Assembly: GCA_003220315.1 (NCBI GenBank)
Contig: QHSA01000146.1
Span: 1 to 41,427, forward strand
DNA: 41,427 nucleotides
Direction: 5' to 3'
Source of the DNA: Candidatus Rokuibacteriota bacterium
GTDB taxonomy: Bacteria > Methylomirabilota > Methylomirabilia > Rokubacteriales > CSP1-6
A model generated the notes under the pieces. The model saw only the letters and a program-made list of their open reading frames with translations, had not been told where the DNA came from and ran no database searches. The position numbers and the translations under genes are program-made. How positions within the stretch are numbered: position 1 is the first letter of the stretch; every line of letters starts with the position of its first letter. Below are positions 1-41,427 of this stretch, in pieces.

Positions 1-2
1 CG

Positions 3-431
3 CTCGAGGCGTTCGCGTACCCCCTCACCCAGCAGGGCTTCAAGGTCGAGACGCGGGTGGCGCCCGACCTGCCCGAGATTCCGATGGACGCCAACGCCAT
101 CGGCCAGGCGCTGGCCAACCTGGTCGACAACGCGATCAAGTACTCGCGTGACCGCCGCGCGATCACCGTGGACGCGGCGCTCGCCGACGCCGGGCTCGCG
201 ATCTCGGTCGTGGACGAGGGGGTGGGGATCCCCGCCGAGGAGCAGGGGAGGATCTTCGAGAAGTTCTACCGTGTGGGGCGGAGCGAAACTCAGGGGCAGA
301 GGGGCAGTGGCGTGGGCCTGGCGCTCGTCAAGCACGTGGCCGAAGCGCATGGCGGCCGGGTCACGGTCGAGAGCCGGCCGGGGGCGGGGAGCCGTTTCAC
401 CCTGTGGCTCCCCCTGGCGGGCCGTGGCTAG
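3..431 (+). CDS. Sensor histidine kinase, C-terminal fragment
   Basis: Only the last 142 residues are in the window; the frame is open from the left edge. They form the ATP-binding (HATPase_c) domain of a two-component kinase: an N box ([11 protein letters not shown], about residues 38-48), a G1 box (VDEGVGIP) and a G2 box ([11 protein letters not shown]). The residues KFYR between the boxes are typical of this domain. The kinase would phosphorylate the response regulator encoded next. Its stop overlaps that gene's GTG start by 8 nt, so the two are co-transcribed and probably translationally coupled. The sensor region and the phospho-accepting histidine are outside the window, so the stimulus cannot be judged. 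Confidence 0.93.
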
Positions 432-1104
432 GATCTTGATCGCGGACGACGAGCCGGAGATCGTGCGCGGCCTCGAGGACAACCTGCGCTTCGAGGGGTA
501 CCAGACCGTCGCGGCGACCAACGGCGAGGACGCCCTCGCGCTCGCCCTGAGCGACGCGCCCGACCTGGTGCTACTCGACGTCATGATGCCGCGGATGAGC
601 GGCTGGGACGTCTGCCGGGAGCTCCGCCGCCGCGGTGTCGACGTGCCCGTGATCATGCTGACGGCGCGCGGCGCCGAGGTGGACCGCGTCCTCGGGCTCG
701 AGCTGGGCGCCGACGATTACGTCACAAAGCCCTTCTCGCTGCGCGAGCTGCTCGCCCGCGTGCGGGCGGTGCTGCGCCGTCCGGGACCGCGGCAGAAGTT
801 CGAGGAGTTCGCGTTCGGCGACGCGCGGGTCCACCTCCGCGGCCGGCAAGTGTTCAAGGCGGGGCGTGAGGTCCGGGTGACGCGGAAGGAGTTCGACCTC
901 CTGGTGTTCCTGGTCGAGCACCGGGGTGAAGTCGTCACCCGCGAGCGGCTGCTCGACGAGGTGTGGGGCTACGAGCGGTTTCCCACGACGCGCACGGTGG
1001 ATACCCATATTCTGAAACTCAGACGAAAGCTCGAGGCCGATCCCGACCGACCCCGGTGGATCCTGACCGTCCATGGACAGGGTTACAAGTTCGTCGCCCT
1101 GTGA
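424..1104 (+). CDS. OmpR/PhoB-family response regulator
   Basis: This 226-aa protein has an N-terminal receiver domain with the acidic pair D8-D9, phospho-acceptor D52 in LLDVMMP, and K102 in the TKPF motif. A C-terminal winged-helix DNA-binding domain (about residues 130-225) carries the usual TRKEFDLL and [13 protein letters not shown] segments and ends GQGYKFVAL. The family is a phosphorylation-controlled transcription factor. The GTG at 424 is chosen because it places the ILIADDE strand at the N-terminus and overlaps the kinase stop. An open frame continues upstream to 148 but encodes no domain. The partner is almost certainly the kinase just before it; target genes are unknown. Confidence 0.95.
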
Positions 1105-1136
1105 CCTATTATGGTGAGCGAGGAGGCGGTTCCCGC

Positions 1137-2084
1137 ATGCTGATCAGGCGCGCTCGACGGTTCACATCCAACGAGATCACCGACGCGAAGCTCTATCTCT
1201 CCCGCCGTGAATGGATGATCGGCGCGGCCTTGCTGACCCTCCTGCCCGGCGAGAGCGGGGCGGCGACTCCGCAGGGCCAGCCGCTCGGGGCGACCCGCAA
1301 CGAGGCGCTGAGCCTGAGGGAACCGGCCACGAAGTTCGAGGCGGCGACCACGTACAACAACTTCTACGAGTTCGGCGTGAACAAGGATGACCCCGCGCGG
1401 CTCGCGCACACGCTCACGCCGCGGCCGTGGACGGTCCAGGTGGACGGGCTCGTCCACAAGCCGAAGACCTACGACATCGACGAACTGCTCCGGCTCTCCC
1501 CGCTCGAAGAGCGTGTCTACGCGCTCCGCTGCGTCGAGGGGTGGTCGATGGTCGTTCCGTGGATCGGCGTGCCACTCGCCTCGCTGCTCAGGCGGGTCGA
1601 GCCGACCGGGCAGGCGAAGTACGTCGAATTCACGACGCTGCTCGACCCGAGACAGTTCCCCGGCCAGCGGGCGGGCTTTTTCGGATCGACGCTCGACTGG
1701 CCGTACACGGAGGGGCTGCGCCTCGACGAGGCGCTCCACCCGCTGACGCTCCTGACCGTCGGCATGTACGGCCAGGTGCTGCCGAACCAGAACGGCGCCC
1801 CGATCCGCGTGGTCGTGCCGTGGAAGTACGGATTCAAGAGCGCGAAATCGATCGTGCGGATCCGGCTCACGCGTGAGCAGCCGCCAACCGCGTGGAACAA
1901 GGCCGCGCCGCAGGAGTACGGTTTCTACTCGAACGTCAACCCCGCGGTCGACCACCCGCGCTGGAGCCAGGCCACCGAGCGGCGGATCGGCGAGTTCCGG
2001 CGCCGTCCCACGCTCCCCTTCAACGGCTACGCCGACCAGGTCGCGCACCTCTACGCCGGCATGGATCTCAGGAAGCTCTACTAG
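1137..2084 (+). CDS. msrP: Protein-methionine-sulfoxide reductase catalytic subunit MsrP (YedY)
   Basis: This 315-aa molybdopterin enzyme of the sulfite-oxidase fold reduces methionine sulfoxide in periplasmic proteins. The N-terminus carries a twin-arginine motif (SRREWMIG, R23-R24) followed by a hydrophobic stretch, consistent with Tat export of a folded cofactor enzyme. The molybdenum-ligand cysteine is C132 in [10 protein letters not shown], and the family's [15 protein letters not shown] and YGFYSNVNP segments are present. The ATG at 1137 has an AGGAGG at 1121-1126. The next gene is the expected membrane partner msrQ, but that gene is truncated, so electron supply to this enzyme is in doubt. 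Confidence 0.95.
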
Positions 2085-2091
2085 AGCGTCT

Positions 2092-2490
2092 GTGTCGCGC
2101 CGCGCCCGCATCGCGCTCAAGGCGGCGATCTGGGGGGTGTGTCTCGCTCCTCTCGCGACGCTCCTCACCTGGTTCGCACGGGACGACCTGACGGCGAACC
2201 CGATCAGCTTCGTCACGACGACGCTCGGCGACTGGACGCTCCGGATCCTCGTGGCCTCGCTCGCGATGACGCCCCTCCGGCTCGTCCTCGGCGCGGCGTG
2301 GCCCATCACGCTGCGACGGCTCCTGGGGCTCTTCGCCTTCTTCTACGTGTGCCTCCACGCGAGCGTGTGGATCGTGCTCGATTTCTTCTTCGACTGGCCC
2401 CGGATGTGGGAGGACATCGTGAAGCGGCCCTACATCACGATGGGCATGCTGCGACGGCGGGGATCCGGGTGCCTTGACGGGTCCGTGTGA
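2092..2490 (+). CDS. msrQ: Truncated MsrQ (YedZ) haem-binding membrane subunit
   Basis: MsrQ is the inner-membrane b-type cytochrome that passes quinol electrons to MsrP; family members are about 200 aa with six membrane helices. This frame starts with a GTG 8 nt after msrP and matches the family for about 118 residues. It includes three hydrophobic helices, a histidine in CLHASVW and the conserved KRPYITMGM. It then runs into an unrelated tail (LRRRGSGCLDGSV) and stops at 132 aa. The second half, which should carry the remaining haem-ligand histidines, is absent in all three frames, and the next gene begins 30 bp later. This therefore looks like a deletion or a misassembly, not a simple frameshift. 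Function is probably lost. Confidence 0.8.
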   Translation: MSRRARIALKAAIWGVCLAPLATLLTWFARDDLTANPISFVTTTLGDWTLRILVASLAMTPLRLVLGAAWPITLRRLLGLFAFFYVCLHASVWIVLDFFFDWPRMWEDIVKRPYITMGMLRRRGSGCLDGSV

Positions 2491-2520
2491 ACCGGAGAAA
2501 CTCGGGCGCATGGTCACGGT

Positions 2521-3867
2521 ATGAATACGGTCCACGGCAGTCGCGCGGCCCTCGTCGGCGCGGTCCTGCTCCTGGCGTCGGGATGCGCGGCGGCGGGCGG
2601 CTACTCGGTGACGTCCGTCGGACCCCCGAGGCCCCTCCGTGAGGTCCTCCCGAACGGGGTCGTGCTGATCGCGCAGGAGCACCGGGCGAGCGACGTCGTG
2701 GCCGTGCAGCTCTGGATGCGGATGGGCGGCCGCGACGAGGCCTCCGACGAGCTCGGGCTTGCACACTACATCGAGCACATGATCTTCAAGGGCACGCCGA
2801 CGCATCCGCCCGGGTCCGTCGACCGCCTGATCGAGGGGTTCGGCGGGACGAGCAACGCCTTCACCTCGTACGACGCGACCCACTACGATTTCGTGGTCCC
2901 GGCCGAGCACCTGCGCGCGACGATCGAGCTGCTCGGAGACCTCGCGACGAACGCCAGCTTCCCGCCCGACGAGATCGAGAGTGAGAAGAAGGTGGTGTTC
3001 GAGGAGATGAACCTCGTCGAGGACGACCCGGACAGGTTCCTCGTGCGTCGCCTCTACGAGGTGGCATACTCGCCGCACCCGTACGGCCGGCCGATCCTTG
3101 GCACGCACGAGTTCATCGAGCGCCTGCGGCGCGACCAACTGCTCGCGTTCTACGGGAAGCACTTCGTGTCGAGGAGCATGGTGGTGGTCGTCGTCGGCGC
3201 CGTGACGCCCGCGGAGGCTCGGGCCGCCGTGACCCCCGTCTTCGGCCGGATTCCGCCGCGGGCGGCCGGCCGGTCCGAGCTGTCGCCGCCGCCGACGCTC
3301 GACCGGAACCGCCGCGTGGACGTCCCGCGCCCGGAGAAGCAGGCGTACCTCGGCCTCGCGTGGAAGACGGCGCCGACCGGCGACGAGGACATCTACCCGG
3401 TGGACCTGCTCACCTACATCCTGGGCGACTCGCCGAGCTCCCGCCTGAACCAGGAGGTCCGCGAGCAGCAGCGCCTGGTGTCTTCGATCGAAGCTGGCTA
3501 CGGCGCCTGGCAGAAGGCGGGCCTCGTCACGGTCAATGCGCGGCTCGACGCGGAGAACTCGGAGAAGGCGGAGGCCGCGATCCTCGACGTGATCCGGAAG
3601 GTGCGTGAGACGGGAGTGACGGAGGCAGAGCGGCAGCGGGCGATCATCACCGCGGAGTCCTCGTACGCGTTCGACATCGAGACGGCCGAGGGGCTCGCGA
3701 AGGCCTACGGCCAGGCCGAAACCACCTGGACGCTCGCGGACGAGATCGCCTACCTCGGGCGGCTCCGCCAGATCAGCGCCGCGCAGATCCAGGCCGTCGC
3801 GCGCAAGTACCTCGGGGACGACAACTACGCGCGCGTGCGGTTCGTTCCGGCGGGAGCTCCGAGGTGA
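2521..3867 (+). CDS. M16-family zinc metallopeptidase, catalytic subunit (lipoprotein)
   Basis: This 448-aa protein belongs to the insulinase/processing-peptidase-like M16 family. The inverted zinc motif HxxEH is HYIEH (H82, E85, H86), and the third zinc ligand is expected at about E161-E162 in VVFEEMNLVE. A signal peptide ends in the lipobox LASGC, so the enzyme is probably a lipid-anchored envelope protease. Two M16 halves are visible, with the C-terminal half starting near residue 265. It overlaps the next gene by 4 nt (GTGA). That gene encodes an inactive M16 partner, and such pairs commonly work as heterodimers. The ATG at 2521 is favoured by the lipoprotein signal that follows it. Confidence 0.93.
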   Translation: MNTVHGSRAALVGAVLLLASGCAAAGGYSVTSVGPPRPLREVLPNGVVLIAQEHRASDVVAVQLWMRMGGRDEASDELGLAHYIEHMIFKGTPTHPPGSVDRLIEGFGGTSNAFTSYDATHYDFVVPAEHLRATIELLGDLATNASFPPDEIESEKKVVFEEMNLVEDDPDRFLVRRLYEVAYSPHPYGRPILGTHEFIERLRRDQLLAFYGKHFVSRSMVVVVVGAVTPAEARAAVTPVFGRIPPRAAGRSELSPPPTLDRNRRVDVPRPEKQAYLGLAWKTAPTGDEDIYPVDLLTYILGDSPSSRLNQEVREQQRLVSSIEAGYGAWQKAGLVTVNARLDAENSEKAEAAILDVIRKVRETGVTEAERQRAIITAESSYAFDIETAEGLAKAYGQAETTWTLADEIAYLGRLRQISAAQIQAVARKYLGDDNYARVRFVPAGAPR

Positions 3868-5174
3868 CGCCCGGCGTGCGCCGCCCGGCGGTCCTCGGCC
3901 TCGGTGGTCTGCTCGCCGCCGGGGTCCTCACCGCGCCCTCCGCGGCCGTCGCCCAGCTCCGCCACGAGCAGCTCGACAACGGCCTGACGGTCATCGTCCG
4001 CGAGAATCCGGTGGCGCCGGTGGTCGCCGTTTCGCTGCTCGTGAAGATGGGGACGCGCTGGGAGCAGCCGGCGACGGCCGGCATCGCGAACTTCGTCCAC
4101 GCGGTGATGGTGAAGGGGACCGCGAAGCGGAGCGGTGCCGAGCTCGCCGAGGCCGTCGCGGCGCTCGGCGGCAAGATCAGCGCGACGGGCGAGGTCGACT
4201 ACTCGGAGATCCGCGCGTCGTCGCTCGCACGCTTTTGGCGCGACCTGCTCGGCCTCGTGGCGGAGCTCGCCTTCGAGCCGACGCTCCGGACGGACGATGT
4301 GGATCGGGAGCGGGACTGGCTGCTGAGCCGGATCCAGAAGCGACGCGACAATGCGCCGTCACGCGCCTTCGACGCCTTCTACGCCGCCCTCTACGGCTCG
4401 CACCCGTACGCGCTGCCCGCTCTGGGAACGCCAGAGTCGCTCGCGCGCATCGATCACGCCGCGATCGTCGCCGCCTACCGGGCGGGCTACCGGCCCGAAC
4501 GGATGGTGCTGGCGGTCAGCGGCCAGGTCGCGGCGTCCGAGGTGCTCGCCGAGGCCCGGCGACGCTTCGGCGGGATGGCGCGAGCCGGGGCTGGCGTCGA
4601 CCCGCCGGTCCCCGCGCCGATCGCGTCGGCCGGGCGGATCGAGCTCGAGATGCCGGCTCAGCAATCCCAAATCCTGACAGGCTCCCTCGCGCCCGGCCTC
4701 GACCATCCCGACCACGCTGCCGTGAAGGTGCTCTCCACGATCCTCGGCGGTGGCATGGCTGGCCGGCTGTTCGCCGAGCTGCGCGACAAGCAGGGCCTCG
4801 CCTATACCGCGACCTCCTACTACGACCCGGTGCGGGAGCCCGGAGCGCTCGTGCTCTATCTCGGCACGGCGCCGGAGAACGCCCAGCAGGCCGAGGCAGC
4901 GCTCCTCGCCGAGGTCGATCGGGTTCGCCGCGACCCCGTCTCGGCCGAGGAGCTCACACGGGCGAAGGGCTACCTTCTCGGCCGCTACGCCATGGACCGA
5001 CGCACGAACGAGCGCCTTGCGTGGTATCTCGCGTTCTACGAAATCGAGGGGCAGCCGCGCGATTTCCCGGAGCGTTACAGGCGGGCCGTGGAGACGGTGT
5101 CGACGGCGGACATCCTGCGCGTGGCCCAGCGCTATCTCGGCGCGCTCACGACCGTCGTCGTTCGCGCGCGCTGA
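3864..5174 (+). CDS. M16-family peptidase, non-catalytic subunit
   Basis: This 436-aa M16 homologue is the partner of the preceding peptidase. The position of the zinc motif reads NFVHAVMVKGT instead of HxxEH, so zinc cannot be bound in the usual way. The substrate-binding C-terminal features are kept: a glycine-rich loop (LGGGMAGRLF) and the DKQGLAYTATSYY segment. An N-terminal hydrophobic stretch ending in an Ala-rich region (about residues 8-29) looks like a Sec signal peptide, without a lipobox cysteine. The GTG start overlaps the upstream stop as GTGA, implying coupled translation. In known pairs this subunit contributes substrate binding while the other cleaves. The substrate is unknown. 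Confidence 0.9.
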   Translation: MTPGVRRPAVLGLGGLLAAGVLTAPSAAVAQLRHEQLDNGLTVIVRENPVAPVVAVSLLVKMGTRWEQPATAGIANFVHAVMVKGTAKRSGAELAEAVAALGGKISATGEVDYSEIRASSLARFWRDLLGLVAELAFEPTLRTDDVDRERDWLLSRIQKRRDNAPSRAFDAFYAALYGSHPYALPALGTPESLARIDHAAIVAAYRAGYRPERMVLAVSGQVAASEVLAEARRRFGGMARAGAGVDPPVPAPIASAGRIELEMPAQQSQILTGSLAPGLDHPDHAAVKVLSTILGGGMAGRLFAELRDKQGLAYTATSYYDPVREPGALVLYLGTAPENAQQAEAALLAEVDRVRRDPVSAEELTRAKGYLLGRYAMDRRTNERLAWYLAFYEIEGQPRDFPERYRRAVETVSTADILRVAQRYLGALTTVVVRAR

Positions 5175-5193
5175 GCGTCTTCAACGTCAGGGG

Positions 5194-5424
5194 CTAGGAG
5201 TTGCGCTCCCGACGCGCCTCCTCGGCGGCTTTGATCTCGTCGGCGAACATCTCGACGTGGAGCGGGCAGGGCGGTTTGTTCTCCTCGACGTACTGACAAT
5301 CGAGCTGATTGCACTGCACGAAGTATCCGTTGGGTCGGCCGAATCCGCCCGACCGGCGTAGCCTGATCTCGACCGTTTCCTGGACCACAGGGCACCGGAA
5401 CTCTCGCGCTCGACTTCGACTCAC
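5194..5424 (-). CDS. Small Cys-rich protein, probable metal binding
   Basis: This 76-aa minus-strand protein converges on the M16 pair. Four cysteines (EFRCP, VQCNQLDCQ, PPCPLH) are spaced like a zinc ribbon or iron-sulfur site, and the segment NGYFVQCNQLDC followed by NKPPCPLH looks conserved rather than random. I do not recognise a named family. The GTG at 5424 is preferred because a GAGAGG lies 7 nt upstream; an in-frame ATG at 5472 would add 16 residues but has no ribosome-binding site. The tail is charged (EIKAAEEARRERNS). Its composition differs from the low-complexity antisense shadows common in this GC-rich DNA, which is why I accept it as a gene. Confidence 0.72.
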   Translation of the reverse strand: MSRSRAREFRCPVVQETVEIRLRRSGGFGRPNGYFVQCNQLDCQYVEENKPPCPLHVEMFADEIKAAEEARRERNS

Positions 5425-5613
5425 GCTGTCGCCTCTCGATATCTTCAGAGCTCGAACGGTTCCCCTCACCATACGCTACTCGGCGTGGCCACACAAGAAG
5501 CGAGAGTCCGGCGCCGCCACGCGCGTCCAAATTCGAAGAACGACGCCCGGCATTCCGGGATATAGTGTGGCGGGTTTTTCGAACTCCATTCGCGGTGCCA
5601 CGGGAGGGTTCGT
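5425..5613. promoter_or_regulatory. Divergent intergenic region before mlaA
   Basis: This 189-bp stretch separates two divergent genes and is less GC-rich than its surroundings. It contains a TATAGT hexamer at 5561-5566 that could serve as a -10 box for the mlaA side, although no good -35 lies at the usual distance. A CCCGG-CATT-CCGGG inverted repeat at 5546-5559 sits directly before it and could be a small operator. Function is inferred only. Confidence 0.35.
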
Positions 5614-6480
5614 TTGCCTCGGGTCGCGGTCGTCAACTCTCGCGGCAGGACAACCCTCCTGACGCTCGCCATTCTCGTGTTGCTCCTCGGAGGGTGCGGG
5701 ACCCTCGCCCGCGCCACTCGCATCATCGATGAGCCCGCGATCCCCGCCGACGGGAGCCGGCTCCCACCGGATGGGCAGGAGAGCGTCGGCGCCGACGGCG
5801 CCGAGCGGACGACGCCGGTCGTGGCGCAAGCGCAGCGGCCCTCCCGGGAGACGCCCCCGAACAGCGAGGAGCTCGATGAGGAGTACGATCCCTGGGAGCC
5901 GTTCAACGAGCGGATGTTCGAGCTCAACCGGCGACTCGACCGCTACTTCCTGAAGCCGGCCGCGAAGGTCTATAACAAGATCATGCCGGAGCCCTTTCAG
6001 GTGTTGATCTCGAACGGCTTCGACAACATCCGGTTCGTCAAGCGTGCGGCCAACAGCCTGCTCCAGGGCAAGTGGAGTGGCGCCGGGCGCGAAGTCGCGC
6101 GGTTCCTCATCAACAGCACCCTCGGCATCGGCGGGCTGTTCGACGCCGCGAAGTACTGGGAGATCGAGAAGAGCCGCGAGGACTTCGGGCAGACGCTGGC
6201 CGTCTGGGGCTCGGGGCCGGGCCCGTACCTGGTCTTGCCGTTTCTTGAGCCCCTGACGGTGCGCGATGGAATCGGCAAAGCCGTCGACGGGGCCATGGAT
6301 CCGCTGTCGTACGTTCTGCCGTTCCTCTGGGCGGGGGTCGGCATGTCGGCCGGGGATACGCTGAACGACCGCTCGCTGAACCTCGACCTGTTCCAGGGGT
6401 TCGAGGAGAGCGTGATCGACCTGTACAGCGCCGTGCGAAACGGCTACCTCCGACGTCGGGAGCAGGTGATCAAGGAGTAG
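5614..6480 (+). CDS. mlaA: MlaA/VacJ-family outer-membrane lipoprotein
   Basis: This 288-aa protein belongs to the MlaA family, the outer-membrane component that removes misplaced phospholipids from the outer leaflet and passes them to the Mla transport system. A signal peptide ends in the lipobox LLGGC (C28). After a variable Pro/Glu-rich linker, the MlaA core runs from about residue 92: YDPWEPFNERMFELNR, then NSTLGIGGLFD, EDFGQTLAVWG and GPYLVLPFL. The start is TTG at 5614 with GGGAGG at 5602-5607. No other mla genes are nearby, so the rest of the system would lie elsewhere. It marks the host as a diderm. The cytochrome gene follows after 1 nt. Confidence 0.95.
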   Translation: MPRVAVVNSRGRTTLLTLAILVLLLGGCGTLARATRIIDEPAIPADGSRLPPDGQESVGADGAERTTPVVAQAQRPSRETPPNSEELDEEYDPWEPFNERMFELNRRLDRYFLKPAAKVYNKIMPEPFQVLISNGFDNIRFVKRAANSLLQGKWSGAGREVARFLINSTLGIGGLFDAAKYWEIEKSREDFGQTLAVWGSGPGPYLVLPFLEPLTVRDGIGKAVDGAMDPLSYVLPFLWAGVGMSAGDTLNDRSLNLDLFQGFEESVIDLYSAVRNGYLRRREQVIKE

Positions 6481-6481
6481 C

Positions 6482-7420
6482 GTGAACACCGGTTCGACCT
6501 GGGGAGCGCGCCGGCGTCTCCTCGGTTTCGGCGTCATTCTCCTCAGCGCCACCCTCGGCCGGCTGGTGTCGCCCTCCGGGGCCGTGGCGCCTGCAGCCGT
6601 TGACGTCGAGGCGGGCCGCGCCCTCTACGCCACGCACTGCGCGCTCTGTCACGGCCCGTCGGGGCGTGGCGACGGCCCCTCGGCTGTCGGCTTCGCCACC
6701 AAGCCCTCGGACCTCGCCGACGGCCGCTTGATCAACCAGATGCCGGACGGCTTCCTCGTCAACGTCATCACCCACGGCGGATCGGTCGAGGGGCTCTCGC
6801 CGGGCATGCCTGCCTTGGGTGGCTACCTGAGCGACGCGCAGGTCCGCCAGGTGATCCTCTACGTGCGCTCACTCGCCTCGCCGCCGTTCCAGGCCGCCGC
6901 GGAACTCCGGATCGTGGCCGTGCCCGGGGCGCCGAAACAGCCGATCTTCTTCAGCCACCTCATCCACGCCGGCAAGTACCGGCTCGACTGCCAGTTCTGT
7001 CACGCCGACGCGCGGCGCTCCGAGTATGCAGGTATCCCGTCGGTCGAGCGCTGCCTGGGCTGCCACAAGATCATCGGCGCGCAGGACAACCCCGAGATCG
7101 GCAAGATCCAAGAGTACGGGCGTCGCGGGCAGCCGATCCCGTGGGTCCGGGTCTTCAAACTCCCCGAGTTCGCTTACTTCACACACAAGGCCCACGTGCG
7201 GTTCGGACTCGCGTGTCAGACCTGCCACGGTCCGGTCGAGCGTATGCGGGTGATCGGCGCCGAAACCGGGCCGTCGCTCGTCAACGACCTCATGAACCTC
7301 ATCGGCCTCAAGCCGGCGCCGCGGCCCCTGACGATGGGCTGGTGCGTGGACTGCCACCGCCGGGAGAACGCCGTGCGCGGGGCGCGCGCGCCGCTCGACT
7401 GCGTCACCTGCCACCACTGA
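6482..7420 (+). CDS. Six-haem cytochrome c (mono-haem domain fused to a penta-haem domain)
   Basis: This 312-aa exported cytochrome has six CxxCH haem sites: CALCH (53), CQFCH (170), CLGCH (191), CQTCH (245), CVDCH (288) and CVTCH (307). The first lies in an ordinary class I cytochrome c domain (residues about 40-130, with the VxxVxxxVRSL-like C-terminal helix). The other five form a cytochrome c7/ActA-like unit with distal histidines such as FFSHLIHAGKY and YFTHKAHVRFG. An N-terminal hydrophobic segment would direct it to the periplasm. The role is electron transfer, probably in a respiratory chain. It starts with GTG immediately after mlaA and no other redox gene adjoins it, so its partner is unknown. 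Confidence 0.9.
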   Translation: MNTGSTWGARRRLLGFGVILLSATLGRLVSPSGAVAPAAVDVEAGRALYATHCALCHGPSGRGDGPSAVGFATKPSDLADGRLINQMPDGFLVNVITHGGSVEGLSPGMPALGGYLSDAQVRQVILYVRSLASPPFQAAAELRIVAVPGAPKQPIFFSHLIHAGKYRLDCQFCHADARRSEYAGIPSVERCLGCHKIIGAQDNPEIGKIQEYGRRGQPIPWVRVFKLPEFAYFTHKAHVRFGLACQTCHGPVERMRVIGAETGPSLVNDLMNLIGLKPAPRPLTMGWCVDCHRRENAVRGARAPLDCVTCHH

Positions 7421-7558
7421 GACAGCGCGGCGACGCCGCGCGTCCGGGACCGGTCCGCGGGTGGGGTCGCTGCGCTCCTGACGCACGACCCGTTGGGCCC
7501 GTTCTGGTGGTAAGAAAGTGGGCGAATCGCCCTTCCAGATCAGCTATTTTAGGTCCTA
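7421..7558 (+). promoter_or_regulatory. Intergenic region upstream of the NtrC-type regulator
   Basis: This 138-bp gap holds three things. A perfect 7-bp hairpin (GCGCGGC/GCCGCGC, 7425-7441) follows the cytochrome but has no T-run, so it is a weak terminator candidate. A CCCGTTGGG box (7489-7497) is followed 11 nt later by GGTAAGAAA (7509-7517), and the same pair of boxes recurs at 20040-20066. A perfect 6-bp inverted repeat (GGGCGA/TCGCCC, 7520-7532) lies inside a wider TCTGG/CCAGA pair. The region could be an operator or an RNA leader; this is inference. Confidence 0.45.
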
Positions 7559-8905
7559 GTGGATAACGTCCTCGTGGTAGACGACGAGCGGAACATCCGG
7601 GCCCTGGTGGCCAGGGTCCTGGGCCAGGATCAGGTCGAGGTCCATGGAGCCGCGACGGGGAAGGAAGGGCTCCAGATGGCCGACGAGGTGAGCCCGGACC
7701 TCGTCCTCCTCGACCTCCGCCTCCCGGACATGGACGGCATGGACGTCCTCCGGGCGCTGCGGAGCCGCTACCCCGAGGTCGCCGTGATCATCATCACGGG
7801 CTTCGGCCAGATCCAGAGCGCAGTGGAGGCCATCAAGGTCGGCGCGACCGACTACCTCGAGAAGCCCTTCGAGCACGTCGAAAAGCTCAAGCTTGCCGTC
7901 GGACGCGCCCTCGACGAGGTCCGGGCGAAACGCGAGATCCGGCGGTTGCACGGGCTCCAGGAGAAGCAGTACGGAGTCGACCAGATCATCGGCGACTCCG
8001 AACCCACCCGTAGTCTCCGCGACCTGATCCGCAAGGTCGCGCGGAGCGAGGCGCAGACGATCCTGATTCTGGGCGACAGCGGGACCGGTAAGGAGCTCGT
8101 GGCGCGCGGCCTGCACTACGAGAGCACGCGGCGGGACTTTCCCTTCATGGAAGTCAACTGCGCGGCGATCACGGAGACGCTCTTCGAGAGTGAGCTGTTC
8201 GGTCACGAGAAAGGCGCCTTCACCGACGCGAAATCCGCCAAGAAGGGGCTCATGGAGCTCGCCGACCGGGGGACGCTCTTCCTGGACGAAGTGAGCGAGA
8301 TGTCGCTCAACAGCCAGGCGAAGTTCCTGCGGGTCCTCCAGGAGCGCGTGTTCCGGCGCGTCGGCGGCACGCGTGACATCAAGGTGGACTTGCGTGTCAT
8401 CACGGCCTCGAACCGGCCACTCGAGGTCCGAGTCAAGGAAGGGCTGTTCCGCGAGGACCTCTTCTACCGTCTGAACGTCATTCCGATCCACATCCCGCCG
8501 CTCCGCGAGCGTCGGGATGACATCATGCCGCTTGCCCGGCACTTCCTCACGGAATCGAACGTGCGCTCGCACAAGGCGATCAAGGGATTCACGCCGGAGA
8601 CCGAGCGTCTCATTTTCAGCTATCCCTGGCCGGGCAACGTGCGAGAGCTCCGCAACCTGATCGAGCGCCTCGTCATCCTCGGCACCTCCGACCACATCGA
8701 GCCCCAACACCTTCCAATCCAGTTCGCGTCCCAGGCCGTCGAGGTGCCACGCCAGATGGGGTCGCAAGAGTTCCGGACCCTTGCAGAAGTGGAGCGCGCC
8801 TACATCAACCAAGTCATGCAGAGGGTGGAGGCGAACAAGAGCAAGGCCGCGAAAATCCTTGGGATCTCCCGCCAGACCCTGCGCAAGAAGCTTATGGAGG
8901 CGTGA
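7559..8905 (+). CDS. NtrC-family sigma-54-dependent response regulator
   Basis: This 448-aa protein has three domains. The receiver domain (1-120) has D8-D9 and phospho-acceptor D52. The AAA+ sigma-54 activation domain (about 145-380) has Walker A GDSGTGKE at 172, the sigma-54 contact loop GAFTDA at 219-224 (a variant of GAFTGA), and the WPGNVRELRN sensor region. The Fis-type helix-turn-helix (about 425-446) contains KAAKILGISRQTLRKKL. Such proteins hydrolyse ATP to open sigma-54 promoters after phosphorylation. GTG at 7559 is the start, with a weak AGG 5 nt away. It leads the signalling cluster, and two sigma-54-like promoters lie downstream (9126-9142 and 20146-20162). The NtrB-like kinase at 17258 is a plausible partner. 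Confidence 0.95.
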   Translation: MDNVLVVDDERNIRALVARVLGQDQVEVHGAATGKEGLQMADEVSPDLVLLDLRLPDMDGMDVLRALRSRYPEVAVIIITGFGQIQSAVEAIKVGATDYLEKPFEHVEKLKLAVGRALDEVRAKREIRRLHGLQEKQYGVDQIIGDSEPTRSLRDLIRKVARSEAQTILILGDSGTGKELVARGLHYESTRRDFPFMEVNCAAITETLFESELFGHEKGAFTDAKSAKKGLMELADRGTLFLDEVSEMSLNSQAKFLRVLQERVFRRVGGTRDIKVDLRVITASNRPLEVRVKEGLFREDLFYRLNVIPIHIPPLRERRDDIMPLARHFLTESNVRSHKAIKGFTPETERLIFSYPWPGNVRELRNLIERLVILGTSDHIEPQHLPIQFASQAVEVPRQMGSQEFRTLAEVERAYINQVMQRVEANKSKAAKILGISRQTLRKKLMEA

Positions 8906-9030
8906 CACCGGTCGGGCTAGTTTCTCTCCACTGGTCGATTACGTACCACGTGAGACGTTTGAGCGGTGAATTCCGTAAGTTGCCTGGAATTCAGGACTTC
9001 CGGAAACCGACGGCTGGACAAATCGCAGAG

Positions 9031-9049
9031 TTGGCTAAGAATGAGCCAA
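9031..9049. promoter_or_regulatory. Inverted repeat, candidate activator binding site
   Basis: TTGGCT and AGCCAA form a perfect 6-bp inverted repeat around AAGAATG. Its centre is about 100 bp before the -12 GC of the sigma-54-like element at 9126-9142, a normal position for an enhancer site. The TAAGAA core recurs in the inverted repeat at 20055-20075 and upstream of the activator gene. Binding by the NtrC-type regulator is an inference. Confidence 0.4.
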
Positions 9050-9125
9050 GCGACGCCAGGTTGTCCACAGGCGACTATCGATGAAATTCCCCGTTGTTTC
9101 GTCTAGTTGTGAGGCAGGGCACCCT

Positions 9126-9142
9126 TTGGTCTACCGTTTGCT
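9126..9142 (+). promoter_or_regulatory. Sigma-54-like -24/-12 element
   Basis: TTGGT ... TTTGCT carries GG (9128-9129) and GC (9140-9141) separated by exactly 10 nt, as in sigma-54 promoters. Transcription would start near 9153, 15 nt before the ATG at 9168, which leaves just room for the GGAG ribosome-binding site. The match is moderate, with C replaced by T after GG. Confidence 0.4.
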
Positions 9143-9167
9143 TTCCACAGACCCTACGGAGACCGGG

Positions 9168-10763
9168 ATGAGACCGACCTTTAAGAGGCTCGAAGTTAAG
9201 GATCTCGGCAACTTGGAAAAGCTGGTTGCCGAGAACATCGAGGGCATCGAGCCCGGTCTCCGTGTCATTGACTCGCGTCTCGTCCTCGGGCAGGCGGCGA
9301 TCGACCTGGTCGCCCTTGACGCGAGAGAGTCGCTGGTGCTCGTGGCTCTGGACTTTCTGGCGGATGAAGGGCTCCTTCTCCGAGCCATGGACGCGTACTC
9401 CTGGTGCCTCGAGTATCCCGATGCGCTCCGGCGACTCTATCCGATGGCGAACGTCTTGCCGACACGCCCGCCCCGGATCCTGTTCATCGTCGAACGACTC
9501 ACCGATGCCTTCGTGCGACGGATCAAGCATCTCAGCTTCCTTGAGATCGACTGCCTGGAGTTCCGGCACTTGGAGGTGAACGGCGCGTCGGCCGTCTACT
9601 TCGATCTGGTCGAGCGGCTGCGTCGTGGCGCGCCCGTCGAGCCCGCCGCTGACGCGCGGATGATCACCGCGCCCCCCATGCGAACCTCAAAGCGGACCGA
9701 GCCCGAGCCGCCCGTGGTCGAACCGGCGTCCCGCGTGGTCGCCGAGCCGAAGGTGGCGCAGCCTCCTCGACCGCCCGCCGTTCGCGAGACCGCGTCCGCG
9801 ATCCCTGAGCGCATGGTCTCGCTCGAGACGCGCCTGGCCGAGCTTCTCGCCGAGGCGTCCGCCCCCCAGACGGCGTGGCCCGCTGAAATGGCGTCCGCCG
9901 GGAGGATGTCGTTCGCCGTGGAGATGCCGTCCCTGGGCACGCTGCCGTCCCTGGAGACACTGTCCGCCGCGGAGACGTCGTCGACTGGGGAAACGCCGTC
10001 TGCTGAGGAGATGCCGTCGGTCATCGAGATGCCGGCCGAAGAATACGCGACCGAAGAGGCGCCGGCGGGGGCCAGCGCGGCCGTCGATGCGAATGGGGTC
10101 GCCGAAGAGTCCGCGCTCCCGTTCGAGTCCGCCGACGAGACCGCTCAGCAAGAGGAGCTCGACGTGCCGTCCGTGGCGGCTCGCGTGGCCGGGAATCCCG
10201 ATTGGCAGGCGCTGTTGAGCCAGCTCGGCGTCGAGATTCCGGGTCCGGCCAAAGGAACGAGGGCCGAGTCGAGCGAGCGAGCCGACGAGACGGGGACCGC
10301 GGAGCCGTCGGCGCCAGTGGCCGTCGAGGAGGCCGTGCCGGCCGTCGAGGACGCCGTGCCAGCCGTCGAAGAGGCCGTGCCCACCGCGGTCGAACCGACG
10401 GCGCCCACGCTGCCGGCATGGGCGAAGCCCGCAGCCAACAGAGTCGCGCAGCCGATCGGAGGGCGGACGTACTTCTTCTCGCAGGCGGCGAAAGGCACGA
10501 CGGCCGCCGACGCGCAAGCGGCGGCGCCGGCACTGGCGTCGGCCTACCTGAGGCCTGCGGCTCCCGCACAGCCGGCGGTGTGGCCACCCGCTCCGCCCGC
10601 GACACAGACCGCGGTCCCGGCGTCGGAGCCCGGGGCGGCGACCACGCCGAAGCCCACGGAGCTCGTCGCGGATCGTCCGGAGCTCCAGGCGCTGCATTTC
10701 CCGAAAGATGGTCTCTCGCGTCAGTGGCTCGAGTTCCTCAACCAGCTGGGCGGGGCGAAGTGA
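9168..10763 (+). CDS. Unknown protein: degenerate nuclease-like N-terminal domain and long Pro/Ala/Glu-rich tail
   Basis: This 531-aa protein has no family name known to me. Residues 1-150 look folded. The segment AAIDLVALDARESLVLVALD resembles the core of NucS/PD-(D/E)XK-type nucleases, but the catalytic ExK position reads ALD, so any nuclease activity is doubtful. Residues about 165-510 are low complexity (Pro, Ala, Glu, Thr) with short repeats (VPAVEEAVP-type; SLETL/AEEM-type) and are probably disordered. Two similar short motifs, WQALLSQLG at W346 and WLEFLNQLG at W520 close to the C-terminus, could be docking peptides. The ATG at 9168 has GGAG upstream; an ATG at 9081 is the alternative. 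It heads the run of signalling genes. Confidence 0.82.
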   Translation: MRPTFKRLEVKDLGNLEKLVAENIEGIEPGLRVIDSRLVLGQAAIDLVALDARESLVLVALDFLADEGLLLRAMDAYSWCLEYPDALRRLYPMANVLPTRPPRILFIVERLTDAFVRRIKHLSFLEIDCLEFRHLEVNGASAVYFDLVERLRRGAPVEPAADARMITAPPMRTSKRTEPEPPVVEPASRVVAEPKVAQPPRPPAVRETASAIPERMVSLETRLAELLAEASAPQTAWPAEMASAGRMSFAVEMPSLGTLPSLETLSAAETSSTGETPSAEEMPSVIEMPAEEYATEEAPAGASAAVDANGVAEESALPFESADETAQQEELDVPSVAARVAGNPDWQALLSQLGVEIPGPAKGTRAESSERADETGTAEPSAPVAVEEAVPAVEDAVPAVEEAVPTAVEPTAPTLPAWAKPAANRVAQPIGGRTYFFSQAAKGTTAADAQAAAPALASAYLRPAAPAQPAVWPPAPPATQTAVPASEPGAATTPKPTELVADRPELQALHFPKDGLSRQWLEFLNQLGGAK

Positions 10764-10800
10764 TGGCGCGGGTCGACGACCCGGGCCCAGGAGGGGATCG

Positions 10801-12363
10801 GTGACAACCAAGGCTGCGGTGCAGATTGACGGGGCCGGCGAGATCCGGGCAGAGGCGCTGCGCGTCCTGCTCGTGGACGACAACGCGTCGGTCCTCCGCT
10901 TCCTGGTGTCTGCGGTCGCCTCGAACAACTGCGAGGTGACGACGGCGTCGACGGCCGAGCAGGCGATGGAGCTGTTGGGGGACACGCCGTTCGACCTCGT
11001 GGTGTCGGACATCAAGATGCCCGGGCTCTCCGGGCTCGACCTGCTGCGCGCGATCAAGAGCAAGCAGCCGGCGACGCCGGTCGTGCTGATCACTGGGGTC
11101 CCGTCGGTGAACTCCGCCGTCTTCGGTCTCCGCCACGGCGCGTACGACTACTTGCCGAAGCCGTTCTCCGTCACAGAAGTCCGCGATCTGCTCCGGCGCC
11201 TCCGCAGGGACCGCGCCGAGGGCAACGGCAATGTCACCTATCCCGCGGGACTCAACGATGAGCTCCAGCGCCGTCAGGGCGGCGTGGCGGTGCTCTCGTC
11301 GATCGGCGAGCTCGCCCTCCAGGGGCTCGAGCAGGGCGTGTTCGTCGAGAAGGTGCTCGAGAAGACGCTCCAGAGCCTGCGCTGCGACGCCGCGGTCATG
11401 CTGCTCGGCGACCAGGAGGGGAAGTTCAACGCGAGCCGCCTGGGTCAGCCCGCGATGGTGAGTGAGCTGCTGACGCTTCTCCAGGCTCACTTCGGCGACG
11501 TCGTCAAGACCGGCGGCCGCGAGACGTACACCCTCACGGCCAAGGGGCATAGCTTCGAGGCGCTCGCCGCGCTCATCCCGGGCGTGGGCAACGCCGTGGG
11601 GATGCTGTGCATGGGCCGCGACGCGCGGGTCGGCGCGTTCCTGCCCGACGAAAAGGGACTGCTCCTCGGGTACGCGCAGACCACGGCGGTCGCGCTCCAG
11701 AAGCTCGTGCTCCGCGAGAACCTCGAGAAGAACCTCGTCGACACGATCTCCTCGTTCGTGGTCGCGCTCGAGTCGAAGGACCCCTACCTCAAGGGCCACT
11801 CCGCGCGCGTGTCGCTCTACTCGGGGGAGATCGCGAAGGTGATGGCCATGCCCACCACGGACGTGGTGCTGTACAGCCGGGCGGGCCTGCTACACGACCT
11901 GGGCAAGCTCGTCATGCTGGACAACATCCTCCGCAAACCGCGGCAGCTCACGGAGGAGGAGTTCGAGCTGGTCCGGAGCCATCCGGTGGTCGGCGACAAG
12001 ATCCTCAAGCCGCTCCGGTTCCTCTCGTGCGAAGCGAAGGCGGTCCGGCACCACCACGAGCGCTACGATGGCAAGGGGTATCCCGACGGGCTCACGGGCG
12101 TGGACATCCCGCTCATCGCGCGCGTCGTGACCGTGGCGGACGCCTTCGACGCGATGACCTCCGATCGCCCGTACCGCGGCAAGCGACCCCTCGAAGCGGC
12201 GCTCGACGAGATTTTCCGCGGGGCGCGGACGCAGTTCGATCCGGTCGTCGCGGAGGCGTTCGTCAAGATTCCGGTCGTTCGACTCGAGCAGATCAGCCGT
12301 CAGTTCGACCTCCGGCCAGCGGAGGCGCCCGCGGCGGGACGACCGGGCGCGGACGCCGAATGA
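10801..12363 (+). CDS. Response regulator with GAF-like and HD-GYP domains (c-di-GMP phosphodiesterase)
   Basis: This 520-aa protein has a receiver domain (about 18-140, phospho-acceptor D70 in VVSDIKMP, lysine in LPKPFS), a middle GAF-like region (about 155-320) and an HD-GYP domain (about 320-500). The HD pair is H365-D366 in LLHDLGK, followed by HHHERYDGKGYPDG with GYP at 426-428, and VVTVADAFDAM. HD-GYP proteins hydrolyse cyclic di-GMP, lowering its level to favour motility or dispersal. GTG at 10801 is chosen because AGGAGG lies at 10789-10794 and the receiver follows directly. Its stop overlaps the next receiver gene as ATGA. Confidence 0.95.
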   Translation: MTTKAAVQIDGAGEIRAEALRVLLVDDNASVLRFLVSAVASNNCEVTTASTAEQAMELLGDTPFDLVVSDIKMPGLSGLDLLRAIKSKQPATPVVLITGVPSVNSAVFGLRHGAYDYLPKPFSVTEVRDLLRRLRRDRAEGNGNVTYPAGLNDELQRRQGGVAVLSSIGELALQGLEQGVFVEKVLEKTLQSLRCDAAVMLLGDQEGKFNASRLGQPAMVSELLTLLQAHFGDVVKTGGRETYTLTAKGHSFEALAALIPGVGNAVGMLCMGRDARVGAFLPDEKGLLLGYAQTTAVALQKLVLRENLEKNLVDTISSFVVALESKDPYLKGHSARVSLYSGEIAKVMAMPTTDVVLYSRAGLLHDLGKLVMLDNILRKPRQLTEEEFELVRSHPVVGDKILKPLRFLSCEAKAVRHHHERYDGKGYPDGLTGVDIPLIARVVTVADAFDAMTSDRPYRGKRPLEAALDEIFRGARTQFDPVVAEAFVKIPVVRLEQISRQFDLRPAEAPAAGRPGADAE

Positions 12364-12734
12364 ACTCGAAGCCGAAGATCCTCGTGGTCGACGACGCCGG
12401 ACCCGTCGTGATCCTCTGCGTCAACGTTCTGCAGGCCCTCGGATACTCGATCCGGGCCGCAAACCGGGGCGAGACGGCGATCGAGCTTGTCCGCCGGGAG
12501 GCGTTCGATCTGCTCGTGGTGGACTACAAGATGCCGGGGATGAACGGGTTCGAGGTGCTGGAGCAGGCGCGGCAGATCCGCCCCGACATGGCGTGCATGC
12601 TCATGACGGCGCACGGGACGCCAGACATCATCAACGAGGCGACCCGGCTCGGCTTCAACTACATCCTGCTCAAGCCGTTCACGCCGTCGGAGCTGCGCGG
12701 GGCGGTGGACAAGGTCCTCGCGGGGAAGTCCTAG
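12360..12734 (+). CDS. Stand-alone receiver-domain protein (CheY-like)
   Basis: This 124-aa single-domain response regulator has the DD pair in ILVVDDAG, phospho-acceptor D in LLVVDYKMPGMNG, T in MTAHG and K in LKPFTP. There is no output domain, so it would act by protein-protein contact, as a phosphate sink, or as a relay between the kinases of this cluster. The ATG overlaps the stop of the HD-GYP gene by 4 nt, so the two are translationally coupled. Which kinase phosphorylates it cannot be told from sequence. Confidence 0.93.
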   Translation: MNSKPKILVVDDAGPVVILCVNVLQALGYSIRAANRGETAIELVRREAFDLLVVDYKMPGMNGFEVLEQARQIRPDMACMLMTAHGTPDIINEATRLGFNYILLKPFTPSELRGAVDKVLAGKS

Positions 12735-12742
12735 GCGAAGGG

Positions 12743-13537
12743 ATGCAGGCCGGTGCACCGGCGGGCGAGACGCTGGGAGCGGCGTGGGGTGCGATGAACT
12801 CGCTGTTTGGTGGCCTCCAGTGGAGCCTCGACCGGATGCTCTCGGTCGCGTACGGCGTCGTGTACGACTACATCTTCGAACGCTTCGCCCCGTACCAGCA
12901 ACTCCAGGCGGAGGTCCGGACGCTGGTCGAAGCGTCCGTGCCCGCCGCCGTCGACCGGCGCGAGGTGCGCGTGCTCGACATCGCGTGCGGCCCCGGCAAC
13001 TTCACGTGCCTGCTGGCCGAGTGCGGGTTCACGGTCACCGGGCTCGACGCGTACGGCGCGCTGGTCGAGGTGGCCAAGGAAAAGCGGCGGGCGAAGCACC
13101 TCTCGAACGTCGCCTTCCGCCACGCTGACCTCGCCCGGGGAAACACGTTCAGGGAGGGCGCATTCGACCAGGTCGTGAACATCCATTCCCTCTACGTGCA
13201 CCCGGCGCCGGACGCGCTGCTCCGCGAGGCGTTTCGGGTGCTCAAGCCGGGAGGGCACGCCGTGTTCGTGAATCACACGCGGCAGGTCGGGCAGTGGTCG
13301 ACACTCGGGGAGATCTGGAAGCGGGAAGGGCTCGCCGTGGCCCTCCGAGGTCTGCTCTGGGTGCTCCCGAACTCGATCTTCGAGGCGGCGCGGATGCCGA
13401 TCGGGCCGCACTACTGGAACGAGGAGGCGTTTGCGGCTCACCTGCGCACCGCGGGCTTCACGGTCCTCGAGATGCGCCGGACATTCCTGAACGGCGCCAG
13501 CCTTCTGGTCTGGGCGCGGAAGGGGACGGAGGACTGA
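12743..13537 (+). CDS. SAM-dependent methyltransferase (class I), first of a tandem pair
   Basis: This 264-aa protein has the Rossmann methyltransferase fold: motif I VLDIACGPGNF (77-87), the acidic LDAYG after strand 2, and the post-motif FRVLKPGGHAVFVNH. An N-terminal helical region carries AYGVVYDYIFERFAPY, which is repeated in the next gene, so the two arose by duplication. The acceptor substrate is unknown; the family (methyltransferase type 11) is broad. The start is ATG 12743, 8 nt after the receiver gene; ATG 12794 is an alternative. The position inside a signalling operon suggests a role in modification linked to signalling or small-molecule production, which is speculative. Confidence 0.9.
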   Translation: MQAGAPAGETLGAAWGAMNSLFGGLQWSLDRMLSVAYGVVYDYIFERFAPYQQLQAEVRTLVEASVPAAVDRREVRVLDIACGPGNFTCLLAECGFTVTGLDAYGALVEVAKEKRRAKHLSNVAFRHADLARGNTFREGAFDQVVNIHSLYVHPAPDALLREAFRVLKPGGHAVFVNHTRQVGQWSTLGEIWKREGLAVALRGLLWVLPNSIFEAARMPIGPHYWNEEAFAAHLRTAGFTVLEMRRTFLNGASLLVWARKGTED

Positions 13538-13540
13538 GCG

Positions 13541-14347
13541 GTGAGTCGCAAAGAGCCCACGTCGCATCGCCTTCCGCCTCTCGCCGACCGCGTGCTCGCG
13601 CTCGCTGGCGGAGCCGGCGACCGTATGCCTGTGCGCGCCGCGGTGGAGCACATGATCGCGGTGACGTACGGCATGACCTACGACGCTGTCGTCACCCGCT
13701 TTGGACCGTACGAGTCGATGATCGAGGAGATCATCGCGCTCGTGACCCGCTCTATCCCGGTGACGGCCAACCCCCGGTCCGTCAAGATCCTGGACATCGC
13801 CTGCGGGATCGGGAACGTGGGGCTCCGCCTGGCGCGGCGGGGCTACACGGTCGTGGCCGTCGACGCGGTCCGCCACCTCATCGCGATCGCCCGTGAGAAG
13901 CACCACTCGAGCGGGAGCGCGCCGAACCTGAGCTTCCACCACCTGGATATCGCGCGCGACGAGCTACCCGGTGCGGGCACCTTCGACGTCCTCGTGAGCA
14001 TGCACACGCTCTACTGGCACCCGGATCCGGCGGCGCTCCTGGCGGCGTCCCGTCGGGCGCTCAAGCCGGGCGGGCACGCGATCTTCCTCACGTACAACCG
14101 TCCGGCGCGGGTGGTCCAGACGTTTCGGGAGGCGCATCGCGCGGGGGGGCTCGGCGCCGCCGTCGGCGCCCTCCGCTGGCTCGTGCCGACCGCGGTCTTC
14201 GAACGATTCCGCGACTGCGACCACCGGTACATGAGCGAGCCCGAGTTCCACGAGGCTCTCGACCAAGCCGGCTTCGACGTCCTCGAGGCGCACCCGACGT
14301 TCCTGGTGGGGCTCAGCCATCTGGCCTGGGTCCGGGCCCGCGAATGA
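13541..14347 (+). CDS. SAM-dependent methyltransferase (class I), second of a tandem pair
   Basis: This 268-aa paralogue of the preceding protein shares the N-terminal pattern TYGMTYDAVVTRFGPY, motif I ILDIACGIGN (83-92), VDAVRH after strand 2, and RALKPGGHAIFLTYN. The C-terminal layout, ending in a hydrophobic LAWVRARE, also matches. GTG 13541 lies 3 nt after the previous stop, so both are in one operon. The acceptor is unknown. The two copies have diverged strongly outside the motifs, so their substrates probably differ, or they work as a heteromeric unit. Confidence 0.9.
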   Translation: MSRKEPTSHRLPPLADRVLALAGGAGDRMPVRAAVEHMIAVTYGMTYDAVVTRFGPYESMIEEIIALVTRSIPVTANPRSVKILDIACGIGNVGLRLARRGYTVVAVDAVRHLIAIAREKHHSSGSAPNLSFHHLDIARDELPGAGTFDVLVSMHTLYWHPDPAALLAASRRALKPGGHAIFLTYNRPARVVQTFREAHRAGGLGAAVGALRWLVPTAVFERFRDCDHRYMSEPEFHEALDQAGFDVLEAHPTFLVGLSHLAWVRARE

Positions 14348-14389
14348 TGCGGGTCGTGTGGGGTCGTCCAGACGAGCGAGCGTGGAGCG

Positions 14390-15133
14390 ATGCGACGGCG
14401 CGCTTCGAGATTGACCGCGCTTGACGGCGGGCGTCCGGCGGATCAAGCGCGCACAGGTGCCGTGGTGACCGCGGAGTCCACGTCGCTCGCCGGCGAGAGC
14501 CGGCGCGAACCGGACCGGCGAGGCGTCGTCTCGCGCGGCCCGCAGGTCTACCTGCGGACCCTCAGGCCCGAGGACCTCGAGTACCTGTCCGAGTGGGCCG
14601 AGGACGCGTTCGTCGCGCGCATGGTGGGCAGCGAGTTCCTGAACGCCTACAAGCACGTCTATGACAAGGATCCCTCGTTCTTCGACGCCGTCCTGATGGA
14701 CACGACGCAGGTGGTGCTCATGGTCGAGGCGAACCGGGGGTGGACGAAGCCGCTCGGACTCGCGCGCCTCTTCAACATCCACCTCCTGGAGGGGTACGCC
14801 TTCCTCGAGGTCGTGCTGACGGAGCAGAAGGCCTTGCGCCGCGGATTTGGCGTGGAGGCGGGCAAGCTCATCTCGTACTATGGAGTTGACGTGCTGGGGC
14901 TGCGGCGCATCGAGGCCAAGGTCTACGAGTACAACGTGCTGAGCGCGAACTCGCTCCGCCGTAACGGCTTCCACCAGGAGGGTTTGCTCCGCAAGGCCGG
15001 TTACCAGGACGGCCGGTACTGGGACGTCCTCGTGTTCGGCATTCTGAAGGACGAGATCGACGAGCAGCGGAAGAAGGACAAGCCCTACCTGCCGCTCGCC
15101 GACACCGAGGGGAACGCGCTTGACGCTTCATAG
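14390..15133 (+). CDS. GNAT-family N-acetyltransferase (RimJ/RimL-like)
   Basis: This 247-aa protein has a GNAT domain from about residue 50: VYLRTLRPEDLEYLSEWAED at its start, then the acetyl-CoA-binding QKALRRGFGVEAGKLISYYG, and the C-terminal LRRIEAKVYEYNVLSANSLR with NGFHQEGLLRKAGYQDGRYW. This pattern is typical of the RimJ/RimL and SpeG-like subgroup that acetylates protein N-termini, amines or peptides. The first 45 residues are Arg-rich and may not be translated, because GTG codons at 14462 and 14465 are alternative starts. Its end overlaps the kinase gene by 14 nt. Confidence 0.9.
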   Translation: MRRRASRLTALDGGRPADQARTGAVVTAESTSLAGESRREPDRRGVVSRGPQVYLRTLRPEDLEYLSEWAEDAFVARMVGSEFLNAYKHVYDKDPSFFDAVLMDTTQVVLMVEANRGWTKPLGLARLFNIHLLEGYAFLEVVLTEQKALRRGFGVEAGKLISYYGVDVLGLRRIEAKVYEYNVLSANSLRRNGFHQEGLLRKAGYQDGRYWDVLVFGILKDEIDEQRKKDKPYLPLADTEGNALDAS

Positions 15134-17240
15134 CCTCCTCCCGCTCATCGCGCTCCTCCTGAACGTCCTGCTCGCCGTGATCACGCTCGTGCGAAACCCG
15201 GGGAGCCGGCTGAACCGCGTCTTCGCCTATTTCGTCACGGGCATGGCCGTGTGGAACGTGGGAACGTTCATGCTGCGCCGCGCGCCGGACGAGATCGCGG
15301 CGACGTTCTGGGAGATCGTGATCCACGCGGGCGTCGTGCTCCTGCCCGCGTTCTATTACCACTTCGTCCTGATCTTCCTCGAGAGCACGACCCAGCACCG
15401 CCCGTCGCTCGTCGTCGTCTACCTGCTGGCGGCCTTCTTCAGCGTCGTCAACCTGAGCGGCTCCCCGCTGTTCACGCAGGGCGTGAAGTGGACGTACTGG
15501 GGCTGGACGCCGGCGATCGGACCGCTCTACTACCTCTTCTTCCCCTACTTCTTCGGCTTCCTGATCTACGGCCTCTCGCACCTCGTGAAGGCGTACAGGG
15601 GCGTCGACTCGAGCTTCCGTCGTAACCGCGCGACGCTGATCCTCCTCGGGACACTCGTGAGCGTCGCGGGCGGGTTCATCGACATCGCGCGATTCCTCCT
15701 CGCTCGCGTCGTGCCGGCGGCAGAACTCGTCTACCCGATGGGGATCCCGGCAAACATGGTGTTCGCGCTGATGCTCGGCACGTCGATCGTGCGCTACCGC
15801 CTGTTTGACGTGAACGTGGCGGTGAAGAAGGGCGCGATCTACCTGGTGCTCTGGGGTGTCCTCACGTCGGTCCTCGTCCTGGCCGAGCAGTACGCCGACT
15901 GGGAGCAGATGAACCCGCTGTGGGTGATCCTCCCGCTCGGCTTCATCATGACGTTGCTCGTGAGCCCGCTGGGCCAGCGCCTGGAGGGCTCGATCGAACG
16001 CCTCATGTTCAGCCGGCGTCGCGGGTGCTACGAGACTCTGCTCGATCTCAGCAAACGCATGAGCACGATCCTCGACTTCGGCCGACTCATGGAGACCCTC
16101 GTGCACGGCCTGGTGCGGGGCGTCCCGCTGACCCACTGCGCGCTCATGATCTACGACGCGGCGCGGAGCGCGTTCGTCATCTATCGTGAGGAGACGAACA
16201 TCGGCGAGGGGGCGACCGTCACCATGATTCCCGTCGACAGCCCCATCGTCCAGTGGCTCAACCAGACCGGTCGGGTGCTGGTCAAGGAGGAGGTCAAGCT
16301 CAACCCCGAGATCGCCGAGTACTTCGAGACCGCGGAGGGTGAGCTGGAGGAGATCCGCGCGGCCCTCATCGTGCCGCTCAAGATCGAGAACAAGCTCACC
16401 GGCATCCTCCTCGTCGGCGAGAAGCTCTCGGGCGAGATCTTCGACGGCCAGGAGCTCGAGGTGCTCGCCGTGCTCGCGAACCAGGTGGCGATCTCGCTCG
16501 AGAACGCGCGGCTCTACGAGGAGCTGTCGGCCTCGAACGCCCAGCTCATGCAGGCGAGCCGGCTGAAGTCGCAGTTCCTCGCGAGCATGTCGCACGAGCT
16601 CCGGACGCCGCTGAACTCGATCATCGGCTTCTCGAAGGTGCTGCTGAACCGCCTCGACGGCGACCTGAGCGAGCGCCAGGAGACCTACATCCGCTCGGTG
16701 CACAACAGCGGGACCCACCTGCTCCAGCTCATCAACGGGATCCTCGATTTCTCGCGCATCGAGGCGGGGAAGCTGGAGATGATGTCCGAGGAGCTCGATC
16801 TCCACGAGCTGATCGACGAGTGCATCGAGTCGTCGATGCCGCTCGCGCGCGGCAAGCAGCTCAAGCTCGAGAAGAATATACCGCTCGAGCTGCCGCGGCT
16901 CGTCGCGGACCGCACCAAGGTGAAGCAGATCCTCCTCAATTTGCTGTCGAACGCGATCAAATTCACGACGCAGGGCCGGGTGCTCGTCGGCGTGCAGGCC
17001 GAGCCGGAATCCGTGCGCGTGAGGGTGTCGGACACGGGGATCGGCATCCGCGCGGAGGACCTGGCGCGCCTGTTCGAGCCGTTCCAGCAGCTGGACAATC
17101 CGGTCGCGCGGGGCGCCGGCGGGACCGGGCTCGGGCTTGCGATCAGCAAGAAGTTCGTCGAGCTCCACGGCGGTCGCATCTGGGCGGAGAGCCGCGAGAA
17201 CCAGGGATCCACGTTCCAGTTCACGCTGCCGTTGAGCTGA
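15120..17240 (+). CDS. Membrane sensor histidine kinase (7TM-type N-terminus, GAF, HisKA, HATPase)
   Basis: This 706-aa kinase begins with seven or so hydrophobic helices (residues 1-280) of the type found in 7TM histidine kinases. A GAF domain follows (about 300-465), then a linker helix, the dimerisation domain with phospho-accepting H492 in SMSHELRTPLNS, and an ATPase domain with N box LLNLLSNAIKF, G1 DTGIGI and G2 GGTGLGLAIS. It starts with TTG at 15120, preceded by GAGGGG at 15107-15112, and overlaps the acetyltransferase end by 14 nt. There is no C-terminal receiver, so phosphate must go to a separate protein, with several candidates in the cluster. The ligand is unknown. Confidence 0.94.
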   Translation: MTLHSLLPLIALLLNVLLAVITLVRNPGSRLNRVFAYFVTGMAVWNVGTFMLRRAPDEIAATFWEIVIHAGVVLLPAFYYHFVLIFLESTTQHRPSLVVVYLLAAFFSVVNLSGSPLFTQGVKWTYWGWTPAIGPLYYLFFPYFFGFLIYGLSHLVKAYRGVDSSFRRNRATLILLGTLVSVAGGFIDIARFLLARVVPAAELVYPMGIPANMVFALMLGTSIVRYRLFDVNVAVKKGAIYLVLWGVLTSVLVLAEQYADWEQMNPLWVILPLGFIMTLLVSPLGQRLEGSIERLMFSRRRGCYETLLDLSKRMSTILDFGRLMETLVHGLVRGVPLTHCALMIYDAARSAFVIYREETNIGEGATVTMIPVDSPIVQWLNQTGRVLVKEEVKLNPEIAEYFETAEGELEEIRAALIVPLKIENKLTGILLVGEKLSGEIFDGQELEVLAVLANQVAISLENARLYEELSASNAQLMQASRLKSQFLASMSHELRTPLNSIIGFSKVLLNRLDGDLSERQETYIRSVHNSGTHLLQLINGILDFSRIEAGKLEMMSEELDLHELIDECIESSMPLARGKQLKLEKNIPLELPRLVADRTKVKQILLNLLSNAIKFTTQGRVLVGVQAEPESVRVRVSDTGIGIRAEDLARLFEPFQQLDNPVARGAGGTGLGLAISKKFVELHGGRIWAESRENQGSTFQFTLPLS

Positions 17241-17257
17241 GAGGGGCGAGAGAGCGT

Positions 17258-19939
17258 ATGGCGGGACGCGCACTCGAAAAGAAGCCGAAGGTCCTCTACA
17301 TCGAGGACAACCGGGAGAACCGGATGTTGGTCCGCGCCGTCTTGGAGGCGGCCGGGTACACCATCGTCGAGGCCGAGGACGGCCTCGCCGGCATCGAGGC
17401 GGCGATCCGTGAGGAACCGGCGCTCATCCTCCTCGATATCAACCTGCCGGGCGTCGACGGCTACGAGATCGTCGCCATCCTCAAATCCTTCCCCAACCTC
17501 GCGTCCACCCCGGTGATCGCCGTCACCGCCTACGCGATGCAGGGCGACCGGCAGCGGACCCTCGTCGCCGGCTGCGACGGCTACATCCAGAAGCCGATCA
17601 ACGTGGACATGTTCCCGCGGCAGGTCGCCGAGTTCCTCGGAGGCAAGCGCGAGCGCGTCGAAGGCCGCGAGGAAGGCGTCTACCTCCGCGAGCTCAACCA
17701 GCGGTTGGTCTATCGGCTCCTCAACCAGGTCGAGGAGCTCAAGCGGCTCAACCAGCACTTCGTCCGGCGCGCGAGCCAGCTCGCCGACCTGCACCACGCC
17801 GTGCAGGGCATCACCTCGGAGCTAGGCGTGGCCGAGATGCTCGAGCGGCTCCTCCTGGCGGTCGCCCAGGCGATCGGCACGACGAGCCTCCGCGTCGAGC
17901 TCACCGACCCGCCGGGCGTGCAGGTCGTGGCGCGCGGAGACACCGGCGACCAGCCGCGGAGCGTGCTCGCGGGCGCCGGCGTCGAGCCGGCGGACGAGTG
18001 GACCGAGGTCGAGTGGACGCTTCCCCTCACGGTCCGGGGCCGCGAGCTCGGCGTGATGGTGGCGCGACACGTCATGCCGCCGGGGGCCAAGGCCGACGAG
18101 GAACAGCTGCTCAAGATCGTCGCCGACCAGGTCGCGATCGCGGTCGAGAACGCGCGCCTCTACGAGCGGGTCACGCGCCGCGCGGCCGAGCAGGAGAGCC
18201 TCGTCGAGGCCGGACGCCTGCTGACCGGGACGCTGCAGGTCTCGGAGGTTCTCCAGCGGCTCAGCGAGCTCGTGCGGGCCCGCCTCGGCGCCGACGTCGT
18301 CCGGATCCTGATCGCGGAGGACGCGCCCGGCCACTTCCGCCTCGAGGCGCAGGCGGGCACCACGCGCACGCCCAAGCTGTCCGCCCAGCACGCGGCCGAC
18401 GACGACGACGGCCTGGTCGGCTGGATCGTGAAGCACCGGGCAGCGCTCGCCCTGAGCGACGTGCTCCCCCGTCCCGGCGTCGGGTACCGGGACTGGCTCC
18501 GGAGCGAAGGGTTCGTGTCGTTTCTCGGTCTGCCCCTCTTCCTCGAGAACCAGCTCGTCGGGATCCTGACGGTCTGGTACCGCGAGCCCCACACCTTTGC
18601 CCCCGACGAGGTCGCGCTCGGCGAAGCGCTGGCAACGTCGGCGACGGCGGCGATCCGGAACGCACGCCTCTACGAGGAGACGCAGGAGCGACTGCGCCAC
18701 ACCGAGACGCTCCTGGCGGTGAGCTACGACACGAGCTCCACCCTCGAGCTGGCGGAGGTCCTGCGCCGGACCACGCGGGCGATGGTGCGAGCCCTCGGCG
18801 CCAACACCGGCGGCGCGTGGCTCGTGACCCCGGGAAAGGACCGCTTCGTGCCGATCGTGGGCTATCACGTGCCGAAGGACGCCCTCCAGACCTTCGCGAC
18901 CACCGAGATCGTGATGACCGATCAGATGCTCAAGGAGTGGGGGAGGTACGAGCGGGCGGTCTACTCGAGCGACAGCGGGTCGGACCCGCGGTTCGCCCAC
19001 CCGATCACCCGCCTCCTCCCCCACACGTCGCTGCTCATCCAGCCGATGCGCTGGAAAGGGGAGACGATCGGCGGGTTCGCGATCGCCTGGCTCAAGGATC
19101 ACCACCGGTTCACGACCGACGAGCTGCGGCTGGCGGAGGGCATCGCGCTCCAGGCGGCGGTGGCGGCCGAGAACTCGCGCCTGTACGAGGGCGTCAAGCA
19201 GCAGATGGCCGAGCTCAAGCGGACCCAGGCGCAGCTGATCCAGTCCACGAAGCTCGCGGCGATCGGCGAGCTGGCCGCCAACATCGCCCACGAGATTAAC
19301 AACCCGCTGACGAGCGTGCTGGGCTTCGCGTCCTACCTCGCCGAGCGCATCCCGCCTGGCGAACCGATGCGGGAGGAGCTCGACCTGATCCAGGAGGAAG
19401 CGGGCCGCGCGCGCGACATCGTGCGCGACCTCCTCCACTTCAGCCGGCAACGCGAGTTCGTGCCGCAGATGACCGACCTCAACGTGGTGCTCGAGCAGAC
19501 GCTCACCATGGTGCGTCGCCAGGGCGCGTTCGACGCGATCACCCTCGTCGAGGAGTACGCGCCCGGGCTCCCGCCCGTCGAGGTGGATGTGCCGCGCATC
19601 AAGCAGGTGTTCCTGAACCTCATCAACAACGCCGTCTACGTCATGAAGGACGGTGGGTCGCTGACGATCCGGTCGTCCGTCGTCGGCGACACAGTCCAGG
19701 TCGAAGTCATCGACACCGGCACCGGCATCCCGGCGGAGCACCTCGACCGGATCTTCGAGCCGTTCTTCACCACGAAACCCGACGTGAGCGGCACGGGCCT
19801 CGGCCTGCCGGTCAGCCTCGGGATCGTCCAGAGTCACGGCGGCACCATCGAGGTCAAGAGCGAGCTCGGACGTGGCTCGAGCTTCATCGTCAAGCTTCCG
19901 GTAAAGCCGAGCGCCGCCGTCACTGACGGCGACGAGTAG
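17258..19939 (+). CDS. Soluble histidine kinase with N-terminal receiver and multiple GAF domains
   Basis: This 893-aa protein has no evident membrane segment. An N-terminal receiver (12-128, phospho-acceptor D60 in [15 protein letters not shown] lysine) is followed by three GAF-like units (about 175-305, 325-470 and 485-645), each ending in a helix of the type [11 protein letters not shown]. The NtrB-like kinase core contains H678 in [11 protein letters not shown] box LINNAVY, G1 DTGTGIP and G2 GTGLGLPVS. The HEINNP form of the H box is typical of kinases that partner NtrC-type regulators, which fits the regulator at 7559. ATG 17258 is 17 nt after the preceding kinase. The GAF domains may sense small molecules; none can be named. 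Confidence 0.93.
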
Positions 19940-20054
19940 TCTCTTCCCTCACCGACCCGGACCGCTGTCGTTTCCGGAATGGTTCGCTGCGCGCCCGGGT
20001 CGTTTGCTCGCCCACCTCCTGGTAAGTTCTCGTCCACGGCCCGTTGGGAGTCGA

Positions 20055-20075
20055 CGCGGTAAGAAACGAACCGCG
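20055..20075. promoter_or_regulatory. Inverted repeat, candidate activator binding site
   Basis: CGCGGT and ACCGCG form a perfect 6-bp inverted repeat around AAGAAACGA. The centre lies about 95 bp before the -12 GC of the sigma-54-like promoter, matching the arrangement at 9031-9049. Shared features are the TAAGAA core immediately after the left arm and the position. That the NtrC-type protein binds here is inferred. Confidence 0.42.
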
Positions 20076-20145
20076 GGGATCGCGAAGGATCCGGAAATTT
20101 AGCTGGAAACGTTAATGAGATCATCGCGTTACGTGAAGTGGACGG

Positions 20146-20162
20146 TTGGCCTCGGCGTTGCA
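20146..20162 (+). promoter_or_regulatory. Sigma-54-like -24/-12 promoter
   Basis: TTGGC ... TTGCA with GG at 20148-20149 and GC at 20160-20161 has the exact 10-nt spacing and both conserved cores of sigma-54 promoters. The expected transcription start near 20173 leaves a leader of about 48 nt with a good ribosome-binding site. It is the better of the two sigma-54-like matches in the window. Confidence 0.55.
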
Positions 20163-20220
20163 CTTTCTCCAGTCCAGGATGCAACAGATGAACAGACATC
20201 GTGGACGAGGAGATAAGGCA

Positions 20221-20934
20221 ATGAATGCGTTCAACTGGCACAACTCAGCAATGTGGACCGCGCTGTCCCTGCTGTTTCTGCTCCTGGCGCTGATGGTCGG
20301 CCCGGCGCCCGTGCTTGCGGCCGGGGTCGGGGAAGGCGTCGGCCTCGTCCTGTACGAGGTCACCGAGGATATGTACCTCCTCGACAAGGACGGCAAGCCG
20401 ACGGGCAATCTCGCGAACGCCGTCGCGCGGGCCGCCGTGGCTCAGCTTTCCGGTGTCGCGAAGCTCGGGACGCCGCTTTGCCCGTGGGAAGTTCTCGTGG
20501 TGGCTGCTGGGGCAAGGGGTTGCGTCGTCAACGCCTCTGGCGGTGACAACCTGAGCCTGGCCGACGGCAGGGGTACCGTAGGTGGGACCTTCGCGGTCGT
20601 CGTGCAGGACAATAACAAGGCGGACTCCCCGGAGTTCGTCGTGATGACGGGCTCGTTCGGTGGCAGCGCGGATCTGTCGCTGCCGTTCGCGGGCAAGGCC
20701 CCGATCGGCTTCATCTCGAATGGCCAGGGTGTCGTCGATCAGACGGGCCAGACCTTCACGTTCAGCGGGAAGTTCCGGTTGCCGTACGCCCTCGACCCCC
20801 AGGGCACGCACGCGAAGCCCCGGCGGCATCAGAGCGCGTACTACCTCAGCGACGACTACCGGACGCCGGTCGCGGTCGAGGGCGGCGAGCGTTCGCTCGG
20901 CTGGCCGACGGTGCGGCTCGAGATCAAGTTCTAG
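20221..20934 (+). CDS. Exported protein of unknown function
   Basis: This 237-aa protein has a clear Sec signal peptide: a hydrophobic core of about residues 12-30 and an Ala-Ala cleavage region near VLAAG at 33-37. The mature part is rich in Gly, Val and polar residues with alternating patterns (GTVGGTFAVVVQ, FVVMTGSFGGSADLSLPF, GQTFTFSGKFRLPY), which suggests a beta-rich fold. Two cysteines (LCPW, GCVV) could form a disulfide. I do not recognise the family. ATG 20221 follows GAGGAG at an 8-nt distance; ATG 20188 is less likely. It is a single-gene unit with a sigma-54-like promoter in front and a strong terminator behind, so it may be an output of the adjoining signalling genes. Confidence 0.85.
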   Translation: MNAFNWHNSAMWTALSLLFLLLALMVGPAPVLAAGVGEGVGLVLYEVTEDMYLLDKDGKPTGNLANAVARAAVAQLSGVAKLGTPLCPWEVLVVAAGARGCVVNASGGDNLSLADGRGTVGGTFAVVVQDNNKADSPEFVVMTGSFGGSADLSLPFAGKAPIGFISNGQGVVDQTGQTFTFSGKFRLPYALDPQGTHAKPRRHQSAYYLSDDYRTPVAVEGGERSLGWPTVRLEIKF

Positions 20935-20960
20935 TCCTCCGACACTCCTCGCATCCACGG

Positions 20961-21006
20961 CGGGCCCGGACCGGATCATCGGTCCGGGCCCGTTGAGTTT
21001 TTGTTG
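20961..21006 (+). terminator. Rho-independent terminator
   Basis: A perfect 13-bp GC stem (20961-20973 with 20980-20992), a 6-nt loop GATCAT and a following T-rich stretch (TTGAGTTTTTG) form a strong intrinsic terminator 26 bp after the exported-protein gene. It also separates that gene from metH, which runs towards it on the other strand. Confidence 0.93.
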
Positions 21007-21023
21007 CCCGGCCCCCCCGATTC

Positions 21024-24000
21024 CTACTGAGCCTTGAAGTACTTCGCGGCGGGATGGTGGAAGACGAGCGCCGACACGGAGGCCTCCGGGTCCATCATGA
21101 AGCCCTCCGTGAGGTGCAGGCCGATCGTCTCGGGCTCGAGCAGGCGGAAGAGGATCTGCTGGTCCGCGAGGTTCGGGCACGCCGGGTAGCCGAAGGAGAC
21201 GCGGATCCCCCGGTATCGGCCCTTGAGCTTCTCGCTGATCGGCAGGTCGGGCGGATCCGGAAACCCCCAGAGCGTCCGTAAACGCGCGTGCAGCATCTCG
21301 GCGAACGCCTCCGCGCACTCGATCGCGAGCGCCGAGAGGGCGTGAGACCGGACGTACTCGCCCCGGTCCTTCCACCCGGCGGCGAGCTCCCGCACGCCCT
21401 GACCACATGTCAGGGCGAAGAGGGCGATGAAGTCGTCCACGTCGTCCCGGAGGTAATCGGCGAGACAGAGACGCTCGCCGGTCGTCTGCCGGGGGAACTC
21501 GAGGCGCGTGAGCTCGCTCCCCCCAGGGTCGAGGACGATCACCGCGTCGCCGGCGGCGCGCGCCCGGAACCAGCGATAGACACTGTGGGCTCTCAGCAGC
21601 CGCTCGACAACCGCGTCACGCTTGAGCTGCTCGACGGTCGCGTGGAGCTCGAGCGCCTTCGGATCGCCGCTGGCGAGGAGCCGCTCGACGAGCCCCCGCA
21701 GGCCGAGGTGCTTGCCGTAGAGCATCTGGAGATTCAGGTACGGGTAGATGTGGGGGAGCGGCACGTCGCGGAGGACGTGGGGCTCGAGGTCCGGCGGCGT
21801 CGGCACGGGGACCCGCTCGAGCCGTGCCCGCGGTCGCTCGGGCGCGGGCGCAAGGCGCGAAGCCTCACCGCCCGAGGGGGGGCTCGCCGCGAGCGCGGCC
21901 TGCTCGGCGCGCACGCGCTCGACGAGACCGTCGCGCGTCACGGCCGAGAAGAGCTGATTCGCCAGGTCGAGCCCGTCCATCGCGTCCTTCGCGTAGAGGG
22001 TGACGCCGCCGTACTCGGGAGCGATCCGCGTCGCGGTGAACTTCCTCGTCAGCGCGGCGCCACCCACAAAGAGTGGGAGGTCGATCCCCGCGGCCCGGAG
22101 GTCCTGCGCGGTCACCACCATCTGTTGCGCGGACTTCACGAGGAGCCCCGAGAGGCCGAACGCGTCCGGCTTGTGGGCGCGGTACGCGGCGATCAGCTCC
22201 TCCGGCGGCACCTTGATCCCGAGGTTGATCACCCGATACCCGTTGTTCGACAGGATGATCTCGACGAGGTTCTTGCCGATATCGTGGACGTCGCCCTTCA
22301 CGGTGGCGAGCACGATCGTGCCCCGCGTCGTCGATTCGGCCTTCTCCATGAACCGCTCGAGGTGCGCGACCGCGGTCTTCATCGCCTCCGCGGACTGGAG
22401 CACCTCGGCGACGATGAGCTGGTTGTCGTTGAAGAGCCGGCCGACCTCGTCCATGCCGCGCATGAGCGGGCCGTTGACGATGTCGAGCGGCGCGGCCTCC
22501 TTGAGCTTCGCGTTCAGGTCGTCGATGAGGCCGTCGCGGCTGCCCTCGACGATGTAGCGCGCGAGCCGCTCGTCGAGTGAGAGCGTGCTGGCGGCCGGCG
22601 GCGCCTTCTTCCTCTCGCGGAAGTATGCCGCGAACGCCGCCACCGGATCGGCGCCCCGCCCGAAGACGAGGTCCTCGGCGAGCCGCCGCTCCTCCTCGGG
22701 GATCGAGGGGTAGCGCTCGAGGCGCTCCGTGTTCACGATCGCGTAGTCGAGCCCGGCCTTTGTCGCGTGGTAGAGGAAGACGGAGTTCAAGACCTCGCGG
22801 CCCGCCGTCGGCAGGCCGAACGAGACGTTGGAGACCCCGAGGATCGTCTTGCACTCGGGGAAGCGCGCCTTGATCGCGCGGATGCCCTCGATCGTCTCGA
22901 CGGCCGAGCCGATATAGTTCGCGTCGCCCGTGCCCACCGGGAAGACCAGCGCGTCGAAGAGCAGGTCGCGCGCGGGCACGCCGTACTTCTTGGTGAGGAG
23001 ATCGTGGCTGCGCTCGGCGATCGCGAGCTTGCGCGCGCGCGTGACCGCCATGCCCTGCCGCTTGTCCTCGTCGATCGTGCCGACGACGACGGCACCGCCG
23101 TAGGTCCGGAGGAGCGGGACGACCTTCGCGAAGCGCTCCTCGCCGTCCTCGAGGTTGATCGAGTTCACGATCGCCTTGCCCTGGCAGTGTCGGAGCGCCA
23201 GCTCGATGACCCCCGCGTCGGTGGAGTCGATCATGAGCGGGACTTTCACCTTGCGGGTGAGCTGCGCCATGAACCGATCCATATCCGCCGCCTCGTCGCG
23301 GTCGGGGTTGGCGAGGCAGACGTCGAGGACCTGGGCGCCGTTCTTCACCTGGGCCCGGCCGATCTCGGCTGCCTCCTCGAACTCACCGGCGACGATCAGC
23401 TCCTTGAACCGACGCGAGCCGATGACGTTCGTGCGCTCGCCCACGAAGAGCGGGCGGTTGTCGTCGGTCGGGTAGATGACCTCGATGCCGCTCACGGCCT
23501 GGGGCTCCCGGGCCGCCGGCACCCGCGGCGGGCGGCCGGTGACCAGCGCCCGGAGGGCACGGGTGTGGGCTGGCGTGGTGCCGCAGCAGCCGCCGACGAT
23601 GTTGACCCATCCCTCGTCCACGAAGCGCCGCATCTTGAACGCGAGGCTCGCGGGCGTCTCGGCGTACTGGCCGCGCTCGTCCGGCAGCCCCGCGTTCGGG
23701 TAGACGCTGACGAAGCGGGTGGCCATCGCCGAGAGGGTCCGGAGGTGGTCGGTCATGAACTCGGGGCCGGTCGCGCAGTTGAGGCCGATGGCGAAGAGGT
23801 CGAGGTGCTCGAGGGCGACGTAGAGCGCCTCCACGCCCTGGCCCGCGAGCATCGTACCCGTCGGCTCGATCGTGCCGCTGACCATGAGGGGCCGATCCAC
23901 CCCCGCCGCGCGCATAGCGTGGCGGACGCCGATGGCGGCGGCCTTCACGTTCAGCGTGTCCTGCTGGGTCTCGAGCAGGAGCGCGTCCACGCCGCCGTCG

Positions 24001-24428
24001 ATCAGGCCGCGCGCCTGGACCGCGTACGCCTCGCGCACCTCGTCGAAGGTGACGTTGCGCGTGACCGAGATCGAGCGCGTCCCCGGACCCATGGCACCGA
24101 CGACGAATCGTGCGCCGGCGACCTCGCGGGCGAGGCGGGCCGCGGCCCGCGAGAGCTCGTAGGCCCGCTCGGCGAGGCCGTACTCGCCGAGGACGTACGG
24201 CGCGCAGCCGAACGTGTTGGTCGATACAATGTCGGCGCCGGCCTCCAGATACGCAGCGTGAATCGTCCGAATGACGTCGGGTCGGGTCAGGGTCAAGTGC
24301 TCGTTGCAGCCCTCGTACGCCGCGCCCCCGAAGTCGGCGGCCGTGAGCCCCGCCTCCTGAATCATGGTGCCCATGGCGCCGTCGAGGACGAGGATGCGCT
24401 GCCCGAGCGCGTCGCGAAGGGTCGACAT
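21024..24428 (-). CDS. metH: Cobalamin-dependent methionine synthase
   Basis: This 1134-aa enzyme transfers a methyl group from methyltetrahydrofolate via cobalamin to homocysteine. All modules are present in order. The homocysteine domain starts [10 protein letters not shown] and has zinc ligands in LNCATGP and [10 protein letters not shown] (C281-C282). The folate domain contains [14 protein letters not shown]. The cobalamin cap and binding domain have the lower ligand H715 in DVHDIGKN. The C-terminal reactivation domain contains [14 protein letters not shown]. The length is slightly below the E. coli enzyme (1227 aa). ATG 24428 sits directly before the homocysteine domain; no ribosome-binding site is visible, and the divergent gene starts 18 bp away. 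Upstream in-frame open sequence lacks domain content. Confidence 0.96.
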
Positions 24429-24446
24429 AGAGGTATAGTAACGCAC
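24429..24446. promoter_or_regulatory. 18-bp divergent start region (metH / CoA transferase)
   Basis: Only 18 bp separate two divergent start codons and neither gene has a visible ribosome-binding site there. TATAGT (24434-24439) lies 7 nt before the plus-strand ATG and its complement gives a TACTAT-like -10 for metH. Both transcripts may therefore be nearly leaderless, or start inside the opposite gene. Confidence 0.35.
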
Positions 24447-25646
24447 ATGACGATCCCGACCCTCGCGCTCGACGGCGTCCGTGTCATCGATTGCTCGCGC
24501 GTCCTGGCCGGCCCCTTCTGCGGCATGCTGCTCGCGGACCTGGGCGCCGACGTGATCAAGGTGGAGGACACGGGCCCCGGCGACGAGTCGCGCACGTGGC
24601 CGCCCCACAAGGGGGGCGAGTCGGCGGCGTACCTCGTCATCAACCGCAACAAACGCGACATTACGCTCGACCTCAAGTCGCCGGAGGGCGCCGAGGTGCT
24701 GAAGACCCTCGTGAGCCGGAGCGACGTGCTCATCGAGAACTTCCGGACGGGGACGATGGAGTCGTTCGGTCTGGGCTACGAGACGCTCGCGGCCGTCAAC
24801 CCCCGGCTCGTCTACTGCTCGATCTCGGCCTTCGGGCGCACGGGACCCCGCGCCGACGGCGCCGGCTACGAGGCGCTCATGCAAGCCTTCAGCGGCATCA
24901 TGTCGATCACGGGCGAGCCCGACGGCCCGCCCGTCCGCTGCGGCGTCTCGTTCCTCGATCTGACGACGGGCATCCTCTGCGCGTTCGGGATCGTGAACGC
25001 GCTGCTCCACCGGGAGCGGACGGGTCTCGGCCAGCGGCTGGACGGCTCGCTCCTCGAGACCGCCGTGGCGCTCCTGAACTACCACGCCGAGGGCTACCTA
25101 CTCACCGGCGCCGTCCCCAAGGCGCTCGGCTCGTCCCACCCGTCGCTCTCGCCTTACCGGAACTTCCGCTGCCGTGACGGCCAGTGGGTGTTCATCGCGG
25201 GCGCCAACGACCGGTTCTGGCAGCGTCTGGTCCCGGCCCTCGGGCTCGCCTGGATGGCGAGTGACCCGCGCTTCGCCAGCAACATCGAGCGGGTGAAACA
25301 TCGGAAGGAGTTGGAAGCCGAGCTCGAGCAGGCGATCACGCAGCACGACCGGGAGCCACTGCTGAAGGTCCTCGAGGAGGCTGGCGTGCCCGCCACGCCC
25401 GTGAACACGGTGGACCAGGTGATGCAGGACCCGCAGACCGCGGCGCGCCAGATCTTCGAGCGGGTCGTGCACCCGCGGCTCGGCGAGATCCCCGTCGTCG
25501 GCACCCCGCTGAAGTTCTCGCGCATGCGACCGGGCGTCCGCACGCCGGCCCCGCGCCAGGGCGAGCACACCGACCAGGTGCTTGCCGAGCACGGCTACAG
25601 CGCCGGGCGGATCGCCGAGCTCCGCACCCGAAAAGTCATCCTGTAG
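24447..25646 (+). CDS. CaiB/BaiF family (class III) CoA-transferase
   Basis: This 399-aa enzyme of the formyl-CoA transferase/CaiB superfamily moves CoA between carboxylic acids. The N-terminal VIDCSRVLAGPFCGMLLADL and the following VIKVE are hallmark segments. The catalytic aspartate that forms the acyl anhydride is D171 in SFLDLTTG. The RDITLDLKS, SISAFGRTGP and GQRLDGSLLET segments also fit. The C-terminal APRQGEHTDQVLAE is typical. The acid substrates cannot be deduced. It diverges from metH. The UGSC selenoprotein gene follows after 71 bp with its own strong ribosome-binding site. Confidence 0.95.
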   Translation: MTIPTLALDGVRVIDCSRVLAGPFCGMLLADLGADVIKVEDTGPGDESRTWPPHKGGESAAYLVINRNKRDITLDLKSPEGAEVLKTLVSRSDVLIENFRTGTMESFGLGYETLAAVNPRLVYCSISAFGRTGPRADGAGYEALMQAFSGIMSITGEPDGPPVRCGVSFLDLTTGILCAFGIVNALLHRERTGLGQRLDGSLLETAVALLNYHAEGYLLTGAVPKALGSSHPSLSPYRNFRCRDGQWVFIAGANDRFWQRLVPALGLAWMASDPRFASNIERVKHRKELEAELEQAITQHDREPLLKVLEEAGVPATPVNTVDQVMQDPQTAARQIFERVVHPRLGEIPVVGTPLKFSRMRPGVRTPAPRQGEHTDQVLAEHGYSAGRIAELRTRKVIL

Positions 25647-25717
25647 GGCGAGCCGAGCACGTCGCGGGGCTGGGGTCCCGCCGTGGGAGGCGAGCGAATA
25701 TACGAGGAGGGCGGACC

Positions 25718-27388
25718 ATGGCACGGCTCGAGATCTTGAACCCCGTGGCGCGGACGGTCGAGCACTCGGTGAAGCCGGCGTCCCGGCTCTCGACGCTCGA
25801 GGGCGCCACGATCGGCCTGTACTGGAACATGAAGGCGGGCGGCGACTGCGCGCTGGACCGGACGGAGGCGCTCCTGCGCGAGAAGTTCGCCGGGACGAAG
25901 TTCCGGCGCTACACGGGCTCGGTCGGCTGGCTCATGCGCCATTGCACCGCGGAGGACGCCGACCGCATCGCGGCGGAAGTCGACGCGGTGGTCGGCACGA
26001 CCGCCGACTGAGGGTCGTGCACGTCGTGGGGGGCCCACGACATGGTCGAGCTGGAGCGGCGGGGGATCCCGACCGTGCTCTTCACCGCGCAGACGTTCGT
26101 GCACGATGCGCACCGGAGCGCGGCGAGCTTCGGCCTGGCGGGCCTGCCGCTCGCCGTCGTGCCGCTGCCGTTCACCAACCAGACGCCTGCGGACATCCAC
26201 GGGATGGCCGAGCGGGCGTTCGACCAGGTCCGCGCGGGGCTCACCCGGCCCGTGGAGGCGCCGAAGGCCGTCGAGCGCCCCCCGCTCGACGAGCGGCTCC
26301 GCTACGACGGCGATGACCTTCTCGACGCGTGGGGGCGGATGCAGGCCGACTTCCTCGTGCGGGGCTGGGCCGACGGGTTCCCGCTCGTCCCCCCGACCGA
26401 GCGCGCCGTGGGCGCGCTGCTCCGGTCGACCCGTCGCGGCCCTGGCGACGTGATCGCGACGCTCGAGCCGGGCTTCGGCATCGCGACCGTCGAGAAGCTC
26501 GCGATCAACGCGGTGATGGCGGGTTGCGGTCCCGAGCACCTGCCCCTCCTGATCGCGGCGGTGCGCTGCCTCGCGGAGCCGAAGATGTACATCCGTAACA
26601 AGGCCATGTCCACGGGCCCCCATGCGCCCCTCGTGCTCGTCAACGGGCCAAAGGGGCGGGCGGCCAGCCTGAACTCGGGCATGTGCGCGCTCGGCCCCGG
26701 GGCGCCGTCGGCGAGCAACACCGTCCTGGGCCGGGCGGTGCGGCTCACCATGATGAACGTCGGCCACACCTACGTCGGCGTGTCGGACATGGACACGATC
26801 GGCTCGCCGCTCAAGTACAGCCTGTGCTGCGCGGAGAACGAGGCCGAGAGCCCGTGGGAGCCCTATCACGTCACGCGAGGCTTCGCGCCGGACGCGTCCA
26901 CGATCACCGTGCACTTCGTCTACGGCATCTGTGAGCTCCACGACTTCCGGTCCACGACGCCCGAGCACCTGGTCCAGGTCTTCGCGACAGCGGCCAACAA
27001 CGTGGCGCAGGTGGGCACCGGCCTCTGGCTCATCGGTCGGCGGGCGGACCCGCGGTCGAAGACCGAGGAGAAGGAGCACAACACGCTCTTCATCTGCCCG
27101 GAGCACGCGCAGATCTTCGCCAAGGCGGGCTGGGGGCGTCGCGAGATCCAGGCGGCGCTCTACCGGGCCGCGCGGCTGCCGTTCAGGACGATGATCCTGA
27201 ACAAGGAGCCCAAGGCGATGGAGGTCGCCCATCCCGAGCTCGCGTGGCTGGCGGACCACCCGGACCTGCCGGTGCCCATCGTCGAGGACCCGACGTGCTT
27301 CGACATCGCGGTCGTCGGCGCCGCGGCTGGCCGCGGCGCGTACTTCTACGGGGCCGGCGAGCCGGTGACGATGCCCGTGGAGGACTGA
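25718..27388 (+). CDS. UGSC-family selenoprotein (in-frame UGA at 26009-26011 read as selenocysteine)
   Basis: The two apparent frames 25718-26011 and 26042-27388 are one gene: they share a reading frame and are separated only by TGA. Reading it as selenocysteine gives a 556-aa protein with U98 in TTADUGSCTSWGAHDMVELE, followed by RRGIPTVLFTAQ. This matches the UGSC (seleno)protein family and resembles the Sec site of glycine-reductase GrdB-type proteins (UGTCT ... GAxMVKEIE ... GIP). A strong hairpin starts 11 nt after the UGA. Residues 1-185 form the Sec domain; residues about 190-556 form a Cys-rich domain of unknown function (CGPEH, SLCCAENE, FICPEH). The start has GAGGAGG at 25704-25710. 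A redox role is probable; the substrate is unknown. Confidence 0.88.
26009..26041 (+). promoter_or_regulatory. Candidate bacterial SECIS element
   Basis: After the UGA (26009-26011) and 11 nt, GTCGTGGG (26023-26030) pairs perfectly with CCCACGAC (26034-26041) around a GGG loop. Spacing and size match the minimal SelB-binding hairpin known from E. coli fdhF, whose apical loop also carries guanines. The loop sequence itself differs, as is usual between lineages. Confidence 0.7.
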
Positions 27389-27389
27389 C

Positions 27390-27971
27390 GTGGTGAGGCT
27401 CTGGGTGGCCGCGCTCGCCGTCTGCCTCACCGCTACGGCCGCCGCCGCCCAGCTCTACCGGTGGACCGACGGCGAGGGAACGGTGCACTACACCGCCGAC
27501 CCCGACACGATCCCGCCCGCCTTTCGCGATGCCGCCGAGCTCTTGAGCGCTCCGCAGCCCCGTCCCACGCCCACGCCCGGCGGGGAGCCCACGGAGCTGC
27601 GGATGAGCCCCGGCGCGCCGATCACCGTGGCGGCGCGCCTCAACGGCGTGCCGCTCACGCTCGTCGTGGACACGGGCGCCGATCGGACCGTCCTCTCGCC
27701 CTCGGCGATCGAGCGGGCAGGTCTCGACGACCAGAGCAGACGGCCGACCCAGATCGTGGGAGCGACCGGGGTGACGACCGCGACGCTGGTGACCGTGCCG
27801 CTCCTCGATGTCGCCGGCGCCCGGATCGGCCCGCTCACCGTCATCGTCCACGCGCTGCCGTCCGTAGACCGCGCCGAGCCCGTCGACGGCCTCCTCGGCC
27901 GCGACGCCCTCGACGCGTTCACCCTGACCGTCGACGCGGCCTCGGGCCGCGCGACGCTCACGCCGCGCTGA
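27390..27971 (+). CDS. Exported retropepsin-like aspartic protease with DUF4124-like N-terminus
   Basis: This 193-aa protein has a signal peptide (residues 1-20, cleavage after AAAA) followed by QLYRWTDGEGTVHYT, the DUF4124 signature found at the N-terminus of many exported proteins. After a Pro-rich linker comes a clan AA aspartic protease domain: the catalytic motif VDTGAD (D94), ERAGL, a flap-like GATGVTTAT, and VDGLLGRDALDAF. Proteases of this kind dimerise to build the active site and act in the periplasm. GTG 27390 begins 1 nt after the selenoprotein stop, so the genes are co-transcribed. A GTG at 27393 is an equivalent start. The substrate is unknown. Confidence 0.9.
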   Translation: MVRLWVAALAVCLTATAAAAQLYRWTDGEGTVHYTADPDTIPPAFRDAAELLSAPQPRPTPTPGGEPTELRMSPGAPITVAARLNGVPLTLVVDTGADRTVLSPSAIERAGLDDQSRRPTQIVGATGVTTATLVTVPLLDVAGARIGPLTVIVHALPSVDRAEPVDGLLGRDALDAFTLTVDAASGRATLTPR

Positions 27972-27977
27972 CGGGCG

Positions 27978-28868
27978 TCAGGCCTTGGGACTCGGCGCGA
28001 GCCCGCTCATCTTGGCGAGCACGTCGAAGACGACCGCGAAATCGTAGCGCTTGAGCCCCATCCCGCGCGCCGCGGTGAGGAGCTCGTTCGCGACCGCCAC
28101 GCTCGGGAGCGGCACCCCGGTCGCGCGCCCGAGGTCGAGCGCGAGCTTGAGGTCCTTCTGCATCATCCCCACGTCGAACCACGCCTCGGCGGGCATGCCG
28201 AGCACGAACGGACCGCGGTACTTCACCATGGGCGAGGCGAGGACGCTCTTCAGCAGCGCCTCCACCGCGCGCTCGCGCGCGATCCCCGCCTTTTCGGCGA
28301 GCAGCACGGCCTCCGCGAACGCGACCATCTGCACGACGAGCCCCTGGTTGATCGCGATCTTCATCGCCTTCGCGTGTCCGACCGGACCCACGTGCGTGAG
28401 GCCCGGGCCGATCGCGGTGAGGTAGGGTCGCACCCGCTCGAGCGTCGCGGGGTCGCCGCCGACCATGAACGAGAGCTGGCCCGCCTCGAGCGTGGCGGGT
28501 GACCCGGATACCGGTGCGTCGAGGAGGTGGGCGCCCCGCGTCTCGATCTCGGCGGCGAGCGCCCGCACCGCGTCCGGGCTCACCGTGCTCATCTCGACGT
28601 GCACGGCGTCTCGCCGGAGCCCGGCGAGGATGCCGTCCGACCCGCGGCAGACGGCGTCGAGGGCCGGCGTGTCAGTCACCATCGTGAAGACGATCTCCGC
28701 CTGGGCGGCGACCTCGCGCGGCGAGTCCACCAAACGTAGCCCGGCGTCGGCGAGCCAGCGGGCCTTCCCGCGCGTTCGGTTGTAGCCGATCACGGGGTGG
28801 CCGGCGTCGAGGAGCCGCTTCGCCATGCGCCCGCCCATCACGCCGAGCCCGACGAAGCCGAGCGTCAT
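27978..28868 (-). CDS. 3-hydroxyisobutyrate dehydrogenase-family oxidoreductase
   Basis: This 296-aa beta-hydroxyacid dehydrogenase has an NAD(P)-binding motif at the N-terminus (GFVGLGVMGGRMA), with YNRT after the second strand suggesting NADP preference. The substrate-binding segment is DAPVSGSPATLEAGQLSFMVGG, and the catalytic lysine lies in GHAKAMKIAINQ. The C-terminal helical domain ends with KDLKLAL. The family includes 3-hydroxyisobutyrate, tartronate semialdehyde and glyoxylate/succinic semialdehyde reductases; the exact substrate is not evident. The ATG at 28868 directly follows an inverted copy of the local repeat and has no clear ribosome-binding site, so it may lie near its own transcription start. 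It converges on the protease gene. Confidence 0.94.
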   Translation of the reverse strand: MTLGFVGLGVMGGRMAKRLLDAGHPVIGYNRTRGKARWLADAGLRLVDSPREVAAQAEIVFTMVTDTPALDAVCRGSDGILAGLRRDAVHVEMSTVSPDAVRALAAEIETRGAHLLDAPVSGSPATLEAGQLSFMVGGDPATLERVRPYLTAIGPGLTHVGPVGHAKAMKIAINQGLVVQMVAFAEAVLLAEKAGIARERAVEALLKSVLASPMVKYRGPFVLGMPAEAWFDVGMMQKDLKLALDLGRATGVPLPSVAVANELLTAARGMGLKRYDFAVVFDVLAKMSGLAPSPKA

Positions 28869-28957
28869 TTTAACGGGGGCCGCGGGGCCGGTGCAATGAG
28901 TGGGTGGCCTGAGCCGAGGCACGACGCGGCTCCGTTCGGCATGTCGCTACCCATTCC
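28869..28957 (-). repeat. Inverted copy of the 29699-29870 repeat
   Basis: Read on the minus strand this segment matches the repeats at 29699-29870: GGAAT ... AGCGACATGC, then GGCTCAGGCCACCCA, then GCACCGGCCCCGCGG, with only scattered differences. It fills the gap between the RidA gene and the dehydrogenase and ends right at the dehydrogenase start codon. Confidence 0.8.
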
Positions 28958-28983
28958 AGTGAGGGGCCGCGAGGCCGGCCTCA

Positions 28984-29415
28984 TCACGCGCCGTCGGCGA
29001 CGGCGATCGCGCTGATCTCGAGCTTGCACCGCGTGTGCGTCGCCAGCCGCGAGACCTCGACGGTCGTTGTGGCAGGCAGATGGCCGCCGAGGTACCGCGC
29101 CCACACACGGTTCAGGTCATCCTGCTCGCTGACATCGGTGAGATAGCGCGTAGCCGCGACGAGATCGTCGAGCGTGCAGCCCGCCGCCTCGAGCGTCTTC
29201 TTGAGGTTCTCCATCGCGCGCACCGCCTGCGCCTCCATCGTGGCCGGCAGGTCGAACTCCTCGTCGCGATGCGGGTGGCTGTGGTAGACGGCGGCGGCCG
29301 TCACGCCTGAGAGAAAGACCAGGCTGCCGCGGCGGACGACAATGCCGGGCGCGTACGGCATGACCACGTCGGCGCGCCGGTCCGCGTGGTGGACGATCGA
29401 GATCTCCTTCACCAT
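28984..29415 (-). CDS. RidA/YjgF-family protein
   Basis: This 143-aa protein has the RidA fold: a VVRRGSLVFLSGVTA core strand, the helix EAQAVRAMENLKKTLEAAG, the conserved LDDLVAATRYLTD, and LEISAIAVA at the C-terminus. Classical RidA imine deaminases use an arginine in a PAR motif; here that position reads PATTTVEV. This copy is therefore more likely a Rid subgroup with another or unknown activity. The ATG at 29415 is well supported by GGAGG on the minus strand (29421-29430 region). The gene stands alone, with GC-rich repeats on both sides in opposite orientation. Confidence 0.93.
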   Translation of the reverse strand: MVKEISIVHHADRRADVVMPYAPGIVVRRGSLVFLSGVTAAAVYHSHPHRDEEFDLPATMEAQAVRAMENLKKTLEAAGCTLDDLVAATRYLTDVSEQDDLNRVWARYLGGHLPATTTVEVSRLATHTRCKLEISAIAVADGA

Positions 29416-29458
29416 CGAGCACCTCCCGGGAAGATGCCGGGGCATCCTACCACGCCGG

Positions 29459-29588
29459 AATGAAGCCCCGCGCGCCTGCGTCAGGCCACCCACGGGACGA
29501 ACCGGGCTCGCGGACCCCGTTCCAATGAAGCCCCGCGCGCCTGCGTCAGGCCACCCACGGGACGAACCGGGCTCGCGGACCCCGTTCC
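29459..29588 (+). repeat. Two identical 65-bp tandem repeats
   Basis: Copies at 29459-29523 and 29524-29588 are identical over 65 bp. Each contains a small hairpin (GCCTG-CGT-CAGGC) followed by CACCCA, then ACCGGGCTCGCGGACCCC. There is no supported coding sequence; the short open frames here simply follow the repeat. Confidence 0.95.
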
Positions 29589-29698
29589 AATGAAGCCCCG
29601 CGCGCCTGCGTCAGGCCGACTCACTCAGGCTCGCCTCGCGCGTGAGCGCTCTGCGGCTTCGCACTCCCACGGTACGAACCGGGCTCGCGGACCCCGAT
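29589..29698 (+). repeat. Third, interrupted copy of the 65-bp repeat
   Basis: The first 29 bp match the 65-bp unit, about 48 bp of unrelated sequence follow, and the unit resumes at about 29666 with CCACGGTACGAACCGGGCT and CGCGGACCCC. It is therefore an interrupted or older copy. Confidence 0.8.
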
Positions 29699-29870
29699 GG
29701 AATCAAAAGCGACATGCGGAACGCCTCCGGGCCGTGCCTTGGCTCAGGCCACCCACCGATCGCACCGGCCCCGCCGACCGCACCGGAGTGAACGGCGATG
29801 CGGAACGCAGCCGGGCCGTGCCTTGGCTCAGGCCACCCACCGATCGCACCGGCCCCGCGGCCCCCGCTAC
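29699..29870 (+). repeat. Two copies of a related 84-bp-period repeat
   Basis: Cores at 29714-29774 and 29798-29858 differ at 2 of 61 positions and lie 84 bp apart. They share the TCAGGCCACCCAC block and the CCGG/CGCGG/CCCC ending with the 65-bp unit, so both belong to one repeat family. A third copy lies inverted at 28869-28957. The array ends just before the next gene's promoter region. Confidence 0.92.
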
Positions 29871-29930
29871 ATTGACCCCGGCGACGCGCGCGGATACCCT
29901 CAGCGTTTGAGCGCAGGGGAGGGCGTGACG

Positions 29931-30737
29931 GTGGATTCACTCAAGGGGCGGGTCGGCGTGGTGACGGGCGGCGCCTCCGGCATCGGCCGCGCGATGGTGG
30001 AGGCGTTCGCCCGCGAAGGCGCGCGCGTGGTGGTCGCCGACCTCGACGAGGCCGGGATGGCGGAGGTCGTGGGTCCGATCCGGTCGCGCGGCGGCGAGGC
30101 GCTCGCGGTGCGCACTGACGTCACCGACCTCGCGTCGGTCCAGGCGCTCGCCGAGCGCGCCTTCGACGCGTTCGGCCGGGTCCACGTGCTCTGCAACAAC
30201 GCGGGAGTCGCGCTCTGGGGCGGGCTCGAGACGGCGACACACCGGGACTGGCAGTGGGTACTCGGCGTGAACCTCTGGGGTGTCGTCCACGGGCTCGAGG
30301 CGTTCCTGCCGCGCATGATCGCGCAGAAGGAGCCCGGCCACGTGGTCAACACGGCGTCCATGGCCGGGCTCGTCGCGACGCGCGGGCTCGGCATCTACAA
30401 CACGTCGAAGTACGCGGTCGTCGGCCTCTCGGAGACGCTCGCGAAGGACCTCAAATCCCACCAGATCGGCGTTTCCGTGCTGTGTCCGATGGGCGTCTCC
30501 ACCAGGATCCGCGCGAGCGAGCGGAGCCGCCCCGCGCACCTCTGGAACGATCGCCCCTCCCGGACCGAGCCGGTAGAGCTGATGGGCCGGTCGCTCGAGC
30601 CCGAGACAGTGGCCGAGATGGTTCTCCAGGCGATCTTCCGGAACGAGCTCTACGTGATCACCCACGACGAGGGGCTCGAGCCCCTTCGCCGGCGATTCGA
30701 GCGGATGGAGCAGGCGATCCGCCAGCGGAAGCCCTGA
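29931..30737 (+). CDS. SDR-family NAD(P)-dependent oxidoreductase
   Basis: This 268-aa classical short-chain dehydrogenase has the cofactor motif TGGASGIG near the N-terminus, D in VADLDEAG (favouring NAD), NNAGVA in strand 4, and the catalytic Y156-K160 pair in YNTSKYA. C-terminal residues of the SPG-loop region read CPMGVSTRI. It reduces or oxidises an alcohol or ketone; the substrate is unknown. GTG 29931 is preferred over GTG 29925 because AGGGGAGGG (29915-29923) then has normal spacing. A TTGACC ... GATACC pair (29872-29898) could be the promoter, but its spacing is short. The repeat array lies directly upstream. Confidence 0.93.
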   Translation: MDSLKGRVGVVTGGASGIGRAMVEAFAREGARVVVADLDEAGMAEVVGPIRSRGGEALAVRTDVTDLASVQALAERAFDAFGRVHVLCNNAGVALWGGLETATHRDWQWVLGVNLWGVVHGLEAFLPRMIAQKEPGHVVNTASMAGLVATRGLGIYNTSKYAVVGLSETLAKDLKSHQIGVSVLCPMGVSTRIRASERSRPAHLWNDRPSRTEPVELMGRSLEPETVAEMVLQAIFRNELYVITHDEGLEPLRRRFERMEQAIRQRKP

Positions 30738-31876
30738 CCACGATCCCCGCGCGCTGGGTCCAGACCCCCGCCGATCTCGGCCGGGCCGCCGAGCGGTTGG
30801 CCGGGTCGGCGGAGCTGGCCCTCGACACGGAGGGTGACAGCCTCCACCACTATCCCGAGCGGCTCGCGCTGGTCCAGCTCGCCAGCGCGTCGGGCGACGT
30901 CTGGCTCGTGGACCCGCTCGCCCTCGACGACCTCTCGGCGCTCGCGAGGATCTTCGCCGGGCCCGGGATCACGACGGTGCTGCACGCCGGCGACAACGAC
31001 CTGACACACCTCAAGCGCCGCTACGGCTTCCGGTTCGTCTCGCTCTTCGATACCGCCGTGGCGGCGCGCTTCCTGGGCGCTCCCGCGCTCGGCCTCGACG
31101 TCCTCCTCGAGCGGTACCTCGGCGCGCGGCTCCCGCCCTCGCGGCAGAAGGACGATTGGTCGGCGCGTCCGCTCACGGCGGCGCAGCTCGAGTATGCCGC
31201 GGCCGACGTCACCCACTTGCTCGAGCTCAAGGTCCGGCTCGTGGCCGAGCTCGAGCGCTGTGGAAGGCTCGCCTGGGTGGAAGAAGAATGCGCGGCGCTG
31301 GCCGCCCAGGCGGTCGCCGAGCGCGTCGAGGACCCGCTCGCGTTCGCGAGGCTCCGGGGGGCGCGGGAGCTCTCGCCGCGTGGTCTCGCCGTGCTGAGGG
31401 AGCTCTACGAGCTCCGCGAGCGGCTGGCTCGCGCGCACGACCGTCCGCCATTCAAGATCCTGTCCGAGGAGACGCTCGTGCGTCTCGCCGGAGCCGCACC
31501 GGGAGACCCGCAGGCGCTCGCTCAGGTTTCGGGCTGCACTCCCAAGGTGATCGCGCGCTGGGGCGACGCCATTCTCGAGACCGTCGCCCGTTCTCTGGCG
31601 CGGCCCGACGATGAGTTGCCGCGGATCGAGCCCCGCCCGCGACCCAGGATCCCGGCCGCCGTGGAGCGTCGCCTCGAGCGGCTCAAGCAGTGGCGCGGCG
31701 AGGCGGCGCCGCGCTTCGGCCTCGAGCCCGGACTGCTCCTGCCGAACCGGCTGATCACGGCGATCGCCCTCGCGGGCCCGCGCGACGTCGGCGACCTCGT
31801 CCGCGTGGACGGCGTGCGACGCTGGCGCGCCGAGACGTTCGGCGGCGAGATCGTTGCGGCGCTCGGGCCGGCGTGA
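30734..31876 (+). CDS. rnd: RNase D-like 3'-5' exonuclease with HRDC domains
   Basis: This protein of about 380 aa has a DEDDy exonuclease domain: D31-E33 in LALDTEGD, the second acidic motif in LHAGDNDLTHL, FDTAVAARFLG, and the YxxxD motif in YAAADVTHLL. One clear HRDC domain (LSPRGLAVLRELYELRERLA, about 212-290) and a second helical HRDC-like region complete the RNase D architecture, which trims tRNA and other RNA 3' ends. The start is unclear. The family N-terminus (IPARWVQTPADL) begins right after the upstream SDR, but there is no ATG or GTG there. A CTG at 30734 overlapping the SDR stop as CTGA would fit; TTG 30797 would cut into the domain. Confidence 0.85.
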   Translation: MTTIPARWVQTPADLGRAAERLAGSAELALDTEGDSLHHYPERLALVQLASASGDVWLVDPLALDDLSALARIFAGPGITTVLHAGDNDLTHLKRRYGFRFVSLFDTAVAARFLGAPALGLDVLLERYLGARLPPSRQKDDWSARPLTAAQLEYAAADVTHLLELKVRLVAELERCGRLAWVEEECAALAAQAVAERVEDPLAFARLRGARELSPRGLAVLRELYELRERLARAHDRPPFKILSEETLVRLAGAAPGDPQALAQVSGCTPKVIARWGDAILETVARSLARPDDELPRIEPRPRPRIPAAVERRLERLKQWRGEAAPRFGLEPGLLLPNRLITAIALAGPRDVGDLVRVDGVRRWRAETFGGEIVAALGPA

Positions 31877-31890
31877 GAGGCTCGAGGTCG

Positions 31891-32346
31891 GTGACCGACT
31901 GGCGAGCCAACCTGATCGACGACGACGCGGGCCTCGCCGCGATCCTCCGCGAGGCGAAGACCGTGGCGGTCCTGGGCGCCAAGGCGGCCCCCGCGGAGCC
32001 CGCGTACTATGTGCCGGCCTACCTCCGGGCGCAGGGCTACCGCATCCGACCCGTGAACCCGAAGATCGTCGGACGTTCGGTGCACGACGCCACCGCGGTG
32101 GCCCGGCTCGCCGACCTCGGCGGATCCGTCGACGTGATCGAGATCTTTCGCCGGCCGGAGTACCTCCCGGACCACGCGCGCGAGATCCTGGCGCTTGACT
32201 GGCGACCGATGGCGGTGTGGTTCCAGCTCGGCATCAGGAATGACGTCGCGGCCGAGATGCTCGCCCACGTGGGCATCCGCGTGGTGCAGGATCGGTGCAT
32301 GATGCCCGAGCACAAGAGGCTGGTGGCCATGACCGGATTCCATTAG
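31891..32346 (+). CDS. CoA-binding domain protein (YccU-like)
   Basis: This 151-aa single-domain protein has the Rossmann-like CoA-binding fold found in succinyl-CoA synthetase alpha subunits. Visible segments are TVAVLGAKA near residue 28, YRIRPVNPKIVG, SVDVIEIFRRPEYLP and the C-terminal VVQDRCMMPEHKRL, with the conserved RCMxxEH. Homologues are small cytosolic proteins of unclear role. GTG 31891 has GAGAGG upstream; GTG 31873 overlaps the RNase D stop as GTGA and is a fair alternative. The ABC-F gene begins directly after the stop codon. Confidence 0.9.
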   Translation: MTDWRANLIDDDAGLAAILREAKTVAVLGAKAAPAEPAYYVPAYLRAQGYRIRPVNPKIVGRSVHDATAVARLADLGGSVDVIEIFRRPEYLPDHAREILALDWRPMAVWFQLGIRNDVAAEMLAHVGIRVVQDRCMMPEHKRLVAMTGFH

Positions 32347-34026
32347 ATGGCAGGCGAGTACGCGTTCGTCATGAGGGACCTGCGCAAGGTCGTCCCGCCC
32401 AAGCGGGAGATCCTGCGCGGCATCCGGCTGTCATTCTTCCACGGGGCCAAGATCGGCGTCCTCGGGGCGAACGGCGCGGGGAAGTCGACGCTGCTCCGGA
32501 TCATGGCCGGCGTCGACCGGGACTTCCTCGGCGAGGCGTTTCCGGCCGAGGGGCTCCGGATCGGCTACCTTCAGCAGGAGCCCCAGCTCGACCCGGGGAA
32601 GGACGTGCGAGGCAATATCGAGGAGGGTGTGGCGGGGACGCGCGCGCTCCTCACGCGCTTCGAAGAGGTGAGCGCGAGGCTCGGCGAGCCGCTCGAGGCC
32701 GACGAGATCGAGAAGCTCCTCGCCGAGCAGGCGCGCCTGCAAGACGCGATCGACGCGGCGAACGCGTGGGACCTGGACCGGACGGTCGAGCTCGCCATGG
32801 ACGCGCTCCGGGTGCCGCCGGGCGACATGGACGTGACGAAGATCTCGGGCGGTGAGCGCCGGCGGGTCGCGCTCTGCCGCCTCCTCCTCGCGCGCCCCGA
32901 CATGCTGCTCCTCGACGAGCCGACGAACCATCTCGACGCGGAATCCGTGGCGTGGCTCGAGCGCTTCCTCAAGGAGTACCCCGGGACGGTCGTGGCGATC
33001 ACCCACGATCGGTACTTCCTCGACAATGTCGCGGGCTGGATCCTCGAGCTCGACCGGGGTCAGGGGATCCCGTGGGAGGGCAACTACTCGTCCTGGCTCG
33101 AGCAGAAAGGCCGGCGCCTGGAGCAAGAGGAGAAAGCGGACCTGGCGCGGCGGCGCACGCTCGAGCGCGAGCTCGAGTGGGTGCGGATGGCGCCGCGCGC
33201 CCGCCAGGCCAAGAGCAAAGCGCGCCTCAGCAACTACGAAGCGCTCCTTGCCGAGTCCTCCGCCGAGCGCGCCGCCGCGCTCGAGATCGCGATCCCGCCG
33301 GGACCCCGGCTCGGCGACCTGGTCGTCGAGGCCGACCACGTGACGAAGGCCTACGGCGACCGCGTGCTGGTCGACGATCTCTCGTTCAAGCTCCCCCGGG
33401 GCGGGATCGTTGGCGTCATCGGACCGAACGGTGCCGGCAAGACGACACTCTTCGGCATGATCACCGGCCGGGAGAAGCCCGACGCGGGCGCGCTCCGGGT
33501 CGGCGAGACCGTGAGGCTCGCGTATGTGGACCAGAGCCGCGACGCGCTCGATCCCGCGAAGACCGTCTGGGAGGCGATCGGGGGCGGCGCCGACACGCTG
33601 ACGCTCGGCAGCCGGACGGTGCCCTCGCGCGCCTACGTCGCTTCGTTCAACTTCCGGGGGAGCGACCAGCAGAAACGCGTGGCCGACCTCTCAGGGGGCG
33701 AGCGCAACCGGCTGCACCTCGCCACCGTGCTCCGGAGCGGCGCGAACCTCCTGCTGCTCGACGAGCCGACGAACGACCTCGACGTGGACACCCTGCGCGC
33801 GCTCGAGGACGCCCTGCTCGACTTCGCCGGATGCGCGGTGGTGATCAGCCACGACCGCTGGTTCCTCGACCGGATCGCCACGCACATCCTGGCCTTCGAG
33901 GACGAGGGGCGGGTCGTCTGGGTCGAGGGCAGCTACGCGGACTACGAGGCCGACCGGAAGAAGCGCCTCGGCGCCGAGGCCGAGCGCCCCCACCGCCTGC
34001 GCGGGAAGCGGCTCAGGCCGGCCTGA
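32347..34026 (+). CDS. ettA: Energy-dependent translational throttle protein EttA (ABC-F ATPase)
   Basis: This 559-aa protein with two ATPase cassettes has the same length as E. coli EttA (555 aa). It has Walker A GANGAGKS at 40, a first signature ISGGERRR with DEPTNHLD, the charged interdomain linker (about 240-300), a second Walker A GPNGAGKT at 359, LSGGERN and [10 protein letters not shown]. The arm region and linker pattern [11 protein letters not shown] fit EttA rather than other ABC-F types. It binds the ribosomal E site and gates the first elongation steps according to ATP/ADP. ATG 32347 follows the preceding stop without a gap. Its 3' end overlaps the convergent minus-strand gene by 14 nt. 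Confidence 0.95.
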
Positions 34027-34028
34027 GC
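34011..34028. other. Perfect 18-bp palindrome spanning two convergent stop codons
   Basis: GCTCAGGCC followed by its exact complement GGCCTGAGC contains the TGA of ettA (34024-34026) and, on the other strand, the TGA of the convergent gene (34013-34015). Because of the symmetry both proteins end in LRPA. There is no T-run, so intrinsic termination is weak at best. Confidence 0.9.
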
Positions 34029-34678
34029 GGGCTCCGCGCGTCGATCAGCACGTTCTCCCCTCCGCGACGCACGTGGCGGAGACGGACCTCCCCGAAGCGC
34101 GCGCGGAGCACCCGAGCCAGGCCGCGTATCCCGGCGCGGCGGTGGCGGTTGACCACGAGCGCCCCGCGCGGCGCCACGAGCGGTGCGAGCCCGAGCGCCA
34201 GCGCCGCGGCCCGCTCCGGGGTGTCGCCGTACGCAGCGTCTTCCATGACGAAGTCGAACCGCCGGCGCTCGCGCGCGAGCCCGCGCACGGCCACCGTCGC
34301 CTCGGCGCAGAGGATCTCCAGCGGCCCCGCGCGCTCGAGGCCGAACCAGTCGCCCGCGACCCGCACGATCGCCGGATCGCGCTCGATCACCGTGATCAGG
34401 CGCGGGCGGGCCAGGGACTGCAGGAGGTGAATCTGGGTGCCCCCACCGAGCCCGACCAGCAGCACCGACGGGTGCCGTGGCAGCGCGATCACGGAGAGGG
34501 CGCGCCACCAGTATTCACGGCGCACCCGTGACCAGTCACCGTCGAGCGGGTAGACGGAAAGGATCTCGCCGTTGACGACGAGCCGGCGCTCGGCCCGGTA
34601 GTCGACGACGCGAATCCGCCCCGAGACGCGCGAGGCGGTTTCGAAGACCGTGCGGCTCCGCCGCCGTCTTCGAGCCAC
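34013..34678 (-). CDS. Spermidine-synthase-like methyltransferase-fold protein
   Basis: This 221-aa protein resembles the catalytic half of spermidine synthases. Segments seen are [25 protein letters not shown] (nucleotide-binding loop), [15 protein letters not shown] (acidic residue after strand 2), and [15 protein letters not shown] where true spermidine synthases have a D-rich YD motif. The polyamine residues are not fully kept, so it may be one of the many spermidine-synthase-like proteins of unknown activity. GTG 34678, 11 nt after the SDR stop on this strand, is chosen because longer frames run into the SDR gene. The Arg-rich N-terminus (ARRRRRSR) is unusual. Confidence 0.83.
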
Positions 34679-34689
34679 TCGGGTCGGCG

Positions 34690-35457
34690 CTAGCGCGGCG
34701 CCATGCGGATCGCGCCGTCGAGGCGGATCGTCTCGCCGTTCAGCATCGCGTTCTCGACGATGTGGCACACGAGCGCGGCGAACTCACCCGCCCGCCCGAG
34801 GCGCTGGGGGAACGGGACCTGCTTGGCGAGTGATTGGCGCACGGGCTCGGGCAGGGTCCCGAGGAGCGGCGTGTCGAAGATGCCCGGGGCGATCGTCACG
34901 ACGCGGATCCCGAGCTCAGCGAGGTCGCGCGCGACCGGCAGCGTCATCCCGACGATCCCGCCCTTCGACGCCGAATAGGCCGCCTGCCCGATCTGGCCGT
35001 CGAAGGCGGCGACCGACGCGGTGTTGACGACGACGCCGCGCTCGCCGTCGGGTCCGGGCGCGCCCTTCGCCATGATCGCGGCCGCGAGACGGATGCAGTT
35101 GAACGTGCCGATGAGGTTCACCTGGATGACGCGGGAGAACTCCTCGAGCTTCGCCGGGCCCGCCTTGCCCACGGTCTTCATCGCCGTGCCGATGCCTGCG
35201 CAGTTGACGAGGACGTTGAGGGAGCCAAAGCGACTCACCGCGGTGTTGAGGGCGGCATCCACGTCCTCGGCCCTCGTCACGTCGGCCGCCGTGAAGAGGG
35301 CAGAGGGGCCGAGCGTCTTCGCGACGTCGGCGCCGGCGGACGCCGGCCGGTCCAGGAGCGCCACGCGGCCGCCCGCTGCGACGAGGCGCTCGGCGGTGGC
35401 GCGCCCGAGCCCGGAGGCGCCGCCGGTCACCACTGCATTCACGTTGCGAAGCTCCAT
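34690..35457 (-). CDS. SDR-family oxidoreductase, 3-hydroxyacyl-CoA dehydrogenase type II-like
   Basis: This 255-aa short-chain dehydrogenase has TGGASGLG at about 11-18, D in LLDRPAS (NAD-type), NCAGIG, and YSASKGG with the catalytic Tyr-Lys pair. The long insert [20 protein letters not shown] and the ending [15 protein letters not shown] match the HSD17B10/FabG-like 3-hydroxyacyl-CoA dehydrogenases acting in beta-oxidation of fatty or branched-chain acyl-CoAs. The ATG at 35457 has a strong GAGGAGGG on the minus strand. It is transcribed with the spermidine-synthase-like gene. The imu operon diverges from it. Confidence 0.94.
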
Positions 35458-35536
35458 GGGTCCCTCCTCGGGCGCCATTCTAGCAGCCGCCCAGGATGTT
35501 GTGGCTCCCCGCCGGCCCACCCCCACATCTGCCGTC

Positions 35537-35565
35537 TTGTCTGATACTCGTCATGTGATTAGGAT
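35537..35565 (+). promoter_or_regulatory. Sigma-70-type promoter of the imu operon
   Basis: TTGTCT (35537-35542), a 17-bp spacer and TAGGAT (35560-35565) lie just before imuA. Transcription would start around 35572, only about 5 nt before the ATG, so the message may be nearly leaderless. I saw no recognisable LexA/SOS box in the 119-bp gap, although LexA sites vary widely between phyla. Confidence 0.5.
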
Positions 35566-35576
35566 TTGCATCCACC

Positions 35577-36134
35577 ATGGAAGACGTGGCGTGGGTCCGC
35601 CGCGGCGAGATCACGGAGATCGTCGGCCGCCCCTCGTCCGGTCGCACGAGCCTCTTTACAGCCTGCCTGCGCGCCGTCACGCGTCGGGGAGCGATCGCCG
35701 CCCTCGTCGACGCCGACCAGACGTTCGATCCCGCCTCCGCCACGCGAGCGGGGGTGGATCTTCGGTGCCTCCTCTGGGTGCGCTGCGGTGGCCGTCGTGA
35801 CCTGGCGCTCCGTGCCGCCGACCTGCTCGTCCGCTGTCCGGGATTCGCGCTGATCGGGCTCGATCTCGGCGAAGCGCCGCCGCGCCTGCCGTTGACCCTG
35901 GCGTTCCGTCTGAAGTTCGCCGTCGAGCGGACGGAGACGGCGCTGCTGATCGTCAGTCGCCGGCGCGTCACCGGATCGGGGGCGTCGCTCGTGGTCGAGA
36001 CCGAGCGGAAGGCGATCGCCTGGGTCGGCCCGGGCCCGGTGCCCACGCGCCTGGCGGCCGCGCGCACGAGCGCACGGGTGCTGCGCGCGCGCCGGCCGCC
36101 CGCGGCGTTGCCGCCCGAGTGGTGGAGCGCGTGA
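35577..36134 (+). CDS. imuA: ImuA-like protein (RecA-fold accessory factor of the mutasome)
   Basis: This 185-aa protein resembles a shortened RecA/SulA core. GEITEIVGRPSSGRTSLF near residue 10 is a Walker-A-like loop, and the later LLWVRCGG, FALIGLDLG and FAVERTETALLIVSRR are the parts seen in ImuA proteins. Position is decisive: it is followed with a 4-nt overlap by imuB and then dnaE2, the standard damage-induced mutagenesis cassette. ImuA helps load the error-prone polymerase at lesions. The ATG is at 35577 without a ribosome-binding site, consistent with the near-leaderless promoter. Confidence 0.85.
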   Translation: MEDVAWVRRGEITEIVGRPSSGRTSLFTACLRAVTRRGAIAALVDADQTFDPASATRAGVDLRCLLWVRCGGRRDLALRAADLLVRCPGFALIGLDLGEAPPRLPLTLAFRLKFAVERTETALLIVSRRRVTGSGASLVVETERKAIAWVGPGPVPTRLAAARTSARVLRARRPPAALPPEWWSA

Positions 36135-37630
36135 GCCGGTTCGCCTGCCTGTGGGTGGAGTGCTTCGTCGCCGCCGCCGTGGAGCGCTCCGAGCCCGCGC
36201 TCCGCGCCGCGCCGCTGGCGGTCGTCGCCCCCGCGCCGTCGGTCACGCGGGTGGTCGACGCGAACCCCGCCGCGCGCGAGTACGGAGTGCGCGCGGGGGT
36301 GACGGAGACCGAGGCGCGCGCTCGGTGTCCGACGCTGGTGAGCCGACCGTTCGTCCGCGAGCACGTCGCGGCGGCGCGCCACGCGCTGCTCGAGGCGGCG
36401 CTCGGCGTGTCGCCGCGTGTCGAGGACGGAGGCGCGGGACTCGTCTACGTCGACGCGGCCGGGCTCACGTGGCTCCACGGCGACCCCGCCGCGGTCGGCC
36501 GACGGCTGGTGAGCCAGGCGCGGGGCGTGGGGTTCCCCGGCTGCCGCGTCGCCCTCGCGGGGAGCCGCACGGCCGCCCGTGTCGCGGCGGTGCGCGCAGC
36601 GGAGCCGGTGATGGTCGTCCCGCCGGGCGCGGAGCGCGCCGCGCTCGCGGGCGCCCCGCTCGCCGCGCTTGATCTCGCCCCGGATCTCGTGGCGACGCTC
36701 GAGGGCTGGGGCGTGCGGACCCTCGGCGAGCTCGCGGCGTTGCCGCGCGACGGCCTGGCCGTGCGGCTCGGACCGGCCGGCCTCCGCGCCCACGACCTGG
36801 CGCTCGGTCATGACCGCGACCCGTTCTGCGCCTGGACGCCGCCCCCGTTCTGGGACGAAGCGCAGGGACTCGAGTGGGAGATCGACTCGCTCGGCGCCCT
36901 CGCGGTCGTCCTCGACGCCGTGCTCGGGCGGCTCTGCGCGCGGCTCGTGGCCGCGTCCCTCGCGGCGGACGCCCTCGACGTCCGCCTCGAGCTCGCCTCG
37001 GGCGGCCATCACGCGCGCGCCGTCGCCCTCGCCGTCCCGATGTGCGAGGTGAAGCCGATGCTCGCGCTGCTGACCCTCGATCTCGAGGCTCACCCGCCGG
37101 CCGCCGCGGTCACGCGTGTGACGGTGAGCGCCCACCCGGTCCGGGCGCGGGCGGGGCAGGGCGGGTTGTGGCAGCCACCCGCGCCGCGGCTGCGCGATCT
37201 CGTCGCCGTGCTCGCGCGCCTCGCGGCGCTCGTCGGCCCCGACAACGTCGGCTCACCGCGTCTCGACGACTCTCACCGCCCCGACGCCTACGCGCTGACG
37301 GCGTTCGCGCCGCCCGACGAGCCCGGTGGCGCGGGCGGGGGGCGGACCCCGCGACCGGACCCGCCCCTTTCCGACGCGCACCGACTCGTCTTACGTCGCG
37401 TGCGGCCGGCGAGACGTGTGGCCGTCGCGACGGACGACGAGCGCCCGTCGCGGGTGGACGGCCAGTGCGTCGTCGGGTGCGCCGGGCCCTGGCGCGCGTC
37501 GGGGGCGTGGTGGGACGTGCAGGCGTGGGCGCGGGACGAATGGGACGTGGCGCTCGGCGATGGCACGCTCTGCCGGCTCGCCCGCGATCTCACGACCGAC
37601 GGCTGGTCCCTCGATGGTGTGTACGACTGA
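36131..37630 (+). CDS. imuB: ImuB, Y-family polymerase homologue (mutasome adaptor)
   Basis: This 499-aa Y-family DNA polymerase relative has the conserved opening FACLWVECFVAAAVE, VTRVVDANPAAREYGVRAGV, a fingers/palm remnant VYVDAAGLTWLHG, and the helix-hairpin-helix region GWGVRTLGELAALP. The catalytic acidic residues of active Y-family polymerases (DxD near the N-terminus and DE in the palm) are not present, as is usual for ImuB. ImuB bridges DnaE2, ImuA and the sliding clamp. GTG 36131 overlaps the imuA stop as GTGA; GTG 36119 is an in-frame alternative. dnaE2 follows 16 nt later. Confidence 0.93.
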   Translation: MSRFACLWVECFVAAAVERSEPALRAAPLAVVAPAPSVTRVVDANPAAREYGVRAGVTETEARARCPTLVSRPFVREHVAAARHALLEAALGVSPRVEDGGAGLVYVDAAGLTWLHGDPAAVGRRLVSQARGVGFPGCRVALAGSRTAARVAAVRAAEPVMVVPPGAERAALAGAPLAALDLAPDLVATLEGWGVRTLGELAALPRDGLAVRLGPAGLRAHDLALGHDRDPFCAWTPPPFWDEAQGLEWEIDSLGALAVVLDAVLGRLCARLVAASLAADALDVRLELASGGHHARAVALAVPMCEVKPMLALLTLDLEAHPPAAAVTRVTVSAHPVRARAGQGGLWQPPAPRLRDLVAVLARLAALVGPDNVGSPRLDDSHRPDAYALTAFAPPDEPGGAGGGRTPRPDPPLSDAHRLVLRRVRPARRVAVATDDERPSRVDGQCVVGCAGPWRASGAWWDVQAWARDEWDVALGDGTLCRLARDLTTDGWSLDGVYD

Positions 37631-37646
37631 CTCTGCCGGCTGAGCC

Positions 37647-40600
37647 ATGTTCATCGAGCTGCATGCCCAGTCCGCGTTCTCGTTCCTCGAAGGCGCCGAG
37701 CTGCCCGAGGCCTACGCGGCCGCGGCGGCACGTCTGGGGATGCCCGCCGTGGCACTCTGTGACCGGGACGGGGTGTACGGCGCCCCCCGGTTCACTCGCG
37801 CGGCCCTCGACGCGGGCGTGAAGCCGATCATCGGCAGCGAGATCACACTCACCGACGGCTCGCGACTGCCGCTGCTCGTGGAGGATCGGGAGGGCTATCA
37901 GAACCTCTGCCACCTGATCACGCGGATGAAGCTCGGCGCCGCCAAGGGCTCGGCGGCGGTGACGCTCGCCGAGCTCGCCCCGTACGCCGCCGGCCTCGTG
38001 TGTCTCACCGGCGGCGCGTACGGGCCGCTCGCGCTGCGGCTCGACGCCGGCGATGTGGCGGGCGCGCGCGGCGCCCTGGAGCGACTCGTCACGATCTTCG
38101 GCAGGTCGAGCTGCTACGTGGAGGTCCAGCGCCATCTCGAGCGCGAGCAGGAGCGGGTGGTCCAGGGCCTCGTGGCGCTCGCGCGCGCGGCGCATGTCCC
38201 GCTCGTCGCCACGAGCCAGCCGCTCCACGCGCGGCCGGAGGGGAGGCTGCTCGCCGACGTGTTCACGTGCATCCGCGAGAAGACCGACCTCGATCACGCC
38301 GGGCGGCTCCTGGCCGTGAACGGCGAGCGCCGGCTCCGGAGCGACCGGGAGATGACCCGGCTCTTCCACGATCTCCCCGACGCGCTCACCAACACCGGCG
38401 AGCTCGCCCTGCGGCTCGGTTTCACGCTGAAGGACCTCGGGTACCGCTTCCCGGATTTCCCCCTGCCGCCCGGCCAGACGCCGCTCGCGCACTTGCGCGA
38501 GCTGGTGGCGCGTGGCGTGCGCGCGCGCTACGGCACGGGACCGCTCGCCACCCGCGCGCGCTGCCAGGTGGCCCACGAGATCGACGTCATCGGGCGCCTC
38601 GACCTCGCGGGCTACTTCCTGATCGTGTGGGACATCGTCGAGTCCTGCCGCGCGAACGACATCCTCGTGCAAGGGCGCGGCTCGGCGGCCAACAGCGCAG
38701 TCTGCTACGCGCTCGGCATCACGGCGGTCGATCCCGTCGGCATGGAACTCCTGTTCGAGCGGTTCCTCTCCGAGGCGCGCGGCGAGTGGCCCGACATCGA
38801 CCTCGATCTCCCGAGTGGAGCGCGTCGCGAAGCCGTGATCCAGCACGTCTACCAGCGCTACGGGCGCCTCGGCGCCGGGATGACCGCGAACGTGATCACG
38901 TATAGAGGCCGAAGCGCGGCGCGCGAGGTCGGCAAGGCCCTCGGACTGCCCCGCGACATGCAGGATCGGCTCGCCCGGTTCGTGCCCAACTGGGGCTACC
39001 AGGACGCCGCAGACCAACTGACGAAGCATCTCGCGGAGGCGGGCTGCGACACGCGCCACCCGCGCATCCGCTACTTCGCCGCGCTCTGGATGCGGATCCA
39101 GGACCTGCCGCGCCACCTGGGCCAGCACTCGGGCGGGATGGTAATCGCCGCGGGCCGCCTCGACGACGTCGTGCCTCTCGAGCCCGCGACCATGCCGGGA
39201 CGGGTCGTCGTCCAGTGGGACAAGGACGACTGCGCGGGGCTCGGCATCATCAAGATCGACCTGCTCGGGCTCGGGATGATGGCGGTGCTCCAGGACTCGC
39301 TCACGCTCGTCCGCGAGACCGGGCGCGAGGTGGACCTGGGGCACCTGCCGCCCGACGACCCCGCCGTCTACCGGGGCCTCCAGCAGGCGGACACGATCGG
39401 CGTGTTCCAGGTGGAGAGCCGCGCCCAGATGGCGACGCTTCCGCGCATCCGCCCCGAGCGGTTCTACGACCTCGTCGTGCAGGTCGCGATCATCCGCCCG
39501 GGGCCGATCGTGGGTCAGATGGTCCACCCCTACGTTCGCCGGCGGCGCGGGCGGGAGCCCGTCACCTATCCTCACCCGTCCCTGGAGCCAATCCTCAGGC
39601 GCACGCTTGGCGTGCCGCTCTTCCAGGAACAGCTCTTGCGGATGGCGATGGTGGCGGCGGGCTTCACCGCCACCGAGGCCGAGGAGCTCCGGCGCGCGTT
39701 CGGCTTCAAGCGCAGCGAGCGGCTCATGGCCGACGTGGAGACGAAGCTCCGCGCGGGCATGGCGCGCCAGGGTATCCACGGCGCCGCCGCCGAGGAGATC
39801 GTGCACGCGATCACCTCGTTCGCGCTCTATGGTTTTCCCGAGTCGCACGCGTCGAGCTTCGCGCTGCTCGCCTACGCGAGCGCGTATCTCAAGGTCCACC
39901 ACCCGGCGGCATTCTACGCGGCGCTCCTCAACAACCAGCCCATGGGGTTCTACCACCCCGCGACGATCGTCAAGGACGCTCAGCGCCACGGCCTCCGCAT
40001 CCTCCCCGTCGACATCACCCGATCCCGGTGGCTGTGCACTATTGAACAGGGTGCGGGCGCCCGGGCTGTCGCCCGCCCGCACCCCGCCGGAAGCACGGGC
40101 TCGATTGCACTGATGCCCGATCAGAGTTGCGGTCAACCGGCGGTCAGGCTGGGGCTCAGATACGTCAGGGGGCTGCGCGAGGCGGCGGCGCGGGCGATCG
40201 TGCGGGCACGGGAGGCGCAGCCGTTCGCGTCGATCCACGACCTCGCGCGCCGGGCGGGGCTCGCGCGAGACGAGCTCGCGACGCTCGCGGCCGTCGGGGT
40301 GGTGGCGCCGCTGGGGAGGACGCGACGCGCGAGCCTCTGGGAGGCTGCCCTCCGGGACCCCGGGGAGCTCTTCGAGCCGCCGCGCGGCTCAGAGAGCCCA
40401 CTCGCCGAGATGACCGAGGGCGAGCGGCTTGTCGCCGACTACGCGGGGACGGGCGTGACGCTCGGCCGGCATCCGATGGCGATGCGCCGCGCCGAGCTCA
40501 GGCGTCGCGGCGTGCTGAGCGCGCGCGAGCTCGGCGGCGCGGCGAACGAAACGCGCGTCCGGGTGGCGGGCAGCGTCATCGTTCGCCAGCGCCCGGGGAC

Positions 40601-40826
40601 CGCCAAGGGGTTCGTCTTCCTCTCCCTGGAGGACGAGACGGGTATCGCGAACGTGATCGTGACGCCACAGCGCTTCGCGCGCCATCGCCTGACGCTGGTG
40701 ACCGAGCCGTTCCTCCTCGTGGAGGGAATCGTGCAGCAGCAGGACGGCGTCGTCTCGGTTCGCGCGGCCCGGGTCGAGGGCCTCTCGCCGCTCGCCCACA
40801 ACGTGCCCTCCCACGACTTCGGCTGA
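37647..40826 (+). CDS. dnaE2: Error-prone DNA polymerase III alpha-like DnaE2 (ImuC)
   Basis: This 1059-aa C-family polymerase performs translesion synthesis together with ImuA and ImuB. The N-terminal PHP domain starts FIELHAQSAFSFLEG; its metal-binding residues are altered (HAQS instead of HxHS, CDRDG instead of TDHDG). The polymerase active site has D383 and D385 in PDIDLDL and D538 in KIDLLGLGMM. Tandem helix-hairpin-helix motifs and an OB-fold domain (RVRVAGSVIVRQRPGTAKGF) lie near the C-terminus. The length is typical for DnaE2 rather than replicative DnaE1 (about 1160 aa). At about residues 800-828 there is an extra segment with a perfect DNA inverted repeat. Confidence 0.96.
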   Translation: MFIELHAQSAFSFLEGAELPEAYAAAAARLGMPAVALCDRDGVYGAPRFTRAALDAGVKPIIGSEITLTDGSRLPLLVEDREGYQNLCHLITRMKLGAAKGSAAVTLAELAPYAAGLVCLTGGAYGPLALRLDAGDVAGARGALERLVTIFGRSSCYVEVQRHLEREQERVVQGLVALARAAHVPLVATSQPLHARPEGRLLADVFTCIREKTDLDHAGRLLAVNGERRLRSDREMTRLFHDLPDALTNTGELALRLGFTLKDLGYRFPDFPLPPGQTPLAHLRELVARGVRARYGTGPLATRARCQVAHEIDVIGRLDLAGYFLIVWDIVESCRANDILVQGRGSAANSAVCYALGITAVDPVGMELLFERFLSEARGEWPDIDLDLPSGARREAVIQHVYQRYGRLGAGMTANVITYRGRSAAREVGKALGLPRDMQDRLARFVPNWGYQDAADQLTKHLAEAGCDTRHPRIRYFAALWMRIQDLPRHLGQHSGGMVIAAGRLDDVVPLEPATMPGRVVVQWDKDDCAGLGIIKIDLLGLGMMAVLQDSLTLVRETGREVDLGHLPPDDPAVYRGLQQADTIGVFQVESRAQMATLPRIRPERFYDLVVQVAIIRPGPIVGQMVHPYVRRRRGREPVTYPHPSLEPILRRTLGVPLFQEQLLRMAMVAAGFTATEAEELRRAFGFKRSERLMADVETKLRAGMARQGIHGAAAEEIVHAITSFALYGFPESHASSFALLAYASAYLKVHHPAAFYAALLNNQPMGFYHPATIVKDAQRHGLRILPVDITRSRWLCTIEQGAGARAVARPHPAGSTGSIALMPDQSCGQPAVRLGLRYVRGLREAAARAIVRAREAQPFASIHDLARRAGLARDELATLAAVGVVAPLGRTRRASLWEAALRDPGELFEPPRGSESPLAEMTEGERLVADYAGTGVTLGRHPMAMRRAELRRRGVLSARELGGAANETRVRVAGSVIVRQRPGTAKGFVFLSLEDETGIANVIVTPQRFARHRLTLVTEPFLLVEGIVQQQDGVVSVRAARVEGLSPLAHNVPSHDFG
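40049..40084. repeat. Perfect 11-bp inverted repeat inside dnaE2
   Basis: The arms 40049-40059 and 40074-40084 are exact complements around a 14-nt loop. They coincide with a stretch of about 28 codons (AGARAVARPHPAGS ...) between the conserved CTIE and VRLGLRYVRGLRE segments of DnaE2 where homologues, as I recall them, are shorter. Confidence 0.6.
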
Positions 40827-40983
40827 TCCTCTTGCGTCGAGCGCTCGTCCTTGCATCACAGAGCCGCCCCGCTTACGCTGTCGGCCGGGAGCTGGGTCCC
40901 GCGCTGTTCCACATCGAACGGGACACCACCTGTGGTCGAGCGAAGGCACCTCGTGCGCGGACGGCGCGGGGAGGGAGGGTCTC
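40827..40983 (+). promoter_or_regulatory. Gap before the luciferase-like gene
   Basis: 157 bp without a convincing gene. The only clear element is a purine-rich GGGAGGGAGGG just before the ATG at 40984, a strong ribosome-binding site. No promoter hexamers or terminator stand out. Confidence 0.4.
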
Positions 40984-41427
40984 ATGAACTATGGGGTCGT
41001 GCTTCCGATCTGGCAGCTCACGGTCGCCCAAGCAGAGTCGTTGGCGGCGCGCGCGGAGCAATTGGGTCTCGACGGCGTCTTCGTCCCGGATCATATCCTC
41101 GCCAAGCCCGCCACCACCCAGCACTATGGCGGCCACTGGCCAGACCCGTTTTCGCTCCTCGCGTACCTCGCCGGGCGCACGCAGCGCATCCACCTCGGCG
41201 CCAGCGTCATCGTGCTTCCCTACCGGAACGCCCTCGTGGCCGCCAAGGCGGCAGCCACCGTCGACCAGGCGTCGGGCGGGCGCTTCATCTTCGGCGTCGG
41301 CGTGGGCTGGGACGAGGCCGAGTTCGTAGACCTCCGCCTGCCATTCCGGGAGCGCGGGCGCCTGAGCGACGACTATCTCCGCGCGATCAAGGCGGCCTGG
41401 GCCAGCGATGTTCCGGAGTACAAGGGC
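40984..41427 (+). CDS. Luciferase-like (LLM-class) flavin-dependent oxidoreductase, N-terminal part
   Basis: The first 148 residues of a gene cut by the window end. The sequence fits the F420/FMN-dependent luciferase-like fold: NYGVVLPIWQ (strand 1), LAARAEQLGLDGVFVPDHIL, the DPFSLLAYLAGRTQRIHLGASVIVLPYR pattern, KAAATVDQASGGRFIFGVGVGW, and the FVDLRLPFRERGRLSDDYLRAIKAAW helix. Members reduce or oxygenate a wide range of substrates, and many actinobacterial ones use F420. The cofactor and substrate cannot be told from this part. ATG 40984 has a very strong ribosome-binding site. Confidence 0.93.
   Translation, partial: MNYGVVLPIWQLTVAQAESLAARAEQLGLDGVFVPDHILAKPATTQHYGGHWPDPFSLLAYLAGRTQRIHLGASVIVLPYRNALVAAKAAATVDQASGGRFIFGVGVGWDEAEFVDLRLPFRERGRLSDDYLRAIKAAWASDVPEYKG

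Follow-up and report, generated by a model that had tools for sequence, protein, structure and literature searches.

A fused UGSC-family selenoprotein in a Rokubacterial genome: a GrdB-like selenocysteine site joined to a widespread partner domain

One gene across an in-frame UGA

The locus at positions 25718..27388 (+) of the window, by which we mean the entire 41,427-nucleotide stretch of DNA analyzed, from a soil bacterium of the Rokubacteria, raises two questions: whether an in-frame TGA separates two genes or specifies selenocysteine (Sec) within one, and what kind of protein the locus encodes. The coding sequence begins at ATG 25718, 7 nt after a Shine-Dalgarno-like AGGAGG (25705..25710, +) read directly off the sequence, and terminates at the TGA at 27386-27388. 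A second TGA, at codon 98 (26009..26011, +), is the sole in-frame stop before the terminal one, and reading through it yields 556 codons with Sec at residue 98. The coordinates and frame of the single 556-aa gene proposed in a sequence-only reading of this DNA match the sequence. Full-length orthologs were detected in about 20 of the 60 relatives searched, at 56 to 95% identity, each with exactly one internal TGA. Checked base by base, the TGA occupied the same codon in all 30 fused proteins compared (20 orthologs and 10 paralogous fusions), within the motif D-U-G-S-C-T-S-W. For the pairs and regions measured, dN/dS was approximately 0.1 to 0.6 both before and after the UGA, indicating purifying selection on both sides.

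The genome itself, which is the assembly from which the window comes (98% complete), encodes the machinery that Sec insertion would use. A stretch of about 5 kb on one contig (C281) carries selB (at 7093; E 7e-19 for the wing domain), selA (9430-10524; E 2e-150), and the tRNA-Sec gene selC (12067-12160; 69.8 bits, also called by ARAGORN, anticodon TCA), with selD located elsewhere (contig C231, 16606-17541). All four genes that the sequence-only reading had proposed to look for were recovered, and with selB and selC present in the same assembly, the absence that it had named as a refutation does not apply. The selD gene contains one in-frame TGA of its own, and the selenophosphate synthetase is therefore probably a selenoprotein too.

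Two other explanations of the TGA were weighed against decoding as Sec. If the TGA were a real stop, the locus would consist of a gene for a 97-aa peptide followed by one for a 448-aa protein starting at ATG 26042. That ATG is present, the split is what standard annotation produces, and the public annotation of a Paracoccus plasmid shows a similar one. However, the most conserved residues of the family, U-G-S-C-T-S-W-x-x-H-D, run across the UGA and lie upstream of the second ATG, the UGSC domain likewise extends across it, the Cys-containing homologs are uninterrupted proteins, and the genome carries Sec machinery; we regard two separate genes as very improbable. Pseudogene decay or a sequencing error would require only one wrong base in an assembled contig, but the same-codon TGA recurs in 20 orthologs and in 10 additional fusions taken from independent assemblies, and dN/dS lies well below 1 on both sides of it. 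This explanation, refuted by the conservation of the TGA, has a negligible probability in our estimation. Judged by the conserved TGA, the Sec machinery, and the Cys homologs, the locus is a genuine gene for a 556-aa selenoprotein, with UGA-98 predicted to be decoded as Sec.

Annotation still splits such Sec genes in two, which serves as a warning. On plasmid pFER4 of Paracoccus ferrooxidans (L133:5378-5947), the annotation breaks a UGSC selenoprotein gene at its UGA into two small hypothetical proteins; a partner gene adjoins this gene, and a plasmid-borne selB lies about 3 kb away.

A SECIS-like hairpin downstream of the Sec codon

A SECIS-like hairpin is located at 26023..26041 (+), where 26023-26030 pairs with 26034-26041. 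The arms, GUCGUGGG and CCCACGAC, form an 8-bp stem with a 3-nt loop that starts 11 nt after the UGA; folding reproduced both the stem and the spacing that had been proposed from the letters. The folding energy (z of -1.9 against dinucleotide shuffles, with 8 of 200 shuffles equally low) is weak evidence when taken alone. Because this energy was just mildly unusual, comparative tests were needed. Across the 20 orthologs, the stem-forming codons 101, 102, 103, 107, and 108 were synonymously frozen, a state found in 14% of comparable columns; the chance of all five being frozen is approximately 6e-5 if they are independent. The 48 nt that begin at the UGA folded better than synonymous-codon randomizations across 73 distinct Sec genes belonging to several phyla (mean z of -1.43, compared with +0.15 in a control window placed 60 nt farther downstream; Wilcoxon, 1.3e-12). 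Five Cys genes showed no consistent folding trend relative to the same kind of randomization.

Covariation was assessed in 34 distinct sequences: 88% of stem cells were paired, both-sided (compensatory) changes occurred at four of seven stem pairs, and the stem covariation score exceeded those of all 500 shuffles and of all slid versions. Most relatives have a 7-bp stem and a 5-nt loop, versus the 8 bp seen here. RNAalifold alone returned a partial stem with low energy, and counting pairs in the named structure is the better test; an Rfam scan of the window gave no match. For the region 26009-26050, in which the sequence-only reading had suggested looking for a bacterial SECIS element, frozen codons, randomization, and covariation were all favorable. 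Taking these alignments together, both conservation and covariation of the SECIS-like hairpin within the gene extend across phyla. In a distant fused subfamily (L066, L091, L093, L104, and L111), the motif is U-G-S-C-T-[PA]-A, not U-G-S-C-T-S-W, and in several of its members the stem sequence differs yet pairs (GCCCGC/GCGGGC).

The UGSC domain, its partner domain, and their distribution

Residues 5-176 (25730..26245, +) match the UGSC domain PF24696 (E 6.5e-35; 121.2 bits against a gathering cutoff of 25, covering positions 1-171 of 172) and contain the motif U98-G-S-C101, which bears out the earlier assignment to the UGSC family. Against the NCBIfam equivalog NF041046 the protein scored 102.2 bits (105.9 for the domain alone), under the curated cutoff of 125 bits, which marks it as a member of a divergent fused UGSC subfamily. 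The suggestion of a GrdB-type Sec site was upheld by profile comparison. In hhalign, a profile of 25 UGSC domains matched Rokubacterial GrdB-family selenoproteins with a probability of 96.6% (E 5e-10); the alignment spans 105 columns and places the Sec positions opposite each other. Two unrelated control alignments gave 0.6% and 0.2%. Direct matches to TIGR01917 at E ≤ 0.01 were obtained for 11 of the 25 UGSC members. The similarity is concentrated near the Sec motif. By these comparisons, the UGSC domain is tied to the Sec-bearing end of GrdB/PrdB reductases, with which it shares the ancestry of the Sec-site region.

No match to PF07355, the full-length GrdB/PrdB domain, was found in the same genome, nor was a GrdA selenoprotein, in a search that had no positive-control hit. 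Rokubacterial relatives do carry GrdB-like selenoproteins (L164:1420-6710 and L138-L144), one of which adjoins a GrdE-like gene (PF09338). Because the Pfam GRDB model stops just short of the Sec codon, the UGA of such genes is easily missed.

The remainder of the protein, about residues 194-556 (26297..27385, +), forms a partner domain that we call UNK1. Its AF2 model is confident (pLDDT 93.5, pTM 0.93). Pfam searches of 62 homologous partner domains gave nothing beyond chance matches, NCBIfam contains no family for the domain, and a PDB sequence search yielded no convincing relative. In Foldseek, the C-terminal model had no PDB match at E < 0.001 and none among viral models; its best PDB match was a two-subunit fumarase (class I fumarase alpha domain, 7xky; E 4.6e-3, probability 0.57). 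A relationship to GrdE/PrdA was not supported (hhalign against a GrdE-like protein, 0.09%; no Pfam match to PF09338, the pyruvoyl-type GrdE/PrdA family, in the 62 domains), nor was a profile-level relationship to class I fumarases (hhalign, 0.5%). The sequence-only reading had described a Cys-rich domain of about 370 aa. A domain of approximately 363 aa is indeed there, but "Cys-rich" overstated its 8 cysteines, of which just one or two are widely conserved. The invariant polar residues of the domain are D219, T299, N334, R339, E373, and W380.

The C-terminal domain was scanned against 84,980 species genomes. From the 459 relatives obtained, the 80 best loci were retained, and six plasmid loci were added to them. 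UNK1 also occurs as an independent gene and so constitutes a separate family, which the sequence-only reading had not foreseen. In a sample of 101 partner copies, found mostly via one peptide pattern and to which the rate of co-occurrence applies, 87 had a UGSC domain either fused or within 1.5 kb on the same strand: 38 as UGSC-partner fusions, 34 as separate genes with UGSC preceding the partner, and 15 in the reverse order. The distributions of the two parts are thus far from unrelated. The other 14 copies lacked a nearby UGSC gene, and 6 of these sit at contig edges. On a quick tree, the fused state requires at least four changes. These gene arrangements show a two-part enzyme whose second component is the partner domain, encoded by a separate adjacent gene elsewhere and fused here.

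Homologs with Cys in place of Sec, which had been suggested as a check on position 98, exist in three settings: fused proteins of Rhizobiales (L063 and L065), haloarchaeal pairs (L132 and L134), and Variovorax (L137). The Rhizobiales Cys forms nest inside the wider fused clade of the window protein on the quick tree. At least four UGSC domains, each with TGA, are encoded in the window's own genome alongside several partner domains, and as many as 12 UGSC copies occur in genomes of its family; such multiplicity suggests several substrates.

Several individual loci illustrate the range of layouts. Three tandem UGSC-partner modules, all with UGA, lie on one Chloroflexi contig (L127:4362-9789). 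In Halalkalicoccus jeotgali (L134:3285-5975), one Cys-type UGSC gene is situated between two partner-domain genes, which hints that a single redox subunit may be shared by two substrate subunits. Partner-domain proteins of fused size in Vibrio europaeus (L135:5344-7029) and Sporomusa termitida (L136:5284-7008) adjoin aconitase X and DUF126 genes; the UGSC site of the former has decayed to D-M-G-T-S, with the redox residues gone, and no UGSC domain was detected ahead of the partner domain in the latter.

Directly upstream of the selenoprotein gene is a CoA-transferase family III gene (24468..25646, +; PF02515, 2.6e-136), which is 71 to 94% identical and in the same place and strand at orthologous loci in most genomes with enough flanking sequence; it is likely in the same operon. 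Downstream are a gene for a DUF4124 and aspartyl protease protein (27390..27971, +), conserved in the nearer orthologous loci only, and, on the opposite strand, one resembling 6-phosphogluconate/3-hydroxyisobutyrate dehydrogenases (27978..28922, -). The CoA transferase, exported protease, and dehydrogenase named in the sequence-only reading were therefore all located next to the gene. In the wider neighbor set, tripartite tricarboxylate (TctC) receptors accounted for 15 of 126 neighbors, and TPP enzymes, amidohydrolases, CoA transferases, and 2-hydroxyacid dehydrogenases also recurred. No universal operon partner was found across phyla, recurrence being limited to substrate-uptake and organic-acid enzymes. 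A thioredoxin-reductase-like (trxB-like) gene lies near the Variovorax Cys pair, the sole such case among the inspected loci. Since CoA transferase III, TctC receptors, and organic-acid enzymes recur nearby, the gene neighborhood points to organic-acid or CoA-ester catabolism. Elsewhere in the window (15120-19939), two overlapping ORFs of 706 and 1039 aa encode histidine kinases that contain GAF domains.

A proposed enzyme and its place among known systems

The explanation that best accounts for these observations, and that we consider quite probable, is a Sec enzyme in which a GrdB-like UGSC domain and a substrate-binding partner carry out reductive chemistry on organic acids or CoA esters. 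SelB and tRNA-Sec, together with the SECIS hairpin inside the gene, would insert Sec at UGA-98. By profile homology, the UGSC domain is related to the C-terminal, Sec-bearing part of GrdB/PrdB-type subunits but shorter, with U98 and C101 as a putative selenenylsulfide-type redox pair. The partner domain most likely binds the substrate, and R339 is a candidate carboxylate anchor. The enzyme's chemistry would be selenol/thiol-dependent and probably reductive, with a small organic acid or the corresponding CoA ester as substrate. The upstream CoA transferase presumably serves this pathway, and a thioredoxin-reductase-like system may re-reduce the enzyme. More tentatively, and with a confidence that falls somewhat short of even, we propose that UGSC and its partner represent a new class of two-component Sec- or Cys-dependent reductase, in which the redox part derives from GrdB and the substrate part has a new fold. 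Such a class would be parallel to but separate from the glycine and proline reductases, would span Rokubacteria, Chloroflexota, Pseudomonadota, and haloarchaea, and would act in the catabolism of several organic acids or CoA esters.

The division of labor could instead be reversed, with UGSC as a thioredoxin (Trx)-fold reductase or repair module that keeps the partner or its thiols reduced and with the partner as the catalyst. A Trx-like fold was proposed in PMC2398784, UxxC resembles Trx motifs, and the 14 of 101 partner copies without a nearby UGSC gene (6 at contig edges) would fit such a role. Against this, profile comparison links UGSC to GrdB, and no Trx family profile matches the UGSC region. 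Foldseek searches with the full AF2 model returned flavodoxin/Rossmann-like proteins, not Trx, as the best matches of the N-terminal region, all of them weak. The Trx-like fold proposed in 2008 is thus not supported by the predicted model, the fold matches themselves being weak, and we judge a Trx-type module to be unlikely. The other alternative concerns the partner, which might be a distant relative of class I fumarase-like iron-sulfur hydro-lyases, making the complex a Sec-dependent dehydratase or lyase, not a reductase. The fumarase is the best PDB match of the C-terminal model, lower-ranked matches include another fumarase and the FeS cysteine desulfidase CyuA, and homologous proteins adjoin aconitase X. 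However, the TM-scores are approximately 0.24 with an rmsd of 16 Å, the profile comparison lends no support, and the few conserved cysteines fall short of the three needed for holding a cluster. We accordingly hold a lyase to be improbable and retain the GrdB-like reductase as the preferred explanation.

The UGSC family has been known since 2008, when the GOS selenoproteome paper (PMC2398784) ranked it as one of the commonest bacterial selenoprotein families in DNA from the environment. A fusion of UGSC to a domain called "Unknown_1" already appears in that paper, a precedent that the sequence-only reading had not foreseen. UGSC proteins are still uncharacterized according to a 2026 review (PMC13188914), and no function for them was reported in the literature searched. 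UNK1 is probably the "Unknown_1" of 2008. The family and, most likely, the fusion have therefore been described before, and this kind of protein is not new. What is new is the relationship between UGSC and GrdB, the two-part nature of the system, its Cys forms, the SECIS evidence, and the recognition of the partner domain as a separate family without a Pfam, NCBIfam, or confident structural match. Kinship to GrdB together with a widespread, definable partner turns an "unknown selenoprotein" into a testable functional hypothesis.

Among the closest known systems are GrdB/PrdB, the Sec subunits of glycine, sarcosine, betaine, and D-proline reductases (PF07355, TIGR01917, and TIGR04483). The Sec sites are collinear, sharing VDAV, then U-G-[ST], then the helix end ELE-x-x-GxPT, whereas the UGSC protein lacks the first ~320 residues of GrdB. 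In contrast to glycine and proline reductases, UGSC gene contexts contain no grd operon and the partner is not GrdE/PrdA; the parallel with glycine reductase is limited to the level of one domain. With the class I fumarase alpha domain (7xky), the likeness is a weak best structural match of low TM-score, without sequence-profile support. Among UGSC proteins proper, those defined by NF041046 are matched at 102 to 106 of 125 bits, and the UGSC-Unknown_1 protein of PMC2398784 combines a Sec UGSC domain and a conserved domain in one chain, very probably the same architecture. The haloarchaeal pairs, annotated as a "UGSC family (seleno)protein" and a hypothetical protein (Natrinema WP_254525907/906 and Halalkalicoccus WP_008415592/593), have the same two parts as adjacent but separate genes with Cys instead of Sec, and these versions, like the Cys-containing ones of Rhizobiales, need no selenium machinery.
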